IMG/VR virus record: IMGVR_UViG_3300023184_000103
Span: 1-64,000 of that record
Origin: a virus
DNA: 64,000 nt
Direction: 5' to 3' (one strand)
Shown here: positions 1 to 64,000 of the stretch, piece after piece
Layout of the letters: each line of letters starts with the position of its first letter
Numbering within the stretch: position 1 is the first letter of the stretch
Translations under genes and position numbers: made by a program
Notes under the pieces: generated by a model
Told to the model about the DNA's origin: nothing
Seen by the model: only the letters and a program-made list of their open reading frames with translations
Database searches by the model: none

Positions 1-1
1 G

Positions 2-796
2 CAGAACCTAATTGGAGGTCAAGTATTTGCTGGTTCTACCCGCATGTACAACATCCAGTACGGTTACGCGACTAACATCTTCTATGGTGACTTTGTTGTT
101 CTGTCCCGTGGCTTTGCCACACGCGCCGCAGTTGCTGCCGGTACTGGTTTGAACCAGACTGTCGGTATTTTCTTGGGCTGCACTTACACCAACCCCACGA
201 CTAAGCAAAAGTTGTTCTCGCAATATTGGCCCGCAAGCACCGCTGCCGGTGACTGCCAAGCTTATGTTTTGGACGATCCTGATGCGGTGTTCAAGGCGGT
301 TGTTTGCAGTTCCGGCACTACCGTTGCTTCTGGCGCTTTGGCGATGATTGGCACTAACCTGTCAGCTATCAATAACGCTACTGGTAACACCAATACCGGC
401 AACTCTTCCAATGCTGTTCTGGCTCCTACGGACACTCCAGTTACTACCACTCTGCCCCTGCGCATGATTGGTGTTGTGGCGGATACCGCAGTTGCTTTGG
501 GTACAGCTACTTTCAGTACGGGTACTACTACCCTGACCGTAAGTGCTCTGCCGTTTGCATTGCCAATTGGCACGGACGTTTCTGTGTTGACCACTAGCGG
601 TCAAGTTGCACAGACGGGTTCTTTCGTAAAAACTGCCGCCGCTGCGGGTGCAACTTCTGTTGTGCTTGACCAAGCTGCTACCTTTACGCTGAACTCCGGT
701 GTTTACACATCGACTGTGGTTTTCACTCAGTATCCTGAAATCTTGGTTAAGTTGAACCAAGGTCTTCATGGCTACTACTCTGCCACTGGCGCTTAA
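2..796 (+). CDS. Head decoration-like protein, module X (5' end outside window)
   Basis: The reading frame is open from base 2 and runs upstream of the first ATG (base 44), so the start lies outside the window. The product precedes the capsid gene by 11 nt. It is homologous to the product at 57867, which has the same place in module Y: shared blocks are GYA-x-NIF-x-GD, GIF-x-GC-x-YT and DDP near the middle, plus a similar C-terminus. It is longer than that paralogue because of a threonine/alanine-rich insertion of roughly 70 residues before the C-terminal block. The role as a head decoration or capsid-stabilising protein is inferred from position and composition. I recognise no catalytic motif. 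Confidence 0.7.
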   Translation, partial: QNLIGGQVFAGSTRMYNIQYGYATNIFYGDFVVLSRGFATRAAVAAGTGLNQTVGIFLGCTYTNPTTKQKLFSQYWPASTAAGDCQAYVLDDPDAVFKAVVCSSGTTVASGALAMIGTNLSAINNATGNTNTGNSSNAVLAPTDTPVTTTLPLRMIGVVADTAVALGTATFSTGTTTLTVSALPFALPIGTDVSVLTTSGQVAQTGSFVKTAAAAGATSVVLDQAATFTLNSGVYTSTVVFTQYPEILVKLNQGLHGYYSATGA

Positions 797-807
797 GGAG
801 CTAAATC

Positions 808-1719
808 ATGGCAATTTCACGCGCACAACTACTTAAAGAGTTGCTCCCCGGTCTGAACGCCCTGTTTGGTCTGGAGTACACCCGCTACGGCGAAGAGCAC
901 AAGGAACTCTACGAAACCGAAAAATCGGAGCGTAGCTTTGAAGAAGAGACCAAGCTGTCCGGCTTTAGTGCTGCACCAGTGAAGAACGAGGGCTCTGCCA
1001 TTGCGTATGACAATGCGCAGGAAGCGTTCACCGCTCGGTACAACCACGAGACCATTGCACTTGGCTTCTCCATCACGGAAGAGGCTGTGGAAGATAACTT
1101 GTACGACTCCCTGTCGGCTCGTTACACCAAGGCTCTGGCCCGTGCTATGGCGTACACCAAGCAAGTTAAGGCTGCGTCGGTGATCAACAACGGTTTTTCT
1201 GCCAACTACATTGGCGGTGACGGCGTTGCTTTGTTCAGCACAGCACACCCCTTGACCAACGGTGGAACCAACAGCAATCGTCCCGCAACTGGCGCTGATT
1301 TGAACGAGACTTCTTTGGAAGCCGCGGTCATTCAGATTGCTGCTTGGACGGACGAGCGTGGCCTGCTGATTGCAGCAAAGCCGCGCAAGCTGGTGATTCC
1401 TCCGGCTCTGATGTTCGTTGCTACTCGTCTGTTGGAGACCAGCCTGCGTGTTGGCACTACCGACAACGATATTAACGCGCTGAAGAACAACGGCTCGATC
1501 CCTGAAGGCTACTGTGTCAATCACTTCTTGACTGACAGCAACGGCTGGTATCTGACCACTGACGTACCCAACGGTCTGAAGCACTTTGAGCGCACTGCAT
1601 TGGCAAACTCAATGGATGGGGATTTTGATACAGGCAACGTGCGTTACAAGTCCCGTGAGCGCTACAGCTTTGGATGGAGTGACCCGCTTGGAATTTTCGG
1701 TTCTCCGGGTTCGTCCTAA
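808..1719 (+). CDS. Major capsid protein, module X (Mu gpT-like)
   Basis: 303 residues. It resembles the Mu gpT-type major head subunits, which form the icosahedral shell. Diagnostic blocks shared with the second capsid protein at 58480 are [YI]-x-GGDGV followed by S-T-x-HP near residues 135-150, LR-x-GT-x-DNDIN near 215, and the C-terminal pattern DF-x-T-x-x-x-RYK-x-x-ERY-x-x-GW-x-DP. The start at 808 has AAGGAG upstream with good spacing. A strong terminator follows the gene. The N-terminal third differs strongly from its paralogue, so it is divergent rather than a recent copy. The gene is full length and intact. Confidence 0.88.
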   Translation: MAISRAQLLKELLPGLNALFGLEYTRYGEEHKELYETEKSERSFEEETKLSGFSAAPVKNEGSAIAYDNAQEAFTARYNHETIALGFSITEEAVEDNLYDSLSARYTKALARAMAYTKQVKAASVINNGFSANYIGGDGVALFSTAHPLTNGGTNSNRPATGADLNETSLEAAVIQIAAWTDERGLLIAAKPRKLVIPPALMFVATRLLETSLRVGTTDNDINALKNNGSIPEGYCVNHFLTDSNGWYLTTDVPNGLKHFERTALANSMDGDFDTGNVRYKSRERYSFGWSDPLGIFGSPGSS

Positions 1720-1753
1720 GCAAACCCGCAGCCAGCCTAGGTTGGTTGCTACA

Positions 1754-1783
1754 AAAAAGGGAGCTTCGGCTCCCTTTTTCTTT
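1754..1783 (+). terminator. Rho-independent terminator after capsid gene X
   Basis: A perfect 11-bp stem (arms 1754-1764 and 1769-1779) is closed by a TTCG tetraloop and ends in a T run. It sits 35 nt after the capsid stop codon and before the HNH gene. It would lower expression of downstream genes relative to the capsid gene, or isolate the inserted HNH gene. Confidence 0.9.
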
Positions 1784-1843
1784 GCCTATTGCGGCGCGGT
1801 TAAAACTGTGATACATTACCTGTGTCGTAACATAGGAAACATC

Positions 1844-2446
1844 ATGGACACTACCAAACTACCTAAAACCCGCTCCGAAGCCAAAGCCGCCGAAGCTAAG
1901 TACTACTTTACGGGAGAGCCGTGCAAGCACGGGCACATAGCCCCCCGCAAAACCAAAGGCGCGTGCATTGAGTGCTTAAAGGTTGAATGGGAGCGCGGCA
2001 ACGCCATTCGCGTTGAGTATTTCAGGCAGTACAACAAGTCAGATGCGGGGGAAGAGGCTAAACAGCGGTATTACGAAAAAAACCGTGCGCAGGTCATTGC
2101 CCGCGCACAAGCGCGACCCACAGCAGAAAAACAAGCGTACAAGAGTAAGTACAAGCAAAGTAACCCCGACCTATACAAAACGCTTACAAGTTTTCGCCGT
2201 CGTCGGTTTCGTGACGCCACCCCACCTTGGATTACGCGGAAGCAAAAATTGGAAATCCGACAGCTTTATCAGGTTGCCATCACTATGACCCAGACCACGG
2301 GGGAGCGCTATGTCGTAGACCACATCATCCCGCTACAGGGTGAGACTGTTTGCGGTCTACATGTCCCATGGAACCTGCGCGTGACCACCCAAGAAGAAAA
2401 TTTGAAGAAATCCAACAAGCTTCTTGCACCCCCCACCAATTCCTGA
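1844..2446 (+). CDS. Free-standing HNH homing-type endonuclease
   Basis: Starting at ATG 1844 (AGGAAA upstream) gives 200 residues. The HNH core is visible near the C-terminus: D159-H160 in a VVDHI context, H173, N177 and N191. An N-terminal Cys/His cluster (C27, H29, H31, C41, C44) probably binds zinc, and a lysine/arginine-rich middle follows. The frame is open upstream, but that part is a shadow of the capsid end and terminator. The gene is bracketed by the capsid terminator and a new promoter, as expected of a selfish endonuclease inserted between structural genes. Role: nicks or cuts DNA to spread itself. Nothing equivalent follows the capsid gene of module Y. Confidence 0.87.
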   Translation: MDTTKLPKTRSEAKAAEAKYYFTGEPCKHGHIAPRKTKGACIECLKVEWERGNAIRVEYFRQYNKSDAGEEAKQRYYEKNRAQVIARAQARPTAEKQAYKSKYKQSNPDLYKTLTSFRRRRFRDATPPWITRKQKLEIRQLYQVAITMTQTTGERYVVDHIIPLQGETVCGLHVPWNLRVTTQEENLKKSNKLLAPPTNS

Positions 2447-2452
2447 TATATT
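2424..2452 (+). promoter_or_regulatory. Sigma70-like promoter
   Basis: TTGCAC (2424-2429), a 17-nt spacer and TATATT (2447-2452) overlap the end of the HNH gene. This would restart transcription after the capsid terminator and drive the gene at 2542. Confidence 0.55.
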
Positions 2453-2472
2453 GCTCTTACTCCGGGCTTTCC

Positions 2473-2519
2473 GGTGTATCAAACAGTCCCGGCTGACTTA
2501 CATGCAAGATTGATACACC
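2473..2519 (+). other. Structured 5' leader: long-range inverted repeat
   Basis: GGTGTATCAA (2473-2482) is exactly complementary to TTGATACACC (2510-2519), enclosing 27 nt. It lies between the promoter and the ribosome binding site of the gene at 2542. A leader of similar architecture but different sequence precedes the gene at 59522 in module Y. Confidence 0.5.
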
Positions 2520-2541
2520 TTAACGCATGAAGGAACTCATC

Positions 2542-3066
2542 ATGGGATTCGCAACTCACCTCGGCCCTTGGCTGCTCGGTACTGTCCGCAACACAACGGG
2601 CACAACGGTTGGTAATATTGAGAACTGCGGTGCTACCGTTGTTTCGCAAACATTCAAGAAAAATTACACCGGTCAGGCCGCTTCCGCGACTACCGACACC
2701 ATCTGCGTACTGCCTGCCGGCGCTCAGATTCAGTTCATCCACATTGACACCATCGTTGCGTTTACAGGCTCAACTGCCGCGAACGTGACCATTGGCGACG
2801 GCACTACAGCCGCTTTGTATTGGGCTTCTACGGACATTACGGCTCAAGGTCGTGCGGCGGCTAGTAACGCAGCAACTAAACTGGGCGCATGGTCCGGGGC
2901 AGCTTCTACCGCGGCTCCTAACGGCATTGGCGTTGGCGCTACAGACGTTAAAGTGATCGCCACAATGACCCCAACCGTTGCAGCAGTGACTGCGGGAACT
3001 GTGCAATACACCATCATTTACACCGTAGCCGACTCTACTGGTTTGCAATTCCCAGCGTCTGCGTAA
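2542..3066 (+). CDS. Putative virion protein
   Basis: ATG 2542 is chosen over an in-frame ATG at 2527 because AAGGA ends 7 nt before it; the product begins MGFATHLGPWLLG (174 residues). It is rich in alanine, threonine and glycine, has no charged clusters, membrane segment or catalytic motif, and is predicted beta-rich. Position just after the capsid gene and a UUCG-loop terminator after its stop suggest an abundant virion component such as a head decoration or stabilising protein. No firm family assignment from sequence alone. Confidence 0.72.
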   Translation: MGFATHLGPWLLGTVRNTTGTTVGNIENCGATVVSQTFKKNYTGQAASATTDTICVLPAGAQIQFIHIDTIVAFTGSTAANVTIGDGTTAALYWASTDITAQGRAAASNAATKLGAWSGAASTAAPNGIGVGATDVKVIATMTPTVAAVTAGTVQYTIIYTVADSTGLQFPASA

Positions 3067-3073
3067 TTAGTCT

Positions 3074-3095
3074 AAGGGGCTTCGGCCCCTTTATT
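3074..3095 (+). terminator. Rho-independent terminator
   Basis: The stem AAGGGGC/GCCCCTT (3074-3080 and 3085-3091) has a TTCG tetraloop and a short T tract. It lies directly after the stop of the gene at 2542 and overlaps the leader of the next gene. Confidence 0.75.
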
Positions 3096-3109
3096 CAAGG
3101 AGATTAATT

Positions 3110-3388
3110 ATGCAACAGACAGACGTACTAGCGATTCACAGAGAGACCACAGGCACAGTGGTGTCGGGGCGCAATAGGGTTAAAGGTCTTATTGTTACTC
3201 CCGGTGGCACTGCTGGAGACATTATTCTGAGGGATGGTGGCTCCGGTGGCACTACTCGGCTTCAATTTAATTTATCTACCAATCAGTCTGCGTTCTCTTT
3301 CACAGTGCCGGGTGAGGGTGTGTTGTTTTTAACTGACATACACGTGACCCTGCCAACATCGTCCAAATTAACGGTGTTCTATGGCTAA
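3110..3388 (+). CDS. Small putative virion protein
   Basis: 92 residues with a strong AAGGAG ribosome binding site. A short N-terminal segment is followed by glycine/threonine-rich beta-type sequence (PGGTAGDIILRDGGSGG). No catalytic motif. Its last codons overlap the start of the gene at 3381, so the two are translationally coupled. Function unknown; the gene set suggests a capsid-associated protein. Confidence 0.68.
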   Translation: MQQTDVLAIHRETTGTVVSGRNRVKGLIVTPGGTAGDIILRDGGSGGTTRLQFNLSTNQSAFSFTVPGEGVLFLTDIHVTLPTSSKLTVFYG

Positions 3389-3638
3389 GAAGAAAGGCCC
3401 GGTTCTCTCTGTTGGTCGGGGCGAAAAGCTACCGATCTCTCAGGGCGCTGGTCTGACTGCCAAGGGCAGGGCTAAGTACAACGCAGCTACGGGCAGCAAC
3501 CTCAAGGCTCCACAGCCCCAAGGTGGCCCACGCAAGGACTCGTTCTGCGCCCGGATGAGCGGTATGCCGGGGCCGATGAAAGACGAGAAGGGTAAACCAA
3601 CCCGCAAGGCGGCGGCTCTTGCAAGATGGAAGTGTTAA
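3381..3638 (+). CDS. Small basic phage protein (DUF6321-like)
   Basis: 85 residues, highly basic. The pattern AKYN-x-ATG-x-NLKAP, then a run with SFCARM and MPGP, then GKP-[TA]RKAAAL-x-RW at the C-terminus matches a small family common in environmental phages, which I recall as DUF6321. A paralogue with the same order of motifs lies at 17156. Function is unknown; the basic character and late-operon position are compatible with a DNA-associated virion protein. Confidence 0.72.
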   Translation: MAKKKGPVLSVGRGEKLPISQGAGLTAKGRAKYNAATGSNLKAPQPQGGPRKDSFCARMSGMPGPMKDEKGKPTRKAAALARWKC

Positions 3639-4019
3639 ATGCCTTCTTCCTCAAAAGCCCAGCATAATTTCATGGAGGCGATAGCTCACAGCCCGAGCTT
3701 TGCCAAGAAGGTAGGTGTCCCACAGTCCGTGGGGCAAGATTTCAGCAAAGCCGACAAAGGCAAATCTTTTAAACGAGGTGGTGATATGGCTACGAAAATG
3801 AACTCCGGTTTCATGGCAATGATTGCTAAGAAAAAGGGTGTGCAAGAAGGTTCCAAAGCCGACAAAGCATCTGACAAAAAGCAGATGATGGGCATGAACA
3901 AGGGCGGCATGACCAAGATGGCAACCGGCGGTTTCGTCCGTGCGGCTGACGGCATTGCATCCAAAGGCAAGACCAAAGCCAAGCAGATCAAGATGAAAAG
4001 CGGCGGCACGGCCTGCTGA
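3639..4019 (+). CDS. Small Lys/Gly-rich late protein, module X copy
   Basis: 126 residues. The first ~55 residues (beginning MPSSSKAQHNFMEAIA) are nearly identical to the product at 60827 in module Y, and the DNA is alike over the same span; beyond that the two diverge abruptly. The C-terminal half contains repeated K-G-G-M and T-K-M patterns. Very basic and low complexity, with no membrane or catalytic motif. The start codon abuts the previous stop. Probably a virion or DNA-binding protein; function unknown. Confidence 0.7.
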   Translation: MPSSSKAQHNFMEAIAHSPSFAKKVGVPQSVGQDFSKADKGKSFKRGGDMATKMNSGFMAMIAKKKGVQEGSKADKASDKKQMMGMNKGGMTKMATGGFVRAADGIASKGKTKAKQIKMKSGGTAC

Positions 4020-4020
4020 T

Positions 4021-4308
4021 ATGAGAGCCTCCCGTGGCATGGGGGCCATTGACCCTAGCAAGATGCCTACCGGCAAGCGTAAGAAGCGCCGTGACAACAC
4101 GGACTTCACGCAATATGCGGACGGTGGAGAGGTAAAGTCAAAGGTCAATGAAGCGGGTAACTACACCAAGCCTGCTCTGCGTAAGCGGATTTTTAACGCC
4201 GTAAAGGCAGAGGCCACAGCAGGCACTGGCGCAGGACTTTGGAGCGCTAGAAAAGCACAGATGGTAGCGCAGCGTTATAAAAAAGCTGGCGGGGGCTACC
4301 GAGATTGA
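4021..4308 (+). CDS. Small basic late protein
   Basis: 95 residues. The C-terminal half (KVNEAGNYTKPALRKR, then GLWSARKAQM and ending GGGYRD) is a conserved small domain I have seen in many phage proteins. The middle holds a YADGGEV segment typical of this gene neighbourhood. Function unknown. It overlaps the next gene by 4 nt through a TTGA stop/start. Confidence 0.68.
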   Translation: MRASRGMGAIDPSKMPTGKRKKRRDNTDFTQYADGGEVKSKVNEAGNYTKPALRKRIFNAVKAEATAGTGAGLWSARKAQMVAQRYKKAGGGYRD

Positions 4309-4538
4309 AAGCTCCGCAGCAGTCCCTGAAAGATTGGGGCGACCAGAAATGGCGAACCAAGTCTGGTAAACCGTCGAGTAAGACGGGGGAGCGGTACTTG
4401 CCTGAAGCTGCGATTAAAAGTCTCAGCCCGAGTGAGTATGCGGCCACCACCAGAGCTAAAAGGGCGGGTAAAGCTGCTGGAAAACAATTCGTAGCCCAAC
4501 CCAAGGGCATAGCAAAGAAAACCGCAGGATTTAGATAA
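4305..4538 (+). CDS. Small basic late protein, TTG start
   Basis: 77 residues. The TTG at 4305 overlaps the previous TGA, giving coupled translation. Motifs KWRTKSGKPS and GERYLPEAAIKSL followed by a lysine/alanine-rich tail match a widespread small phage/virus family of unknown function (possibly DUF5872). Over 25 percent of residues are basic, compatible with nucleic-acid binding in the virion. Confidence 0.68.
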   Translation: MKAPQQSLKDWGDQKWRTKSGKPSSKTGERYLPEAAIKSLSPSEYAATTRAKRAGKAAGKQFVAQPKGIAKKTAGFR

Positions 4539-5455
4539 TGACAACTTCGGGCGTTGCTAACTTTGACATGGACCTGAGTGAGGTCATTGAGGATGCGTTT
4601 GAACGCGCAGGCTCTGAACTTCGCACGGGCTATGACATGCGTACGGCGCGTCGGTCACTTAACATCATGTTTGCTGACTGGGCCAACCGGGGCATCAACA
4701 TGTGGACGATTGAGCAGGGGTCGTTTACCCTGACTCAGGGTTTGAACACCTATGCGCTGCCGGTGGACACCGTAGACTTGCTTGAGCATGTCATCCGCAC
4801 AAACGCCAACTCGACAGCCAACCAAGCAGATCTGACCATCACCCGGATTAGCGTCAGCACCTACGCCACACTGCCTAACAAGCTGCAGCAAGCGCGGCCC
4901 ATTCAGGTGATGATCCAACGTAACTCGGGACAGACTTCCGCTACAACCCTAACACTTAGTGGCGCAGTGACTGCCACAGCGACAACTATCACTTTGGATT
5001 CTGTCGTGGGACTAGCCGCCGCCGGCTACATCAAGGTAGACAGTGAGATTATTTACTACGGGTATATCGTAGGCAATGTCCTGACAGCTTGCTCCAGAGG
5101 TCAGGCAAATACCACCGCAGCCACGCATACAACGAGTACAGCAGTGTATGTATCAAACCCCCCTGCAATCAGCGTCTGGCCCACTCCTGATGGCTCCCAG
5201 ACCTATACCTTCGTGTACTGGCGGCTGCGTAGGAACCAAAACGCCGGGGACGGCTCGGATACGATGGATGTTCCGTTCAGGTTTATCCCATGTGTAGCGG
5301 CAGGGTTGGCGTACTACTTGGCGCTCAAGCTGCCTAACGGCATGGAGCGGCTGCAGGTATTGAAGATGCAATATGATGAGGCGTGGCAGTTGGCGCAGGA
5401 TGAGGACCGAGAGAAAGCCGCGGTTCGATTCGTGCCCCGGCAGATGTTTATGTAA
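4538..5455 (+). CDS. Head-tail adaptor-like protein, module X
   Basis: 305 residues. The N-terminal helical part (VIEDAFERAG, RTARRSLNIMFADWANRG) and the C-terminal part (VPFRFIPCVAAGLAYYLALK with a basic helical tail) match the P22 gp4/T7 gp11-type adaptors that connect portal and tail. Between them sits an extra beta-type domain near residues 130-205 (repeated T-L-T/T-I-T stretches). The same architecture occurs in the product at 61265 of module Y. It overlaps its neighbour by one base. Family assignment is from pattern recognition. Confidence 0.72.
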   Translation: MTTSGVANFDMDLSEVIEDAFERAGSELRTGYDMRTARRSLNIMFADWANRGINMWTIEQGSFTLTQGLNTYALPVDTVDLLEHVIRTNANSTANQADLTITRISVSTYATLPNKLQQARPIQVMIQRNSGQTSATTLTLSGAVTATATTITLDSVVGLAAAGYIKVDSEIIYYGYIVGNVLTACSRGQANTTAATHTTSTAVYVSNPPAISVWPTPDGSQTYTFVYWRLRRNQNAGDGSDTMDVPFRFIPCVAAGLAYYLALKLPNGMERLQVLKMQYDEAWQLAQDEDREKAAVRFVPRQMFM

Positions 5456-5457
5456 TC

Positions 5458-5841
5458 ATGGGTAATAGGTTCGCATCCGGCAAGAATTCGATAGCGGAAT
5501 GTGACCGCTGCGGGTTCCGCTACAAGTTGAAGGAACTGAAGAAAGAAGTTGTCAAGACCAAAACTTACAACTTGCTGGTGTGCCCAACCTGTTGGACACC
5601 GGATCAACCTCAGTTACAGTTGGGGATGTACCCGGTAGATGACCCGCAAGCAGTGCGGGAGCCACGCAGGGATTTGAGCTACTACGCTTCTGGCTTGCTG
5701 GTAGATGGGTATTCAGGCGAAGGAAGCCGAGTATTTCAGTGGAACTGGAACCCGGTGGGCGGGTCTAGGGCAAATGATGATGGACTGACACCAAATTACT
5801 TGGTAGCAGCATTGGAACTTGGTTCAGTTACAGTAACTTAG
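5458..5841 (+). CDS. Zinc-ribbon virion-associated protein, module X
   Basis: 127 residues. An N-terminal zinc ribbon is visible as CDRCGF and CPTCW about 27 residues apart. The rest is aromatic-rich and ends in a beta-type segment. The product at 62242, directly after the adaptor of module Y, has the same CxxC opening, so adaptor plus zinc ribbon is a conserved pair. Presumably a small tail or head completion component; function unproven. Confidence 0.66.
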   Translation: MGNRFASGKNSIAECDRCGFRYKLKELKKEVVKTKTYNLLVCPTCWTPDQPQLQLGMYPVDDPQAVREPRRDLSYYASGLLVDGYSGEGSRVFQWNWNPVGGSRANDDGLTPNYLVAALELGSVTVT

Positions 5842-5849
5842 GAGTTGAT

Positions 5850-6038
5850 ATGGACAAAGAAGACTTGAAGCAGGACAAGAAGATGATAGCTGGGGCTGTG
5901 CACAAGCACGAGAAGAAGCTGCATCCCGGGCAGCCAATGACCAAGTTTGCCAAAGGCGGCAAGACCGACATGGACATGATGAAGTACGGTCGTGGTATGG
6001 CTAAAGTAATGAACCAGAAATCTGGTCGCGGAGGCTAA
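5850..6038 (+). CDS. Small Lys/Met-rich late protein (HKHEK motif)
   Basis: 62 residues, GGAG ribosome binding site. The motif AVHKHEK-x-LHPG-x-PMTK followed by AKGGK is shared with the longer product at 60437 of module Y. Low-complexity, basic and methionine-rich. Function unknown; part of the small basic protein set that accompanies both capsid modules. Confidence 0.62.
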   Translation: MDKEDLKQDKKMIAGAVHKHEKKLHPGQPMTKFAKGGKTDMDMMKYGRGMAKVMNQKSGRGG

Positions 6039-6039
6039 G

Positions 6040-6276
6040 ATGATTAATAACAAATCAGCCGCGGCTTATGCCAAGCCACACACCATGTCCGGCAAGGCCG
6101 TGACCGTTGAAGCCAATCCCGGCGTACTGCCTGACCTAAGCATGTTAAAAAACACTCGCGTTGTGAGCGGAAATATTTCCAGCAGTGAGCAACCCGGCGT
6201 AAAGGCCTCTGGCATCAAGATGCGCGGAACTGGCGCAGCGACTAAAGGTCTGATGTCTCGGGGTCCGATGGCATGA
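6040..6276 (+). CDS. Small late protein of unknown function
   Basis: 78 residues starting one base after the previous stop and overlapping the next start by 4 nt. It is glycine/serine-rich with a central NPGVLPDLSMLK segment and a basic C-terminus (KMRGTGAATKG). No recognised domain. Tight packing in the late operon supports it being translated. Confidence 0.58.
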   Translation: MINNKSAAAYAKPHTMSGKAVTVEANPGVLPDLSMLKNTRVVSGNISSSEQPGVKASGIKMRGTGAATKGLMSRGPMA

Positions 6277-6926
6277 ACTACGCTGCGTTGGTTGCTGCCG
6301 TTTCGTCGTACACGGAGAATACGTTTCCTACGACAGACATGAATGTGTTTATTACGCAGGCAGAGAAACGCATATACAACGCTGTACAGATACCATCTCT
6401 ACGCAAGAACGTCACGGGCAGCACAACAGCAAGCAACAAGTATTTGCAATGCCCCACTGACTTTCTGTCTACCTTCTCTTTGGCAGTAATAGACCCGACT
6501 ACGGGTGCGTACACGTACCTGCTGAACAAGGATGTGAACTTCATCAGGGAAGCGTATCCCAAGCCAACGTCCACTGGAGCGCCCAAGTACTACGCCATAT
6601 TCGGCCCCCGCTCAGACAACGAAACAGAACTGACGTTCATCCTTGGCCCCACACCCAACGCTGCGTACGGAACTGAGCTTCACTACTTCTACTATCCAGA
6701 GTCCATCGTCACTGCCTCAAACACATGGCTCAGTGACAACTATGACCCCGCACTTCTGTATGGGACACTGGTTGAAGCCTACACCTACATGAAGGGTGAG
6801 CAGGACATGGTTCTGTTGTACAACACCAAGTTTGGTGAGGCTTTGGTACAGCTTAAACGTCTGGGTGATGGCTTAGAGCGTCAGGATGCATACCGCAGTG
6901 GGCAGGCTAGGATTCCAGTAACATGA
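6273..6926 (+). CDS. gp4/gp11-like tail adaptor protein, module X
   Basis: 217 residues. It begins with a helical segment and carries FITQAEKRIYN, then a beta-rich core and a helical C-terminus (DPALLYGTLVEAYTYMKGE). This is the pattern of the phage adaptor family that docks the tail tube to the portal. The product at 17509 is a paralogue with the same layout (MGERRIS, TPTPAAAKTLEILYYEQP, DVLLYAALLEATPFLK). Start and stop overlap both neighbours by 4 nt. Confidence 0.72.
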   Translation: MNYAALVAAVSSYTENTFPTTDMNVFITQAEKRIYNAVQIPSLRKNVTGSTTASNKYLQCPTDFLSTFSLAVIDPTTGAYTYLLNKDVNFIREAYPKPTSTGAPKYYAIFGPRSDNETELTFILGPTPNAAYGTELHYFYYPESIVTASNTWLSDNYDPALLYGTLVEAYTYMKGEQDMVLLYNTKFGEALVQLKRLGDGLERQDAYRSGQARIPVT

Positions 6927-7336
6927 TTGCCCAAACCCTAACCACATCCTTCAAGCAGCAACTGCTTCAAGCGGTACATGATTTCTCCACAGACACCTTC
7001 TACATGGCGCTGTACACAGCCAACGCCAGTTTAGGGGCGACTACCACTGTTTACACAACAAGTGGGGAGATTTCCGGTACAGGTTACACCGCTGCAGGTC
7101 AGGTGATGACAGGCATCTCGGTCAGTGTCACAGACACCACTGCTTTTGTAAACTTCACCAACGTGGTATGGACTACAGGCGCGTTTACAGCACGGGGTGC
7201 CTTGATTTACAATTCATCCAAGGGCAATAAATCGGTGGCAGTATTGGACTTTGGCGCTGATAAAACCACTACGACCTCGTTCACTGTTGTTATGCCCACC
7301 AACTCATCCACCACCTCATTGATAAGGCTACCATGA
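6923..7336 (+). CDS. Putative tail/structural protein
   Basis: 137 residues. The opening FKQQLLQAVHDFSTDTFYMA, with ALYTANA next, is characteristic of a phage structural family placed near tail genes; the remainder is threonine-rich beta sequence. No catalytic residues. Coupled to both neighbours by 4-nt overlaps, so it is probably made in proportion to the adaptor. Confidence 0.62.
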   Translation: MIAQTLTTSFKQQLLQAVHDFSTDTFYMALYTANASLGATTTVYTTSGEISGTGYTAAGQVMTGISVSVTDTTAFVNFTNVVWTTGAFTARGALIYNSSKGNKSVAVLDFGADKTTTTSFTVVMPTNSSTTSLIRLP

Positions 7337-7911
7337 CTACCGAAAAACTTAAAGCCACTGACACTGTTTCCAGCGGCCTGACTTGCAATCTAAAGGCGGG
7401 GGAAGTTGCTCAAGCTACGGGCGTGTACCATATTGAGTGCCACGACAAAGACGGTAATCTAAAGTGGCAGGCAGATTCCAAGAACCTTGTAGTGAATGCG
7501 GGTCTAGCCTATATGGCTGGCAGTGCCTTAACTTCAGTCACGCAAATCACCTCTTGGTATCTTGGACTGTATGGCGCTGGCGCTTCTAACACGCCTGCGG
7601 CAGGCGACACTATGTCTTCCCATGCTGGCTGGACAGAGGTTGTGGCCTACAGCAATGCAACCCGTGTGGCTGCTACGTTTGTAACAGCTACTACTGCCAA
7701 CCCATCCGTAGTGACTAACTCAGCTTCTCCTGCTGCGTTTAACATCAACGGCACAACGACTGTGGGCGGGGCTTTCCTGACTAGCGGCAGTGCTAAGAGC
7801 GGCACGACAGGTACATTGTTCTCTGCGGCTGACTTTGGCTCCCCCGGTGATCGTTCTGTGGTGAGCGGCGACACTTTGTCTGTGACGTACACATTCAGCT
7901 TGGCAGGTTAA
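7333..7911 (+). CDS. Putative tail fibre/structural protein
   Basis: 192 residues. The N-terminal third (VYHIECHDKDGNLKWQAD, then NLVVNAGLAYMAG) is typical of phage virion proteins that carry a short beta domain followed by LGLYGA. The C-terminal part is threonine/serine/glycine-rich beta sequence ending in VTYTFSLAG. Likely part of the tail tip or a fibre base. Exact role unknown. Confidence 0.6.
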   Translation: MTTEKLKATDTVSSGLTCNLKAGEVAQATGVYHIECHDKDGNLKWQADSKNLVVNAGLAYMAGSALTSVTQITSWYLGLYGAGASNTPAAGDTMSSHAGWTEVVAYSNATRVAATFVTATTANPSVVTNSASPAAFNINGTTTVGGAFLTSGSAKSGTTGTLFSAADFGSPGDRSVVSGDTLSVTYTFSLAG

Positions 7912-7912
7912 T

Positions 7913-8656
7913 ATGGCCGGGTGGGGTTCCGGTGGATGGGGGATATCAGGCTGGGGTGGTTCTGGCTATGATTCTTCCATTGACGAAACTGCCACGGGGT
8001 CGGATGCGGTAGCAGCGTTAGCGGCTTTAACGGCCTCGGTTAGCGAGACAGGGACAGGGACAGATGCGGTAACGAGTCTAGTTGGTGTTAGTTCGGCAGT
8101 TACTGAGACGGCGACAGGCACAGATGCGGTTATAGCGGGGCAAGGACTTAGTTCAGCGGTCACTGAGACGGCGGCAGGTAGTGATGTAATAACAGCAGTA
8201 CCAACGTACCCCGCAACAGTAGCGGAGACAGCGACAGGATCAGATGCAGTATCTAGTGTGCCGGTGTATGCGGCGACTATCAGTGAGACAGGAACGGGTT
8301 CTGATGCGGTAAGTTCTAGCTTTACGTTCTTCGGGTCTATAACGGAGACGGCGACAGGATCAGATGCAATTGACTCGCTACGGTCACTTAACTCGGCAGT
8401 AACTGAAAGCGCGACAGGTACGGATGCAGTTGCAACAACGGCAAGTTTGGGTGTATCGGTAGCAGAGACGGCGGTCAGTGCAGACACGCTAACAGCGGCA
8501 GCAGCCTTTGTAGCTTCCATCGTGGAGTTGGCAACCGGGACAGACGCAATAAATGGACGGCCATTCTGGGATGTAATTGATGATACACAGAACGCCAACT
8601 GGCAGAATATCGGCAATACGCAGACAGCCAACTGGTCTGCTGTTCCAACGACTTAG
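7913..8656 (+). CDS. Tail protein with ten 20-residue tandem repeats
   Basis: 247 residues in three parts: a glycine/tryptophan-rich N-terminus (residues 1-24, GWGSGGWG), ten contiguous 20-residue repeats of the form ET-x-TG-[ST]DAV followed by a variable hydrophobic half (residues 25-224), and a short C-terminus with two T-Q-x-ANW units. The repeats are acidic, lack cysteine and should stack as beta elements, as expected of a fibre shaft. Repeat copies vary most at their second halves. No close relative elsewhere in the window. Confidence 0.72.
   Translation: MAGWGSGGWGISGWGGSGYDSSIDETATGSDAVAALAALTASVSETGTGTDAVTSLVGVSSAVTETATGTDAVIAGQGLSSAVTETAAGSDVITAVPTYPATVAETATGSDAVSSVPVYAATISETGTGSDAVSSSFTFFGSITETATGSDAIDSLRSLNSAVTESATGTDAVATTASLGVSVAETAVSADTLTAAAAFVASIVELATGTDAINGRPFWDVIDDTQNANWQNIGNTQTANWSAVPTT
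7985..8584 (+). repeat. Ten tandem 60-bp coding repeats
   Basis: Ten units of exactly 60 bp with no indels, anchored on GAGAC(A/G)G-type codons for E-T and GG-x-[TA]C-x-GATGC for the D-A pair. The first half of each unit is better conserved than the second. They lie wholly in the gene at 7913. Confidence 0.88.
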
Positions 8657-8665
8657 GAGAAATTA

Positions 8666-9439
8666 ATGGCAACGTCATACAGTTCAAATCTGGCTCTGGC
8701 CCTACCTGTTACGGGAGAGTTATCGGGTACTTGGGGCACAGTTGTAAACAGCAACATCACCAACATGCTCGACGAAGCCTTGGGCTATCAGGCATTTTCA
8801 GCCACCGGGGGTGCAGACACGATCACCATCCCTGATGGCACAACGGGGGTAGCCCGGAGTATCTACATCCAGCTTAACGGCACAGGCGGCGGTAGTGTGG
8901 CAGTCCCCACAGCCAAAACAAAGATGTACTTTGTTTTCAACAACACCGCCTCTGCCATCACATTCAAGGTCACAGGCCAGACCGGGGTGTCCATCCCAGC
9001 CGCAGCAAAGATGGCGCTAGTCAGCAACGGCACAGACATCATCGTTGCCCAGAACTACTTCTCTGCTTTGACCCTCGGCGCTGCCCTGCCGGTGGCATCT
9101 GGTGGTACAGGCAGTACATCTACAACCTTTGTGAACCTTGCCACCAATGTAACTGGAACACTCCCCGTAGCCAACGGTGGTACAGGTTTAACCGCAGGAA
9201 CTTCCGGTGGTGTTCTGGCCTACACAGCATCTGGCACATTGGCATCATCTGCCGCGCTGACTCAGTACGGTGTTGTCATTGGTGGTGGTGCAGGAGCCGC
9301 CCCAACGTCAACCGCTGCAGGCACAGCAGGGTATGTCTTAACTGCTAACTCAGGCGCGGCCCCCACCTTCCAAGCACCTGCTGCATCTGGCGCTACTAAA
9401 GGCCAAGCAATCGCTTTTTCAATGATCTTCGGTCTGTAA
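8666..9439 (+). CDS. Putative tail fibre protein
   Basis: 257 residues with AGGAGA upstream. N-terminal segment YSSNLALALPVTGELSGTWG is a common fibre anchor in environmental phages. The middle carries L-P-V-A-[SN]GGTG units typical of trimeric fibre repeats, followed by GVVIGGGAGAAPTST, a motif also present in the fibre at the right end of the window (VIGGGAGAAPAT). Role: host recognition or fibre shaft. Confidence 0.7.
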   Translation: MATSYSSNLALALPVTGELSGTWGTVVNSNITNMLDEALGYQAFSATGGADTITIPDGTTGVARSIYIQLNGTGGGSVAVPTAKTKMYFVFNNTASAITFKVTGQTGVSIPAAAKMALVSNGTDIIVAQNYFSALTLGAALPVASGGTGSTSTTFVNLATNVTGTLPVANGGTGLTAGTSGGVLAYTASGTLASSAALTQYGVVIGGGAGAAPTSTAAGTAGYVLTANSGAAPTFQAPAASGATKGQAIAFSMIFGL

Positions 9440-9448
9440 GGAACCATC

Positions 9449-9841
9449 ATGGCAAACCCCAACATAGTCAACGTAACGTCCATTCTTGGGACAACGACCT
9501 ACTACGTACCTAGCGGCACATCCGCAGTTGTTCTTGTGCCTAACGCCGCATCCAGCGGCACGGTGTTCAAGGTCAACCAGATTGTTGTGGCAAACACTAC
9601 AGCGTCTGCGGCAAACGCAACGGTGGCGGTGTACTCAAACGGCGCTGTGGCCCAAGGCTCTGCTCCTTCTGGCGGTACGGCTTATCCTATTGTTTCAGCC
9701 GTGTCTGTACCTGCCAATGCCTCGCTGATTGCCGTTGACAAAACAACCGCTGTCTACCTAATGGAAGGCAACTCCATCTCCATCACTTCGGGTACTGCAA
9801 GTGCGTTGACCTACACAATCAGCTACGAAGTCATAACTTAA
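9449..9841 (+). CDS. Small beta-rich virion protein
   Basis: 130 residues, AAGGA ribosome binding site. Alanine/serine/threonine/valine-rich with only a handful of charged residues; predicted single beta domain. It resembles small fibre-associated proteins between fibre genes. No specific family recognised. Confidence 0.58.
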   Translation: MANPNIVNVTSILGTTTYYVPSGTSAVVLVPNAASSGTVFKVNQIVVANTTASAANATVAVYSNGAVAQGSAPSGGTAYPIVSAVSVPANASLIAVDKTTAVYLMEGNSISITSGTASALTYTISYEVIT

Positions 9842-9853
9842 ACGGGTAGCACC

Positions 9854-10726
9854 ATGTCGATGCGCTACAAAGGCGGGGTCATCTCTGCCACTGCACCAAC
9901 AACCTCGTCCAGCGCGGCTTCGGGTATCTGGACGCTTGAGCAGCAGATGCAAGCGCAGGGCGCGGGTAATTGGCCTGCTCAACCTATTGCCCCCGGCCAA
10001 CAGGCGTATACGACTGCGGGTACGTTCTCTTGGGTTGCCCCTGCAACAGTTACTTCAGTTTCTGTTGTTGCTGTAGGTGGTGGGGGTAAAGGGACAACAA
10101 ATGGGGCGGCTTGTTGCTATCCCGCAACTGGTAGTGGCGGTGGATTAGGGTATAAAAATAACTATACAGTAGTACCCGGAAATTCTTATACGGTTGTTGT
10201 TGGGCCGGGAACATCCTCTACGGCTTCTACAAATAACAGCTATTTTGTTTCTACTGCTGTGGTTAAAGGTGGCGGTGGCAGTGCCATTTTTTGTACCTCA
10301 ACTCCACCGTACAGTGCTCCCGGTACTTATACAGGCGATGGTGGCGGTAATGGCGGTGCTGGTCGGTACTGCACTGTATTCACTGGTGGCGGCGGCGCTG
10401 GGGGTTATGCGGGTAATGGCGGCAATGGTGGGGGAGCACCAACTTGCGGTGCTGGCGGCGGCGGCGGCGGGGCGTACAGTACCAATGGATACGGTGGTGG
10501 TGGCGTAGGGATTTTGGGGCAAGGGGCTAGTGGGGCAAAAGGTACTTCAGGTTCCAAAGCAGGAAAAGGCGGCTCTGGAGGGGCTGATGGCGACGTGTGC
10601 GGGTCTATTGGCGGCGCATACGGTGGTGGTGGCGGGTCAGGTAATGGCGGCAAGGGCGCAGTCCGAATCATCTGGGGCACTACAGTTACCCGCGCATTCC
10701 CATCAACAAATACAGGTGATTTGTAA
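9854..10726 (+). CDS. Glycine-rich tail fibre
   Basis: 290 residues. N-terminal 35-40 residues (RYKGGVIS, then GIWTLEQQMQ, then NWP) are shared in pattern with the fibre at 12130 and probably form the virion-attachment module. Residues ~55-75 carry a W-V-x-P-A-T-V-T-S-V-S-VVAVGGGG opening, followed by a very glycine-rich domain of about 170 residues with GGGG and GGNGG runs. Comparable glycine-rich domains occur in receptor-binding tips. Overlaps the next gene by one base. Confidence 0.72.
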   Translation: MSMRYKGGVISATAPTTSSSAASGIWTLEQQMQAQGAGNWPAQPIAPGQQAYTTAGTFSWVAPATVTSVSVVAVGGGGKGTTNGAACCYPATGSGGGLGYKNNYTVVPGNSYTVVVGPGTSSTASTNNSYFVSTAVVKGGGGSAIFCTSTPPYSAPGTYTGDGGGNGGAGRYCTVFTGGGGAGGYAGNGGNGGGAPTCGAGGGGGGAYSTNGYGGGGVGILGQGASGAKGTSGSKAGKGGSGGADGDVCGSIGGAYGGGGGSGNGGKGAVRIIWGTTVTRAFPSTNTGDL

Positions 10727-11199
10727 TGAACTTGTATATACAAACCCAAAACAATCAGCCTGTCAACCACCCAGCGTTTGAGGACAATCTCATTCAAGCG
10801 TTTGGTGTAGTCCCCGAACACTGGGAACCTTTCACTCGTATCGAGCGCCCTATACCCGGCGTGTATCAAATGTTGGAAAGCGGCGAGGCTGTCTACGCCA
10901 AAGTAGATGGTGTGTGGACTGATGTATGGACAGTGCGTGACCTGACTATGGAAGAAAAGACTGCCAAACAACAGGCTGTGGTCACTGCGTTTAATGACCG
11001 CCCACAAGCATCTAACTGGTCGGCATGGGCGTTAGATGAAGCCACCTGCACAATGCAGCCACCCATCCCCCGGCCTGACCCAGTAGAAGGCAAAATTGTT
11101 TTCTGGTGTGGCGCAGATGCCAACTGGAAAGAAGCTCCGGCTCGTCCAGAAGGCGAGTATAAGTTTGATTTCTTTGCATGGGATTGGGTTGCACTATGA
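10726..11199 (+). CDS. Putative fibre-associated protein
   Basis: 157 residues. Contains EHWEPFTRIERPIPGVYQ and a helical middle with DLTMEEKTAKQQAV, then aromatic-rich C-terminus ending FDFFAWDWVAL. The layout (beta part, then helix, then aromatic tail) resembles small proteins encoded just after fibre genes, which often act as fibre assembly factors. The assignment is positional. Its TGA overlaps the ATG of the oxygenase gene. Confidence 0.55.
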   Translation: MNLYIQTQNNQPVNHPAFEDNLIQAFGVVPEHWEPFTRIERPIPGVYQMLESGEAVYAKVDGVWTDVWTVRDLTMEEKTAKQQAVVTAFNDRPQASNWSAWALDEATCTMQPPIPRPDPVEGKIVFWCGADANWKEAPARPEGEYKFDFFAWDWVAL

Positions 11200-11882
11200 G
11201 CAAGGTAGTCAAAAAATGCAAAGCTGCCGAGTCCGTGGCTGAAGTCGTTCTGCAAACACAACTTCAAGTTGCGCACCACTTCCCGTGCCCAATCTATCTG
11301 ATTGAGCGCCCTGACTTTTTGGAGACAGTTTCGTCTATCTCTGAAGAAAGTCTTGCTGAAGCCCGTAAGACGCAATCGCTCAATGAAATCTATCCCCTGT
11401 ACATGACGGGCAACTACTTCGGTGACCCGCGCATGGCTAAGTTCTCTGAGTTTGTTGGGGCTACGGCTTGGAACATCCTCAATGAGCAGGGCTACGCCAT
11501 GCAGGACAAGGCCGTGCAGTTTACAGAAATGTGGACACAAGAGCACCACAAGCACTCGGCAATGGACGCACACGTTCACGGGTTTGGCTCACAGATTGTG
11601 GGCTTCTACTTCCTTGAGACACCAGAAAACTGCTCTCGCGTTGTGTTCCATGATCCCCGTGCTGCCAAGGTGCAGATTGATCTTCCAGAGCAAGACATGG
11701 GCATGGCAACAGCCGCCAGCAAGATGATTAACTTCACGCCCAAACCCGGTATGATGATCTTTGCCAACTCATGGCTGATGCACTCGTTCACGCGCCATGC
11801 GGCAGACAAGCCAATCAAGTTTGTTCATTTCAACTTGACGGTAATCCCCCAGCCGCAGTCCTGCCCCGCTGAAGTAATATGA
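11196..11882 (+). CDS. 2-oxoglutarate/Fe(II)-dependent oxygenase-like protein
   Basis: 228 residues from ATG 11196 (ATGA overlap with the previous stop). The double-stranded beta-helix fold is indicated by HVHGFG (candidate metal ligands H126/H128), GFYFLETP, then HDPRA, KPGMMIFANSWLMHSF (H196 as distal metal ligand) and R200 as candidate 2-oxoglutarate anchor. This matches phage oxygenases related to the prolyl-hydroxylase group. Substrate unknown. Its place between fibre genes suggests hydroxylation of a fibre or other virion protein rather than metabolism, which is inference. Confidence 0.75.
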   Translation: MSKVVKKCKAAESVAEVVLQTQLQVAHHFPCPIYLIERPDFLETVSSISEESLAEARKTQSLNEIYPLYMTGNYFGDPRMAKFSEFVGATAWNILNEQGYAMQDKAVQFTEMWTQEHHKHSAMDAHVHGFGSQIVGFYFLETPENCSRVVFHDPRAAKVQIDLPEQDMGMATAASKMINFTPKPGMMIFANSWLMHSFTRHAADKPIKFVHFNLTVIPQPQSCPAEVI

Positions 11883-12133
11883 ACACCTACCAGATAAGGT
11901 TTAACAAAAGCCGAGGCCAAGCTGGTCGCGGCACGATGGATCATGTCTGGCGAGTCTTTGAGAACGGCAAAGAGTACCTGTTTAAGAATCTTGACATCTC
12001 GGTTCCCGTTAAGAGCGAGAAGGATATCAACGGGGTAGACTACAACATCGTGTGCAAAGGCTACTTGAGCATTGACCGAGACACATCTACAGCAGTGATC
12101 GCTGCAAAAATCAAACAATTGGAACCAGCATGA
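11879..12133 (+). CDS. Small protein of unknown function
   Basis: 84 residues, overlapping both neighbours by 4 nt. Sequence features: basic N-terminus (RFNKSRGQAGRG), then DHVWRVFENGKEYLFKNL and VCKGYLSIDRD. Looks like a small globular alpha/beta protein. I recall similar proteins beside phage fibre and oxygenase genes, but assign no function. Confidence 0.58.
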   Translation: MNTYQIRFNKSRGQAGRGTMDHVWRVFENGKEYLFKNLDISVPVKSEKDINGVDYNIVCKGYLSIDRDTSTAVIAAKIKQLEPA

Positions 12134-14148
12134 GTAAACGCTATCCGGGCGGGGTCATCACAAAGTCCCCAGCGACTCCTACTGGGCCGTTCCAAACTGG
12201 CGCTGCGCCGGGTATCTGGACGCTTGACCAGCAGTTGCAGTACCAACAGCAAGGTGTCTGGCCTACGGCGGGACTATCGCCTAACTACATTGAGGATGTG
12301 TTTAGTACGTACCTATGGACTGGTAATGGAACATTATCTATACCTATTGTTAATGGGATTGACTTGTCTGGTAAGGGTGGATTGGTTTGGATGAAGGGAA
12401 GAAATACTGTAAATAACAACTATCTCTATGATACTGTTAGAGGCGTTTCAAGCGGATTAGTCAGCAATACAACAAATGCCGCAGCAGATTACCAAGCACT
12501 TTCTGCTTTTAATTCTAATGGGTTTACCGATTCTTTTGGTTTTACTTCATCAGAAACCGCTGTCTCATGGACATTCCGCAAGCAGCCAAAGTTCTTTGAT
12601 GTTGTGACGTATACGGGCGATGGGTCAACAAACCAAACTATTTCCCATAGTCTTGGATCAACTCCGGGCTGTGTAATTATTAAAAGTACAACAGAAGTTA
12701 AAAACTGGGCTGTTTGGCATACAACCATACCGTTTGAGATTGGAAAGTTAAACCTAACGGATGCTTGGACTACTTTTAACTACTTTATTACCAGTTCTGG
12801 CATTAGCAGCACTACGTTTCAAGTAGGTGGTGGCAATAACTCTACTGCAAACAACCTAACAAATGTTTCTGGTAAAACCTATGTAGCCTACCTCTTTGCC
12901 CACAACGCAGGCGGCTTTGGCCTGACGGGTACGGACAATGTAATTTCGTGTGGGAGCTTTACGCTTACAGGCGGCACAGACATAATAAACCTTGGATATG
13001 AACCTCAATGGCTTTTGACCAAGAAAACCAATGGAACATCTAATTGGCAACTGACAGACAGCATGAGAGGAATGACTGTATCAAACAGTGCCGCTTATTT
13101 ATACCCAAATCTTGCTAACGCTGAAGTCAACGGCGGGTTCGGACTTGTGCCTACTGCTACGGGTATTAGCATTAGGGCTGGCAGTACAGGTTCGCCGGGG
13201 GATACATTCATCTACATAGCCATACGCCGTGGCCCGATGAAAGTGCCTACGGATGCGACTAAGGTGTTTAGTCCGCAAACCGCAACATATTCATCTAATC
13301 AAGTTGTTACTACAGGGTTTCCTGTTGATATGTTGATGATGAAGGGGAGAACAATTACGTTGGGAACTTTGGTTTACGATAGACTCAGGGGCTTAGCTTC
13401 TACTAATACATCACCCTATGACGCCGCATTGTTTACAAGTGACACAAGTGCTGAAACAGCAGGCGACTATACAAACACCGCTAACAATACAGGTTATCAA
13501 ATTTCTCCGGGGTTTTCTGGATTTTCTTCGGTCAATTACAACTTTCAACGCGCCCCCGGCTTCTTTGATGAGGTTTGCTATACGGGGACTGGGAGTGCTA
13601 CGACTGTGACGCATAACTTGACTGTTGCGCCTGAAATAGTAATTAATAAAAGAAGGAGCAACACTTCTGACTGGAACGTGTCCTACGGTAATTTTAGTAA
13701 ATCCATGTACCTTAATACGTCAGACGATGACTCAGTAGTAGGTGCCAGTTATGTAACATCCCCGACTACAACTTCGTTTTCTTTAAGTAATAACACATTT
13801 AACGTATCAGGTAGCACTTACGTAGCCTACCTATTTGCCACTTGTGCGGGTGTTTCTAAAGTAGGCAGCTACACAGGAAACGGCACAACCCAGACCATCA
13901 ACTGCGGCTTTACAGGCGGGGCGAGGTTTGTGCTCATAAAGCGTACGGACTCAACGGGTGATTGGCGCGTAGTAGATACTGCCCGTGGCATGGTTTCTGG
14001 CACTGACCCCTATTTAAGCCTAAATAGCACTGCTGCCGAAGTAAATGCTAATAACGTTTACACCGTAACAACGGGTTTCCAGTTGGTCAGCTCCGATGCC
14101 AACTTTAATGCAAATGGCGGTTCCTACATTTTCCTTGCGGTGGCCTAG
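12130..14148 (+). CDS. Large tail fibre with internal duplication
   Basis: 672 residues. The first ~40 residues (RYPGGVIT, GIWTLDQQLQ) repeat the anchor of the fibre at 9854. Two long copies of a beta-rich unit follow, about residues 55-265 and 365-575: each has V-W/L-M-K-G-R, then F-x-[RK]-x-P-x-FFD followed by [VC]-x-YTG-x-G, then YVAYLFA. A third partial copy closes the protein (SYTGNGTTQTI). This LamG-like unit is typical of receptor-binding fibres. The duplication suggests growth of the shaft or tip by copying. Confidence 0.75.
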   Translation: MSKRYPGGVITKSPATPTGPFQTGAAPGIWTLDQQLQYQQQGVWPTAGLSPNYIEDVFSTYLWTGNGTLSIPIVNGIDLSGKGGLVWMKGRNTVNNNYLYDTVRGVSSGLVSNTTNAAADYQALSAFNSNGFTDSFGFTSSETAVSWTFRKQPKFFDVVTYTGDGSTNQTISHSLGSTPGCVIIKSTTEVKNWAVWHTTIPFEIGKLNLTDAWTTFNYFITSSGISSTTFQVGGGNNSTANNLTNVSGKTYVAYLFAHNAGGFGLTGTDNVISCGSFTLTGGTDIINLGYEPQWLLTKKTNGTSNWQLTDSMRGMTVSNSAAYLYPNLANAEVNGGFGLVPTATGISIRAGSTGSPGDTFIYIAIRRGPMKVPTDATKVFSPQTATYSSNQVVTTGFPVDMLMMKGRTITLGTLVYDRLRGLASTNTSPYDAALFTSDTSAETAGDYTNTANNTGYQISPGFSGFSSVNYNFQRAPGFFDEVCYTGTGSATTVTHNLTVAPEIVINKRRSNTSDWNVSYGNFSKSMYLNTSDDDSVVGASYVTSPTTTSFSLSNNTFNVSGSTYVAYLFATCAGVSKVGSYTGNGTTQTINCGFTGGARFVLIKRTDSTGDWRVVDTARGMVSGTDPYLSLNSTAAEVNANNVYTVTTGFQLVSSDANFNANGGSYIFLAVA

Positions 14149-14150
14149 AC

Positions 14151-14912
14151 ATGAACAGCGGGGTTTACCACATTAAAAATTTATCTACAGGTGTAGTCTA
14201 TTACGGACGCACTATAGACTGGTCTTCTCGCCGCCGCAGGCATTTGTCAGACTTGAGAGCGGGTCGGCACATGAACCCACGGCTTCAACATTCGTGGAGT
14301 ACACGGACAGAAAAAGAGTTTGATTTTGCTCTTGTGTGGCCCTCTGAATCTGAAACATTGGATGAATTAGAGTCTTTTGTTTTGGATTTTACTTTTGACA
14401 CAGGTAAGTTATATAACGCGCACAAAAACTCTGTAGGTGGGTTTCTTGGTCAGAAACATTCTGAAGAAACTAAACGCAAATGGGGTAATGCTAGGCGTGG
14501 AAAAAAAGCATCAGAGCAAGCCAAAGCAAGAATTAAAGAAGGCTTGTCAAAAAGTGAAAGTGCAAAAAAACACCAAGTTTGGCTGCAAACCCCGGAGGTT
14601 ATTGCAGACAGATGCACAAAAGCGGCTACGCCTGAAGTAAGGGCAAAAGCTGTTGCAACACGCAAAGCAAATGGGCATGAGCCTAATTGGGAGCAAGCTA
14701 GGCAAAAACAAATTGAGATTGCAAGACAAAATCTATTTAAAGCCTTGGATTGGGCTGTTGAAAACGAGGCGACACGCGACCAAGCTCTGGTTAGGTTTGG
14801 TAGTTCTTGGGGGTCATTAAAGAAGTTTCAGCCGGAATGGGAAGTCGTGAACGGCACTTTAAATCTTTCTAAACGAGCATCCGGCACACGCTGGCACGAA
14901 AGGAAAAAGTAA
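14151..14912 (+). CDS. GIY-YIG homing endonuclease with NUMOD3 motifs
   Basis: 253 residues. The GIY-YIG core is present as GVYHI (residues 4-8) and VYYGRT (16-21), with the basic RRRRH segment after it. NUMOD3-type DNA-binding repeats follow (GFLGQKHSEETKRK and KIKEG-like helices, near 95-130), then a C-terminal helical region likely to bind DNA (DQALVRFGSSWGSLKKF). Free-standing, inserted between a fibre gene and its chaperone. Lower GC and lysine-rich codon use than its neighbours fit an invader. Role: self-spreading by site-specific cleavage. Confidence 0.85.
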   Translation: MNSGVYHIKNLSTGVVYYGRTIDWSSRRRRHLSDLRAGRHMNPRLQHSWSTRTEKEFDFALVWPSESETLDELESFVLDFTFDTGKLYNAHKNSVGGFLGQKHSEETKRKWGNARRGKKASEQAKARIKEGLSKSESAKKHQVWLQTPEVIADRCTKAATPEVRAKAVATRKANGHEPNWEQARQKQIEIARQNLFKALDWAVENEATRDQALVRFGSSWGSLKKFQPEWEVVNGTLNLSKRASGTRWHERKK

Positions 14913-14914
14913 TC

Positions 14915-15397
14915 ATGGAAATCCGAATCAGAGAATCAGGCTCAGTTGTATTTGACAACGAGTTCCGCACCTACGCCCAGACGCAGGGTGCCGTTTTTGG
15001 TACACCGCTGACCGAGGAATTTATCAACCAATACGGTGGCGACATCGTGCTGGAAGGCCCACAGGCCACAACCACACCGCCGTACCAGTACAGCCAACGC
15101 AGCGGGGTTGAACAGCTTGATGGCAAGTGGTACACCAAGTACATCGCTGGGCCTGTCTTTACAGACGGCGAGACAACAGCTGCCGAACAAGAGGCTGCGT
15201 ACAAGGCCATGAAAGACGCAGAGCAAGCCAAGTCTGTACGCACCAGCCGGGACGACAAGCTCAAGGACAGCGATTGGACTCAGATTGCCGACAGCACTGC
15301 GGATAAAGCAGCATGGGCAACCTACCGCCAAGCACTGCGCGATATTACTGCACAAGCAGGATTTCCTTGGACCATAACTTGGCCGGACGCACCATGA
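14915..15397 (+). CDS. Tail fibre assembly/chaperone-like protein
   Basis: 160 residues. C-terminal block (RTSRDDKLKDSDWTQIAD, then AAWATYRQALRDI and GFPWTITWP) is the classic ending of phage tail-fibre assembly proteins, where the helix and WP motif bind the fibre during trimer folding. The N-terminus is a small beta domain with PYQYSQRSGVEQL. It probably served the fibre at 12130 before the GIY-YIG gene separated them. Confidence 0.74.
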   Translation: MEIRIRESGSVVFDNEFRTYAQTQGAVFGTPLTEEFINQYGGDIVLEGPQATTTPPYQYSQRSGVEQLDGKWYTKYIAGPVFTDGETTAAEQEAAYKAMKDAEQAKSVRTSRDDKLKDSDWTQIADSTADKAAWATYRQALRDITAQAGFPWTITWPDAP

Positions 15398-15564
15398 GCG
15401 ATATTGACATCCGATTGACGAGCCATGAGGCAGTGTGTGCAGAACGGTATGCACAGATCAATGCGCGGCTCAAAAGGCTTGAGGGCGTGATTATGAAAAC
15501 TACGGGTGTCTTAATCGTCTCTATGTCAGCCATCGTTTACGCATCTCTGACATTTGGGCGATGA
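15394..15564 (+). CDS. Small one-TM lysis-cassette protein
   Basis: 56 residues from ATG 15394 (ATGA overlap). The soluble N-terminus has SHEAVCAERYAQI and a charged helix (RLKRLEGVI); residues ~37-53 form one membrane segment (VLIVSMSAIVYASLTF). Similar small proteins precede holin and endolysin genes in many phages and may modulate lysis. Upstream in-frame codons are a shadow of the preceding gene. Confidence 0.65.
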   Translation: MSDIDIRLTSHEAVCAERYAQINARLKRLEGVIMKTTGVLIVSMSAIVYASLTFGR

Positions 15565-15583
15565 TGTGGAACAAAAGGGACAA

Positions 15584-16039
15584 ATGATTGACGTAACCAA
15601 AGCCATCGGAGCAGTCGCAGCCAGCATTGCAGCAATTGGCGGCGGTTACACGCTTGCCGACAAGTTTGGTTGGTTTGACCGGGCTATCCTTGAGTGGTCG
15701 CCTGAGAATTTTAAGATTACTGCGGCGGCTGGCCAGCCTATCAATGTGACAGTGGCCCGGATCAAGAAACGCGATGACTGCTCGGTAGAGAGCTTTACCC
15801 CAAGCGTCCGTGATGCGGCGGGTATGGTACATGAAGCAACGACAACGGCAAGCAAATTCAGCGGCCCAGCGGGGCCAACGATTGACACGTTTACTTACCA
15901 ACTCACAATGGTAAGAAAAGAAAAGATTGCACCCGGCACAGCCACACTGCTGGCAACAATCAAATACAAATGCCCGGAGGGTGAGCGCGTTGTTCAATAC
16001 CCCCGCCATGCCAACTTGAGTTTTGACCTAAAAGGCTGA
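15584..16039 (+). CDS. Membrane-anchored lysis-cassette protein
   Basis: 151 residues from ATG 15584, preceded by AAAAGGGA. An N-terminal hydrophobic segment (AIGAVAASIAAIGGGYTLA) is followed by a beta-rich domain with two cysteines (C65/C-terminal KYKCPEG region). N-terminus in, globular domain out is the expected topology, so it may be a periplasmic spanin-like or accessory lysis factor. That is inference from position before the holin; no family is recognised with certainty. Confidence 0.58.
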   Translation: MIDVTKAIGAVAASIAAIGGGYTLADKFGWFDRAILEWSPENFKITAAAGQPINVTVARIKKRDDCSVESFTPSVRDAAGMVHEATTTASKFSGPAGPTIDTFTYQLTMVRKEKIAPGTATLLATIKYKCPEGERVVQYPRHANLSFDLKG

Positions 16040-16041
16040 TC

Positions 16042-16533
16042 ATGCTAACTCTATTTTCAACCCTGATCTCCTTCCTCGCTGGTGGCCTGCCCAAGCTGCT
16101 TGGGTTCTTTCAAGATCGTGCCGACAAGAGCCATGAGTTGACTATGGCGCGACTTCAGACTGAACGTGAACTGGAACTCCGTAAAGCAGGTTTTGAAGCC
16201 CAACAAAGGGTAGAAGAGATCAGGGTAGAGGGCCAAGCCATTGAGGCAGAGGCATCAGAACGGGCTGCACTATACGCACATGACATAGCTATTGGGCAAG
16301 GTGCCAGCCAGTGGATGGTCAATCTCCGCGCTGGTGTACGCCCTTTGCTGACGTATGGCTTCTTCCTGCTGTTTGCGTTTGTTGAAATCGGCGGGTTTGT
16401 TTACGCTTGGAACCACGGGGTGGCCTTTGATGTTTTGTTGACCAAGCTGTGGGACTCTGACACCCAGATCATCTTTGCGTCAATCATCAGTTTTCATTTC
16501 GGGGGCAGAGCGTTTAAAGGCGGCAAGGAGTGA
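16042..16533 (+). CDS. Holin (3-TM family-like)
   Basis: 163 residues. N-terminal hydrophobic/amphipathic segment (LTLFSTLISFLAGGLPKLLGFF), a charged coiled-coil middle, then two membrane segments: LLTYGFFLLFAFVEIGGFVY and IIFASIISFHFGG. This is the layout of the phage 3-TM holin family, which permeabilises the inner membrane to time lysis. It overlaps the endolysin start by 4 nt, a classic holin-endolysin pair. Confidence 0.8.
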   Translation: MLTLFSTLISFLAGGLPKLLGFFQDRADKSHELTMARLQTERELELRKAGFEAQQRVEEIRVEGQAIEAEASERAALYAHDIAIGQGASQWMVNLRAGVRPLLTYGFFLLFAFVEIGGFVYAWNHGVAFDVLLTKLWDSDTQIIFASIISFHFGGRAFKGGKE

Positions 16534-17003
16534 AAGTCTCCCAGCGGTGCAAAGAACTTATAAAGCACCACGAGGGGGTGCGGCTAAAGCCTTACCGTTG
16601 CCCAGCAAAACTTTGGACCATAGGAGTTGGCCATGTTTTATACCCCGATCAAGGTCGTTTACCACTGGATCAAAGAGACGCTTTCCCGCTTAAAGCGGAA
16701 GATAACCGCGTATTTTCAGGAGCCGAAGTAGATGGAATCCTTGGTGCTGATCTCCGCCGATTTGAGGTTGGGGTCGCCAAACTTTTTCCTATGGTGCTGG
16801 CCCAAGGTCAGTTTGATGCTCTGTGCAGCTTTGCTTTTAATCTTGGTTTGGGAGGAGTTCAGCGGTCAACGCTCCGTCAGAAGGTTCTTCGGGGAGAGGT
16901 GGAAGCGGCTGATGAGTTCTTGAAGTTTACACGGGGCGGGGGCAAAATCCTGCCAGGTTTAGTTAAACGCCGCAATGACGAACGAGCTTTATTTTTATCT
17001 TAG
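16530..17003 (+). CDS. Endolysin (GH24 lysozyme)
   Basis: 157 residues, GTG start overlapping the holin TGA. Lambdoid/T4-type lysozyme: E15 in HHEG, then C24 in RCPAKLW in place of the usual second acidic residue, and T30 in TIGVGH, giving the E-C-T active site found in a subset of this family. The later helices contain QFDALCSFAFNLG and a C-terminal RR-x-x-ERALF motif. Cleaves peptidoglycan glycan strands. No signal-anchor sequence, so it depends on the holin for export. Confidence 0.9.
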   Translation: MKVSQRCKELIKHHEGVRLKPYRCPAKLWTIGVGHVLYPDQGRLPLDQRDAFPLKAEDNRVFSGAEVDGILGADLRRFEVGVAKLFPMVLAQGQFDALCSFAFNLGLGGVQRSTLRQKVLRGEVEAADEFLKFTRGGGKILPGLVKRRNDERALFLS

Positions 17004-17012
17004 GAGAAACAA

Positions 17013-17159
17013 ATGAAACCCGGACTTTACGCAAACATCCACGCCAAGCAAGAACGCATTAAGGCTGGGAGCAAAGAGAAGATGAATAAGGTTGGTAGCA
17101 AGGCAGCACCTACTGCCAAAGATTTTAAAGACTCGGCAAAGACTGCCAAAAAGAAATGA
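17013..17159 (+). CDS. 48-residue basic small protein
   Basis: ATG 17013 has TAGGAG seven bases upstream; the TGA overlaps the next ATG (17156). The product starts MKPGLYANIHAKQERIKAG and is lysine/alanine-rich to its end. I recall near-identical openings in small proteins of many environmental phages next to tail adaptors. Function unknown; strong basic charge suggests DNA or virion association. Confidence 0.68.
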   Translation: MKPGLYANIHAKQERIKAGSKEKMNKVGSKAAPTAKDFKDSAKTAKKK

Positions 17160-17431
17160 AAGAGTCTGGCAAAAATCCAAAGGGTGGCCTAAACGCTGCA
17201 GGTCGGGCTGCTTACCATTCAGAGACTGGCGGCACATTGAGGCCACCCGTCAAGGCCGGCGATAACCCACGTCGGGCATCCTTCTTAGCACGGATGGGCA
17301 ATATGCCGGGTCCAGAACGCAAAGACGGCGAGCCCACTCGATTGTTGCTTAGCCTCAAAGCGTGGGGTGCTAGCAGCAAGGAAGATGCACGGTCTAAGGC
17401 CAAATCAATTTCTGCAAGGAATAAAAAATGA
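17156..17431 (+). CDS. Small basic phage protein (DUF6321-like), paralogue of 3381
   Basis: 91 residues. Same motif order as the product at 3381: LNAAGRAAYHSETGG, then SFLARM, MPGP, and G-E-P-T-R near the end, here followed by a longer lysine-rich tail. Having two diverged copies is one of several pairings between module X and the rest of the late operon. Function unknown. Confidence 0.7.
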   Translation: MKESGKNPKGGLNAAGRAAYHSETGGTLRPPVKAGDNPRRASFLARMGNMPGPERKDGEPTRLLLSLKAWGASSKEDARSKAKSISARNKK

Positions 17432-17439
17432 CGCTTGTT

Positions 17440-17460
17440 TCCCAAATTGGGTTTATAATT
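17440..17460 (+). promoter_or_regulatory. Putative late promoter with palindrome
   Basis: TATAAT (17454-17459) is preceded by the palindrome CCCAAATTGGG and the bases GGGTT; no good -35 box is visible. Similar GGG(T)TTATAAT elements occur at 57269 and 61201. It drives the adaptor gene at 17509. Confidence 0.42.
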
Positions 17461-17508
17461 CTTATCTGAGCATATGCTGCAACAGCTGCTGTCATCAACG
17501 AGGCAATT

Positions 17509-18141
17509 ATGGCATATGTGATGACCTACGATAGTTTGTTAGTAGACCTACGCCGATATTTAGAGCGCGGGTTTACTGAAGCTAGCGACCAAATTGTTTA
17601 CCAGCAGCTGCCTAGGCTTGTGACCATGGGCGAGCGCAGGATTTCCCGCGAACTAAAGATTCAAGGGTTTATTCGCGCAATCACTACCCCGTTGTCCGTT
17701 GGAGTAGCGGTATACCTCAAGCCTGACCGCTGGCGCGATACGGTGTCAATGACCGTGGATGGTATCCCCATTTATGCAAGATCCTACGAATACCTGCGCA
17801 ACTATTGGCCCGTGGAGGCGACAACCGGCAATCCGGCGTACTACGCTGACTATGACTATCAGCACTGGCTGATCACGCCGACGCCGGCTGCAGCCAAAAC
17901 GCTAGAGATCCTGTACTACGAGCAGCCGCGGTTTCTTGGTGACGATTTCCAAACGAATTGGGTCACAGAGTACATCCCAGATGTGCTGCTGTATGCCGCC
18001 TTGCTTGAGGCCACACCTTTCTTAAAAAATGATGAGCGAATCCAGACTTGGCAAGCCATGTATGACCGAGCAGCGCAAGCAGTAAATGGCGAAGATTTGA
18101 AGCGCATTCTTGACCGCTCAGCCAACCGGAGTGAAGCATAA
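17509..18141 (+). CDS. gp4/gp11-like tail adaptor protein
   Basis: 210 residues. Paralogue of the product at 6273: helical N-terminus with LPRLVTMGERRIS, RDTVSM core, TPTPAAAKTLEILYYEQP and DVLLYAALLEATPFLK. These adaptor proteins bind the portal ring and receive the nozzle. It is followed directly by a fibre and the nozzle-like protein, so it may be the adaptor of the main tail. The one-base stop/start overlap with the fibre supports an operon. Confidence 0.74.
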   Translation: MAYVMTYDSLLVDLRRYLERGFTEASDQIVYQQLPRLVTMGERRISRELKIQGFIRAITTPLSVGVAVYLKPDRWRDTVSMTVDGIPIYARSYEYLRNYWPVEATTGNPAYYADYDYQHWLITPTPAAAKTLEILYYEQPRFLGDDFQTNWVTEYIPDVLLYAALLEATPFLKNDERIQTWQAMYDRAAQAVNGEDLKRILDRSANRSEA

Positions 18142-19343
18142 TGCCTATCTATAACGACGTGTTTGGCGGCGCAAACATATATCCAAGTGAGATCAGTTAC
18201 TCCGCCGTTACGCTAAGTGCAGACATCACACTCAGCTGGCCAACTGAGGCGTCTACAAGTGTAAACCTTGCCACTCGCATTATGGACGTGACCGCCACAG
18301 CCGGCAGTTACGTAATCACACTGCCTGACGCCAAAAAGACCGGCACCGGCCAGACCATCCTATTCAACAATCAAGGGTCTTTCACTTTTATTGTCAAAGA
18401 TGCGGCAGGTGTACAGGTAGCATCAATTGCTTCTGCAACGATCTGGCAAATTTATTTAACGAACAACACGACAGTTGCCGGCAGTTGGGAGACTTTGCAG
18501 TTTGGGTCTACCACCTCTACCGCAAATGCATCAGCGCTCGCTGGCACCGGTATCGTGGCTGTTGGGACTGTGTTATCACAGTCCGTGCCAATCACCAACT
18601 TCAATACGAGCTATACGGCTGGCGTCACTGATCGTGCCAAGATGTTTGTGTGGACAGGCTCAGGCAGTGGGACATTGACGTTGCCATCCGCACCCACGAT
18701 GGGTGATAACTGGTTCCTCTGCTTCCGCAATGGCGGCGGTGGATCTGTCACAGTAGATCCATCAGGAACCCCTCTCATCAATGGTGCGGCAACTTTAAAT
18801 TTCAATCCAGGCGATTCAGCAATCATTGCTACCGATGGGGTTAACTACTTCACGATTGGATTTGGCCAGTCTTCAACCTTTGCGTTTGACTACACCTCAA
18901 TTTCAATTGCCGGTACAGGTAACTACACTTTAACCGGATCAGAACTGAATCGTATTGCTTACAACTTTACCGGCGTTTTGACAGGGAATAGGGTAGTCAT
19001 TGTCCCGGCTACGGTGCAGCAATATTGGGTGACAAACGCCACCACAGGCGCATACACGCTGACAGTAAAAACATCGGCTGGGACTGGCGTAACTATTGCA
19101 GCCGCTAGCAGAGGCATATTTTATTGCAATGGGACAGACGTTGTTGATGCTGATACCAGCACAGTGTCTGTTCCAATTTCAATTGCTGACGGTGGCACTG
19201 GGGCTACAACCGCTGGTGGTGCTCGTATCAACTTGGGCTCTACAGCTACTGGTGATGCCATCTTTATTGCGGCAACTCAGCAAGCAGCTTGGACAGCCCT
19301 AGGCATAGCGCCAGCAGGCGTTGTCGTTGGCGGGACATTCTAA
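18141..19343 (+). CDS. Putative tail fibre/virion beta protein
   Basis: 400 residues. Two or three beta-rich domains: an N-terminal segment with VNLATRIMDVTATAGSYVI and TLPDA, a middle with SGTLTLPSAPTMGDNW and FNPGDSAIIATDG, and a C-terminus with ISIADGGTGATTAGGARINLG, a common fibre-tip motif. The N-terminal and middle units resemble the T-I-T-L-P-A-A pattern in the product at 59522. Likely a fibre or head fibre. Confidence 0.66.
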   Translation: MPIYNDVFGGANIYPSEISYSAVTLSADITLSWPTEASTSVNLATRIMDVTATAGSYVITLPDAKKTGTGQTILFNNQGSFTFIVKDAAGVQVASIASATIWQIYLTNNTTVAGSWETLQFGSTTSTANASALAGTGIVAVGTVLSQSVPITNFNTSYTAGVTDRAKMFVWTGSGSGTLTLPSAPTMGDNWFLCFRNGGGGSVTVDPSGTPLINGAATLNFNPGDSAIIATDGVNYFTIGFGQSSTFAFDYTSISIAGTGNYTLTGSELNRIAYNFTGVLTGNRVVIVPATVQQYWVTNATTGAYTLTVKTSAGTGVTIAAASRGIFYCNGTDVVDADTSTVSVPISIADGGTGATTAGGARINLGSTATGDAIFIAATQQAAWTALGIAPAGVVVGGTF

Positions 19344-21179
19344 ATGCCAGTACCTACCGTTGTACTAAAGTCTGCTCCTGGAATTAAACGGGACGGGACT
19401 AAATTTGACGGTGATTTTTACACCGATGGCCAGTGGGTGCGGTTTCAGCGTGGGCTGCCCCGCAAGATTGGCGGCTATAGGTCAATCAATAAATATTTGT
19501 CTCAAATATCGCGGGGCTTTACCTCATTCACCCAACAGAGTTTGCAGTATTGCCACTCTGGTGGTACTAGCTCATTAGAGCGCTTTACGATTGACAGTAG
19601 CAAAAACAGTTCAATCATTAGCAGCCGTGTTCCGGTCGCTGTTTATGCAACAGGCACGATTACTTTATTGACCGGCGCTGGTGGCTCAATCAATAGCGTG
19701 ACAGTCAATGGTGTAACCATCACTTCAGGTTCTGTTGCCTATACGACTAGCCTAGCCGTTACAGCTACTGCCCTTGCGGCAAACATCACGGCGTTTACGT
19801 CATCGCCTGACTACACGGCTGTGGCTGTTGGCAACACGGTCACCATTACGGCAACTACTGCAAGTGCGTCTGTGAATGGTTTTGTTGTTGCTGCAACGCT
19901 GACCACACTTACGGCCTCAACAACCAACATGACAGGCGGTAGCGCAGCATTGGTGAACTCGGTGTACAACAAATGGATGTTCCAGTACATGTACAGTGCG
20001 TCATCCACCGACAACTCAATCATTGCGCATGTAGCCCCTAATGGTCAATGTATATGTAATGATGCTGGTGGCCAGATCTTTATTGGTGATGTTTTAACGA
20101 CTGCCCCTTTAACCGAAATTCTTCTGCCTTCTGGGGCCAATGCAACTGGCGGCATCGTATCTCTACACCCTTACTTGTTTTACTATGGCACAGCAGGGAT
20201 TGTGGGTTGGTCTGTGCCAGGAAGCCCTAATGATTTATCTGGTTCCGGTTCTGGCATTGCTCGCGTATGGGGGCAAAAGATTGTTAAAGGTATGCCGCTG
20301 AGAGCAGGCTCAGGTTCTGCTCCTGCTGGTTTATTCTGGGCTTATGACGCTGTAATCCGTGCCACATTTTCAGGCGGTACTACCGTATTCCAGTTTGACG
20401 TGATTGCTACCGACACATCAATCATGTCTGAGGACTGTGTGGTTGACTACGACGGTGTGTTTTTCTGGGCCGGTGTTGATCGATTCTTGATGTTTAACGG
20501 AGTTGTCCGTGACGTACCAAACACGCTGAATCAAAACTGGTTCTTCAACAATTTGAACGAGAGCCAGCGCAGCAAAGTGTTTGCTTTCAAGATGCCGTAC
20601 TATGGTGAGATCTGGTGGTGTTACCCACGGGATGACGCTACAGAATGCACGCATGCGGTCATCTACAACGTTCGTGAGCAGACTTGGTATGACACAGCGT
20701 TGCCAACATCAGGCCGCAGTGCAGGTGGTTTTAACAACGCTTTTGCATCACCTTTGCTGGTAGACGCATTGCCTGCAACAAGCGGCTATCGTGTCTGGAT
20801 TCACGAGCAAGGCACGGACGAAATTGATGGCACCACATCAGCGCCTGTCCAGTCATACTTTGAAACTGCTGACTTGTCATCGCTTGTCCAGGGCAATGAC
20901 GCACGACTTCGCATCACTACGATTGAACCTGATTTCATTCAGTCTGGCCCAATGAGCGTGCAGGTAACAGGCCGCGCTAATGCTAGGGCTCCGGAGGTGC
21001 TTAGTCAGCAGTGGATTTTTGAAGAAACAGCTACGCAGCCTTATGAGCAAATTGTCATGATGAAGGAAATGCGCCGAGAGTTGCGGGTGCGTTTTGAATC
21101 TAACGCTGTGGGTGGAAACTACCAGATGGGCCAAATTATTGGCCACATTGATTCTGGCGACCGGACGGTGTTGGAATGA
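19344..21179 (+). CDS. Tail nozzle-like protein
   Basis: 611 residues. Opens with VLKSAPGIKRDGTKF and QWVRFQRGLPRKIGGY, a signature I associate with large podophage tail proteins that close the tail tube, functionally like P22 gp10 or T7 gp12. A threonine-rich immunoglobulin-like insertion spans about residues 100-200. The rest is beta-rich with repeated W and aromatic residues (GVFFWAGVDRFLMFNG) as expected of a beta-propeller. Role in tail closure and DNA retention is inferred. Confidence 0.68.
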   Translation: MPVPTVVLKSAPGIKRDGTKFDGDFYTDGQWVRFQRGLPRKIGGYRSINKYLSQISRGFTSFTQQSLQYCHSGGTSSLERFTIDSSKNSSIISSRVPVAVYATGTITLLTGAGGSINSVTVNGVTITSGSVAYTTSLAVTATALAANITAFTSSPDYTAVAVGNTVTITATTASASVNGFVVAATLTTLTASTTNMTGGSAALVNSVYNKWMFQYMYSASSTDNSIIAHVAPNGQCICNDAGGQIFIGDVLTTAPLTEILLPSGANATGGIVSLHPYLFYYGTAGIVGWSVPGSPNDLSGSGSGIARVWGQKIVKGMPLRAGSGSAPAGLFWAYDAVIRATFSGGTTVFQFDVIATDTSIMSEDCVVDYDGVFFWAGVDRFLMFNGVVRDVPNTLNQNWFFNNLNESQRSKVFAFKMPYYGEIWWCYPRDDATECTHAVIYNVREQTWYDTALPTSGRSAGGFNNAFASPLLVDALPATSGYRVWIHEQGTDEIDGTTSAPVQSYFETADLSSLVQGNDARLRITTIEPDFIQSGPMSVQVTGRANARAPEVLSQQWIFEETATQPYEQIVMMKEMRRELRVRFESNAVGGNYQMGQIIGHIDSGDRTVLE

Positions 21180-21406
21180 CCACCGTAACACGCCCATCGT
21201 ACATGCAGCTTAATGATTGGGCCGACCAGATCGCGCTTGATTTAGATAGTTATGGTGCCTTTGGTAGGTTGGACAAGGATGGAAACTGGCAAGACTGGGC
21301 TATGCAATTTTTGAACAATACCTCACTTGGCCATAATTTTCCAAGACCATACGACTTTAAAGATTGGCGTGAGTGGGCAGAACGTTTCTGCCAGACTTTG
21401 TCATAG
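21176..21406 (+). CDS. Small acidic/aromatic protein
   Basis: 76 residues, 4-nt overlap with the nozzle-like gene. Tryptophan-rich (NDWADQIA, WQDWAMQF, WREWAERF), with three similar W-x-x-W-A units that look like short amphipathic helices. Common after nozzle-like genes in related phages as I recall. Possibly a small tail component; function unknown. Confidence 0.6.
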   Translation: MTTVTRPSYMQLNDWADQIALDLDSYGAFGRLDKDGNWQDWAMQFLNNTSLGHNFPRPYDFKDWREWAERFCQTLS

Positions 21407-21414
21407 GACAAAAA

Positions 21415-22962
21415 ATGAATAAGCAGCAAATCTTAGATTTAGCCAAAAAAGACCCACGCTTTTCGCAAGCAGTGCTTGCCGTTGAGCAAAAAATGGGTGA
21501 CACAGACATTGCGCCTGAGCAGCTTGATGAGATGGTCAAGATGCTTGAGTTTGCGCTCAACAACAAAGACCGATACCCAGAAATTAGGGAAGCTCTGATC
21601 AAAGACAAGCTGGTTCATGCTGAGGACATGCCTGAGCAATTTAACCCTGTGGTCTTGATCTCCGTGCTAGTCGTGTTGTATGGCTTGCAAGAGAGGTCTA
21701 AGCAACAAATGGCTCGTGGCGGCCTAGCATCTGCCGCCCGTCAGCTTCGCAGAGCAGGGCGCAGTGGCGACACGATGCTAGCGCACATCAATCCACGTGA
21801 AGCCCAGATGTTGCAGCAAGCTGGTGGCAGCGGGACAATCAATCCAGGCACCGGATTGCCAGAATACTTTGATTTTGGTGACTTGTTTAAAGTGGTTTTG
21901 CCGTTTGCTATAGATCTTATTGCGCCCGGAATTGGAACTACGCTGGGTACAGCCCTTGGTGCTTCTGCATCATTTGCTCCGGCTCTAGGCGGTGCATTGA
22001 TTGGTGCTGGCACATCAGCCATAACCGGCGGCAATCCGCTTCAGGGTGCAATCATGGGTGGCATGAGCGGAGGTCTTGGCAATAACCTTGGACAAATGTT
22101 TGCCCCCAACGCAACAGCAGCCACTCAGGGTCTACTTGGTAGTGGGCTTGCTGGGGCTGTGGGTGGTATGGCTACTGGTCGCGGCCCATTGGAGGGTGCC
22201 GTTCAAGGGGCTTTAGGAAGCTATCTTGGGAATGCAGTAGCGGGTACAGGAGCTCAGGGAGCCCTTGGCACAGGCTTAGCTGCTGGCAGTGAGAATTTCA
22301 AGAATGCAATGGTAGCTGGCTACGACCCACAGACGGCTTTGGCCGGAGGTGCTTTGTCAGGCTTGGCTTCAGGCATGCTTAAACCGTCGCAAGCCGCAGT
22401 TGATGACTTAGCCAAACCAGCTAGTAGCTCGGCAAAATCAGGGTTTGGTCTTGACAAAATAGGTGCTTTACTGCCGCTTGCTGGACTGATGTCTACTGGG
22501 TCATCGGAAGCTCAGCAAGCTGTGAAATCTATGTCGCCTGAGCAACAAGAATATTTTAACCGACCGTCCATCAAATGGGATTGGCCCAAGATGCAACGGG
22601 ATGCTGCAAACGCAAACATGAGCCTCTCGCAATACATGGCTCAGAATTGGCCTCAAGTTACTTCAGGAACTTATAATAAGCCTACTGGCATGGCCAAAGG
22701 TGGCCCACTGTCGCAGATTGCTTATTTTGCCAAAGGCTCAGGGACTGGTCGTGATGACACGATTGATGCAAGGCTGAGCGACGGCGAGTATGTAATTGAC
22801 GCAGAAACTGTTGCTTTACTCGGAGACGGATCTAGCAAAGCCGGAGCACAAAAACTTGACCAAATGCGCCAAGAAATCCGGAAGCACAAAGGCAAAGCAT
22901 TGGCAGCAGGTAAAATTAGTTCTGATGCCAAGTCTCCACTTTCTTACATTCGGGGGATATGA
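21415..22962 (+). CDS. Putative internal/DNA-ejection protein (glycine-zipper)
   Basis: 515 residues from ATG 21415 (AGGA upstream). A helical N-terminus with a hydrophobic stretch (VVLISVLVVLYGLQ) precedes a long glycine/alanine-rich zone of about 200 residues with GxxxG spacing (residues ~165-350), the kind of glycine-zipper sequence that inserts into membranes. C-terminus has ARLSDGEYVIDAETVALLG and KLDQMRQEIRKHKG, a very conserved ending in this protein class. Likely packaged in the head and ejected to form a channel; role inferred. Confidence 0.62.
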   Translation: MNKQQILDLAKKDPRFSQAVLAVEQKMGDTDIAPEQLDEMVKMLEFALNNKDRYPEIREALIKDKLVHAEDMPEQFNPVVLISVLVVLYGLQERSKQQMARGGLASAARQLRRAGRSGDTMLAHINPREAQMLQQAGGSGTINPGTGLPEYFDFGDLFKVVLPFAIDLIAPGIGTTLGTALGASASFAPALGGALIGAGTSAITGGNPLQGAIMGGMSGGLGNNLGQMFAPNATAATQGLLGSGLAGAVGGMATGRGPLEGAVQGALGSYLGNAVAGTGAQGALGTGLAAGSENFKNAMVAGYDPQTALAGGALSGLASGMLKPSQAAVDDLAKPASSSAKSGFGLDKIGALLPLAGLMSTGSSEAQQAVKSMSPEQQEYFNRPSIKWDWPKMQRDAANANMSLSQYMAQNWPQVTSGTYNKPTGMAKGGPLSQIAYFAKGSGTGRDDTIDARLSDGEYVIDAETVALLGDGSSKAGAQKLDQMRQEIRKHKGKALAAGKISSDAKSPLSYIRGI

Positions 22963-24698
22963 TGGCTAGTCTATTTACTGGGTCTCCACAAAGCGCCCCT
23001 TCTTATGCAACCTCGACGACTGAGACGCCGAAGTGGATGCAAGATGCGATCTATAACCAGATCCAGCTAGCGCAAAATATTGCAAACACGCCGTATCAAG
23101 GCTACACCTTACCGACTACTGCCGGTCTCTCACCGCTTCAGCAACAGGCTTACACAAATATTCAAGCCAACCAGGGGTCATGGTCGCCTCAGATGGCAGC
23201 TGCACAAACCGGCATGCAAAACATGACCGGGTCAAATGCAAGCTCTCAAGCTGGGCAAGCAGGGCTTAGCGCCCAATCTAACGTACTGAACGCGCTAAAT
23301 AGCCGTTACATGGACGCTACAAATACCATCACCCCCTACGCGCAACAAGCGGCGGGGATGAGTGGACTGACTGCCGCACAGCCATACATGACAGACGCTT
23401 ACATGAAGGCAGGCGAGGCTGGTAATATCAACACGGCAACCGGACTTCAGGCTGCTCAAAATCAATATTTGAATCCTAACTTAGCAGCTTCAGCATCGGC
23501 AGCCGGACAGAGTCTTTACGGCCAAGCTGCTGGGATGGATGCCCTTGGCGCTGCTAGCCCATACTTGAACCAGTCTGGATCAGCAACCGCACAATCTTTG
23601 TCTGAGAGAGCGGCTGCAGCGGCTGACCCTTACATGAAGGCTGCAGCTCAAAGTTCTGCTCAGAATGTTGGTCAGTACATGAATCCGTACAACCAAAATG
23701 TTACTGATCAGATAGCAAAGTTAGGTGCACGCAACCTATCTGAAAATCTGCTACCTGCCGTATCAGATCAGTTTGTTCGTGCGGGGCAGTTTGGTGGTAA
23801 CCGCATGGGTGAGTTTGGATCTAGGGCGCTGCGAGACACTCAAGAGTCCGTGCTTAACCAGCAAGCCCAAGCGTTGCAATCAGGTTATGGCCAAGCACTT
23901 GGTGCTTCACAGGCAGACCTTGCACGGCAAGCGCAATTGGCCGGAACAGCCGGATCTATTTCTGGTGCAGATTTGTCACGCATTTTGCAAGGTGCTAGCC
24001 AGTACGGCAACTTGGGTCAAACTGCGGGTCAGTTAACGTCAACTCAAATGCAAAATCTTACCAACGTTGGCCAAGCGCAAACGGCGGCAGGACAAGCTCA
24101 GCAGCAGTTTGGACTCAGTTCAGCCCAAGCAGCCCAAGCAGCCCAAGCACAGGATGCAGCAAGGAAGTTGCAAGCATCTCAACAGATTGGCAACATCGGC
24201 CAAAACATTGCTGGCATGACGCAAGCTCAACAACAGGCGCTGCTTGCTAGTGGGCAAGCAATTTCTGGTGCTCAAGCACAAGCTATTTCTCAAGCTCAAG
24301 CAGGAGCTGCCCAGTATGGCCAGATGGGCGTCAATAATGCTAGCCTTGCTACAACAGATGCCGCACGGCAAATGTCAGCGCTGAACCAAATGGCTAGCAT
24401 GGCTCAACAACGCCAAGGCATGCAAACAGCAGATGCAGCAAGTTTAGAAGCCGCAGGAGCATCTCAGCAAGCGCAGCAACAGGCTCAGCTTAATGCCGCT
24501 TACCAACAGTTCCAGAATCAACAGCTTTATCCTAGGCAGCAAGCTGACTTTCTTAGCACGCAAATCCGAGGCATGGCTCCGATTACGCCGCAAACAACAA
24601 ACACCAGTGGCGCTACAACCACGTTTGCGCCATCACCGTTGTCACAACTTGCAACCGGCCTTTATACGTACAAAGGCTTAAATGCAGCAGGTCAATAA
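22959..24698 (+). CDS. Putative internal virion protein, Ala/Gln-rich
   Basis: 579 residues with a double ATG at the start overlapping the previous stop. Long helical, alanine/glutamine-rich sequence with many A-Q-A and Q-A-Q repeats, especially residues 300-520, and a conserved middle (VTDQIAKLGARNLSENLLPA, FGGNRMGEFGSRALR). This resembles ejection proteins that assemble inside the capsid. No enzymatic motif, no cysteine-rich part. Confidence 0.6.
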   Translation: MMASLFTGSPQSAPSYATSTTETPKWMQDAIYNQIQLAQNIANTPYQGYTLPTTAGLSPLQQQAYTNIQANQGSWSPQMAAAQTGMQNMTGSNASSQAGQAGLSAQSNVLNALNSRYMDATNTITPYAQQAAGMSGLTAAQPYMTDAYMKAGEAGNINTATGLQAAQNQYLNPNLAASASAAGQSLYGQAAGMDALGAASPYLNQSGSATAQSLSERAAAAADPYMKAAAQSSAQNVGQYMNPYNQNVTDQIAKLGARNLSENLLPAVSDQFVRAGQFGGNRMGEFGSRALRDTQESVLNQQAQALQSGYGQALGASQADLARQAQLAGTAGSISGADLSRILQGASQYGNLGQTAGQLTSTQMQNLTNVGQAQTAAGQAQQQFGLSSAQAAQAAQAQDAARKLQASQQIGNIGQNIAGMTQAQQQALLASGQAISGAQAQAISQAQAGAAQYGQMGVNNASLATTDAARQMSALNQMASMAQQRQGMQTADAASLEAAGASQQAQQQAQLNAAYQQFQNQQLYPRQQADFLSTQIRGMAPITPQTTNTSGATTTFAPSPLSQLATGLYTYKGLNAAGQ

Positions 24699-24718
24699 AA
24701 CTATTTTAGGGACATACC

Positions 24719-27295
24719 ATGGGCTATGAACTTGATCGACTGATGCAGCAATATGGGGTTAGCACTCCGGTACTTTCCTATTCTGGGATGCAAGCGCCGG
24801 TTAAACCGGCTGATTTATCAGCTACAGCTAGTACGATAGATAAGGCAAACTATGATGCCTTATTAGCCAAGTACAATGCCGATTTGCCGTTGTACCAGTC
24901 TGATCAAGACAAATACAAGACGTATTCAGACGACTACAAAAATCGTTTGGCTACAACGTCTATGTATGACTCGCCGCAGTATCAAAAACTAGGCATGAGC
25001 AGCCCAGGCACCGGCTTGTACAGTGATCAATACTCTCAGATGTACCAAGATGTATTAGGCCGAGCACCTGACCCTGCCGGCTTGGCTTATTGGAAAAGCA
25101 AGTTTGGCGACACAATCTCTCCGCAAGAGTACGCTGATTTTAGGCAGTCTGCACTTGGAGAAATAGCTAGCCGCACCCCAACTACTCTGCCTGTTACTAC
25201 GGCACGAACGGTTCTGAATCAGCCTACCTATAGCACCCCAACACAAGCGGCTGCCCTTCAGACTGCTGCAAACAATCCTGTTGTTACTACTCCTGTTGTA
25301 GTTGAACCTCCGGCTGGTGGAGAGAAACCTACTGTTACAACACCTGATTGGGATACAACAGACAAAATTGGCAAGATTGCGTCTAAATTGGGATTAACCA
25401 CGATAGGGGGTTATCTGCAAGACCAAGCCTACCTAGGTAGCAGTGTTCCGGGTGGCGGAGTTGATCCGGCCACAGGGCTGCAAGGTCAAGGTAATAAAGG
25501 TCAAACCGGCTTGTACGGTGATGCAGCTGCAGGTACTAATTTGAGTACTGGGCTTGCAACACCTAACGCTATGACCGCTCCAATGTCTGAGGAGGGTGCT
25601 TATCTAGGCGTTCCAAGTGGTCCAGCAATTTTTGATTTTACCGGGCCAGACGTTAACCCAGAAGGTATTTCAGAAGCGGAAGCAGCGTTCAATGGACGCC
25701 CCGGGGGTGGGGGTGTGCCACAAGGCGATCCAAATGCCCCCGATCCTTTTGGTGGTACTGCGCCGGGATGGGGGGGTTCAGATAATGGTAGTAATGATGG
25801 CGGTAATTATGGCGGCAACGGCAGTGGCTATATGGCCAAAGGCGGTTACATCGGTCACTATGCCAAAGGCGGTTACATAAAAGGCTATGAGGGTGGTGGC
25901 CCAGTTGATTCTCGGCTTTATGGGGAGACTGATGAAGTTGCAACTGGCCCTGGCTATTCAGTCCCTCCGATAGATCCTCGCTTGCAAAGTTTAGCTAGCA
26001 AATATCAAGAGCCCGGTTTCCAACCTAGCTTTGCTTCAGGCAGCGTTGATCCTGGCCAGTCTCAAATGGACATGATCAGGGCGGATGCACTTCAAAATGG
26101 GCTTGGTGCTCCGGTAATAAACATCAGCGCTGATAAGCCAGCAATGAGTCCAAACATGGCCGCGCTGCAACAGATGCTAATGGCCAACCAATCCCAAGCA
26201 TCTCCCTATGCAGTCGAACTGCGTTCTGCTATGGCTGCGGCAAATAGCCGGACGCTTGCGTTTAACAAAATGCTGCAGGATGCAATCAAAGGTCAAGAAG
26301 ACAGTCGCCCGTCAAAAGCTGAAACGTACTTCCGTCTTGCCGCTGCGTTTGGCGCACCTACAAAGACCGGGCATTTTGCTGAGGGTTTGGCCGAAGCAAA
26401 TAAGAGCATGGCTGAGCAATCCAAAGAGACACGTCTGTCAAACAAAGCGGATCAAGCACTCAGGCTGCAACTTGGCTTAGAAGGTGCTAAAGCAGGAATG
26501 GCTGCAGCAAGAGAAGATGTCAACGCGCTGCGAGCATTGACAGGCGAAGAGATGAGGGATAAAGCAGCTTATCAACGTGAGTTGATTAAGGAATATTTCA
26601 AATCCGGCGAAGCCCAGTCATCTGCAGGGAAGCGAGCGATTGATGAAGGGTTTGTACAAGGTTCGCCTGAGTTTCAAGCTCGCGTGACAACCATCTCCGA
26701 CGAAGAGTTTAAGAAGCTGACTGCTGGGGTTGATGCCTCCGTTGCTGCTGCTCAAGCGACTATGGCTAGTATTGCTAAGGGTGACGCAGCTGCACAACTT
26801 GCTAGAGAAAAGTTTGAGCAGCAACAAAAGAACGCCGCCAAACTTACAGCCCCTGAGATGAAACTCAAGGTTGATGCTGAAGATATGATTGGGCAGACTG
26901 AGCAAGCTATGGCTAACTTGCGTCGTGCATTTGCTCTCAACCCAAATACTTTTGATACATCGGTCATTGACAGCGTACAACGGAAAGCTCTTGAGGCTGC
27001 TGGTAGTAAAGACCCGAAAGTTATAGCTACGCGAGAGCTAGAAAACATTCTTGAGAGGGCAGCGCTCTCAGCTCTTAAAGCTACATTCCCAGGTGCAATC
27101 TCTGATGGTGAGCGCAAGGCTCTGATGAATACTGTGGGCTTGGGTTCAAAGAGCATAGAAGAACGTGGCAAGATTATGATGAGTGGCTATGAAGCACTTA
27201 AGTCTGTCAAAGAACGAGCTAAGGCACGTCTCAAGCGTATAAATGAAGGTGGTTACCGAGATACCACCCCATCAATCACAGGGGAGATTGAATAA
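24719..27295 (+). CDS. Large virion protein with DUF4214-like segment
   Basis: 858 residues. Residues ~105-150 (YQDVLGRAPDPAGLAYW, then SPQEYADFRQS) match the DUF4214 unit known from surface and virion proteins. A glycine-rich hinge with GGYI-x-x-YAKGGYI follows around residue 375-395, then a long helical C-terminal half rich in alanine, lysine and glutamate (KSMAEQSKETRLSNKAD). Probably an internal or tail-associated ejection protein. Its last base overlaps the next ATG. Confidence 0.6.
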   Translation: MGYELDRLMQQYGVSTPVLSYSGMQAPVKPADLSATASTIDKANYDALLAKYNADLPLYQSDQDKYKTYSDDYKNRLATTSMYDSPQYQKLGMSSPGTGLYSDQYSQMYQDVLGRAPDPAGLAYWKSKFGDTISPQEYADFRQSALGEIASRTPTTLPVTTARTVLNQPTYSTPTQAAALQTAANNPVVTTPVVVEPPAGGEKPTVTTPDWDTTDKIGKIASKLGLTTIGGYLQDQAYLGSSVPGGGVDPATGLQGQGNKGQTGLYGDAAAGTNLSTGLATPNAMTAPMSEEGAYLGVPSGPAIFDFTGPDVNPEGISEAEAAFNGRPGGGGVPQGDPNAPDPFGGTAPGWGGSDNGSNDGGNYGGNGSGYMAKGGYIGHYAKGGYIKGYEGGGPVDSRLYGETDEVATGPGYSVPPIDPRLQSLASKYQEPGFQPSFASGSVDPGQSQMDMIRADALQNGLGAPVINISADKPAMSPNMAALQQMLMANQSQASPYAVELRSAMAAANSRTLAFNKMLQDAIKGQEDSRPSKAETYFRLAAAFGAPTKTGHFAEGLAEANKSMAEQSKETRLSNKADQALRLQLGLEGAKAGMAAAREDVNALRALTGEEMRDKAAYQRELIKEYFKSGEAQSSAGKRAIDEGFVQGSPEFQARVTTISDEEFKKLTAGVDASVAAAQATMASIAKGDAAAQLAREKFEQQQKNAAKLTAPEMKLKVDAEDMIGQTEQAMANLRRAFALNPNTFDTSVIDSVQRKALEAAGSKDPKVIATRELENILERAALSALKATFPGAISDGERKALMNTVGLGSKSIEERGKIMMSGYEALKSVKERAKARLKRINEGGYRDTTPSITGEIE

Positions 27296-29274
27296 TGGCT
27301 GATAAAGTTGACCCCTACCTCAACACTGCCCGTGCGGTGTTGGGTCAAGGTCTTGGCATGGGCTGGGGCGATGAGGCTGAGGCTTGGCTGAGGTCAAAGC
27401 TAGGCAATGAGTCTTATGAAACCTTGTTGCCAAAAATACGTAGTGAGTACGGCCAGTACGCTAAGCAGTATCCCATCACCCAAGGTGTGTCTGAGTTCGT
27501 TGGCGGCGCTGCACCGGGTGTAGCTATGATGTTTGTGCCTGGTATGCAACCGGCAGGCTTAGCACGACTAGGCGCATTGGGTGCAGCAAGTGGAGCTATA
27601 TCAGGCGCTGGCTCAGCTACCGAAGGCGACCGAATGAGTGGTGCAGGCGGTGGGGCATTAATTGGAGGTGGGCTAGGTGTTAGTCTACCTTTAGCCTTAC
27701 GCGGTACTGGTGGTGCTGCTAAATGGCTTCAGGAGCGTCTTTTCTCAACCCCCAAAGTTGTGCAAGACCGGGCATTAGAAAAGATGACAGACGCTATGCG
27801 TCAAGCCAAAGTTAATCCTCAAGATGTTGCGGCAAAGATGGCACAAGACCGGGCGATGGGCGTACCGTCGGTTGTGGCCAATGCGAACCCCGCTTTTAGA
27901 GATCTAGCTGAAGCAGTTGCTCAACGTGCTGGTGCGGGTAGTAATGTAATTGAAAAGAATTTGACAGCCCAAAGACTAGGTGCAAGAGACCGTGTTCAAG
28001 CCCAAACAACAGCCGCGCTAAAGCCGGTTGACTATTACGGCCTGGAAGACAATCTGACTGAACAACTAAGAAATAATGCAAAAGGTCTGTACGAAAAGGC
28101 ATATGCTCACGGTGACGTTGATGACCCTAGGATTGTTGAGGTGCTTAAAAACCCGCAATTTAAGGCGTTCTTTGACAAGGCTCGGGCTATAGCTGACACA
28201 GAAGCTCAGACAGCAAAACTCAAAGGTGAAGATCCACTGAAGTTTGCATTGCCTGAGATTTATAAACCGTCTGGTCGATTTGATGCCAATGGCACCGAGA
28301 TATTGGATCTAGTCAAGCTGCCTGATGTACGGACACTAGACTACATCAAGCGTGGTATTGATGCCACCATTGACTCCGGGTTCCGTGGCAAAGGCATGAG
28401 CACAGCAGAAGCTTCAGCGCTCAGAGATTTGCGCAAGCAATTTGTCAATGCGATTGATGAAAACGTACCTGCCTATAAATCTGCCCGGCAAACATACGCC
28501 GGCGACTTGGAAACTTTGGATGCCTTGCGTATGGGCAGAGATGAGTTTAAGAATCTTGACCATGAGCAAGTCAAAAAGATGGTTGATGCAATGGGAACAG
28601 GCGAAAAAGATGCATTTAGGACTGGCGTTGCACGCAGCATTTATGACACTATCATGGTGCCGTCTAACAATCCAAATACGGCGCAACGTGTCATTGGCTC
28701 TCCAGATATGCAAAAGAAATTAGCAACGCTGTTTGACAATCCAGCCGATTTTGAACTATATAAGGCTGCGCTAATGCGTGAGTCACAGTTGTTTGGAGAA
28801 TCAAACAAAATTCTAGGTAATTCGGCAACCGCTAGACGTACTGAACTTGGCAAGTCTTTAGACGAAGACACTGGGATGATTGAAAGTGCAGCAAAAGCAG
28901 CCACAGGAAACTTTAGCGGTGCGTTGAGTAACCTAGTTATGGGTGCAATCAGATCTGGCCAGATGTCTAAAGCACGTGCTGAAAAAATGGCTGAGATGCT
29001 GATGGCTAAAGACCCGCATGAAGTAGCTGCAGCCGTACAAATGATTGAAGACTACGCAACCAAGCAAGCGCCTAGGCAGTTCAAGGCTACACTAGGTGAA
29101 GCTGGCACTGTGACGGGCACAACTAGCGCAATCTATCCAGCACCCGCAGCCACTGAATTTGACATGACTTCACCGACTACTGACATTGAGCAAGCGCTGC
29201 AAAATCGTAGTGAGAACCCAATTCAAGGGCCAGACATTGAAGAAGCATTGAGGAACCGCGACAAAGTAAAGTAA
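27295..29274 (+). CDS. Putative internal virion/DNA-injection protein
   Basis: 659 residues. N-terminus contains GMGWGDEAEAW and a hydrophobic glycine/alanine-rich region (VGGAAPGVAMMFVPG through ALIGGGLGVSLPLAL, residues 65-140) that could insert in membranes; the rest is long helices (MRQAKVNPQDVAAKMAQDR, LRDLRKQFVNAIDENVP). The GMGWGDE opening is a motif I recall in large phage proteins injected with DNA. Last gene of the plus-strand late block; a terminator follows. Confidence 0.62.
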   Translation: MADKVDPYLNTARAVLGQGLGMGWGDEAEAWLRSKLGNESYETLLPKIRSEYGQYAKQYPITQGVSEFVGGAAPGVAMMFVPGMQPAGLARLGALGAASGAISGAGSATEGDRMSGAGGGALIGGGLGVSLPLALRGTGGAAKWLQERLFSTPKVVQDRALEKMTDAMRQAKVNPQDVAAKMAQDRAMGVPSVVANANPAFRDLAEAVAQRAGAGSNVIEKNLTAQRLGARDRVQAQTTAALKPVDYYGLEDNLTEQLRNNAKGLYEKAYAHGDVDDPRIVEVLKNPQFKAFFDKARAIADTEAQTAKLKGEDPLKFALPEIYKPSGRFDANGTEILDLVKLPDVRTLDYIKRGIDATIDSGFRGKGMSTAEASALRDLRKQFVNAIDENVPAYKSARQTYAGDLETLDALRMGRDEFKNLDHEQVKKMVDAMGTGEKDAFRTGVARSIYDTIMVPSNNPNTAQRVIGSPDMQKKLATLFDNPADFELYKAALMRESQLFGESNKILGNSATARRTELGKSLDEDTGMIESAAKAATGNFSGALSNLVMGAIRSGQMSKARAEKMAEMLMAKDPHEVAAAVQMIEDYATKQAPRQFKATLGEAGTVTGTTSAIYPAPAATEFDMTSPTTDIEQALQNRSENPIQGPDIEEALRNRDKVK

Positions 29275-29290
29275 AATATTGACGCAGTTG

Positions 29291-29476
29291 TCAATTTTCT
29301 ACCCCGCTTTGGCGGGGTTCTTTTATGAGCGTTCGGTAAGCCGCAATGGCATCTTTGAGGTCACCTCTTAACTGTTCAATTTGATCTTGTTGGACCTGTA
29401 ACTGCAGGTAAGCGTCCAAAGCAAACTTGTCCAGTGTTGTCCGTTCCCAGGCTGCAAAATTCGGCAGATCGTTCAA
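29291..29476 (-). CDS. Small coiled-coil protein, TTG start
   Basis: 61 residues. TTG start with GAGGA six bases upstream. Helical, with QVQQDQIEQLRGDLKDAI as a probable coiled coil. Its 3' end encodes the terminator hairpin. It overlaps the preceding gene by about 100 nt in another frame, which is unusually long here. Function unknown. Confidence 0.5.
   Translation of the reverse strand: MNDLPNFAAWERTTLDKFALDAYLQLQVQQDQIEQLRGDLKDAIAAYRTLIKEPRQSGVEN
29301..29325 (+). terminator. Terminator between convergent blocks
   Basis: Stem ACCCCGC/GCGGGGT with TTTG loop region and a CTTTT tail for rightward transcription. It lies in the coding end of the minus-strand gene at 29291, so the same hairpin can act on both strands. 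Confidence 0.85.
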
Positions 29477-29660
29477 TTTGATTCCTCATCCATTGTGGCC
29501 CCAGCCGCATCAGTGCAATGCGCTGGCTTTGTGTTACTTTGATCGAGTAGACCACTGCCAGTGGTTCACCCACCCGCTTTGCTTTGGCAATGCGCTTGTC
29601 TCTCATATTGTACTTTTGCTCATGCATGATGCGTTCAAAGTCCTCATCATCTTTTACCAC
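29376..29660 (-). CDS. Small protein of unknown function, GTG start
   Basis: 94 residues. The start GTG overlaps the stop of the mini-gene at 29654. The first ~62 residues look like a real conserved domain (MRDKRIAKAKRVGEPLAVV, then SIKVTQSQRIALMRLGPQWM). The C-terminal ~30 residues overlap the next gene and have odd composition, so a frameshift joining the two frames is possible. Confidence 0.55.
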   Translation of the reverse strand: MVKDDEDFERIMHEQKYNMRDKRIAKAKRVGEPLAVVYSIKVTQSQRIALMRLGPQWMRNQIERSAEFCSLGTDNTGQVCFGRLPAVTGPTRSN

Positions 29661-29749
29661 GGTGCGTCCTCGTGATTGGCTGGATTGAAAGGGATGGGCT
29701 TGTTTGGCTGCGGCTTTGGCAACTCGGTAGGAAAGGGCCAGTTATCCAT
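29654..29749 (-). CDS. 31-residue mini-protein, WPFPT family copy 1
   Basis: ATG 29749 overlaps the stop of the previous gene (ATGGATAA) and its TAA overlaps the next GTG. Product: MDNWPFPTELP, four prolines in the linker, PIPFNPANHEDAPW. It shares W-P-F-P-T-x-LP and PFNP-x-NHE with the mini-gene at 33026. Proline-rich and without a hydrophobic core, so probably a binding peptide. Too small for usual gene calling. Confidence 0.62.
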   Translation of the reverse strand: MDNWPFPTELPKPQPNKPIPFNPANHEDAPW

Positions 29750-30050
29750 TGCGTTCCTTCAAGACGGCTGAAACTTCTTTGTAAAAGCCGGTGCTGTCAA
29801 ATGTTTTAGCGACCAAATTGGTGTCCGTCATTTTGTCGTACCCTGCATTGACCAGCTTGCTGTGCTTCTTTATGTAAAACTGTACCTCCTCCTCTGTCAG
29901 CCCTACCCACGGGCGTTGTGCTGGCAGGGATGGTGTGATTACCCTCCCCTTCATTTCCACAAGCAGCTTCTCAATTTCTTCAATGGAAAACCAACCTTCA
30001 AGAAGAAAGCGGTCTACGCCGTAAGTTTTTTCTGTGTATTCAGTATCCAT
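29742..30050 (-). CDS. PWVGL-module protein 1
   Basis: 102 residues. N-terminal helical part (FSIEEIEKLLVEM), then AQRPWVGLTEEEV, then a helical C-terminus ending LKERNG. The PWVGL block and ending recur in the next two upstream genes. PWVGLT[DE]EE is widespread in small environmental phage proteins as I recall; no function is established. Confidence 0.62.
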   Translation of the reverse strand: MDTEYTEKTYGVDRFLLEGWFSIEEIEKLLVEMKGRVITPSLPAQRPWVGLTEEEVQFYIKKHSKLVNAGYDKMTDTNLVAKTFDSTGFYKEVSAVLKERNG

Positions 30051-30620
30051 TGCGCTCCTTTAGTTTGGCTTCAACGGCTCGGGTTTGCGCTTGGTAATCA
30101 GAGTTGTATGAGTCCTGCACCTCTTCAATCTCCAGCCCTACCCACGGGCGCTGTGCTGCTTTCCACTGAGCAACAAAAGCAATGGCGTCCAGCCCGTACT
30201 CAGCTAAGATGTTCTTAATTAATTCCCATTCGGCGGGTGGCTGTGCTGCGGTGACATAGCCAAACAATTCCAAAAACTCAGGCACCGTATATGTCCCCCG
30301 CGACCCATCGTCAAAGGTAATGTCTGGCGATCCACCAGCGGTCAGCGACACAACCTCCCCAAGACTTTCGTCTTCTAGGCAGATAATTTTGTCGCCCACT
30401 TTTGGCATACGCATTGACACCGGCTCCTGCTCTTGCTGCTCCAGTGCTTTGCGTAGGGCTGCTATCAAATTGTCAGTATGTTGAATCATTTTTCTTCCTT
30501 AAGATAATTTGGGCTTTGTACATTCCTGAATGAAACGCCAGCTTTAGCCGAGTATCAAATTCAGCAGACGCTATTGCAACTTCTTCATCTGTCAGCCCTA
30601 CCCACGGGCGCTGTGCTGCT
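29894..30620. repeat. Three dispersed ~27-bp coding repeats
   Basis: AGCCCTACCCACGGGCG plus flanks occurs at about 29899-29923, 30134-30160 and 30594-30620 and encodes the Q-R-P-W-V-G-L block on the minus strand. A second repeat around CACCGGCTCCTGCTCT lies at 30418 and 30726. They allow recombination between the three neighbouring genes. Confidence 0.7.
30040..30489 (-). CDS. PWVGL-module protein 2
   Basis: 149 residues, AAGGA ribosome binding site. Modules in order: helical start with ALEQQEQEPV, a beta-type middle (KVGDKIICLEDESLGEVV, a small SH3/KOW-like region), AQRPWVGLEIEEV and a helical end LKERNGY. It shares its start with protein 3 and its end with protein 1, so it looks like a shuffled product of the same module set. 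Function unknown. Confidence 0.62.
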   Translation of the reverse strand: MIQHTDNLIAALRKALEQQEQEPVSMRMPKVGDKIICLEDESLGEVVSLTAGGSPDITFDDGSRGTYTVPEFLELFGYVTAAQPPAEWELIKNILAEYGLDAIAFVAQWKAAQRPWVGLEIEEVQDSYNSDYQAQTRAVEAKLKERNGY

Positions 30621-30850
30621 TCCCATTTAACGTAGAGGGGCATTGGCGGCACATCAACAATAGTTGGTGCTGAAATGTGCGTAGGCATTGCCCAGTAAAA
30701 GCCCTTATGTGGGTGGTAATACGCCACCGGCTCCTGCTCTGGCTGCTCCAGCGCTTTTATCAGCATATTTGCTGCTAACTGCTGATGGTATGGATTGCCA
30801 CTATCCAGCAAAATAAGCGCCTGCTGCGCGGCTTGTCTTAAGTCACTCAT
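30473..30850 (-). CDS. PWVGL-module protein 3
   Basis: 125 residues from ATG 30850, which overlaps the previous stop (ATGA). Order: helical start (LRQAAQQALILLDSG), ALEQPEQEPVAYYH, a short variable part, AQRPWVGLTDEEV, helical end with LRKKND. The longer upstream frame is a shadow of the neighbouring gene. Function unknown. Confidence 0.62.
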   Translation of the reverse strand: MSDLRQAAQQALILLDSGNPYHQQLAANMLIKALEQPEQEPVAYYHPHKGFYWAMPTHISAPTIVDVPPMPLYVKWEAAQRPWVGLTDEEVAIASAEFDTRLKLAFHSGMYKAQIILRKKNDSTY

Positions 30851-31056
30851 GCTGCTTTCCTGCCGCAGGTACATACGTGGTCGCTCAGTTTGCCGAGATA
30901 GAAAGTCACTTTGCCACCACACTCCTTGGTGTATGTGTGCTGCGTAATTTTTGTCCATTTGCATTTCAAAGTGCCATACTCTGCGATGTAGCCTTGTGCA
31001 TCGTCATCGTCCAGCTTGGCTTGAGCCATCTGGCGCTTTGATTTAAATCCTGTCAT
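30847..31056 (-). CDS. Small Cys-containing protein
   Basis: 69 residues, 4-nt overlaps on both sides. Acidic patch DDDDAQGYIAEYG, then C32-KWTK and ECGGKVTFYLG with CTCG at the end, giving four cysteines that could bind a metal. Function unknown. Confidence 0.58.
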   Translation of the reverse strand: MTGFKSKRQMAQAKLDDDDAQGYIAEYGTLKCKWTKITQHTYTKECGGKVTFYLGKLSDHVCTCGRKAA

Positions 31057-31724
31057 GGTGCATCCTTCAATTCGTAGTCTTTAAACACCGTCCCCTTGCT
31101 GGCATTGCCCCGCCAACATTCCTTGACCCAGCCCCGTTTGCCAGACTTGTATGTACGCCAGTGGCCTCTGGCCTGATGCCTGCGTGGGCTTGCGTGTGTT
31201 CCACCGCGAGACTCTGCCTGCGGCTTGGGCGGCTCAATGACTATTGTGTGCCAGTCGTACAAAGGCCTCAATCCATGCTTGGCTCTGCTTACGTTGGCCT
31301 TGTGTGGTGTTGGGATGTAAGCCTCTACGGGCATATCCAACGATGCGTAAAACATAGCCACAATCGCGCACATCATTGACTGGTCTTGCGGGTCAATTGG
31401 TTTGTCTACCGGTCCAACTTTTGGCTCCCCGTTATCTTCAGCAAAAAGAAAAGTCCCAAGGGTTTTGTACCCCGTTGGTTTCATGATCCAACCCGTCACA
31501 ATGGTTGCCGCTGGTTCAGCCAACACTGACAGCATAAAGTCACCCTGCGCTGTCTTGCCGCACAACATCATGTTTTTGTAAGGCGCTGGGTGGAGCAAGT
31601 ATTTGCGTTGGTCATAGCCAATGTATTCCTTGATTGCTCCGGTTACGTCAAACCATTGCATCTGAGTTGGGTCAAGATCAGCCACCGATACCATCTTGAT
31701 CATTTCTTTGACTAGCGGTGTCAT
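31053..31724 (-). CDS. Conserved phage protein of unknown function
   Basis: 223 residues. The N-terminal ~150 residues are a mixed alpha/beta domain (PTQMQWFDVTGAIKEYIG, MLCGKTAQGDFMLSVLAEP). The C-terminus is arginine/histidine-rich and zinc-finger-like without paired cysteines (HASPRRHQARGHWRTYKSG, then GWVKECWRG). I recall this ending in phage early proteins, but know no activity. Could bind nucleic acid. Confidence 0.62.
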   Translation of the reverse strand: MTPLVKEMIKMVSVADLDPTQMQWFDVTGAIKEYIGYDQRKYLLHPAPYKNMMLCGKTAQGDFMLSVLAEPAATIVTGWIMKPTGYKTLGTFLFAEDNGEPKVGPVDKPIDPQDQSMMCAIVAMFYASLDMPVEAYIPTPHKANVSRAKHGLRPLYDWHTIVIEPPKPQAESRGGTHASPRRHQARGHWRTYKSGKRGWVKECWRGNASKGTVFKDYELKDAP

Positions 31725-31846
31725 TGCGGCTTCTCCTCGTCTCCAAAGTCCATATCAACAGGGTGCGGCACATCGTCATGCACGATAACGCCATGCTCAT
31801 CTTCCGGTAAAAACTTACCGCATACTACGCAGTAATATCCTGTCAT
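31721..31846 (-). CDS. 41-residue small zinc-type protein
   Basis: ATG 31846 directly overlaps the previous stop and its TGA overlaps the next ATG. Product opens MTGYYCVVCGKFLPEDEHG, with a CxxC pair and later histidines (VIVHDDVPHP) that could complete a metal site; acidic C-terminus. Not in usual length limits, but packing in the operon is exact. Confidence 0.6.
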   Translation of the reverse strand: MTGYYCVVCGKFLPEDEHGVIVHDDVPHPVDMDFGDEEKPQ

Positions 31847-32172
31847 CACATCCCCTCATCGGCCAAGCATTCGGCCAAGATTAAGTAAAAAAGTGGGTAG
31901 TCAGGCTCACCATGAAATTTAACTGAAAAATCATCCGCAGCGGCATGGGCAACTCGATGCTGCCAGCTAAGATTCCACCCATGATCTTCAGCCATCTCCC
32001 GCAGCGCCGTGCTGATCGGGCCATAGGCCAAGTGAGCGTCATCCGGGTGGATGCGGTAGTGGCGCATAGTGTCAATAAAAAGAAATTGGTTGTCTGTTTG
32101 CCACACGACAGAATCATTCCATTTTGTCTGTATCCTCGCTCCACGGGCGGCAGCGTGTAGTAGTCGGCTCAT
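31846..32172 (-). CDS. Small early protein of unknown function
   Basis: 108 residues from ATG 32172, overlapping the previous TGA. Contains RLLHAAARGARIQTKW, then TMRHYRIHPDDAHLAYGPI and EPDYPLFYLILAECLADEG. Looks globular and alpha/beta. The longer reading frame upstream of this ATG is a shadow. No family recognised. Confidence 0.6.
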   Translation of the reverse strand: MSRLLHAAARGARIQTKWNDSVVWQTDNQFLFIDTMRHYRIHPDDAHLAYGPISTALREMAEDHGWNLSWQHRVAHAAADDFSVKFHGEPDYPLFYLILAECLADEGM

Positions 32173-32447
32173 GTGTTTCCCCTTGCTCTGATGGCGGCTT
32201 GCAACGCGCAGAAGGCATCGTGGGCTTTGCGTGTTGTTTCCATGTGCTTGTTGGTGGCACAGTGAATTGACCACCACTTTTTAGCAGCCTCACCCACCAC
32301 CTCCGCACACTCCTCACGCTCGGCAGCGGAAACAAGGGTGGCAAATTTCTCTGCGTACTCAAAGCCAACAATGGGCATCCAGTTCACATCGGTTGCCAGA
32401 TGCAACCCAGCCTCATGCGCCATGCGGATAACGTCGTCTTTGGTCAT
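32169..32447 (-). CDS. Small early protein (TKDDVIRMAHEAG type)
   Basis: 92 residues. MTKDDVIRMAHEAGL opening, then EKFATLVSAAEREECAEV and ALQAAIRARG at the end: an all-helical small protein found in multiple copies in many phages of Gram-negative hosts. No biochemical role known to me. 4-nt overlaps on both sides. Confidence 0.66.
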   Translation of the reverse strand: MTKDDVIRMAHEAGLHLATDVNWMPIVGFEYAEKFATLVSAAEREECAEVVGEAAKKWWSIHCATNKHMETTRKAHDAFCALQAAIRARGNT

Positions 32448-32563
32448 GTTAAGTACCCCGCAAAAAAGAACAGCGCAGCAATAGCAAGCAGCGCGAGGAC
32501 AATGGCGATGGCGGTGTCAAGCCAGCCGTAGGCAAATAAATCTTCTACTTCATCGTCTTTCAT
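32444..32563 (-). CDS. 39-residue single-TM protein
   Basis: ATG 32563 overlaps the preceding stop; TGA overlaps the next ATG. Acidic N-terminus (MKDDEVEDLFAYGW), then one membrane segment (AIAIVLALLAIAALFFFAG). No positive residues after the segment. Could tune host membrane processes; function unknown. Confidence 0.58.
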   Translation of the reverse strand: MKDDEVEDLFAYGWLDTAIAIVLALLAIAALFFFAGYLT

Positions 32564-32790
32564 TTGGCTTCTCCTTTAGCTATAGCTGCACGGGCAATCA
32601 TGTTGCCCTCACTGTTGCCGTAGTGGTCGCCGTTCCCCAGCCGTGCCAGCTTCTCCAACGCCTCCAGCAGTTCAGTGTTTACCTCATGGAGTCGGCGCAG
32701 TTCGGCGGCTGCTCTCCGTGTTGGCACTTCCATGCTGGCGTCGTTCCACTCCATCCAATCAGCCAGCCGCAAGGCTTCTGGTTGTGTCAT
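32560..32790 (-). CDS. Small helical early protein
   Basis: 76 residues. MTQPEALRLADWMEW opening, then RRAAAELRRLHEVNTELLEA (leucine-rich helix, likely coiled coil) and GNMIARAAIAKGE at the end. This is a frequent small protein in phages of Gram-negative bacteria. No known function. Confidence 0.64.
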   Translation of the reverse strand: MTQPEALRLADWMEWNDASMEVPTRRAAAELRRLHEVNTELLEALEKLARLGNGDHYGNSEGNMIARAAIAKGEAK

Positions 32791-33029
32791 GCTTCCCTCG
32801 CTTTCAGCATAGCCAATTCCCTCGTTTTCAGCATAGCGTCTGCCATGACGTAAGCGTCACAAGCGTACAAATCCTCGACATGCCGAGTGTAGCCATGGGC
32901 TAATATTCCCTGCAATGCCAACGCCGCAAAGTAATCGCGCAGGGTCATGCCAGATTCGTGGGTAGTAGTAACGCCGTGCCCGTGGTCTAGGATGTTGCGC
33001 GGAAACGCTGGGCCTCCTGTGTTACTCAT
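32787..33029 (-). CDS. Small early protein (GMTLRDYFAA type)
   Basis: 80 residues. MSNTGGPAFPRN opening, then GMTLRDYFAALALQG and YVMADAMLKTRELA. A well-known but uncharacterised phage family with GG-x-AFP and GMTLRDYFAA signatures. ATGA overlap with the mini-gene before it. Confidence 0.7.
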   Translation of the reverse strand: MSNTGGPAFPRNILDHGHGVTTTHESGMTLRDYFAALALQGILAHGYTRHVEDLYACDAYVMADAMLKTRELAMLKAREA

Positions 33030-33118
33030 AGTGGACTCTCCTCATGGTTGCTGGGATTAAATGGCATCGGCGGTACAGGCCGGTTAGGTGGTAGCTGGGT
33101 GGGGAAAGGCCATGTCAT
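33026..33118 (-). CDS. 30-residue mini-protein, WPFPT family copy 2
   Basis: ATG 33118 overlaps the stop of the preceding gene and its TGA overlaps the next ATG. Product: MTWPFPTQLPPN, then PVPPMPFNPSNHEESPL. Paralogue of the mini-gene at 29654 (W-P-F-P-T-x-LP and PFNP-x-NHE shared, about half of positions identical). The DNA between the two copies has diverged while the peptide pattern is kept. Confidence 0.62.
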   Translation of the reverse strand: MTWPFPTQLPPNRPVPPMPFNPSNHEESPL

Positions 33119-33348
33119 ATCCGATTCCCCCGTGAGTTTGTTACCCTGTCAAAAGCTCTTCCCAAATCGCGGTTGCGATCTTTAGCGCCAACAAGTATCT
33201 GTGCTTTGATGAACAGGTTGGTATTGGCCTCGGCTTCCTCAAATGATTTGGCAAGCCACACTGCTTCGGGTCGCAACTTCCTTTTCGCAATCGCTTGCTT
33301 GATCTGCAAGTCAATGGCTCGTCTAGTCATTGTCTCGGCGTCACTCAT
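33115..33348 (-). CDS. Small helical early protein
   Basis: 77 residues. Highly charged helices (DLQIKQAIAKRKLRPEAV, KSFEEAEANTNLFIKAQ). 4-nt overlaps on both sides. No family recognised. Confidence 0.58.
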   Translation of the reverse strand: MSDAETMTRRAIDLQIKQAIAKRKLRPEAVWLAKSFEEAEANTNLFIKAQILVGAKDRNRDLGRAFDRVTNSRGNRI

Positions 33349-33545
33349 GTTTGTTTCTCCGCGTCCGCTAAAAATTTACGTAACCGTTTGATGCGTGCGT
33401 CTTCATAACTCACCACACTGGTGGCGTACTCCACGGCACTGTGAGCTTCCAGCTTGTGCAGTTCAGCTTCTGCTAGTTCAGTAGCTGCCATCTCAACGGG
33501 CGTGAGCCGCCTAGTCATCCGTTTAAATTGTTGCGTTAGGTTCAT
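33345..33545 (-). CDS. Small coiled-coil early protein
   Basis: 66 residues. Helical throughout (VEMAATELAEAELHKLEAH, then YEDARIKRLRKFLADAEK), probably a coiled coil. Overlaps neighbours by 4 nt. Function unknown. Confidence 0.57.
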   Translation of the reverse strand: MNLTQQFKRMTRRLTPVEMAATELAEAELHKLEAHSAVEYATSVVSYEDARIKRLRKFLADAEKQT

Positions 33546-33808
33546 GATGCCACCGCTAGCTTCTCGGCTTTCTTTTTGAGGTAGTACTTACGTGCGTACT
33601 CTTGCTGTTTTAATATTTGTTTGGTTGTTTTAACTTTTGGCTTTGGCGTCGGCGCTGCCTTTGGCTTGGGCCGTATCGCGTTATGCAGGATCGTCACCCC
33701 GCTCTTCAGTGCCGTAAGTTCCATTCGAGTGCTCTTCAGCATGACCTGCAGGTGCAGGTTCGCAGTCTCAAGCTCGTTAAGGCGGCGGAAGATGTTTAAG
33801 TTTTTCAT
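33542..33808 (-). CDS. Small coiled-coil protein with basic tail
   Basis: 88 residues. N-terminal helix (RRLNELETANLHLQVML) with heptad-like spacing, then a proline/lysine-rich linker (PKPKAAPTPKPKVKTTK) and a basic helical end (YARKYYLKKKAEKLA). Possible DNA-binding accessory; no family known. Confidence 0.57.
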   Translation of the reverse strand: MKNLNIFRRLNELETANLHLQVMLKSTRMELTALKSGVTILHNAIRPKPKAAPTPKPKVKTTKQILKQQEYARKYYLKKKAEKLAVAS

Positions 33809-33993
33809 GGTTGTTTTCCTTGTTTTAATATTTCCATTCGCTCTCGGTTGGCTCTCACAGTGCAGTACCTTTGATGGATACGCTCTAACATTGACACTCT
33901 ACGGTGTTTAGTTCGTTCTTCCTCCAATAAAGCCAATAAGTCAGCCTCACTGTAATTTGGAAGTTCACTTTGAAACTTTCTCCAAGTCAACAA
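33805..33993 (-). CDS. Small basic early protein, TTG start
   Basis: 62 residues. TTG 33993 has GAGAAG just upstream and lies in the end of the previous gene (29-nt overlap). Acidic helix (SEADLLALLEEERTKHRR) then basic helix (RYCTVRANRERMEILK). A second in-frame TTG at 33990 is an alternative start. Function unknown. Confidence 0.48.
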   Translation of the reverse strand: MLTWRKFQSELPNYSEADLLALLEEERTKHRRVSMLERIHQRYCTVRANRERMEILKQGKQP

Positions 33994-34129
33994 TTTTCTT
34001 CTCCAGTTCGGTGATGTGGGCGGTCACCTTTTGATAAGCCCGTGATGCACTGTTGTGCGTCCGGGTGCGGATTGCAAGTTCAGCCTGAGCGGCCCTCAAC
34101 TTAGCTTTGAGTTGGGTAAGTCTGTTCAT
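33965..34129 (-). CDS. 54-residue coiled-coil protein
   Basis: ATG 34129. Product: MNRLTQLKAKLRAAQAELA, then basic RTRTHNSASRAYQK and a leucine-zipper-like end (ITELEKKIVDLEKV). Follows the primase-helicase gene by 37 nt on the same strand. Short and predicted fully helical. Function unknown. Confidence 0.58.
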   Translation of the reverse strand: MNRLTQLKAKLRAAQAELAIRTRTHNSASRAYQKVTAHITELEKKIVDLEKVSK

Positions 34130-34166
34130 GTCAAGAAGTTTAGCACAAGTAAATTGTTTGTTGCAA

Positions 34167-36176
34167 CTATTTTTTGAGCATCATGCCGCTAGCAGTGCCA
34201 GGGTCAATGACGATCCAGCCGTTCTCATAGGCTTCAATCAATCCGGCCTCAATCAGCTTTGTGATATATGGTGCTTTACCATCAATCAAATTTCGCCTAG
34301 ATCCTTTCTCTTTTGACTTGGGGAAGGCCGAAATTCCGTTAATCACAGCATAGTCACGCATCACTGATTTAGTAAGGTACGGTGCCCCTCCTCGATCTTC
34401 TGCGCCGGATGACCACCATGCTTTCTCAAAGTCTGAAAAAAGTTCTCCGTTGTTCTTTTGCTTAGACTCTGGCATCTGACCCTTGACAATCACTGCGCTA
34501 GTGACGGGTTCGCCATCCTCATCAAACCAGTCAGGGATTGCCACTGACTCAAGATCAACATAAATTGGAGTGGTCATCTCAGCATCTTTGCTCTTGCGCT
34601 GCACGATCTCAATAGACTTGTCACCCTTAGCAGGAACTACGCTGATCTCAATGTCCAATGCGCCACGCCATGCGGATGAGCCTCGCGCTCGGTGCTGGGC
34701 TTCCTCGCTGACGCCTGTGTGGTGAACGAGAATGACGGTGCAGCCAAACTCTTGCATAAGTGCAGCACAAGCGTCTAGCATGGTCTTGGCGTCTTGGGCG
34801 CTGTTTTCATCACCGGCCATAAACCTGTGCAGGGTGTCCACCGTGATCACATCAGGCTTGATTTTGAGCGCCCTTATGGCTTCCACCACTTTTAGGTACC
34901 CCTCGGCGGTGTTGAGGTCTACACCAGACTTGCTGACCCACATATTTAAGTTGCTAACGTTGTTGTGGTGCTTCCATGCTGCTATCCGACTTCGCAATCC
35001 GTGATGACCTTCACCAGCCAAATACACCATGTTGCCTGGTCTGACCTTGTGACCAAACCATTCAGTCTTTCCACTAGCAATGTGCAGCATCCAGTCCAGC
35101 GTCACGAATGTCTTACCGCCACCGCTTGGACCATGCACCATCACCAAAGCCTTGTCCTGTATCCAATGCTTCACAAGCCATGCAATGGGTGCAGGCTGCT
35201 CTGAAAAGCTATCTGCATGAATAAGGTAGTCAGTTGCTACAACAGGCTTTAAAAGCAGCGCCAAGTCATGCCCTGCTTGAACGTAATCATTGGCATCTCC
35301 TAGCACTGGCGGTGTTGTCATGCGTACCCCATACTTTGCGCTAGCCTGCTCAGCGTAGCGTTGCCCAACTCCACTAGCGTCATGGTCGGCCACGATGCAA
35401 ATGTCTAGCGTCGGATGGCCTTCTTTCAGGATCCCGGTCACCGGCACTAGGTTGCTGGCGCTGTATGCCACCGCGCAGGGCTGGCCTGTGACCTCCGCTA
35501 TGGTGGCGGCTGTGGCAAAGCCCTCGGCAATGTAGAGAGTGGTCGCATCATCCATGCTTCCAAGCATCCAAAACATTGAGCCGGTCTGGCCACCAGGGTG
35601 ATACAGCTTGTTGCCTTGATGGTCAATATACTGGATGCTAGAGAGTTCTCCGTCTACTGAGTAAAGTGGCACCATCAGTCTGCCGTCGCCTGTAATCCTT
35701 GCGCCATGCGTCTTAATGCTTTTGCGCTGCAAGTATGGATGCTCAGGGCTTGCTGCTCCTGCCTGCGACCAGATCAGATCAACGGTGTTAGCGGCAACTT
35801 CTCTGGTCTTTTTCTGCTCTGCATCACGCTGGGTCTTGGCTTCTGCCAAGCGCCGAGACTGTGCCATTTCCTCTACCGGTGTCAGACTGCGACCAATGTC
35901 TGCCTTCCAACTTGATTCAAAACCCGAGCGCCAGCAACCAAAGCGCCCTGCCGGTACGCCATCGGAGAAGACCACATACCAACCAGGCTTGTCGTGACCT
36001 TTCTCGCCCTTTGTGCCTGAGTTAAATCGGTGCAACTTGCCGTCAAGATGGATGGCGTCTGGTGGTTTTAGCCCTGCGGCCAGCATGGCGTCCTTTAACT
36101 GGATGTCAGGCGCATCAACGTGCTTTTGAGGAGGTGGCGACCAAGGGCCACCGAGGATGCTTGCGAGGTCTGTCAT
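34167..36176 (-). CDS. Primase-helicase (Toprim plus RepA-like ATPase)
   Basis: 669 residues. A Toprim-like domain spans about 205-300: E218 in IAEGFATA and the D264-x-D266 pair in VADHDASG, the metal-binding residues of the family. A RepA/RecA-fold ATPase follows: Walker A GPSGGGKT (349-356), Walker B VITVDT (443-448), and VILVHHTG as a sensor motif near 481-488. It probably primes and unwinds phage DNA, or acts as the loader/helicase. The N-terminal ~130 residues have no visible zinc finger. First gene of the leftward block, driven from the divergent region at 36.2 kb. Confidence 0.88.
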   Translation of the reverse strand: MTDLASILGGPWSPPPQKHVDAPDIQLKDAMLAAGLKPPDAIHLDGKLHRFNSGTKGEKGHDKPGWYVVFSDGVPAGRFGCWRSGFESSWKADIGRSLTPVEEMAQSRRLAEAKTQRDAEQKKTREVAANTVDLIWSQAGAASPEHPYLQRKSIKTHGARITGDGRLMVPLYSVDGELSSIQYIDHQGNKLYHPGGQTGSMFWMLGSMDDATTLYIAEGFATAATIAEVTGQPCAVAYSASNLVPVTGILKEGHPTLDICIVADHDASGVGQRYAEQASAKYGVRMTTPPVLGDANDYVQAGHDLALLLKPVVATDYLIHADSFSEQPAPIAWLVKHWIQDKALVMVHGPSGGGKTFVTLDWMLHIASGKTEWFGHKVRPGNMVYLAGEGHHGLRSRIAAWKHHNNVSNLNMWVSKSGVDLNTAEGYLKVVEAIRALKIKPDVITVDTLHRFMAGDENSAQDAKTMLDACAALMQEFGCTVILVHHTGVSEEAQHRARGSSAWRGALDIEISVVPAKGDKSIEIVQRKSKDAEMTTPIYVDLESVAIPDWFDEDGEPVTSAVIVKGQMPESKQKNNGELFSDFEKAWWSSGAEDRGGAPYLTKSVMRDYAVINGISAFPKSKEKGSRRNLIDGKAPYITKLIEAGLIEAYENGWIVIDPGTASGMMLKK

Positions 36177-36205
36177 TTATTTTTCAATCTTTTGTTAAAA
36201 AGTTG

Positions 36206-36236
36206 TTGACACTGTAACATGAACCCGTGCTACAAT
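36206..36236 (+). promoter_or_regulatory. Rightward early promoter
   Basis: TTGACA (36206-36211), 19-nt spacer and TACAAT (36231-36236) in the divergent region between primase-helicase and Sak4-like genes. Downstream lies the inverted repeat CGTTAC (36244-36249)/GTAACG (36266-36271), a possible operator. Confidence 0.6.
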
Positions 36237-36240
36237 GCAA
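36212..36240 (-). promoter_or_regulatory. Candidate leftward early promoter (weak)
   Basis: On the minus strand TTGCAT (36235-36240) and TTACAG (36212-36217) are 17 nt apart and would serve the primase-helicase operon. The -10 is poor. It overlaps the rightward promoter, so the two would compete. Confidence 0.35.
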
Positions 36241-36290
36241 CCACGTTACGAACTGAGTCCAGACGGTAACGCAAACTGAAGGAGAGCCAT

Positions 36291-36956
36291 ATGGCTATAT
36301 CATTAAAACGCACCGGCGGCATTTCGTCCAATGGTGTCAAGCTGCTTGTCTATGGGCAAGCGGGTGCTGGTAAGACTAGCTTGATCAAGACATTACCACA
36401 CCCAGTGGTTCTGTCAGCTGAGGGGGGTTTGCTGTCCATCCAAGATGCTGACTTGCCTTACATTGAGATTACCTCAATGGAAGACTTACGTGAGGCTTAC
36501 AGCTGGGTACTGGAGTCTGACTACAAGAGTGTGGCTTTAGATTCAATTTCCGAAATTGCTGAAGTCTGCCTTAACCATGAGAAGAAGATCAACAAAGATC
36601 CGAGGGCGGCATACGGTGCAATGCAAGAGCAAATGGCTGACATCATTCGCTCATTCCGCGACCTTCCGAGCAAGCATGTGCTTATGACCGCCAAGTTGGA
36701 GAAGACCCAAGATGAGATGGGGCGTGTGCTGTACAGCCCATCAATGCCGGGTAACAAGACCGGGCAGGCGCTGCCTTACTTCTTTGATGAGGTCTTGGCT
36801 TTGAGGGTTGAGAAGGATGCCGAGGGCAACACCCAACGCGCTTTGATGTGTGATTCTGATGGCTTATGGCTTGCCAAGGATCGTAGCGGCAAACTTGGAA
36901 CCTGGGAAGCGCCTGATCTAGGCGAGATCATCAACAAGATTGGGGGTGTGGCATGA
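36291..36956 (+). CDS. Sak4-like RecA-fold ATPase
   Basis: 221 residues, AAGGAG ribosome binding site. Walker A GQAGAGKTS (22-30), Walker B-like VALDSI near residue 95-100, and a compact RecA core without the zinc or C-terminal extensions of RecA proper. In phages this AAA_24/Sak4 class sits next to a DUF669/SSB protein and an exonuclease, as here, and is taken to drive single-strand annealing or strand exchange. It likely acts in recombination-dependent replication. Confidence 0.82.
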   Translation: MAISLKRTGGISSNGVKLLVYGQAGAGKTSLIKTLPHPVVLSAEGGLLSIQDADLPYIEITSMEDLREAYSWVLESDYKSVALDSISEIAEVCLNHEKKINKDPRAAYGAMQEQMADIIRSFRDLPSKHVLMTAKLEKTQDEMGRVLYSPSMPGNKTGQALPYFFDEVLALRVEKDAEGNTQRALMCDSDGLWLAKDRSGKLGTWEAPDLGEIINKIGGVA

Positions 36957-37147
36957 GTAAGCCTTCAGTCGGACTAATTGCCTTGTGGACAGGCGAACTG
37001 GTTGCTAATGTTGAACACATGAAAGACATGGCAATCCACCAGATGGATGATGCTCAGTTGGATCAGTTTGCCAAATATGTCAAAGAAGCGGGTTACTCGC
37101 TAGCGTCCATCACCAAGTACGTTAGAGAATGTCAGGAGCAGCCATGA
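36953..37147 (+). CDS. Small early protein of unknown function
   Basis: 64 residues, ATGA overlaps on both sides. It has a helical C-terminus (LDQFAKYVKEAGYSLASI). The tight coupling with the Sak4-like gene suggests a partner or regulator in recombination. No recognised domain. Confidence 0.58.
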   Translation: MSKPSVGLIALWTGELVANVEHMKDMAIHQMDDAQLDQFAKYVKEAGYSLASITKYVRECQEQP

Positions 37148-37518
37148 GCACCCTTTACCAACGCTGGCTTGATGCCAAAAAGCTGGAGGCTACTGCGGTG
37201 GCTGAGCGCCGGGAACTGGAAGACCAAATGGTCGCTGAGTTCTCTATTCCCAAAGACTTGGACGGCACTCTTAAGCGTGAGGTTGACGGCTACATCATTA
37301 AGATGGAAGGACGTATCAACAAGAAGATTGATGCTGACAAGTTGCAGATGCTGGCCGCTGAGGCTGGTTTGTCCGAACACCTTTCCAGCTTGTTTCGCTG
37401 GAAGCCCGAGATCAATGCAAAGGCATGGGGTGCTGCGGCTGACGCCGTAACCCTGCCCCTGCTTGGTGCCATTACGTCCACCCCTGGACGCCCCACTTTC
37501 ACAATTTCTAAGGACTAA
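37144..37518 (+). CDS. Small recombination-module protein
   Basis: 124 residues from ATG 37144 (ATGA overlap). An N-terminal helical part (RWLDAKKLEATAVAERREL) precedes a small beta unit with GTLKREVDGYIIKM and a helical end. Found between Sak4-like and DUF669 genes in related phages as I recall; function unknown. The frame extends six codons upstream but without a ribosome binding site. Confidence 0.6.
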   Translation: MSTLYQRWLDAKKLEATAVAERRELEDQMVAEFSIPKDLDGTLKREVDGYIIKMEGRINKKIDADKLQMLAAEAGLSEHLSSLFRWKPEINAKAWGAAADAVTLPLLGAITSTPGRPTFTISKD

Positions 37519-37520
37519 TC

Positions 37521-38012
37521 ATGGCTTTCCTCGACGAAGAATTTAGCATTGACACTCTCCCCATTGGCAACACCGGAAACTTTGAACCATTGCCCGAGGG
37601 CTGGTACAACGCTACCATTACGGGCGCTGAAGTCAAGCCTACCAAAGCAGGTGACGGCAAGTACATTGCCTGCAAGTACACCATTACAGGGCCGACCCAT
37701 CAGGGGCGCGTGGTGTTTGGCAATTTGAACATTAAAAACGCTAGTACCAAGGCCGAGGAGATTGGACGCCAGCAGCTTGGAGAGATCATGCGAGCCATCG
37801 GCCTTGCTAAGGTAACTAACACCGACCAATTGATTGGCGGGAACTTAGGCATCAAGCTGGTGGTCAAAACGGGCGAGTACGCCGGCAATGAGATCAAAGG
37901 CTACCGCGCACTAAATGGCGTTACACCGGCTGCTGTTGCACCGTTCAAACCAGTTGGGCCTGCTGCTGGTGCTGCACCGGCCAAGTCTGCTCCACCTTGG
38001 ATTAAGAAGTAA
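37521..38012 (+). CDS. DUF669 ssDNA-binding-like protein
   Basis: 163 residues. DUF669 signature: FEPLPEGWYNATITGAEVKP, GDGKYIACKYTI, then RVVFGNLNI and a conserved AEEIGRQQLGEIMRAIGL. This family substitutes for SSB in phage recombination modules. The C-terminus is proline/alanine-rich and ends PPWIKK; an acidic SSB-type tail is absent. Second-last partner of the Sak4-like ATPase here. Confidence 0.82.
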   Translation: MAFLDEEFSIDTLPIGNTGNFEPLPEGWYNATITGAEVKPTKAGDGKYIACKYTITGPTHQGRVVFGNLNIKNASTKAEEIGRQQLGEIMRAIGLAKVTNTDQLIGGNLGIKLVVKTGEYAGNEIKGYRALNGVTPAAVAPFKPVGPAAGAAPAKSAPPWIKK

Positions 38013-38014
38013 GC

Positions 38015-38045
38015 AAAAAAAGACCCCGCTTGTGACGGCGGGGTC
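38015..38045 (-). terminator. Hairpin with T tract on the minus strand
   Basis: GACCCCGC (38022-38029) pairs with GCGGGGTC (38038-38045). A-run 38015-38021 lies on its left, so the T tract follows the hairpin only for leftward transcription. It sits between two rightward genes and may block antisense transcription, or slow the rightward polymerase. Confidence 0.5.
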
Positions 38046-38076
38046 AAGATAGCAACATACAACAGGAACCACCAAC

Positions 38077-39087
38077 ATGAATATTCCAGAGCCAGAGATT
38101 ACCATAACTTCCTTGATTGACCAAGCCCATCAATCAAGGACTGAGAAGCCCCGAGCTCATATGGGGTGTAGCACTTTGGGCCACCACTGCGAACGCTGGC
38201 TTTGGCTGTCATTCAGGTGGGCAGTGCAAGAAAAATTCCAAGGCAGGATCTTGCGACTTTTTAGGCGCGGCTTTAATGAAGAGGCCACCATCATTAACGA
38301 CTTGAGGGCCATTGGCATGAGCGTGTCAGGAACCCAGCGCCGGGTTGACTTTGGCAGTCATGTATCCGGCAGCCTAGACGGTATCGGCAAGGGCGTACCC
38401 GGTGCGCCAAAGACTGAACACGTTTTGGAGTTCAAAACCCATAGCCTAAAGTCATTCAATGACCTAGAGAAGAATGGCGTGGCAAAGAGTAAACCCATGC
38501 ACTTTACACAATGTCAGGTTTATATGCACGGCACCGAGTTGAAACGTGCTTTGTATGTGGCCATCTGCAAAGACGATGACCGCATCTACACCGAGCGCCT
38601 GGAGTATGACCGTGATCATGCAGTGAAGGCAATTGAGAAAGGTCAGCGGCTGGCTCTGACTGACCGATTGCCACCACCCATCAGCACTGACCCAACATGG
38701 TATGAATGCCGCCAATGTTCAGCGCATGATATGTGCCACGGTAGCAAGACCACCAAAGAGGTCAACTGTCGCACGTGCGCTCACATTACGCCATTGTCAG
38801 ATTCAACCTGGCACTGTGCCAAGTGGGATGCCATTGTGCCGTTGGATGCCCAGCTTACAGGCTGCGAGTCTCACGTTATCCATCCTGACTTGGTGCCGTG
38901 GAAACGCATTGAAGGTCTTGACTGGGTAGCAATCTATGAGATCAACGGGCAAAGCATTGCCAACGGTGAGCCAGGTGAAGGGGTGTATGGCTCCAAAGAA
39001 TTGTTGGCCAATGCTGCGGCCTGCGTGGACGCTGACCCGCAAGTGATGGCATTGCGGAAGGAATTTGACGGAAGGATAGTAGGATGA
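38077..39087 (+). CDS. PD-(D/E)XK exonuclease, Cas4/AddB-like Fe-S type
   Basis: 336 residues. Nuclease core: D101 in SLDGIG and E118-x-K120 in LEFKTHS. C38 in HHCERW together with C211, C214 and C220 in ECRQCSAHDMC gives the one-plus-three cysteine arrangement of the Fe-S nucleases of the Cas4/AddB type. A further cysteine set (C231, C234, C247, C263) looks like a separate zinc site. It probably resects DNA for the Sak4-like/DUF669 recombination pair. Fe-S assignment is inference from spacing. Confidence 0.82.
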   Translation: MNIPEPEITITSLIDQAHQSRTEKPRAHMGCSTLGHHCERWLWLSFRWAVQEKFQGRILRLFRRGFNEEATIINDLRAIGMSVSGTQRRVDFGSHVSGSLDGIGKGVPGAPKTEHVLEFKTHSLKSFNDLEKNGVAKSKPMHFTQCQVYMHGTELKRALYVAICKDDDRIYTERLEYDRDHAVKAIEKGQRLALTDRLPPPISTDPTWYECRQCSAHDMCHGSKTTKEVNCRTCAHITPLSDSTWHCAKWDAIVPLDAQLTGCESHVIHPDLVPWKRIEGLDWVAIYEINGQSIANGEPGEGVYGSKELLANAAACVDADPQVMALRKEFDGRIVG

Positions 39088-40787
39088 AATATCTGTCCGT
39101 TTGCTCTGGCATTGAAGCCGCAACAGTTGCATGGCATCCGCTCGGTTGGACGCCAGTTGGGTTTGGGGAAATTGAGAAGTTTCCATGCCAAGTGCTAGCG
39201 CATCATTACCCAGATGTGCCAAATTTTGGTGATATGACTAAATTTAAGGAGTGGTCAATTGAATCAGATGTCAATGTTCTCGTCGGAGGAACTCCTTGTC
39301 AATCATTCAGTGTCGCCGGACTCCGAAAGGGATTGGATGACCCTCGTGGCAACCTCATGCTTACATACCTTGCCATTGCTGCAAAGTATCGGCCCCAGTG
39401 GCTGGTTTGGGAGAACGTCCCCGGCGTCTTATCCTCTAACGGAGGACTCGACTTTGCCTCCCTCCTTCGAGGGATGGGGGAACTCGGGTATGGGTTCGCA
39501 TACCGGGTTCTTGACGCTCAGTACTTCGGAGTGGCCCAGCGAAGGCGTCGCGTGTTTGTTGTCGGATATCTTGGAAACTGGCGACCTGCCGCAGCGGTTC
39601 TTTTTGAGCGCCATAGCCTGTGCGGGTATCCTGCGCCGAGCAGAAAAAAGAGGGAAAGTGTTGCCCCTAGCATTGGAACAGGCGCTCCTGTCAGTGACTA
39701 CGATGTCGCAGGAACCCTTGACAAAGGAGTGCCGGGACGAGGAATAGGACACAACGGCAACTACGATTCACAAGTTGTATCAGTCAGTCGTAACAACCAC
39801 GAAGAGTGTGTAAGTTGGCCAGCTGAGATTAGCAGCACCTTAGACACAACCTTTGGCACAAAACAAGGATTAGAAAATCAGCATGTCAATGCGGGATGTC
39901 CCATGTTTGTGCCTGTGCAAACTTTTTCTACGCCAGCGATTGGTAGCATCAGGGAAGATTCATTGTCATCTTGCATCACTAAAAATACAGGCGGTGGTGG
40001 AGAAACTCAAAACCCTGCATTTGTATTGCAGCCAATTGCTCTTGCTGAGAACACCATAGGACGCAAGCCTGAGAATGGTGGCAACGGTGATGGTTTTACT
40101 GATGGCGGCCCGATGTACACGCTCAACGCAACTGGGGTGCATGGTGTGGCGCAGCCGATCCCAATTGACACAATGAACATCAGAAGCAGACCATCTGATG
40201 ATCGTAGAGGAAACCGTATTGGCCGTGGCTATGGTGAGGAAGGTGACCCAATGTTCACCATCACAAGAACAGATCATCATGCGGTAGCGCAGCCGATTGC
40301 ATTTGATGCTTACAACCAAACTACATCAGATATTGTTAGCGCATTACGTTGTGCCGCAGGTGGCGTATTTGATAACACGATAGCGCAGGCAATGGCGTTC
40401 CCTTGGCAATTAGCACTTGACCCAATCGGAAATCCTGCGGATCTAAGCGGCACACTGGTTAAAAATCAAACGATGGCGGTAGCGCAACCAATTGGTTGGT
40501 CAGAAGAATTCACCGCAAGTGTAGACATGGCTGGCACTCTCCAATATGGCGGTCAAGGTGGTCGCCATGATGGTGTGATGACCCAAACCATGCAAGTCCG
40601 CCGCCTCACCCCCACGGAATGTGAGCGCCTGCAGGGCTTCCCTGACGGCTACACCGACATCCAACACAAGGGCAAGGCAACACCTGATGGCCCTAGGTAC
40701 AAGGCGTTAGGCAATAGCATGGCAGTGCCAGTGATGGCGTGGATCGGCAAAAGGATTCAACAGGTTGAGGCTATCCATGCTTCGTGA
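39084..40787 (+). CDS. C5-cytosine DNA methyltransferase
   Basis: 567 residues. Motif I-like LSVCSGIEAA (4-13), motif IV with the catalytic cysteine GGTPCQSF (C72), motif VI ENV (110-112), motif VIII QRRRR (152-156). A long repetitive segment with V-A-Q-P-I units (residues ~310-470) separates the catalytic part from motifs IX/X (RRLTPTECERLQGFPDGY; YKALGNSMAVP). It likely protects phage DNA from host restriction. A second ORF is nested in the +1 frame over residues 59-221. ATGA overlap with the previous gene. Confidence 0.92.
   Translation: MKYLSVCSGIEAATVAWHPLGWTPVGFGEIEKFPCQVLAHHYPDVPNFGDMTKFKEWSIESDVNVLVGGTPCQSFSVAGLRKGLDDPRGNLMLTYLAIAAKYRPQWLVWENVPGVLSSNGGLDFASLLRGMGELGYGFAYRVLDAQYFGVAQRRRRVFVVGYLGNWRPAAAVLFERHSLCGYPAPSRKKRESVAPSIGTGAPVSDYDVAGTLDKGVPGRGIGHNGNYDSQVVSVSRNNHEECVSWPAEISSTLDTTFGTKQGLENQHVNAGCPMFVPVQTFSTPAIGSIREDSLSSCITKNTGGGGETQNPAFVLQPIALAENTIGRKPENGGNGDGFTDGGPMYTLNATGVHGVAQPIPIDTMNIRSRPSDDRRGNRIGRGYGEEGDPMFTITRTDHHAVAQPIAFDAYNQTTSDIVSALRCAAGGVFDNTIAQAMAFPWQLALDPIGNPADLSGTLVKNQTMAVAQPIGWSEEFTASVDMAGTLQYGGQGGRHDGVMTQTMQVRRLTPTECERLQGFPDGYTDIQHKGKATPDGPRYKALGNSMAVPVMAWIGKRIQQVEAIHAS
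39246..39251 (+). promoter_or_regulatory. Shine-Dalgarno inside the methyltransferase gene
   Basis: AAGGAG lies 7 nt before the TTG at 39259, which opens the nested ORF. A perfect site with ideal spacing at an internal place supports translation of the nested frame. Confidence 0.6.
39259..39747 (+). CDS. Overprinted ORF nested in the methyltransferase gene
   Basis: 162 residues in the +1 frame of the methyltransferase gene, TTG start with AAGGAG 7 nt upstream; ATG 39268 is a second option. C-terminal sequence LSDILETGDLPQRFFLS, then CAGILRRAEKRGKVLP, is a pattern I recall from stand-alone phage hypothetical proteins encoded near DNA methyltransferases. The N-terminal part carries SGWFGRTSPAS. 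No catalytic motif known. The frame stays open across the most conserved methyltransferase motifs (VI to VIII). A real overlapping gene is likely, though by sequence alone not certain. Confidence 0.62.
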   Translation: MNQMSMFSSEELLVNHSVSPDSERDWMTLVATSCLHTLPLLQSIGPSGWFGRTSPASYPLTEDSTLPPSFEGWGNSGMGSHTGFLTLSTSEWPSEGVACLLSDILETGDLPQRFFLSAIACAGILRRAEKRGKVLPLALEQALLSVTTMSQEPLTKECRDEE

Positions 40788-43191
40788 CTACCAAACCCGC
40801 ACCATTGACCAGCTTTACGCTTGGTTTGAGGCAGGTAATCGGGGCAACCCATGCCTTGTCCTGCCTACAGGGTCAGGCAAATCTCACATCATTGCCGCCT
40901 TGTGCAAAGACGCGCTGCAAAGCTGGCCGGAGACGCGCATTCTGATGCTGACCCATGTCCGTGAACTGATTAGCCAGAACGCCGACAAGATGCGTTACCA
41001 CTGGCCGAATGCACCAATGGGCATCTACTCTGCCGGGTTGCGCCAGAAGGAACTTGGGGAGCCAATTACGTTCGCTGGCATTCAATCAGTCAGAAAAAAA
41101 TCCAAAGAAATTGGCCACGTTGACTTGGTTGTTATTGATGAATGCTTTGTTGCTGGAACCAAGATTTCAACACCAAAAGGACAAATAGACATTGACAAAG
41201 TGAGGTGCGATGACTTAGTATTTAATACACGCGGAGTTGGCACGGTAGAGGCCGTTAGCTGCCGTAATGTTTTAGAAACTTTACTTGTGGAACTTGATGA
41301 TGGAACAAAATTTGAATGTACCGGAAATCACCCAATTTTTACTGACTGTGGATGGCAAAAGGCAGAACAATTGGAGGTCGGAACGCATCTTTTCCGCATT
41401 GAAGATATGTCCAGCCTGTGGAGCAGAATTCAGACCTTGGATCAAAAAAGACGACAGCGGAAAAGTAATTTCAGCAATGTCGGAACCATTTTGGAAAAAG
41501 CAAAATCATTGCTCCGTGAAGTGTGCAAAGAAATCACACCCGACGGTGCTGAATGCAGAAGCACGCAAACGAATGCGGGAAACTTTGAAAAGAATCAGGC
41601 ATCAACCTATTCAACGTGGAGGAAACGGGCAATTGCTGCCTTTGCCACAGTTAGCACTGCTTCATGCGTTGGGGGAAGGATGGATAGCAGAATATGCAAT
41701 CAAGACCAAAGCGGGACATTTGAACGGGACATATCCGAATGCGTACAAAGTGGACATTTGCTATCCGGAAAAGATGATTTGCATCGAATTGGATGGGGGG
41801 AGTCACGGCAGCGAAGAGAGGAAAATGCAGGACAGGAAAAAAGACCAATATCTTGCGGGCCTCGGGTGGCGCATGTATCGCATATCAAACGAGAAAGCCC
41901 TGTACTTGTATTCAACCTTCAAGTCAGTGGACATCCTTCTTATTTCGCTAATGGAATAGCTGTACATAATTGTCATCTAGTCAGCCACAAAGACGAAGGC
42001 GGCTATCGGACACTTCTATCGGACATCTATCGGACAAACCCAAATGTGAGGGTGATAGGATTAACCGCTAGCCCCTACCGATTAGGACACGGTTACATCA
42101 CCGACAAGCCAGCCATTTTTGACGCGCTGATTCAACCTACTAGCATTGAGGAATTGATTCACAAGGGGTTTCTATCAACCCTACGCTCTAAACTGACCCG
42201 TACCAAGCTGGAGGTGGACGGGGTGCATAAGCGTGGCGGGGAATACATTGAAGCTGAGTTACAGGCTGCGGTGGACACCATTGACAAGAACCGGCTGGTG
42301 GCCGCTGAGATAGTGCGCTTGGGGCATACCCGCAAGTCTTGGCTGGTGTTTTGCGCTGGGGTTGCCCATGCCCAGCATATTGCCGAGGCATTGAATAACG
42401 AGGGCATCACCACCGAATGCGTGACCGGAGATACACCATCCAATGAGCGTGACCGCATCTTGACCGACTTCAAGGCAGGGCGAATTACAGCATTAACCAA
42501 TGCCAATGTGTTAACGACGGGTTTTGACGCGCCTGGGATTGATTTGATCGCCATGCTGCGCCCTACTATGTCACCCGGCCTGTACGTACAAATGGCGGGT
42601 CGTGGCCTGCGGATCGCGCCCGGTAAAACTGACTGCCTGGTCCTAGACTTTGCAGGCGTAGTTGAACAGCATGGCCCCATTACCGCCGTGAAGCCGCCAC
42701 CAAAAAAGGGTGAGAAGCAGGGCGAAGCGCCAGTAAAGGTGTGCGACCATTGTCAGGAGATCTGCCATCTGAGCGTGAGGGTTTGCCCAGCTTGCGGTGA
42801 GGCATTCCCCGAGCCCGAGCGCCCAGCGCTACGCTTACACAATCATGACATCATGGGCGTGGAAGGCGTGGACATGGAGGTCAGTAGCTGGACATGGCGC
42901 AAGCACATCAGCAGGGCTAGCGGCAAAGAAATGCTCAGTTGCACGTACTATGGCGGCCTATCAGATCTGCCAGTTACTGAGTACTTGGCGGTGACGCACG
43001 ACGGGTATGCAGGGGAGAAGTCGCGCCGATTACTAACTGAAATCGCGCATCATGCCGAGGTCACGCTGGAACATGGCACCGCTGACCTGCACCAGATGGC
43101 GCAGCAAATGACTGAGGGCTTAAAACCATTATCAATAGAATTCAAAAAAGAAGGCAAGTTTTTCACTATACTAAAAAGGACATGGATATGA
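40777..43191 (+). CDS. SF2 DEAH-type helicase interrupted by an intein
   Basis: 804 residues from ATG 40777 (GAGG upstream; overlaps the methyltransferase end). Walker A PTGSGKS (30-36), GIQSV (101-105), motif II DE-[intein]-CH (spliced: DECH), TASP, GFDAPGID and QMAGRGLR of motif VI, then a zinc ribbon (CDHCQEICHL...CPACGEAF). The intein spans residues 123-398, so the extein product is 528 residues. Motif II is split exactly after the catalytic glutamate, so the helicase must be inactive until splicing. Likely unwinds DNA in phage replication or recombination. Confidence 0.9.
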   Translation: MLRDYQTRTIDQLYAWFEAGNRGNPCLVLPTGSGKSHIIAALCKDALQSWPETRILMLTHVRELISQNADKMRYHWPNAPMGIYSAGLRQKELGEPITFAGIQSVRKKSKEIGHVDLVVIDECFVAGTKISTPKGQIDIDKVRCDDLVFNTRGVGTVEAVSCRNVLETLLVELDDGTKFECTGNHPIFTDCGWQKAEQLEVGTHLFRIEDMSSLWSRIQTLDQKRRQRKSNFSNVGTILEKAKSLLREVCKEITPDGAECRSTQTNAGNFEKNQASTYSTWRKRAIAAFATVSTASCVGGRMDSRICNQDQSGTFERDISECVQSGHLLSGKDDLHRIGWGESRQRREENAGQEKRPISCGPRVAHVSHIKRESPVLVFNLQVSGHPSYFANGIAVHNCHLVSHKDEGGYRTLLSDIYRTNPNVRVIGLTASPYRLGHGYITDKPAIFDALIQPTSIEELIHKGFLSTLRSKLTRTKLEVDGVHKRGGEYIEAELQAAVDTIDKNRLVAAEIVRLGHTRKSWLVFCAGVAHAQHIAEALNNEGITTECVTGDTPSNERDRILTDFKAGRITALTNANVLTTGFDAPGIDLIAMLRPTMSPGLYVQMAGRGLRIAPGKTDCLVLDFAGVVEQHGPITAVKPPPKKGEKQGEAPVKVCDHCQEICHLSVRVCPACGEAFPEPERPALRLHNHDIMGVEGVDMEVSSWTWRKHISRASGKEMLSCTYYGGLSDLPVTEYLAVTHDGYAGEKSRRLLTEIAHHAEVTLEHGTADLHQMAQQMTEGLKPLSIEFKKEGKFFTILKRTWI
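41143..41970 (+). mobile_element. Intein (276 residues) in the helicase motif II
   Basis: C1 at residue 123 opens CFVAGTKIST (block A); block B has T182-G-N-H185 (TxxH) in ECTGNHPIFT; the C-terminal block reads VFNLQVSGHPSYFANGIAVHN with the penultimate H and terminal N398, followed by C399 as the +1 nucleophile. All class 1 splicing residues are present. There is no in-frame homing endonuclease domain; instead the middle ~170 residues of this frame are the shadow of a complete endonuclease read in +1 (see 41285). Confidence 0.9.
41285..41959 (+). CDS. DUF559/EDxHD-type homing endonuclease nested out of frame in the intein
   Basis: Up to 224 residues in the +1 frame of the intein, ending 11 nt before the intein does. 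A zinc finger (C42-P-A-C45 ... C76-x-x-x-C80) precedes a PD-(D/E)XK-type core: D157 in YKVDICYPE, E168-x-D170 and H174 in IELDGGSHG, then D183 and KKDQY (D187), and GWRMYRIS near the end. This is the DUF559/Vsr-like nuclease pattern known in homing enzymes. The true start is uncertain: TTG 41285, ATG 41297/41300 or TTG 41399. It would cut intein-free alleles to spread the intein. Confidence 0.8.
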   Translation: MWNLMMEQNLNVPEITQFLLTVDGKRQNNWRSERIFSALKICPACGAEFRPWIKKDDSGKVISAMSEPFWKKQNHCSVKCAKKSHPTVLNAEARKRMRETLKRIRHQPIQRGGNGQLLPLPQLALLHALGEGWIAEYAIKTKAGHLNGTYPNAYKVDICYPEKMICIELDGGSHGSEERKMQDRKKDQYLAGLGWRMYRISNEKALYLYSTFKSVDILLISLME

Positions 43192-43379
43192 GACACCCTG
43201 AACCAGAAATTGTTACAGCTTATAGGGCTACATTAAATGCACCAGTGCCGCAAGTCTGCACGACGTGCGACCACTACACTAAGGACGGGGTTTGCTCACA
43301 ATTTAATGAAGCACCGCCAAAGGAATTTGCTAACGAGCCCGGTGAGTGTAGTTTTTGGGTTTGGGAGGTACCCTTCTAA
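43188..43379 (+). CDS. Small Cys-rich protein
   Basis: 63 residues from ATG 43188 (AAGGA 7 nt upstream, ATGA overlap with the helicase stop). Four cysteines in VCTTCDHYTKDGVCSQF and ECSFW suggest zinc binding. Similar to small proteins next to phage helicases as I recall; function unknown. Confidence 0.62.
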   Translation: MRHPEPEIVTAYRATLNAPVPQVCTTCDHYTKDGVCSQFNEAPPKEFANEPGECSFWVWEVPF

Positions 43380-43669
43380 TGGCAACGATTGGCAAACAAA
43401 TCCGCGCCATTTGCGCCATCATTAACGCTCAGGGTCCAATGACTTACCGACAGGTAGCTGAGCAGCTTCCAATGATTCAACTAACTAATGTACACAAGTG
43501 CTTACAACGCGCCTGTATTTTTAGTATCGTAATATGTAATGAGAAGGTTTACAACTTGTCACCTGACTGGAAGAATACGATTGAACAGTATGAAAAGTTA
43601 AATCGTAAGCCAAAAATTGTCAAAAAGAAGAAAATTATTAATTCAGTATGGAGTCTAGCCAATGTCTGA
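43379..43669 (+). CDS. Small winged-helix-like DNA-binding protein
   Basis: 96 residues from ATG 43379, GGGAGG upstream. Helical N-terminus GKQIRAICAIINAQGPMTYRQ, then VAEQLPMIQLTNVHKCLQRAC reads as a helix-turn-helix pair with a recognition helix, followed by a beta-hairpin-like part and a basic tail (KIVKKKKII). Possible transcription regulator or DNA-binding accessory of the early operon. Inference from fold pattern only. Confidence 0.55.
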   Translation: MATIGKQIRAICAIINAQGPMTYRQVAEQLPMIQLTNVHKCLQRACIFSIVICNEKVYNLSPDWKNTIEQYEKLNRKPKIVKKKKIINSVWSLANV

Positions 43670-44042
43670 TTCTTTACCAAGTGAGCACCTTGAACAGGTC
43701 AGATTAGTCTCATGGTTTCGGCGAAGTTACCCTGATGTTCGTATATTTGCGGTGCCAAATGGCGGTTATCGAGGTATTGGCCAAGGCATTTCTTTGAAGG
43801 CTGAAGGAGTTAGCTCTGGCGTTCCTGACCTTTTTATCCCTGCCTGGATATGCTGGATAGAAATGAAGCGCAGCACCGGCGGCGTGGTGTCACCGGTTCA
43901 AAAGGACTGGATAGCTTACCTCAAAGGTATTGGCCATCAAGTCATTGTTGGCTGGGGCTTTGAGGATGCCAAGCGTCAGGTTTTAGAACTGAACTCATCT
44001 TTAGGAACAAACTTACTTACTGTCACCCAGACCCAGGCTTGA
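43662..44042 (+). CDS. VRR-NUC family nuclease
   Basis: 126 residues. VRR-NUC signature: EHLEQVRLVSWFRRSYPDV, then FAVPNGG, LKAEGVSSGVPDLFIP (D56) and WIEMKR (E67-x-K69), with SPVQKDWIAYLKGIGHQV at the end. These PD-(D/E)XK enzymes act on branched DNA; in phages they are thought to resolve or trim replication intermediates. Last gene of the rightward early block, converging with the leftward gene at 43976 by 67 nt. Confidence 0.86.
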   Translation: MSDSLPSEHLEQVRLVSWFRRSYPDVRIFAVPNGGYRGIGQGISLKAEGVSSGVPDLFIPAWICWIEMKRSTGGVVSPVQKDWIAYLKGIGHQVIVGWGFEDAKRQVLELNSSLGTNLLTVTQTQA

Positions 44043-44182
44043 CACTTACCTTGATCAAGGTCATCGTATGTGAATCCCTCCTCTGGACCCTCATTGCTAA
44101 TGTCAATGACAACCTGCCCGTCTTCCACCTCCGCCCCCATTTCCGGCTTAAACCGTGCTTCGCAACAATATTCAGTGTCCAT
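43976..44182 (-). CDS. Small acidic protein
   Basis: 68 residues. Acidic, with EARFKPEMGAEVEDGQVV and ending FVPKDEFSSK. Its 3' end overlaps the VRR-NUC gene on the other strand. Last gene of the leftward cassette starting at 45454. Function unknown. Confidence 0.58.
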   Translation of the reverse strand: MDTEYCCEARFKPEMGAEVEDGQVVIDISNEGPEEGFTYDDLDQGKCQAWVWVTVSKFVPKDEFSSKT

Positions 44183-44324
44183 GCTTTTCCCCTTCCCATT
44201 GGCTATCTATCCAGTCAGTTGGGTCATGTGGTTCGTAGTACAAGTATTCCATGGCCTCCTGACGGCACCAGCCATAAAGGGACATCAGGTGCCGAATCTT
44301 GTCAGTAATGTCATGGTCTAGCAT
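44172..44324 (-). CDS. 50-residue small protein
   Basis: ATG 44324 overlaps the stop of the previous gene; its own stop overlaps the next start by 11 nt. Helical opening MLDHDITDKIRHLMSLYGW, then a tyrosine/proline-rich part (MEYLYYEPHDPTDW). Looks like a compact globular or peptide-like early factor. Function unknown. Confidence 0.57.
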   Translation of the reverse strand: MLDHDITDKIRHLMSLYGWCRQEAMEYLYYEPHDPTDWIDSQWEGEKHGH

Positions 44325-44605
44325 TCTCCACTCCCGTTGCACTTAAAGCAAACAGCTTCCTCAGAATTGCTTTCGCCAGATCCGTTGCAAGCCGAGCAAA
44401 TGTCAAGCTCATCGTTATAGGAATCATTACTTGGAACTGGCTCAATGTTGAAGGGACTAGACTCAAGCCCCATCATTTTGCAGTAGTCAGCATGGTCAAG
44501 GTAGCCAGCCTCGCCACAGAACTCATCCAGAACATCGTTAAGAGAGTCAGCATCTGACTCAAATTCCACAGAAGTTTTGTTGTCTTGCCAAATTTGGTAT
44601 TTCAT
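44318..44605 (-). CDS. Small protein with DnaJ-like zinc motifs
   Basis: 95 residues from ATG 44605, chosen for AAGGA 7 nt upstream; ATG 44632 overlaps the previous stop and is an alternative. C-terminal CSACNGSGE and CFKCNGSGE give two CxxCxGxG repeats as in DnaJ-type zinc fingers. Acidic N-terminal part. Could bind unfolded protein or simply zinc; role unknown. Confidence 0.6.
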   Translation of the reverse strand: MKYQIWQDNKTSVEFESDADSLNDVLDEFCGEAGYLDHADYCKMMGLESSPFNIEPVPSNDSYNDELDICSACNGSGESNSEEAVCFKCNGSGEC

Positions 44606-44628
44606 GATGGTGTCCTTGGTTGGGGCGA

Positions 44629-44958
44629 TCATGCTGCCACCAACTCAGTGACGGCAATAACTTGACCATCTTTACGGATGGCTGTAGCGCCCGTTGCTGG
44701 AGCATAAACATTGACCGTGCCGGTCGGCAGAGCAGCCAAGACCATTCCGCTGACGATGCAGGGCAGCGGGACGCCGTTGTCGTCGCGCACAAGACCCGTC
44801 ACCGGGCCATAGCTGTTGCGGACAACAGAAACACCTGCCACCACCTCGCCTGTTAGCGTAGCAATGGTGGAAACACGGGCAAGCTGGCCCGAAGGTGGGA
44901 ATGTCACATCACCAGCAGGCGTCCGCAGGGTGATAGCGTGGGGGGTCAAATTAATCAT
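44629..44958 (-). CDS. Conserved small phage protein
   Basis: 109 residues. MINLTPHAITLRTPAGDV with FPPSGQLARVS, then a small beta core with GPVTGLVRDDNGVPLPCIV, ending in GATAIRKDGQVIAVTEL. Common in phages and prophages as I recall (NLTPHA signature); function unknown. GGAGA ribosome binding site. Confidence 0.66.
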   Translation of the reverse strand: MINLTPHAITLRTPAGDVTFPPSGQLARVSTIATLTGEVVAGVSVVRNSYGPVTGLVRDDNGVPLPCIVSGMVLAALPTGTVNVYAPATGATAIRKDGQVIAVTELVAA

Positions 44959-45170
44959 AAAAAATCTCCTGCTGCGTAGCGACCAGTTTTGTCAAACCCT
45001 TGGCGGTCAATTCCCCAAACGTCATAGCCCTCGGCGTCAAAATGTCCATCGTGGCTAGCACCAAGGCGGTCAAACCCTTGCGCGTCAAAGCCAGCCGAGT
45101 CGTAACCATCAGCGTCAATGACGCCAGTGGTTACAGATATTGGGGGCCATACTTGTCCCGGCGTTCTCAT
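44955..45170 (-). CDS. GFD-repeat protein
   Basis: 71 residues. Pentapeptide-like repeats of the form D-x-x-G-[FY]-D-x-x-G: DADGYDSAGFDAQGFDRLG and DAEGYDVWGIDRQGFDKTG. Acidic and aromatic. Possibly a small repeat-folded binding protein; related repeats occur in phage hypothetical proteins. Function unknown. Confidence 0.62.
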   Translation of the reverse strand: MRTPGQVWPPISVTTGVIDADGYDSAGFDAQGFDRLGASHDGHFDAEGYDVWGIDRQGFDKTGRYAAGDFL

Positions 45171-45454
45171 GCCATCTCTCCCAACTGCTCACGGGCAGCA
45201 GCTAGCTCAGTTGCCGACAGCGGGGAGCCATCGGCGTGATAGACACGGGCGTTACCGCCCTCGCCGCCCAGATCAAACCAATTTGCCACGATGGTGGCTA
45301 GACTGGTTGACCGACGGGCTACTCTGTCAGAGTAACCCGAGACCCCTGCGTCATTGACGCAGAGGATGTAGCCGCCCTTACTGGCGGCGTGGATGGTTGG
45401 GGTCTGTGCAACCCCGTTAACAAATTTGGTCACTGTGACGGGTGATGAGTACAT
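45167..45454 (-). CDS. Small protein of unknown function
   Basis: 95 residues, AAGGA ribosome binding site. Beta-type N-terminus (VTVTKFVNGVAQTPTI), then SGYSDRVARRSTSLATIV and a helical end (LSATELAAAREQLG). First gene of the leftward cassette from the control region at 45.5 kb. No family recognised. Confidence 0.58.
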   Translation of the reverse strand: MYSSPVTVTKFVNGVAQTPTIHAASKGGYILCVNDAGVSGYSDRVARRSTSLATIVANWFDLGGEGGNARVYHADGSPLSATELAAAREQLGEMA

Positions 45455-45578
45455 GATGTTGTCCTTGGGTTAAGACCCTGTGCAAAGTGCTGGGGTATGG
45501 ATAGAGTGTAACTGATTTTGATGCGTGCAACAAGTTTTATTGCATTATTTTCTAGGTGTTTACCCTAGTAAGGTTGTT

Positions 45579-45669
45579 AGGGTTTACCCTTACATAGTTT
45601 GCATAGTTCATGCATAGTGCAACTATGCAAATATTGGCAAAACATAGGGTATACCCTTACATACTTTGC
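45579..45669. repeat. Pair of 24-nt direct repeats
   Basis: Copies at 45579-45602 and 45646-45669 match at 22 of 24 positions. Each starts with a GGGT-x-TACCC element; the second contains the perfect palindrome GGGTATACCC. A third, weaker relative (TTTACCCTAG) lies just left at 45559. They are good candidates for repressor or initiator binding sites. Confidence 0.6.
45598..45631. repeat. Inverted repeat
   Basis: TTTGCATAGTT (45598-45608) is complementary to AACTATGCAAA (45621-45631), loop of 12 nt. Confidence 0.6.
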
Positions 45670-45695
45670 ACACACTCCTTTAGGAGTGTGCAAAG
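45664..45695. repeat. Hairpin with 14-bp stem
   Basis: CTTTGCACACACTCCT pairs with AGGAGTGTGCAAAG, with a 2-nt bulge in the left arm and a TT loop. No T tract follows, so it is more likely an operator or replication element than a terminator. Confidence 0.6.
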
Positions 45696-45748
45696 TGTGT
45701 ATCCCTATGCGGACGAAATAGTGCAATGTTTGTTAGTAGGCACTAACA

Positions 45749-45844
45749 TTACGGGGTCATGTTCCAAAAGTACCAAATCATCGGAAAACTAAAAAGAACA
45801 GCAGCAAACATGGCTTGCAAAAGTTGGGTCAGGAACTTCTTCAT
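45749..45844 (-). CDS. Possible 31-residue membrane peptide
   Basis: ATG 45844, weak GAG upstream. Begins MKKFLTQLLQAMFAAVLF and ends YFWNMTP: basic start then a single membrane segment. Typical of small phage membrane or leader peptides, but without clear ribosome binding site or paralogue. Confidence 0.35.
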   Translation of the reverse strand: MKKFLTQLLQAMFAAVLFSFPMIWYFWNMTP

Positions 45845-45931
45845 GGCGCATCTCAAGTGTCACGGCAACATCGCCGTTCTAACAGTGTAAAAGATTTTGT
45901 AGCAAGTGAAGTTATTTTTAGGATAAAAATT

Positions 45932-45946
45932 TTGATGGGGTACAAT
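45932..45946 (+). promoter_or_regulatory. Late/packaging operon promoter
   Basis: TACAAT (45941-45946) preceded by GGGG; no clear -35. The transcript leader before the terminase gene is short. The GGGGT-A-x-AAT form resembles elements at 57269 and 17451. Confidence 0.45.
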
Positions 45947-45979
45947 CTGTAACAGACAATCTGACCGAAAGGGTTGATT

Positions 45980-46462
45980 ATGCAATTACGAACTGCTAGA
46001 AAAGATGGACCGGATAAAGGCGGCGCTCTGCCTGGGTCAAACAATGGCGGTGGTGCTAGGCCGGGAAGCACACGTCCTGCTGGGTCAGGTCGACAACCTG
46101 GGACTCCTAACAAGGTGACTCTGACCGCCAAACTGGCGATTGCTGAGTTTGTTGACGGCAATGCCCATCGATTGACCGGCTGGCTTGATGCCGTGGCTGA
46201 AGGCACCCCGCAGCTTGATGCTAAAGGTCAACAGGTTTATGATCAGGACGGCAACAAGGTCTATGTGACTCGGCCAAACCCTGAACGTGCATTCAACCTG
46301 TTCCAAAGCGTGGTTGAGTATCACGTGCCTAAGTTGGCTCGCAGTGAGATTAGCGGACCCGGCGGTGGCGTGATACCGATTGCTGCGGTTGATCTTAAGG
46401 GACTGAGTGATGTAGAGCTTGATACTATGCAACAACTCTTGTCCAAGGCGGCGGGTCAATGA
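45980..46462 (+). CDS. Small terminase subunit-like protein
   Basis: 160 residues from ATG 45980 (AAAGGG six bases upstream; TTG 45974 is an alternative). The N-terminal basic linker GSTRPAGSGRQPGTPNKV is the standard opening of many phage small terminases, followed by helical DNA-binding and oligomerisation segments. It lies two genes before the large subunit. It likely recognises the packaging site. Assignment is from motif and position. Confidence 0.72.
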   Translation: MQLRTARKDGPDKGGALPGSNNGGGARPGSTRPAGSGRQPGTPNKVTLTAKLAIAEFVDGNAHRLTGWLDAVAEGTPQLDAKGQQVYDQDGNKVYVTRPNPERAFNLFQSVVEYHVPKLARSEISGPGGGVIPIAAVDLKGLSDVELDTMQQLLSKAAGQ

Positions 46463-46692
46463 ATGATTTTAAAAAGAATCTTTTCTCGCAAGGGCAAACA
46501 CTGTTTACCCAAAATGAGTTTAATCAAGCTATTTCTGAAGTTAGAGAAGAAATAGTTAATATGGCAATCCAAGCGACCCACATGGCTGTGGCCATGGAAC
46601 GTGAAGCCTGCGCAACGCTTGCTGACAATTGTTTGGACATTGAGAAACTAGGCGAACAGATCCGCAACAGAATACCCGCCCAACGTCAATGA
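46459..46692 (+). CDS. Small helical protein
   Basis: 77 residues, 4-nt overlaps with both terminase genes. Helical with FNQAISEVREEIVNMAIQ and AMEREACATLADNCLD. Similar small ORFs often separate terminase genes. Function unknown. Confidence 0.58.
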   Translation: MNDFKKNLFSQGQTLFTQNEFNQAISEVREEIVNMAIQATHMAVAMEREACATLADNCLDIEKLGEQIRNRIPAQRQ

Positions 46693-48266
46693 ACGCCCCT
46701 CTCAGCCCGGCAGCAATGCTTGGCATGGTCAAGTATGAGCAAGACCGCCGTAAGGCTGAGGGAAGCCTGTATGACTTTGTTAAGCAATCATGGCATGTCG
46801 TTGAGCCTGGCATACCATTTGTGGCAAGCTGGCATATCCAAGAGATCTGCGAGCACCTTGAAGCCATTTCTAGTGGCGACATTCGGCGGCTGCTAATTAA
46901 TATACCGCCTAGGCATTCCAAGTCAACCATCGTATCGGTCATGTGGCCGATGTGGGAATGGCTAAATACGCCAGAGGCAAAGTTCTTGTGCGCCAGTTAC
47001 GCAGGCAACCTGTCTATCCGAGACAACCTTAAGGCTCGGCGCTTGGTGCAGTCACCTTGGTATCAAGAGCGTTGGGGCAGTCTGTTTGAACTGTCTGGCG
47101 ACCAGAACGCCAAGCAGCGGTTTGAGAACTCCAAGACCGGCTACCGCATAGCTACCTCACCGGGAGGTATGGCAACCGGCGAGGGTGGCTCTCGGCTGGT
47201 GCTGGACGATCCCCACGGGGCTCAAGAGGCCCAGTCCGATGCCATGCGTGAGAGTACGCTGGAATGGTTTGACATGGTCTGGTCAACACGGCTTAACAAC
47301 CCCAAGACTGATGCCATGGTGGTGGTGATGCAGCGGCTGCACGAGCGTGACATCAGCGGCCACATACTCGAGGACATCAAGGGCTGGGAGCATATCTGCA
47401 TTCCTGCCGAGTGGGACGGCAAGGTGCGACGGACGGTGCTGGGTCCATACGACCCACGCACAAAGAAGGGCGAGCTCATCTGCCCTGAGCGCTTTGGCGA
47501 GAAAGAGATCACGGCACTCAAGCAGCTGCTCGGCTCGTACGGTACAAGCGGACAATTGCAGCAGGATCCTGTGCCAAGTACCGGCGGCCTGCTCAAGACC
47601 GACTTCTTTGAACTCTGGCCACACGCTGACCGGCTACCGCAGTACGAGTACATACTTCAGAGTTATGACTGTGCATTCACCGAAAAGACCACCGGCGATC
47701 CGACGGCTTGCACAGTCTGGGGCATTTTTACGCACAACAAAGAGCGGCACTGCATGTTGCTTGATGCATGGGATGAGCACTTGAGCTATCCTGACTTGAG
47801 GACAAAGGCGGTCAAGGACTGGACGACTGAGTATGGTGGCGACAATAATAGTGGCGCTGGAATGCCGACTCGTGCTCGGCGACCCGACAGGATCCTAGTC
47901 GAGGCCAAAGCCAGTGGGCAGTCGCTGCTGCAAGATTTAAGATTAGCCAGAGTGCCGGCCATAGGATATAATCCGGGTAATGCCGACAAAGTAAGCCGCG
48001 CTCATCAAGCGGCACCCACTCTGGAGCTTGGACTATTGTGGATACCCGAGTCAAAGCGCAACCCTGGACAGCCCGTCAGCTGGGCAGCGTCATTCCTCAA
48101 ACAGCTTACCAAGTTCCCATTGGCCGAGCATGACGACTATGTGGACACATTTACTCAGGCTATTATCTACCTCAAGAATGACGGCTGGTTTGAACTGCCA
48201 CAAGCCAAAGACGTTGATGAACGTAAGCCTAGAAACAAAGACAAGGTGAACCCCTATGCCGCGTGA
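46689..48266 (+). CDS. terL: Terminase large subunit
   Basis: 525 residues. ATPase: Walker A-like PPRHSKST (73-80), Walker B LVLDDPHG (170-176, D173/D174), YAG context of the translocation domain. Nuclease: YDCAF near residue 318 and HDDYVDTF near the C-terminus provide the acidic RNase H-fold residues. It cuts concatemeric DNA and pumps it into the prohead. ATGA overlap upstream; the next gene starts inside its 3' end. Confidence 0.95.
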   Translation: MNAPLSPAAMLGMVKYEQDRRKAEGSLYDFVKQSWHVVEPGIPFVASWHIQEICEHLEAISSGDIRRLLINIPPRHSKSTIVSVMWPMWEWLNTPEAKFLCASYAGNLSIRDNLKARRLVQSPWYQERWGSLFELSGDQNAKQRFENSKTGYRIATSPGGMATGEGGSRLVLDDPHGAQEAQSDAMRESTLEWFDMVWSTRLNNPKTDAMVVVMQRLHERDISGHILEDIKGWEHICIPAEWDGKVRRTVLGPYDPRTKKGELICPERFGEKEITALKQLLGSYGTSGQLQQDPVPSTGGLLKTDFFELWPHADRLPQYEYILQSYDCAFTEKTTGDPTACTVWGIFTHNKERHCMLLDAWDEHLSYPDLRTKAVKDWTTEYGGDNNSGAGMPTRARRPDRILVEAKASGQSLLQDLRLARVPAIGYNPGNADKVSRAHQAAPTLELGLLWIPESKRNPGQPVSWAASFLKQLTKFPLAEHDDYVDTFTQAIIYLKNDGWFELPQAKDVDERKPRNKDKVNPYAA

Positions 48267-51200
48267 TCAAGTCCGTGCTACGCCTCGTAGCTCCCCGCTG
48301 GGTGCATTGGCTGACTTTTTGGCAAAGAGTTATTCTCCAGAGCGCACCCAACAGATGCAGGGCGTGGCAAAGTTTCTGGATATGCCAGCAATCAGTGAGA
48401 CTCTAGACCGATTGTCTTATGGCGAGCCACTGACCACTGGTGCTGGAGGACTTGGCGGCACCACACGGTTTCGCCCTGAGGTGCTTGACGCCGCTATAGC
48501 TGTAGCGCCAAGCGCAGGTGCGCTCGGCAAACTTGCTGGCCAAGGGGCTTTGGCAGCAGGGCGTGCCGGCGCTCGCCTTGCTGAACGCGCTGTGCCAAGG
48601 ATCATGGAACGTGGCGGTGTGGGCGCTGACATATTGCAAGGCATGAGCAGGGGCACGGTTAGCCCGATGGATGTGTACCACGGCAGTCCATACAAGTTTG
48701 ACAAGTTTGACGCCAGCAAGATTGGAAGTGGTGAAGGCGCTCAGGCGTATGGGCATGGGATATATACGGCTGAGTTACCGGGGGTTGCTCAAGTTTACAA
48801 AGATACGCTTGCTTATAAAGCATTTGATGTTGCTCCAGAAGCTGAAAAACTTGGATTAAAACTTAATGCTGGTGCAAGGGGTGAATTTATTAGACAAGCC
48901 GCAGTAAATAAATCTCCAGAGGCAAAGGCAAAAAGTTTGCAAAATGCAAATATTGCAGCTAGAGATTTACCAAAAGAAAAATTGGCTAAATTGTTTAAGG
49001 CATACGAGGAACAAGGCGGTGGAAACCTATACAAAGTAGACCTACCAGACGAGCAAATCGCCAAGATGCTGGATTGGGATAAGCCGTTAAATGAGCAATC
49101 ACCTTATGTGCAAGCAGCAATAAAAGCATCAGATCATCCAATGATGAAATATTGGGCAAAAAAATCTGTTGAGAATTCAGCTTACAACGGAGCTGATTTA
49201 TTAACAAGGTTGGCAGGCGAAAAAAGCGATAGAGTTAATGCCTCTGAATTGTTGCGTCAAGCAGGAATCCCCGGCATCAAATACTTAGACGCTACAAGCA
49301 GAGGTGCTGGCACAGGCACCCGCAACTTTGTCACCTTCCCCGGCGAAGAACAAAACCTGACCATCTTAGAGCGCAACGGTCAGCCTATGGTTGCTCCAGC
49401 AGTGCCAGAAGAGCACAAAATGTTGCAGGGGTTTTACCGAGGTTATGCAGGTGAAAACCTTGACACACCTGAGTTGTTTGTTTCTCCACAAAAACGTATT
49501 GCTGATTATTATGCTGATAAACGCGCAAGGCAAACAGGCACAGAGCCCCATGCTGAGATGCTGATGGTTGACCCGTTTGCAGGGGTAACTTACGGCCACA
49601 GCACGATGGGTACAGGTAGGGAGCCGCCCATGTTCACTAACGCTCGCAAGATAAAGCCGGAAGATGTAGTTGAGAGCACTCAGCTTTACCAATCAGGTGG
49701 CGTTGTCAAGTTGTTAAAAAGTATGCTGAGTGGGGGTGAGGCTGCTGCGGTTGTTGCTGCTGAGAAAGCGTTGACTGCCGCTCAACGTGCAGAGGCTGGC
49801 CGTGCTGCTGCAGCACTCATCAAGTCGCAGGAACAGGTCAAGGCATCTGAGGCACTTGGTCAGCAGATGGAGAAGGGCTTCAAGCGCACGACCACAACGC
49901 AGGCTGACCGCACCCGTGTGGGCGGCGGCAATATTGGTGGCGCACCATTTCCCGCCCTTAGCCAAGCTGACCCAGCTTATGCCGGCAAGGTGTGGGGCGT
50001 GATGGACGAGGGGACTGCCTCAAGGCTCAAGAACCTGACGACACCTGACACCGCTTGGACAACAATGCTTGGCTCAGCAACTCAACTCAAGACCAACCCT
50101 GTGGTTTTTGATAAGCTGAAACGCCAGTTCATTGAATCCATGAAGCAGGGTAACCTGTCTGACGAACTAGCTGGGAAGATCAATCACAACTTATCGCTGA
50201 CCTTTGGCGAAGGCGCTGACATCCGTGACCCAGGCATCTGGAAGCTGGCTGACACGTTTGAAAAACGTGCCGCACTAGCTGACGCAATGATGGGCCAAGG
50301 CATTGCCCCAAGCAAGGGAGGCGTTGCCCTTGGCGGCGAGAAGAGCGGACGCGGAGTGATCTTTCGCCCAACTGATACGCTCATTAGAGAGACTGAACCC
50401 TATCTGCTCCCTGTTGAATTCGGCGGCAACGTGCCGACCTATGCGGCTGGCCCCCGCCTGTTCTCACTAGAGCAGGAGTCAATGTATCGACCTGACTTGC
50501 ACCCCGGATTCCCTACCCTGATTAAAGGTGAGGACTTAGGTGTCAACATGGCTCCTACGCCCACTGAGGTTTACTTGCCTGACTGGCATGCTAAGTTCAA
50601 GAAGGACAACCCTGAGCGCCAAGCCCCCGGCTACTACGACCTTGCTTTGGGCGTAAAAAATGAGGGCTTGCCAAGCCAAGAGCTCAATGACGAGTACATT
50701 CGCCATTTGTTGCGTGAGGGGTTTGCTGAGGGCGGTGCAGTCCATATGGAAGACGGCGGTGCAGCCTTTGGCGTATTCCCGCAGATGAAGCCCCGCCGGG
50801 CACTGCAAGACCGTGAGGCTGCAGCCAACGCTCCACTATCTGCACTCCGAGGCTACGCAGCAGGCACTGCAGGATTGCCAGGAGACATTGAAGGATTGGC
50901 CCGTATGGCAATGTCTCAAGTGCCCTCACAGTTCCTTAATGCTCTACCTGCGCTACGTGCATTTGGCATAGGTAGCAGGGCAGACCCTACACCGCAGCTA
51001 CCAACCACTGAGTTCTACAACGAGTACCTGCCGGGTGCTCAGCTAAACGCAACCCCGACCGGCAAAGCATTTACTACGGCAGGCAATGCGCTCGGCGGCA
51101 CAGGTGCTTTACGCATTGCAGGGCTAGGCGTTAAGGGAGCTAAGGCAACAGGCCAAGCACTAGGGCCAACAGCAGCACGAATGGCTGAGGATTATTTGCA

Positions 51201-53028
51201 GCGGCAAGGTTTGATGCCCGGTGTCATCAAACCGTTCGGCGGCAACTTCCTGACCGGGCGGACTGAAAAGGATTTGAAGCCCTTGAGGCAAACAACTGCT
51301 GCCGGCAGTGACGCTACTGAAATTCTTCGGCAAATGCGGGAAAAATACACTCCTGAAGCAATTGCAAGTTTGCCAGAGCACATGAGGGCGCGTATTGTTG
51401 GCAACATTGTGGACTTGGAAAAAGACGCCGCCCTCAACAAGTGGGTTGACAGCAACCTGACCAATTACGTCAAGAAGCAGATGGGCACGCCGGATGACCC
51501 AGTGCGTAAGCTGGCTGAGCAAGGCATTACGCACAAGCCTGCGCTTTTAGATGAGTACTTACACGAGCCGTTTAGTGGCCCTCAATTGCGCCGTGCTGAA
51601 AATGTCCAAGAAAAGCGCAGGAAAGCCGGATTTCCTGAGGAAGGTCTAGGCCAATCTCCTATGGCCAAGGCTTGGGAGTTAGCTTCTGACGAGGTTATTG
51701 CAACGCATCGAGCTGGTGACATTCAAGGAATGCCGGAGCGATATGCCAAGTTTCAAGAAGCTGAGCAAAAAATGCGGACTGCCAGAGAGGCGGTTGATAG
51801 GAAATTTGCACAGCAGATGAAAAATGCTGGGATTGAAGACCCAGAAAACGGCATATATTACGGGATTACTAGTGCTGAAAAAGCAAAAATTGTTGGCGAT
51901 ACGGATCTGGCAAAAGCCAACGCTGAGTACAAATCGCTTCAATCGCCAATGATGGAGTCTTACATAAGGCTAGGGAAAGAGAACCCTTGGATCTCCAAGG
52001 TGAACCCAGAGACCCCGGTGTACACGTCATTCACCAACGACCTTGGCTTTGACCACATCATGGACGTGCTGCGCGAAGATGTGACTGCCGGACGCATCCG
52101 CCCAGATCAACTTAACAAAGTCAGCATGGAGCAGGCCGTGCGCCGTACTTATGAGTACGACCAAGAACTGGCGGCCAAGGCGAACGCTAGCAGGGCTGCG
52201 GCTCGAGAAGGACTGCCAACCTACAAAGAGTATCCTGAAGGCTACAAGTGGATTGAACTCAACCAGCCCGGATCGTTTGCGCAAGAGTCCGAGGCCATGG
52301 GACACTCAGTCAGGGGCTACGAGCCGCCCAAGGGTCATCCTGACTGGATTGAGGCTTCAGGTGATGCTGGGAGCTCTAGCTACGGCCACGGAGGCTGGGA
52401 GGCCATCAAAAGCGGCAAGGCCAAGGTGTACTCTCTGGTTGATCCCAAGGGCGCTCCGCATGCAACGGTTGAAATCAAGCAAATAGGAATGACTCCAGAG
52501 CAACGCCAGTACAAAGTTGGATTTTTAGCTACGCAATTAGAAAAAGAAGGACAAACGGCGGAAAACGCATTGCGTCAAGCTGAAAAAATTTATCCAGACG
52601 AACTTAAAGAAAGCATTACCCAAATCAAAGGCAAAGGCAACCGCGCACCTAACGAGGAGTATTTGCCCTACGTTCAAGACTTTGTGAAAGGCGGTCAGTG
52701 GTCTGGTGTTAATGACTTGCAGAACTCCGGGTTGCTTCGAATTGGAGACAAGTATGTGGACGAAAACAAGTACCGCGAGGTGGCTGGCAATTTGAATCCA
52801 GATTACATCAGCAACTTGATTAACAATCGCGTAAAAGATCTTTCACCAGATGATGCAGAGATCATCCGCCGTTTGCAGGAACCAGAGCCCGGCTTTGCCC
52901 ACGGCGGCTTAGTGTCAACCCATTTTGACCCAATTAGAATCAAACAGATCATTGCCAGCTTGGATGATGAGTATGATCCTGAACGAATTCAGCAAATAGT
53001 TGCGCAACGTGAAAGTGCATATGCCTAA
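48256..53028 (+). CDS. Large polyvalent protein with ADP-ribosyltransferase-like domains
   Basis: 1590 residues between terminase and portal. First enzyme-like domain near 138-380: DVYHGSPYKFDKFD, GYGHGIYTAE-type sequence (here AYGHGIYTA) and NFVTFPGEEQ, as in ADP-ribosyltransferase domains of polyvalent proteins. A second, shorter one lies near 388-475 (GFYRGYAGE, LFVSPQKRIADYYADKRA, TNARKIKPEDVVEST). Later come helical segments and a third conserved region near 1345-1500 (GYEPPKGHPDWIEASGD, YSLVDPKG). Expected to be packaged and injected to modify host targets. Domain calls are from pattern memory. Confidence 0.72.
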   Translation: MPRDQVRATPRSSPLGALADFLAKSYSPERTQQMQGVAKFLDMPAISETLDRLSYGEPLTTGAGGLGGTTRFRPEVLDAAIAVAPSAGALGKLAGQGALAAGRAGARLAERAVPRIMERGGVGADILQGMSRGTVSPMDVYHGSPYKFDKFDASKIGSGEGAQAYGHGIYTAELPGVAQVYKDTLAYKAFDVAPEAEKLGLKLNAGARGEFIRQAAVNKSPEAKAKSLQNANIAARDLPKEKLAKLFKAYEEQGGGNLYKVDLPDEQIAKMLDWDKPLNEQSPYVQAAIKASDHPMMKYWAKKSVENSAYNGADLLTRLAGEKSDRVNASELLRQAGIPGIKYLDATSRGAGTGTRNFVTFPGEEQNLTILERNGQPMVAPAVPEEHKMLQGFYRGYAGENLDTPELFVSPQKRIADYYADKRARQTGTEPHAEMLMVDPFAGVTYGHSTMGTGREPPMFTNARKIKPEDVVESTQLYQSGGVVKLLKSMLSGGEAAAVVAAEKALTAAQRAEAGRAAAALIKSQEQVKASEALGQQMEKGFKRTTTTQADRTRVGGGNIGGAPFPALSQADPAYAGKVWGVMDEGTASRLKNLTTPDTAWTTMLGSATQLKTNPVVFDKLKRQFIESMKQGNLSDELAGKINHNLSLTFGEGADIRDPGIWKLADTFEKRAALADAMMGQGIAPSKGGVALGGEKSGRGVIFRPTDTLIRETEPYLLPVEFGGNVPTYAAGPRLFSLEQESMYRPDLHPGFPTLIKGEDLGVNMAPTPTEVYLPDWHAKFKKDNPERQAPGYYDLALGVKNEGLPSQELNDEYIRHLLREGFAEGGAVHMEDGGAAFGVFPQMKPRRALQDREAAANAPLSALRGYAAGTAGLPGDIEGLARMAMSQVPSQFLNALPALRAFGIGSRADPTPQLPTTEFYNEYLPGAQLNATPTGKAFTTAGNALGGTGALRIAGLGVKGAKATGQALGPTAARMAEDYLQRQGLMPGVIKPFGGNFLTGRTEKDLKPLRQTTAAGSDATEILRQMREKYTPEAIASLPEHMRARIVGNIVDLEKDAALNKWVDSNLTNYVKKQMGTPDDPVRKLAEQGITHKPALLDEYLHEPFSGPQLRRAENVQEKRRKAGFPEEGLGQSPMAKAWELASDEVIATHRAGDIQGMPERYAKFQEAEQKMRTAREAVDRKFAQQMKNAGIEDPENGIYYGITSAEKAKIVGDTDLAKANAEYKSLQSPMMESYIRLGKENPWISKVNPETPVYTSFTNDLGFDHIMDVLREDVTAGRIRPDQLNKVSMEQAVRRTYEYDQELAAKANASRAAAREGLPTYKEYPEGYKWIELNQPGSFAQESEAMGHSVRGYEPPKGHPDWIEASGDAGSSSYGHGGWEAIKSGKAKVYSLVDPKGAPHATVEIKQIGMTPEQRQYKVGFLATQLEKEGQTAENALRQAEKIYPDELKESITQIKGKGNRAPNEEYLPYVQDFVKGGQWSGVNDLQNSGLLRIGDKYVDENKYREVAGNLNPDYISNLINNRVKDLSPDDAEIIRRLQEPEPGFAHGGLVSTHFDPIRIKQIIASLDDEYDPERIQQIVAQRESAYA

Positions 53029-55582
53029 AAATACAGACCTGACCATTGAAGATGATGAAGACGAAATCGTTGAGGTAGATGATGACGAGTCAGACACCGA
53101 GGATACTGATGACGGTGGAGCAATGGTCAAACTCAAGAACGAGGATGACCAACGGCAAAAGCAAGCGCACTTTGCCAACATTGCTGATGAGGTTGACCAA
53201 GGTGACTTGCAAGACGCCGTTACAGACCTGCTAGACAAGGTTGCCAAGGACAAGGACGCACGGCAGAAGCGGGACAAGCTGTATGAGGAAGGCTTGCGCC
53301 GTACTGGTTTAGGTGACGATGCACCGGGCGGGGCTCAGTTCACTGGCTCAACAAAGGTTGTCCATCCCATGCTAGTGGAAGCCTGTGTTGACTTTAGCTC
53401 TCGAGTGATGAAGGAGATTTTCCCTCCCGGCGGTCCTGTCAAGAGCAAGATCTTAGGCGAAAAAGAGAAGGACAAAGTCGCCAAGGCCGAGCGCAAGACT
53501 GACTTTATGAATTGGCAGACTACTGAGCAGATGCCCGAGTTCAGAGGTGAATTAGAGCAACTCAGTACGCAGCTGCCTTTGGGCGGTGCTCAGTACCTCA
53601 AGATGATGTGGAGCACTCAATACTTGCGACCATGCGCTGAGTTCATCCCCATTGATGATGTGTACCTGCCTTTTGCGGCCACCAACTTCTACTCAGCAGA
53701 ACGCAAGACCCATGTCCAGTACGTGACCGAGATGGAGTACCAGCGCCGTGTTAGGTCTGGGATGTACATTGACGTTGACCTTGGCTCACCAGAACAGCCA
53801 GACTTCAGCAAGGCATCAATAGCCAATGACAAAATTGAAGGGCGCAAGGACACCTCCTACAATGAAGACGGTCTGCGTACCATCTTTGAGATCTACACGC
53901 ACCTAGACTTTGGCGATGGTGTTGAGCCTTACATCATCAGCATTGACAAAACCAGCGGCAAAGCTGTGGCACTGTACCGCAACTGGGAGCCTGAAGACGA
54001 GCGCCGTGTAGAGCTTGACTGGATTGTGGAGTTCCCATTTGTGCCTTGGCGTGGTGCTTACCCTATCGGCTTAACACACATGATTGGTGGCTTGTCGGGT
54101 GCAGCCACAGGCGCACTACGCGCCTTGCTAGACTCAGCGCACATTCAAAACATCCCAACCCTGCTCAAGTTGAAGGGTGGCCCTGGTGGACAGACGCTCA
54201 ACGTCCAGCCAACTGAGGTTGTGGAGCTTGAAGGCGGTGCGCTTATCGATGACGTGCGTAAGCTAGCAATGCCACTGCCATTCAACGGACCGAGCCCGGT
54301 ACTGTTCCAACTGCTTGGTTTTGTCGTTGACGCTGGTAAGGGCGTTGTGCAGACCAGCTTTGAGAAGCTGAGCGATGCCAATCAAGCGCAACCTGTTGGT
54401 ACAACCTTAGCTCTTATTGAGCAGGGTATGGTGGTCTTCAGCAGCATCCACTCCCGCATCCATAGCTCAATGAGCCGTGTTTTTAAGATCCTGCACCGGA
54501 TTAATAGCGCCTACCTAACCATTGAAGACATCAAAGCCCAAGCATCCGGCTTAGACGTCAAGCCTGAAGACTTTGACGGCCCGATGGATGTTGTGCCGGT
54601 AAGTGACCCAGCAATTTTCAGTGAGACGCAACGCTTTGCTCAGACTCAAGCAATCATACAACGCGCAGCAACTGTGCCGCAAATGTATGACCAGCGCAAA
54701 GTTGAGCAGATGTTTTTGCGCACACTGAAGATCAGTGCTGACGATGTACTACAACCTGCTCCTGGCACCGAGGACATTGACCCAGTAAGCGAGAACGTGG
54801 CTGCCGTAATGGGAACGCCTGTTTACGTCTTACCACGGCAAGATCACATCGCTCACCTCAAAACACACTTGGCGTTTCTAAAGTCTCCGCTATTTGGCCA
54901 GAACCCGGCTATCGTCAAAACGTACATGTTCCCAATGGCCACTCACCTGCGCGACCACTTGCTGAACTACTACCTGACCGAGGCGCATGAGGCAGTAGAC
55001 GTTGCGCAGAAGAAAGACTTGATTGAGAAAGAAGCAGAGCAGCAGGTGGGCGTGATCTTGAAGGTGCAGCAAATCATTGAGCAGCAGCTTGGTGGCTTTG
55101 CCCAAGAGTTGGCACAGATTGACCAAGCCGCTCAGCAGTTCAAGCCCCAGCCGCCTATGCCGCCTGACAGCAGCATGCAGATAGCTCAAATGAATGCACA
55201 GTTGCAAGGCCAAGCACTGCAGCAACGCACACAACTTGACCAAGCAAAAATGCAGCAGGCCGCTCAAGCTGAGCAGGCAAAAATGCAGCAGACCATACAA
55301 GCTGAGCAGTCCAAACTGCAACTGGAGCAAGCCAAGTTGCAACTGGAGCAAACCAAGATCCAGCAAGATGCCCAGCAAAATGCACAGCAGATGACTGCAG
55401 ATGCTCAGCAAACAATGCTCAGAGAGCAAGCAGAGAACGAACGCACAAAGGTTGAACTGCAAACCCGCTATCAAATGAACACAGACGACAACAACACCGC
55501 CCTACGTCTAGCCGCAACCGAGCTAGCCACAGGCGAGAAGTTTGCCGTCTCAACAGGCACAGGCGTCAATCCCGGCGCTTGA
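53021..55582 (+). CDS. Portal protein
   Basis: 853 residues from ATG 53021. Acidic N-terminus, then the portal body: QFTGSTKVVHPMLVEACV, FMNWQTTEQMPEF, PIDDVYLPFAA, YTHLDFGDGVEPY and VPWRGAYPIGLTHMIGGL, as in the podophage-type portal family. The last ~170 residues are glutamine-rich coiled coil (QQRTQLDQAKMQQAAQAEQ), likely the barrel or an extended internal part. Forms the dodecameric gate at one vertex for packaging and ejection. A start a few codons upstream (GTG 53009) is possible. Confidence 0.9.
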   Translation: MPKNTDLTIEDDEDEIVEVDDDESDTEDTDDGGAMVKLKNEDDQRQKQAHFANIADEVDQGDLQDAVTDLLDKVAKDKDARQKRDKLYEEGLRRTGLGDDAPGGAQFTGSTKVVHPMLVEACVDFSSRVMKEIFPPGGPVKSKILGEKEKDKVAKAERKTDFMNWQTTEQMPEFRGELEQLSTQLPLGGAQYLKMMWSTQYLRPCAEFIPIDDVYLPFAATNFYSAERKTHVQYVTEMEYQRRVRSGMYIDVDLGSPEQPDFSKASIANDKIEGRKDTSYNEDGLRTIFEIYTHLDFGDGVEPYIISIDKTSGKAVALYRNWEPEDERRVELDWIVEFPFVPWRGAYPIGLTHMIGGLSGAATGALRALLDSAHIQNIPTLLKLKGGPGGQTLNVQPTEVVELEGGALIDDVRKLAMPLPFNGPSPVLFQLLGFVVDAGKGVVQTSFEKLSDANQAQPVGTTLALIEQGMVVFSSIHSRIHSSMSRVFKILHRINSAYLTIEDIKAQASGLDVKPEDFDGPMDVVPVSDPAIFSETQRFAQTQAIIQRAATVPQMYDQRKVEQMFLRTLKISADDVLQPAPGTEDIDPVSENVAAVMGTPVYVLPRQDHIAHLKTHLAFLKSPLFGQNPAIVKTYMFPMATHLRDHLLNYYLTEAHEAVDVAQKKDLIEKEAEQQVGVILKVQQIIEQQLGGFAQELAQIDQAAQQFKPQPPMPPDSSMQIAQMNAQLQGQALQQRTQLDQAKMQQAAQAEQAKMQQTIQAEQSKLQLEQAKLQLEQTKIQQDAQQNAQQMTADAQQTMLREQAENERTKVELQTRYQMNTDDNNTALRLAATELATGEKFAVSTGTGVNPGA

Positions 55583-55600
55583 CACATAGGAGAAACCGAA

Positions 55601-55729
55601 ATGAACAATACCCCCGCAGTCCCAATGAATAACGGCGCAGTCAAGCAACACCACCGCATGGCGGCAGGAGAGCCTGTAACTGGCCAGACCTTGCCTGCAC
55701 CACCCGCAATGCCAAAGACGCCTGCGTGA
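55601..55729 (+). CDS. 42-residue small protein
   Basis: ATG 55601, TAGGAG site upstream. Product: MNNTPAVPMNNGAVKQHH, then AAGEPVTGQTLPAPPAMPK. Proline/alanine-rich, unstructured; overlaps the next start (GTGA) by 4 nt. Probably a small structural or assembly peptide. Function unknown. Confidence 0.58.
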   Translation: MNNTPAVPMNNGAVKQHHRMAAGEPVTGQTLPAPPAMPKTPA

Positions 55730-55923
55730 GAATAGAAGACGTTTTATTGCATCGGCTTAAAGCCGCGCAAGCTAGTTTTGCGCTTGAATCACTCAAGCGT
55801 CCCCAAAACCGCGATAGCTTTGAGTACGGCTATCGCGTGGGCGTCGTATCCGGTTATGACGCAGCGTTAGATGTACTTTTTAACATTTTGGAAGAGGAGA
55901 AAAACAGTGGCAATGACTTATGA
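55726..55923 (+). CDS. Small helical protein, GTG start
   Basis: 65 residues. MRIEDVLLHRLKAAQASF, then YGYRVGVVSGYDAALDVLF; a common small protein between portal and chaperone genes in related phages as I recall. GTG 55726 overlaps the previous TGA. Function unknown. Confidence 0.62.
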   Translation: MRIEDVLLHRLKAAQASFALESLKRPQNRDSFEYGYRVGVVSGYDAALDVLFNILEEEKNSGNDL

Positions 55924-56314
55924 GGACGCACTAGCAGAGGCTTTTCCGGCTGCAGAAGCCGGCATTCAGCCTTTTGGGAGCCGTGTTCTGGTACAAATTC
56001 GTAGTCCCAAACAACGTACTGCTTCGGGCATTATTTTGGATGTTGGCTCCCGAGACACTGAAAAGTGGAACACTCAGGTAGCCAAAGTCATCTCAATTGG
56101 CCCTTTGGCGTTTAAGAACCGTAACACTATGGCCAGTTGGCCGGAGGGTTCTTGGTGCGAGGAAGGTGAGTATGTGCGAGTTGCCAAGTATGGTGGTGAT
56201 AGGTGGGAAGTTCCCATGTCAAATGGCGAATCGGCGCTGTTTGTAATCTTTAATGACTTGGACATCATCGGGCGAGTTAACGTCGATCCGTTGTCCATTC
56301 GTGCATTCATCTGA
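55907..56314 (+). CDS. GroES-like co-chaperonin
   Basis: 135 residues from GTG 55907 (GAGGAG 7 nt upstream; MAMTYED). Cpn10-type beta barrel: GSRVLVQIRSPKQRTASGI, AKVISIGPLAF, GEYVRVAKYGGD, ALFVIFNDLDIIGRV. Phage co-chaperonins of the gp31 type replace or modify GroES so that the capsid protein folds in GroEL. Position directly before the scaffold and capsid genes agrees. The mobile loop (NTMASWPEG region) looks shorter than in host GroES. Confidence 0.8.
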   Translation: MAMTYEDALAEAFPAAEAGIQPFGSRVLVQIRSPKQRTASGIILDVGSRDTEKWNTQVAKVISIGPLAFKNRNTMASWPEGSWCEEGEYVRVAKYGGDRWEVPMSNGESALFVIFNDLDIIGRVNVDPLSIRAFI

Positions 56315-56327
56315 AAGGAGATGAGAA

Positions 56328-57248
56328 ATGGCTGAAACACTGAATGAGCAAGACGAGGACATTAAAAAGACCACGGAAGATATTGTCATTGTGGAAGACA
56401 AACCACAACGTGACGATGCTGACGAAGATGATGACCGCATTAAGGCTGACGAAGACAGTGGCACTGATTCTGAGCGAGAAGCAATCCGTGAACGCCGTAG
56501 GCTAGAGAAAATTGAGCGCCGTGACCGCAAAGACAAGGCCATCACCCGCGACAAAACGGAACTAGACTTCCTCCGCAAACGCAATGATGAGCTAGAACGC
56601 CGTATGGGGGCGCAAGAGCAGCGTGCTCACCAATCTGACTTGCAAAACATTGATGCACATATCAGACGTGCGCAAGAAGAAGCTGAATTGTCAGACCGAG
56701 TCATTGCCAAGGCTGTTGAGTCAAGCAACGGTGCTGATGTAGCGCAGGCGCTGAGGTATCGGGATCAAGCACTAGCCAAACTCAATCAACTGAATGCCAT
56801 CAAGGCGCAAGCAACACAAGTTCAGCCAAAGCCGCAAGCGCAACTTGATGAAACTTCCATGCGTCATGCAAAAGAATTCATGGCTGAGAACCCTTGGTAT
56901 GACTCTGATGGGCGTGATGAGGAGAGCGCAATTGTCTTGGCGATTGACAAATCGTTGCACCAAGACGGATATGACTCCAAATCTGACGAATACTGGACAG
57001 AACTCAAACGTCGTGCCGCTCGCCGATTGCCGGAGCGGTTTAAGACCGAAACACGAGTTGCTCGAGGTGGCCCTGCCGTTGGCTCTGGCCGAGAACATGC
57101 GCCAACCTCAACTCGAAACGAGGTTTATATCAGTCCAGAACGAAAGCAAGCTCTGATTGAGGCTGGTGTGTGGGATGACCCCATTTTGCGCAAGAAATAC
57201 GCTGCTCGATACGCAGAATACGACCGAAATCAACGCAGTCAAGCATAA
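56328..57248 (+). CDS. Scaffold protein
   Basis: 306 residues, AAGGAG site. Very acidic N-terminus (EDEDIKK, DEDDDR), long charged helices with coiled-coil character (RRLEKIERRDRKDKA; ELERRMGAQEQRA), then EFMAENPWYDSDGRDEE near residue 185 and a basic C-terminal helix that would bind the capsid protein. Typical of phage head scaffolds. Followed by a new promoter. Confidence 0.76.
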   Translation: MAETLNEQDEDIKKTTEDIVIVEDKPQRDDADEDDDRIKADEDSGTDSEREAIRERRRLEKIERRDRKDKAITRDKTELDFLRKRNDELERRMGAQEQRAHQSDLQNIDAHIRRAQEEAELSDRVIAKAVESSNGADVAQALRYRDQALAKLNQLNAIKAQATQVQPKPQAQLDETSMRHAKEFMAENPWYDSDGRDEESAIVLAIDKSLHQDGYDSKSDEYWTELKRRAARRLPERFKTETRVARGGPAVGSGREHAPTSTRNEVYISPERKQALIEAGVWDDPILRKKYAARYAEYDRNQRSQA

Positions 57249-57268
57249 ATATTTTATTTTTTGAAAAC

Positions 57269-57284
57269 GGGGTTATAATCCCCC
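57269..57284 (+). promoter_or_regulatory. Late promoter with palindromic core
   Basis: GGGGTTATAATCCCC: GGGG (57269-57272), TATAAT (57274-57279) and CCCC form a near-palindrome around the -10. No clear -35 box. It would give extra transcription of the head genes from 57306. Confidence 0.5.
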
Positions 57285-57305
57285 TAATCGCTGAAAGGAG
57301 CGAAT

Positions 57306-57836
57306 ATGTCCGACGAACGCTTAAAGAAATCCGCTGGTGACAACCGCGAACAACGCGCTGTGCAAGACCGCACGGCGACTGAGAACCGTGAGTTGTCCGA
57401 TGATGAGCGAGTTGAAATGTTCCGTCAACAGTTTTTTCAGTCCTCGTTACCTGATTTACCAAAGCTGCCCGGCTGGCATCCTTGCTGGCTAACAACGACG
57501 AACCCACGTGATTCAATCCAAACACGTATCCGCTTGGGCTATCAGCCCATCAAGCCAGAAGATGTTCCTGGCTGGGAATACGCCACCCTTAAAACAGGTG
57601 ATTGGGCAGGATTCATTGGGGTCAATGAAATGCTTGCGTTTAAGTTGCCCATGAGCCTGTATGAAAAGTACATGCGCGAAGCCCATCATGATGCCCCTCT
57701 GCGCGAAGAGGAAAAGCTCACAGATACGGCTGATTTCTTGGAGCAACAAGCACGATCATCTAAATCGAAGTTGACGCTGGGCGACGGTAATACAGAATTG
57801 GGACAAAAGCGGCAAGCTCAGTTTGATCTTGCTTGA
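57306..57836 (+). CDS. Conserved head-gene-cluster protein
   Basis: 176 residues, AAGGAG site. Acidic/basic N-terminus, then LPGWHPCWLTTTNPRDSI, RIRLGYQPIKPEDVPGW and NEMLAFKLPMSLYEKYM. This family lies between scaffold and capsid genes in many uncultured phages as I recall. Could be a head assembly or minor capsid factor. Function unknown. Confidence 0.68.
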   Translation: MSDERLKKSAGDNREQRAVQDRTATENRELSDDERVEMFRQQFFQSSLPDLPKLPGWHPCWLTTTNPRDSIQTRIRLGYQPIKPEDVPGWEYATLKTGDWAGFIGVNEMLAFKLPMSLYEKYMREAHHDAPLREEEKLTDTADFLEQQARSSKSKLTLGDGNTELGQKRQAQFDLA

Positions 57837-57866
57837 CAGACTTTTAACCATCTTAGGAGAAAGCTA

Positions 57867-58466
57867 ATGTCTTCGACTAGCGCACCCTTTGGTTTTAGGG
57901 CTAGTTTCCACAACAGTGGTCAAATTCGTCCCAAAGCCTATGTTATCGCGAGCGGCTATGCTGCCAACATCTTTCAGGGCGACCCTGTAAAGCTGGTGGA
58001 CGCTGGCGTTGTTCAACTCGGCACGTCTGATGGTACTCGTTCGGGTACTGTTGATGGTATTTTGCTGCTTGGCATTTTTGCCGGCTGCCAATACACCGAT
58101 TCTTTGGGCAAACCCACCATATCACCGTTCTGGCCTACCGGCACTACAGCAACGGATGTTACGGCTTGGGTCTACGACGATCCAGAAACTTTGTTTGAAG
58201 TGCAGTACACCAATCCGGGTACACCTGGCACCACGACAATGCAAACTGCCGTTGGTGAGGAAATGGACTGGACGGTGGCTTCACCGGGTGGCTCTACCTC
58301 AACGGGTTTGTCAAACACCCAAATCGGCGTCATCCAAGCTACTTCTGGTCAATTCCAGTTGACTGGCTTTGCTGGCGAAATCAACGACTCCCTGACAGAT
58401 GCATATATTGTAGCTATTGTTCGTATCAACGAGCACATCTACAAAGCTGCTGTCAACTCAATCTAA
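57867..58466 (+). CDS. Head decoration-like protein, module Y
   Basis: 199 residues, TTAGGAGAAA site. MSSTSAPFGFRA opening then SGYAANIFQGDPVKL, GIFAGCQYTDS and VYDDPETLFEV, paralogous with the product at 2 in module X but without its threonine-rich insertion. Located 13 nt before the capsid gene, as in module X. Likely head decoration or stabilising protein. Confidence 0.74.
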   Translation: MSSTSAPFGFRASFHNSGQIRPKAYVIASGYAANIFQGDPVKLVDAGVVQLGTSDGTRSGTVDGILLLGIFAGCQYTDSLGKPTISPFWPTGTTATDVTAWVYDDPETLFEVQYTNPGTPGTTTMQTAVGEEMDWTVASPGGSTSTGLSNTQIGVIQATSGQFQLTGFAGEINDSLTDAYIVAIVRINEHIYKAAVNSI

Positions 58467-58479
58467 GGAGGGCTAAAAC

Positions 58480-59394
58480 ATGGCTACCCCAATGAGAAGT
58501 ACCGACTTTAGGTCGGTTGTTGAGCCGATAATGAACGAGGTGTTCGACGGCATTTACGAGCAACGTGCTGACGAATGGAAGATGGTCTTCCGTGAGCAAA
58601 AAGGTATTCCTCGGAATTACCACGAAGAACCCGTCCTGTACGGTTTCGGCGCGGCTCCTGAGTTGCCTGACGGCATGGCTGTGACCTACCAAAGCGGTGG
58701 TGTGCTCTTCATTCAGCGTTACCTTTACAAAGTGTATGGCCTTGCCTTTGCTTTGACCAAGGTGCTTGTTGAAGATGGCGACCACATCCGCATTGGTCAG
58801 ACCTATGCCAAGCACTTGGCTCAGTCGCTGATTGAGACTAAAGAAACTCTATCCGCCAATGTCCTGAATCGTGCCTTCAACAGCGCGTATCTGGGTGGTG
58901 ACGGTGTTTCTTTGATTTCAACTTCACACCCGATTGTCAATGGTGTGTTTAGCAATCAGTTGAGCACCGCTGCTGCACTGTCGCAGACCTCGCTTGAGCA
59001 ACAGTTGGTTCAGATCCGCAACGCTGTTGACAACAATGGCAAGCGTATCCGTCTGACACCTAAGAAGATCGTTTCTGGACCCAGCAATGTGTTCCAGGCC
59101 GAAGTTCTGCTCAAGTCTGTTCTGCGCACCGGCACGGCTGACAATGACATCAACCCGGTCAAGTCCATGGGCTTGCTGGCTGAAGGTCAAGGCAATCTGT
59201 CGCGTATCACATCTACCACCGCTTGGTGGATCCAGACTGATGCACAGGATGGCCTGAAGCTGTTGATGCGTCGGGGCTTGGAGAAGTCTATGGAAGGCGA
59301 CTTTGAGACTGACTCCATGCGCTACAAAGCCACTGAGCGTTACACGGTGGGTTGGACTGACCCACGCGGTTTGTACGGCACCGCTGGAGTCTAA
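58480..59394 (+). CDS. Major capsid protein, module Y
   Basis: 304 residues. Homologous with the capsid protein at 808: [YI]LGGDGVSLISTSHP near residue 140, LRTGTADNDIN near 220, and the C-terminus RYKATERYTVGWTDPRG. The N-terminal third is different, with an E-loop-like segment (GFGAAPELPDGMAVTYQSGG). It follows scaffold and decoration genes in the same module as portal and terminase, so it is the default capsid protein of this packaging system. Intact. Confidence 0.9.
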   Translation: MATPMRSTDFRSVVEPIMNEVFDGIYEQRADEWKMVFREQKGIPRNYHEEPVLYGFGAAPELPDGMAVTYQSGGVLFIQRYLYKVYGLAFALTKVLVEDGDHIRIGQTYAKHLAQSLIETKETLSANVLNRAFNSAYLGGDGVSLISTSHPIVNGVFSNQLSTAAALSQTSLEQQLVQIRNAVDNNGKRIRLTPKKIVSGPSNVFQAEVLLKSVLRTGTADNDINPVKSMGLLAEGQGNLSRITSTTAWWIQTDAQDGLKLLMRRGLEKSMEGDFETDSMRYKATERYTVGWTDPRGLYGTAGV

Positions 59395-59406
59395 GACTAC
59401 GGCTTT

Positions 59407-59433
59407 AACCCTCAACTCACAAGGTTGGGGGTT
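59407..59433 (+). other. Hairpin after capsid gene Y
   Basis: AACCCTCAAC (59407-59416) pairs with GTTGGGGGTT (59424-59433) over 10 bp with one G-U. No T tract, so probably an attenuating or stabilising hairpin rather than a full terminator; module X has a strong terminator in the same place. Confidence 0.55.
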
Positions 59434-59447
59434 ATGGAGGTAGTTTT

Positions 59448-59498
59448 AATGCGTCTGACAGCTTAGCCTCAAGCTGACGACATGCAGACGGACGCATT
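59448..59498 (+). other. Structured 5' leader, module Y
   Basis: AATGCGTC (59448-59455) pairs with GACGCATT (59491-59498), and inside it CAGCTT (59459-59464) pairs with AAGCTG (59471-59476). It lies just upstream of the gene at 59522, at the same place as the leader at 2473 in module X. Confidence 0.5.
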
Positions 59499-59521
59499 AC
59501 ACTTGCATGTAAGGAAACATC

Positions 59522-60001
59522 ATGGCATCTACGACTTTTACCGGCCCAGTCACATCGCTAAACGGCTTTATCACTGGTTCAGGCTCACTTGTTCAAATTA
59601 CGGCTGCAACTACAGCCACTAGCGCAGCAAATGCTGGGCGTTTGAATCTGTTTAATGCGGCTGCTGGGGCAATAGTTACATTGCCTGCTGCTACTGGCAG
59701 TGGCAATCAGTACAATTTTGCCGTGCAAACCACGGTCACTAGCAACAACTACGTTGTCCAAGTGGCAAATGCAACTGATGTGATGGCAGGTCGTGCACTT
59801 ATGTTGCAAGACGCTGGTGATACGGTAGTCGGCTTTGAAACCGTTGCCGCATCTGACACTATTACTCTAAACGGCACCACTAAAGGCGGCACCAAGGGCG
59901 ATACAATCTACATCACGGATATCGCCAGTGGGTTGTTTTTGGTACATTGCAATTTGACCGGCACCGGCACAGAGGCTACACCATTCAGCGCTGCTGTTTG
60001 A
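59522..60001 (+). CDS. Putative head/virion beta protein
   Basis: 159 residues, AAGGAA site. Alanine/threonine-rich with AGRLNLFNAAAGAIVTLPAA and GTKGDTIYITDIASG; predicted beta sandwich. It takes the position that the gene at 2542 takes in module X, though sequence similarity is not obvious. Likely decoration or fibre-like head protein. Confidence 0.64.
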   Translation: MASTTFTGPVTSLNGFITGSGSLVQITAATTATSAANAGRLNLFNAAAGAIVTLPAATGSGNQYNFAVQTTVTSNNYVVQVANATDVMAGRALMLQDAGDTVVGFETVAASDTITLNGTTKGGTKGDTIYITDIASGLFLVHCNLTGTGTEATPFSAAV

Positions 60002-60014
60002 TCGGGAGATCAAC

Positions 60015-60425
60015 ATGGCTGACGCAGTAGCTTCACAAACTCTACTTGACGGTGAACGGCTGTTCATCGCCAAGTTTACAAACATTTCCGATGGCACTGG
60101 TGAAACAGCTGTCGTAAAGATTGATGTCACCACTCTTGCACGAAATGCATTTAATTTAGCGTGCAATGGGGTAAAAATCAACAAAATCTGGGCGACTACG
60201 CATGGTATGGAAGTACGTATCCTTTGGGATGCATCTACTGATGTGTTTGCGTGGCTAGTTCCTCAGAATACAAACTACCTTCTAGACTTTTCGTCTTTTG
60301 GTGGCTTACAAAACAACGGCGGGACAGGTGTGAATGGGAATGTACTATTTACCACCTCTGATGCTTCAGCCGGTGACATGTACACTATTGTTCTTGAGTG
60401 TATTAAGACCTACGCAAGCGCGTAA
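60015..60425 (+). CDS. Putative virion protein
   Basis: 136 residues. Begins MADAVASQTLLDGERLFIA and has VVKIDVTTLARNAF, then LLDFSSFGGLQNNGG and MYTIVLECIKTY. I recall this combination in a small phage structural family near capsid genes. Function unknown. Confidence 0.64.
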   Translation: MADAVASQTLLDGERLFIAKFTNISDGTGETAVVKIDVTTLARNAFNLACNGVKINKIWATTHGMEVRILWDASTDVFAWLVPQNTNYLLDFSSFGGLQNNGGTGVNGNVLFTTSDASAGDMYTIVLECIKTYASA

Positions 60426-60436
60426 AAGGAAATAAC

Positions 60437-60826
60437 ATGGGCTGCACTTACGTTAAAGAGTTTAGTTTCGGCGGCAAGGTTACTCCTGCTGCGGCTGTGC
60501 ATAAGCATGAGAAAGCCTTGCACCCTGGCAAACCCATGACCAAGATGGCCAAGGGTGGCAAGGTGATGGAGAAAGCCACAGGGGAAACCTACCCAAGCCG
60601 CAAAGCCATGATGATGCATGAGAAGGAGGAAACTCCTAGGATGCAACGCGAAGAGATCATGCAAAAGTCTAGTGTGCGTGCACCTCGTCGTGCAATGCCT
60701 GTGGCTCCAATGAACCCGCTCATTCCAATGAACAAGGGCGGTGCAATGCACAAAATGCCTGATGGCAAAATGATGAAAAACTCTGCCATGAAAAAAGGCG
60801 GCATGGCTAAAAATCCAAATTGCTAA
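60437..60826 (+). CDS. Small Lys/Met-rich protein (HKHEK motif), module Y
   Basis: 129 residues, AAGGA site. Contains AVHKHEKALHPGKPMTK and AKGGK as in the product at 5850, extended by methionine/lysine-rich sequence with three K-G-G units. Basic; likely virion or DNA associated. Function unknown. Confidence 0.62.
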   Translation: MGCTYVKEFSFGGKVTPAAAVHKHEKALHPGKPMTKMAKGGKVMEKATGETYPSRKAMMMHEKEETPRMQREEIMQKSSVRAPRRAMPVAPMNPLIPMNKGGAMHKMPDGKMMKNSAMKKGGMAKNPNC

Positions 60827-61195
60827 ATGCCTTCTTCATCAAAAGCTCAACACAACTTTATGGAGGCAATAGCTCACAGTCCGAGCTTTGCCAAAAAAGT
60901 TGGTGTCCCGCAGTCCGTAGGTAAAGACTTTTCTAACGCCGATAAAGGCAAAACTTTTAAAAGAGGTGGCGGTATGGCTACTAAAATTTCTCCTTTTATG
61001 GGTAAAGAAAGCAAAGCTGAAGAAGCTAAAGAAATGAAGATCAAGGCCAAGAGCCCTGCCATGTACATGAAAGGCGAAAAAGCCGAAGGGATTCATGGCA
61101 AATCTGGGATGGAAAATCCAAGCAACTATGCTCGTGGCGGTGCGTCCAAAAAGACACCGATGAAAAAAGGCGGCATGACAAGGCCAAATTGCTGA
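60827..61195 (+). CDS. Small Lys/Gly-rich late protein, module Y copy
   Basis: 122 residues. First ~55 residues nearly identical to the product at 3639 (MPSSSKAQHNFMEAIA opening, then GVPQSVG), with similar DNA; the C-terminal half is different and ends KKGGMTRPNC. It abuts the previous stop. Function unknown. Confidence 0.7.
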   Translation: MPSSSKAQHNFMEAIAHSPSFAKKVGVPQSVGKDFSNADKGKTFKRGGGMATKISPFMGKESKAEEAKEMKIKAKSPAMYMKGEKAEGIHGKSGMENPSNYARGGASKKTPMKKGGMTRPNC

Positions 61196-61199
61196 TTTG

Positions 61200-61210
61200 A
61201 GTTTATAATT
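61200..61210 (+). promoter_or_regulatory. Putative late promoter
   Basis: GAGTTTATAATT with TATAAT at 61204-61209; upstream CCAAATTG and downstream GCTG-x-AACAGC are also found around the element at 17454. No clear -35. Confidence 0.42.
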
Positions 61211-61216
61211 TAGTCT

Positions 61217-61258
61217 TCCGGGCGTGCTGAAACAGCGGCCACTTGACCCCAACCCGGA
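61217..61258 (+). other. Leader stem that could hide the ribosome binding site
   Basis: TCCGGG (61217-61222) pairs with CCCGGA (61253-61258), which includes part of the GGAG Shine-Dalgarno of the adaptor gene at 61265. An inner GCTG-AAA-CAGC hairpin is present. Could control adaptor translation. Confidence 0.4.
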
Positions 61259-61264
61259 GCTAGC

Positions 61265-62245
61265 ATGGCGTTTTCTGGCAATGTAAGCGGCACAACATTC
61301 AATGCGTTGAAGGTAGTTGACCATGCCTTTAGGCGTTGCCGTTTGCCTGCGCAGGCCATTACTGCTGAAATGCAGACCTATGCACTAGAGTCTCTCTACT
61401 TGCAGTTGTCAGACATGGCAAATGTCAAGACTCCGAGTTGGTGCATTGAAAAACTCATCCTGCCGTTTTACGAAAACCAGCCCCTCATTCCGTTGCCCGT
61501 TGGTACGATTGAGGTGCTTAATGCCAACTATCGAGTCATTCAGCCAGTAACCGGCACCACTGTAACGGCTAGCACTTCTTACACTGTAAATTTTAGCTCA
61601 GCCACGGTGGTAGACACCATTGGCATTAAATGGTCTGGCACCTCGGTCAACGTCACGTTCCAAGTCTCAACAACGGGCACAACGTGGGTTACAGTAGGCA
61701 GCTCATCGGTAACCGCCGCTGCTGGTGATATAGTTTGGACAGACATCTCCGGAGCTCTTGCGTACCAGTACTTCAGGATCACCTCGGCTAGTCCAATCCT
61801 TTATACGGCGATCACGCTGGGCAACATGCCGCAAGAAATACCTTTTGGCGTGTTGAATCGAGATACTTACGTTGCTCAGTCAAACAAGGTCTTCCCTGGT
61901 CGGCCCAACAGCTACTGGTTTCAGCGGGACATTCCAAAGCCTGTGATGCACATCTGGCCAGCACCATTTGCCGGCGCTGAGCAAGCCCAACTCATTGTTT
62001 GGCGGCATCGCCACATCATGGACACTGAAAACCTACAGCAAGACGTTGAGGTGCCTCAGCGCTGGTTGGAAGCCATTGTGAATGGCCTAGCTGCCAAGAT
62101 GGCTGCAGAGACGGCTCAAGTGGATCTTAATTTGATTCCAATACTTGAACAGAAATACATGGCATCCCGTCAAACCGCTTGGGACGGTGACAACGATGGC
62201 TCGCCAATTTTCATCCAGCCAGCTATTGGTGCATACACCAAATGA
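61265..62245 (+). CDS. Head-tail adaptor-like protein, module Y
   Basis: 326 residues, GGAG site. Helical N-terminus VVDHAFRRCRLPAQAITAEM, an inserted beta domain near 105-195 rich in T/V/S (VNVTFQVSTTGTTWVTVG), and a C-terminal helical part with VEVPQRWLEAIVNGLAAKMA. Same order of parts as the product at 4538. Acts between portal and tail; family from pattern recognition. 4-nt overlap with the zinc-ribbon gene. Confidence 0.72.
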   Translation: MAFSGNVSGTTFNALKVVDHAFRRCRLPAQAITAEMQTYALESLYLQLSDMANVKTPSWCIEKLILPFYENQPLIPLPVGTIEVLNANYRVIQPVTGTTVTASTSYTVNFSSATVVDTIGIKWSGTSVNVTFQVSTTGTTWVTVGSSSVTAAAGDIVWTDISGALAYQYFRITSASPILYTAITLGNMPQEIPFGVLNRDTYVAQSNKVFPGRPNSYWFQRDIPKPVMHIWPAPFAGAEQAQLIVWRHRHIMDTENLQQDVEVPQRWLEAIVNGLAAKMAAETAQVDLNLIPILEQKYMASRQTAWDGDNDGSPIFIQPAIGAYTK

Positions 62246-62541
62246 TATACCTTGACGTTTCTGGCCAGTCTACTTATGGCATTGCCATTTGTGGGCGCTG
62301 CTCACGCAAGTTTTTGCTTGCTGAACTTGCGCCAGATCCAAACTCGCCAGGGCTTATGGTCTGCAAAGAAGACCTAGATGACTATGACCCGTATCGACTT
62401 GCACCTCGCGCACCTGACCAGATCGTGCTGCCTTTCACCCGACCTGACACTCCTATCAATACCCACCCAGCAGGTTTGATACAGGAAGCAGGTGACGAAT
62501 TCATCATTACCGAAGACGGCGACGGATACTTGGAGTTCTAA
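62242..62541 (+). CDS. Zinc-ribbon protein, module Y
   Basis: 99 residues. CGRCSRKFLLAELAPD with VCKEDLDD about 25 residues on; one CxxC pair is kept and the second is reduced to a single C compared with the product at 5458. Proline-rich middle and acidic C-terminus (FIITEDGDGYLEF). Paired with the adaptor as in module X. Possible head-tail connector component. Confidence 0.62.
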   Translation: MIYLDVSGQSTYGIAICGRCSRKFLLAELAPDPNSPGLMVCKEDLDDYDPYRLAPRAPDQIVLPFTRPDTPINTHPAGLIQEAGDEFIITEDGDGYLEF

Positions 62542-64000
62542 ATGTCTGACGTTCCAAGCAACCTAATACCCACGCGAATTACGCAGCTGCCAACAGCTCC
62601 TGTGGCTGACGAAAACAGCCTGATGATGATTGTCTATCAGGGCAATAATTACCAGATCCGTGTTGGTGACTTGCTCAGTGTGACCGGAGTGCCTATAACT
62701 AGGCAAGTGATTGCTGGTACGGGTCTGACAGGCGGCGGTGCGCTCTCTAGCAACGTGACGCTTAGCGTTGCTGTTGGTGGGATTGGTGGCACTCAGCTTA
62801 ACTCAACTGGCGTGACTCCCGGTGTTTACGGTAACTCCACGAACATTCCGGTTTTTACCGTTGACACAAATGGTCGGGTGTCTGCAGCAACTACCATTCA
62901 AGCTGCCGTCCCATCGGTCACAGGAACCCCAGACCAAATTGCCATTTCAGCAGGGCCAACTGTAGCCATAGCTAGCAACCCAGTTCTGCCGGGTAGTGGC
63001 GGTGTTGTTGTGCCATCAGGTACTACCGGCCAACGTGGGGCGTCTACGTTAGGAAACATCCGCTACAACTCAACAACAGGCTTGTTTGAGGGCTACAACG
63101 GCACTTGGACTGCATTTGCATCAGGTTCTGGCGTTACTTCTATTTCCACTGGAACTGGCCTTACGGGTGGCCCAATTACTTCCACCGGGACAATTTCTCT
63201 TGCGGATACGGCAGTGACGCCGGGTGCGTACACAAACGCAAATGTGACGGTTGACCAGCAGGGCCGAATTACCTTGGCCTCAAGTGGCGCAGCGGGTGGT
63301 GTAACAACATTTAGTGCTGGCACCACGGGGTTCACGCCAAGCACTGCAACATCAGGCGCAATTACTTTAGCTGGCACTTTGGCAGTAGCCAATGGCGGTA
63401 CAAACATTACGAGCTACGCTGTTGGCGACATTATCTACGCCAGCACAACGGGCGTATTGTCCAAACTTGCTGACATAGCCACAGGCAATGCATTGATTAC
63501 AGGCGGCGTTGGTGTTGCGCCAAGCTACGGCAAAATTGGACTTACCACACACGTTTCTGGCAACCTGCCGGTTACCAACTTGAACAGTGGAACCGGAGCA
63601 ACTTCCTCCACATTTTGGCGTGGTGATGGTACTTGGGCGGCGGCTGGTACGGGTTCGGTCACCAGTGTTGCCCAGTCGTTTACGGGTGGCATCATCTCGG
63701 TTGCTGGCTCACCAATTACGACCAGCGGCACTTTGGCATTGACGGTTGCCGGGACAAGCGGTGGGATTCCCTACTTTTCTGGGACAACTACATGGGCAAC
63801 CTCGGCGGCTCTTGCGGCCAATGCCTTAGTTATTGGTGGCGGTGCCGGAGCGGCTCCTGCAACCACCACAACAGGCACTGGCGTAGTTACCGCGCTAGGG
63901 GTGAATACAGGTACTGTCGGCGCTTTTGTGGTCAATGGCGGCGCTTTGGGTACGCCGAGCAGCGGTACGTTGACTAGCGCAACGGGCTTGCCACTAACCA
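62542..64000 (+). CDS. Tail fibre (3' end outside window)
   Basis: Open from ATG 62542 to the window edge, at least 486 residues. N-terminal anchor ITQLPTAPVADENSLMMIV, then trimeric fibre repeats: GTGLTGGG, TPG-x-YGN-x-T-x-VTVD-type units and L-x-VANGGT. GVVIGGGAGAAP-type segments near the end also occur in the fibre at 8666. The stop is beyond the window. Confidence 0.75.
   Translation, partial: MSDVPSNLIPTRITQLPTAPVADENSLMMIVYQGNNYQIRVGDLLSVTGVPITRQVIAGTGLTGGGALSSNVTLSVAVGGIGGTQLNSTGVTPGVYGNSTNIPVFTVDTNGRVSAATTIQAAVPSVTGTPDQIAISAGPTVAIASNPVLPGSGGVVVPSGTTGQRGASTLGNIRYNSTTGLFEGYNGTWTAFASGSGVTSISTGTGLTGGPITSTGTISLADTAVTPGAYTNANVTVDQQGRITLASSGAAGGVTTFSAGTTGFTPSTATSGAITLAGTLAVANGGTNITSYAVGDIIYASTTGVLSKLADIATGNALITGGVGVAPSYGKIGLTTHVSGNLPVTNLNSGTGATSSTFWRGDGTWAAAGTGSVTSVAQSFTGGIISVAGSPITTSGTLALTVAGTSGGIPYFSGTTTWATSAALAANALVIGGGAGAAPATTTTGTGVVTALGVNTGTVGAFVVNGGALGTPSSGTLTSATGLPLT

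Follow-up and report, generated by a model that had tools for sequence, protein, structure and literature searches.

A proline-rich mini-protein family of uncultured phages, proposed as an early linear-motif ligand of a conserved host protein

The window analysed here is a stretch of 64,000 nucleotides, positions 1 to 64,000 of the IMG/VR virus record IMGVR_UViG_3300023184_000103, in which two small unlisted open reading frames had been predicted from the sequence to encode related mini-proteins. Both were recovered with the translations expected: copy 1 (29654..29749, minus strand) encodes a peptide of 31 residues, MDNWPFPTELPKPQPNKPIPFNPANHEDAPW, from an ATG start with an AAGGA-like ribosome site close on its 5' side, and copy 2 (33026..33118, minus strand) encodes a peptide of 30 residues, MTWPFPTQLPPNRPVPPMPFNPSNHEESPL, from an ATG start. 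Genes of about 30 codons are easily missed by gene callers. As had also been claimed, both reading frames overlap the starts and stops of the flanking genes, by 4 to 8 nucleotides on each side. The start of copy 1 shares 29742-29749 with the last 8 nucleotides of a 102-residue gene (29742..30050, minus strand) that carries an RPWVGLTEEEV motif and belongs to a family that immediately precedes mini-proteins in many further phages, and the final codons of copy 1 contain the GTG start of a 94-residue gene (29376..29660, minus strand, sharing 29654-29660), homologues of which lie downstream of other members of the family. Copy 2 overlaps by 4 nucleotides (33115-33118) the upstream gene of 77 residues (33115..33348, minus strand), for which the only matches were weak and sub-threshold ones to PHROG_922 / DUF7185, and its stop codon forms an ATGA overlap (33026-33029) with the downstream gene of 80 residues (32787..33029, minus strand), which belongs to PHROG_2201 (E=8.6e-21).

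Both copies lie within an array of small genes on the minus strand, opposite to the structural genes. A primase/helicase gene (34167..36176, minus strand; DNA primase PHROGs with E values to 2.2e-53, and Pfam AAA_25 and Toprim_3) stands upstream at the head of the array, and just past the array are more genes of replication and recombination, namely those for a Sak4-like protein, a single-strand binding protein, a Cas4-type exonuclease, a methyltransferase and a helicase. This position in a replication-side array, on the strand opposite to the structural genes, suggests that the mini-proteins are probably expressed early.

To compare the two copies, we searched the window's own virus record of 68,272 bases. 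Copy 2 as the query found copy 1 at E=1.5e-8, a likeness far beyond chance, and a family profile built from 11 rows, copies 1 and 2 both among them, matched exactly two places in the record, copy 1 at E=3.5e-17 and copy 2 at E=5.1e-16. By profile match, both reading frames have the form of what we define here as the WPFP/NPxN family. The two peptides are 61% identical and their DNA is 57% identical over 87 nucleotides, with a pS of 0.85 and a pN of 0.28, in agreement with the earlier statement that the peptide pattern has been kept while the DNA diverged. The description of a family in two copies holds for the window, but most of the long carriers searched have a single copy, and the window's copies are nearer to those of other phages than to each other: the copy 1 peptide, from W to the end, is 100% identical in L036 and L015, and the copy 2 peptide is 96% identical to the copies in L098 and L077. 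Two copies per phage were found in the window, L180 and L286, and in all three the last residue of the upstream copy is L and that of the downstream copy is W. An assembly chimera was set aside as the origin of the window's two copies, since L180 has both at places aligning with the two window loci. Copies 1 and 2 look like two types inherited separately, rather than the result of a recent duplication.

Relatives of both peptides were found in plenty, spread over hundreds of contigs from uncultured phages. IMG/VR was scanned with two patterns, PFNPxNHE and WPFPT...PFNP, each of which gave at least 120 stretches, and a profile recognised 163 usable members among the first-set loci, the window counted in. 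The strict WPFPT...PFNP pattern alone is estimated to occur in roughly 220 contigs, an estimate that rests on sub-sampling by codon (the full scan gave 17 CCA hits, the first sample about 10). A third scan of IMG/VR used the C-terminal block alone, NPDN[FY]E-x-x-P, and among the matches listed WPF was present upstream in 110 of the 112 new hits and the block lay no more than 30 residues from the stop in all 112. Because the N-terminal block was absent from its query, this third scan is an independent confirmation of the family, and it also exposed a second branch, WPFPPFPNPKDKG...PKFNPDN[FY]EDAP[RLIV]. All scans together gave at least 258 non-redundant members with at least 190 distinct peptides, and the true size of the family exceeds 258 members.

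The shared form consists of WPFP, a proline-rich and variable linker mostly of 13 to 14 residues, the block FNPxN[HFY]E[DE][AS]P, usually one further residue, and the stop. The spacing from WPFP to FNP was 13 residues in 132 of 158 members and 14 residues in 21, and E[DE][AS]P-x made up exactly the last five residues before the stop in 153 of 163. Hardly any variation is seen in WPFP, NP, N and E, the E is preceded by H, F or Y, and the residue that follows NP is variable; the invariance at positions used in the pattern scans is partly by construction, from which WPFP in the third scan is exempt. In most members the gene overlaps the start of the next one in an ATGA, GTGA or TTGA type arrangement, and the last residue (n=245; leucine in 118, tryptophan in 65, arginine in 25, phenylalanine in 21, isoleucine in 11 and valine in 5) tracks this overlap, being L, R, I or V with ATGA and otherwise mostly W or F, sometimes L with GTGA. 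The last residue, which follows how the gene overlaps the next start, is thus in part a consequence of tight gene packing, and since the flanking genes fix part of the terminal sequence, the conserved end residues need not all be functional; the functional core most likely stops at the proline before the last residue.

The free-standing forms (202 distinct peptides) are most commonly 31 residues long, with 27% proline, as the label "proline-rich" had implied, and a median net charge of -1. Proline-rich antimicrobial peptides of the apidaecin/oncocin type are cationic and Arg-rich with PRP repeats, and such an identity was rejected on the basis of this median charge. The AlphaFold2 model was an extended chain with a pLDDT of 80.6, a pTM of 0.21 and no secondary structure. 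It would fit a peptide that is ordered only when on a partner, but as weak evidence, since for a coil of 31 residues a pLDDT of 80 carries little information.

The results showed that the reading frames behave as coding sequence. The median dN/dS over 1079 usable pairs was 0.19, no pair exceeded 1, and the other five frames gave values of 1.27 to 2.82, bar one antisense frame at 0.34. All four proline codons are in use at the conserved prolines. From these two observations it follows that selection acts on the peptide itself, that is, the encoded peptide is under purifying selection. The original prediction had named as contrary outcomes a lack of relatives and equal rates of synonymous and non-synonymous change; neither appeared, relatives being abundant and the rates clearly unequal, and its claim that these are real genes is strongly supported by the conserved peptide over diverged DNA and by the dN/dS. 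A product without function, for example a regulatory leader ORF, an arrest peptide or a filler coupling translation of the overlapping neighbours, would agree with the overlap with the downstream start in most members, but is very improbable in view of the low dN/dS with synonymous freedom, the lack of a constant downstream gene across members and the fact that some longer proteins end in the same sequence.

A start codon was found no more than 8 codons from W in 243 of 254 members, and the mini-protein is mostly free-standing; in a few phages, other small proteins have the module as their C-terminus. These N-terminally extended forms begin with MSKGSVPRPF...DAIFG in L156, with MTGYxSKK in L018, L090 and L108, with MTEQQQF or MTDQQQF in L161 and L130, and with a segment ending in NLKHLNAVLHNSH in L011, L043, L050 and L154; others were found in L062, L089 and L092. 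In L166 a protein of the MSKGS/PRPF type lacks the tail and a separate free mini-protein is present. L156 keeps the usual internal ATG, in the L011 group a GTG stands six codons ahead of W, and from such an internal start the free peptide could also be made in these phages. The extended forms may be viewed as small phage proteins that would bear the same docking tail.

The family is spread over diverse phages and appears to be new to the libraries searched. Compared by nucleotide sequence, the first-set loci, a few of which are without a member, form 45 groups. None of 20 members matched Pfam, PHROGs or NCBIfam at E<=0.1 in any of the three libraries, a cut-off of E<=1 gave the window pair no match in either PHROGs or Pfam, and a sequence search of the PDB gave no credible match. 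In a tblastn search of 50,697 phage records, copy 2 had no match and copy 1 had one meaningful but weak match, MW202701 (E=0.1), which was found again at E=8e-3 with a query from another branch of the family; it is the sole carrier of a full member among these records, and the gene is unannotated there. Plasmids gave nothing beyond partial matches at E>=2. A scan of 84,980 bacterial species genomes with the strict pattern only gave five matches, which were judged to be chance hits and not members of the family, and profile searches of 398 Pseudomonadota genomes (with two profiles) and of 296 genomes from the phylum of G040 yielded no full member. One half-length match (E=0.006) was seen in the profile searches of bacterial genomes. 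The absence from the bacterial genomes searched fits phages that are seldom kept as prophages, or hosts that are unsampled.

To see what else the carriers share, 16 diverse ones were compared by BLAST. They had been picked for having the mini-protein, so its presence in 16 of 16 is by design, and no other protein family was common to more than 10 of the 16; an ERF-type recombinase was looked for in them and none was found. The best reading of these results, which we hold tentatively and at somewhat less than even confidence, is that the mini-protein is a linear-motif ligand that acts early and inside the cell on a conserved host protein. This reading is based on the two separated conserved blocks, the tolerance of N-terminal additions, the lack of a predicted fold and the lack of a detectable phage gene common to the carriers, and a host partner is preferred over a phage one because the diverse carriers share so little else. 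The two blocks, WPFP and FNPxN[HFY]E[DE][AS]P, would grip the putative host protein as an extended ligand, and the host protein would be blocked or redirected as part of host takeover; alternatively, the effect may be to disarm a defence complex, in the way that the 26-residue Stp of T4 acts on the type Ic restriction complex. That host factors may be blocked or redirected was proposed in the original prediction, and we favour this inference because the peptide is conserved across phages sharing no other detectable gene, lies beside replication genes and is absent from the bacteria searched. A bolder form of the proposal, possible but on the doubtful side, is that the proline-rich module of about 28 residues may be a docking or inhibitor cassette that uncultured phages exchange freely, used alone, in some phages as a paralogous pair, or at the C-terminus of unrelated small proteins, and always aimed at one conserved bacterial protein that has gone unrecognised as a phage target.

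A different partner is conceivable within the phage. The peptide may dock on a phage-encoded machine, either the replisome or a small array protein, in which case it would be an assembly tag and not an anti-host weapon. The mini-protein does have phage replication genes at its side and belongs to arrays whose modular small proteins carry an RPWVGLTDEE motif; such proteins are frequent neighbours in other phages, and 101 of 483 adjacent-gene assignments fell within one linked cluster of them. A tag also fits the finding that other small phage proteins can end in the module. However, the RPWVGLTDEE array motifs were absent from 4 of the 16 carriers (G022, G026, G028 and G031), yet the peptide blocks are nearly invariant, which weakens a role bound to the array, and at BLAST level the 16 carriers have no phage protein family in common. 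A diverged protein common to tailed phages, such as terminase, portal or capsid, could lie beyond the reach of BLAST and serve as the partner. We consider docking on a phage machine unlikely. Among the other neighbours, a ThyX-like gene was seen in L114 and glutaredoxin-like genes in L388, L375, L319, L345, L347 and L348; a link to nucleotide metabolism was dropped because the cases were too few.

The other frequent neighbour is a small protein of 70 to 80 residues, confidently predicted as a winged helix (AlphaFold2 pLDDT 93.2; the closest folds in the PDB are ArsR-like, with E 6.5e-3 for the best), which raises the alternative that the mini-protein is an anti-defence peptide in an anti-CRISPR-like cassette with the winged-helix protein as an Aca-like regulator. 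As in acr-aca cassettes, a small gene is directly followed in many phages by the gene of a small winged-helix protein: of 58 loci found by an identity of 60% or higher to this protein, 37 have it immediately 3' of the mini-protein, as do 4 of 22 loci of lower identity. The putative regulator is likened by its predicted fold, and unlike in acr-aca cassettes the pairing is not obligatory, in that 21 of the 58 close loci had no mini-protein within the stretch examined and both window copies are followed by other genes. We know of no anti-CRISPR as short as 30 residues. Taken together, we regard this alternative as improbable.

The end of the peptide, EDAPL or EESPL, prompted us to consider mimicry of the SSB C-terminal tail (DDDIPF-COOH), by which the peptide would fill the pockets that bind SSB on replication and repair proteins of the host. 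The tail is a hub motif (PMC5872125), and the mini-protein resembles it in having acidic residues, then A or S, a proline and a mostly hydrophobic chain end. This explanation was marked down to a very low probability once the last residue, which is not fixed, was found to track the start codon by which the next gene overlaps the mini-protein gene; arginine is last in 25 of 245 members, the residue before the proline is A or S and not I, L or V, no acidic run followed by a constant hydrophobic-Pro-Phe carboxy terminus was found, and the strongest conservation is elsewhere, in the WPFP and NPxN core.

The host-ligand reading can be compared with known phage peptides. To our knowledge, T4 Stp and the mini-protein share no motif. 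Stp is a 26-residue anti-restriction peptide acting on the type Ic restriction complex (PMC3014915), and this precedent makes a phage effector of such size feasible. Both are phage peptides of about 30 residues with a conserved block, a variable part and no enzyme domain, and Stp is delayed-early in T4 (PMC3014915), to which the probable early expression of the mini-protein may be likened. In Stp, however, the conserved block is N-terminal (18 residues) and the C-terminal part is variable, and it has been described from T4-related phages; its target is known, that of the mini-protein is putative, and neither homology to Stp nor membership in any known family is claimed. Other small phage proteins that bind or modulate host proteins include TraR/lambda Orf73, Aqs1, Kil, T7 gp0.4 and gp4.5 (PMC11323111), and the mini-protein may act in the same manner. 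TraR (73 residues) and Aqs1 (69 residues) are more than twice as long, and, in contrast to this group, the mini-protein has no predicted secondary structure and is sometimes appended to other small proteins.

In general, the analysis revealed a peptide that stays nearly unchanged in two blocks across phages without any other detectable gene in common, and such conservation across otherwise unrelated phages points to a constant target, most likely a bacterial one. Comparison of peptides across uncultured phages can thus recover real genes that standard annotation overlooks, and the target of this one, if found, would provide both a vulnerable host protein and a ready-made ligand of 30 residues for it.

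In the deposited phage genome MW202701.1 (locus L003 of the phage loci gathered for the mini-protein), the mini-protein lies at 5001-5084 without annotation, and the gene directly upstream is annotated as an integrase. In a few phages, the mini-protein directly adjoins a gene for a glutaredoxin-like small protein with a CPxC motif (loci L388, L375, L319, L345, L347, and L348) or a ThyX-like gene (L114). The winged-helix phage proteins, whose genes follow that of the mini-protein in many phages, form a family of 70 to 80 aa in which YIDRW is invariant and the end carries CPxP (L101, L011, L133, L055, and others; alignments A2 and A5). Uncultured phages are rich in this family, with at least 591 stretches, and one family representative had no match in the 50,697 phage records.

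In the window, a single phage record carries two different major-head-protein-like genes, at 808-1719 and 58480-59394(+), which are preceded by genes of similar type at 44-796 and 57867-58466, respectively. The helicase gene at 40765-43191(+) appears on sequence inspection to be interrupted by an intein-like insert, which begins with CFVAGTKI and ends with GIAVHN-C, and within which an inner ORF of 224 aa in another frame (41285-41959(+)) looks like an endonuclease.

At 29742-30964(-) of the window, small phage proteins made of recurring short modules in changing order are arranged in an array, and related arrays were observed at many loci, such as L003, L018, L092, and L410. No significant PHROG or Pfam match was obtained for the window array proteins, and an array-protein representative gave zero matches in the 50,697 phage records. 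The modules include MTGYxSKK..., MTKDEALxLALEALE, LVxxxEREAC...IRARG, and RPWVGLTDEE...IEAKLKEKN, and the QRPWVGL motif is common to three ORFs of the window. These arrays look like the product of shuffling of short peptide modules.
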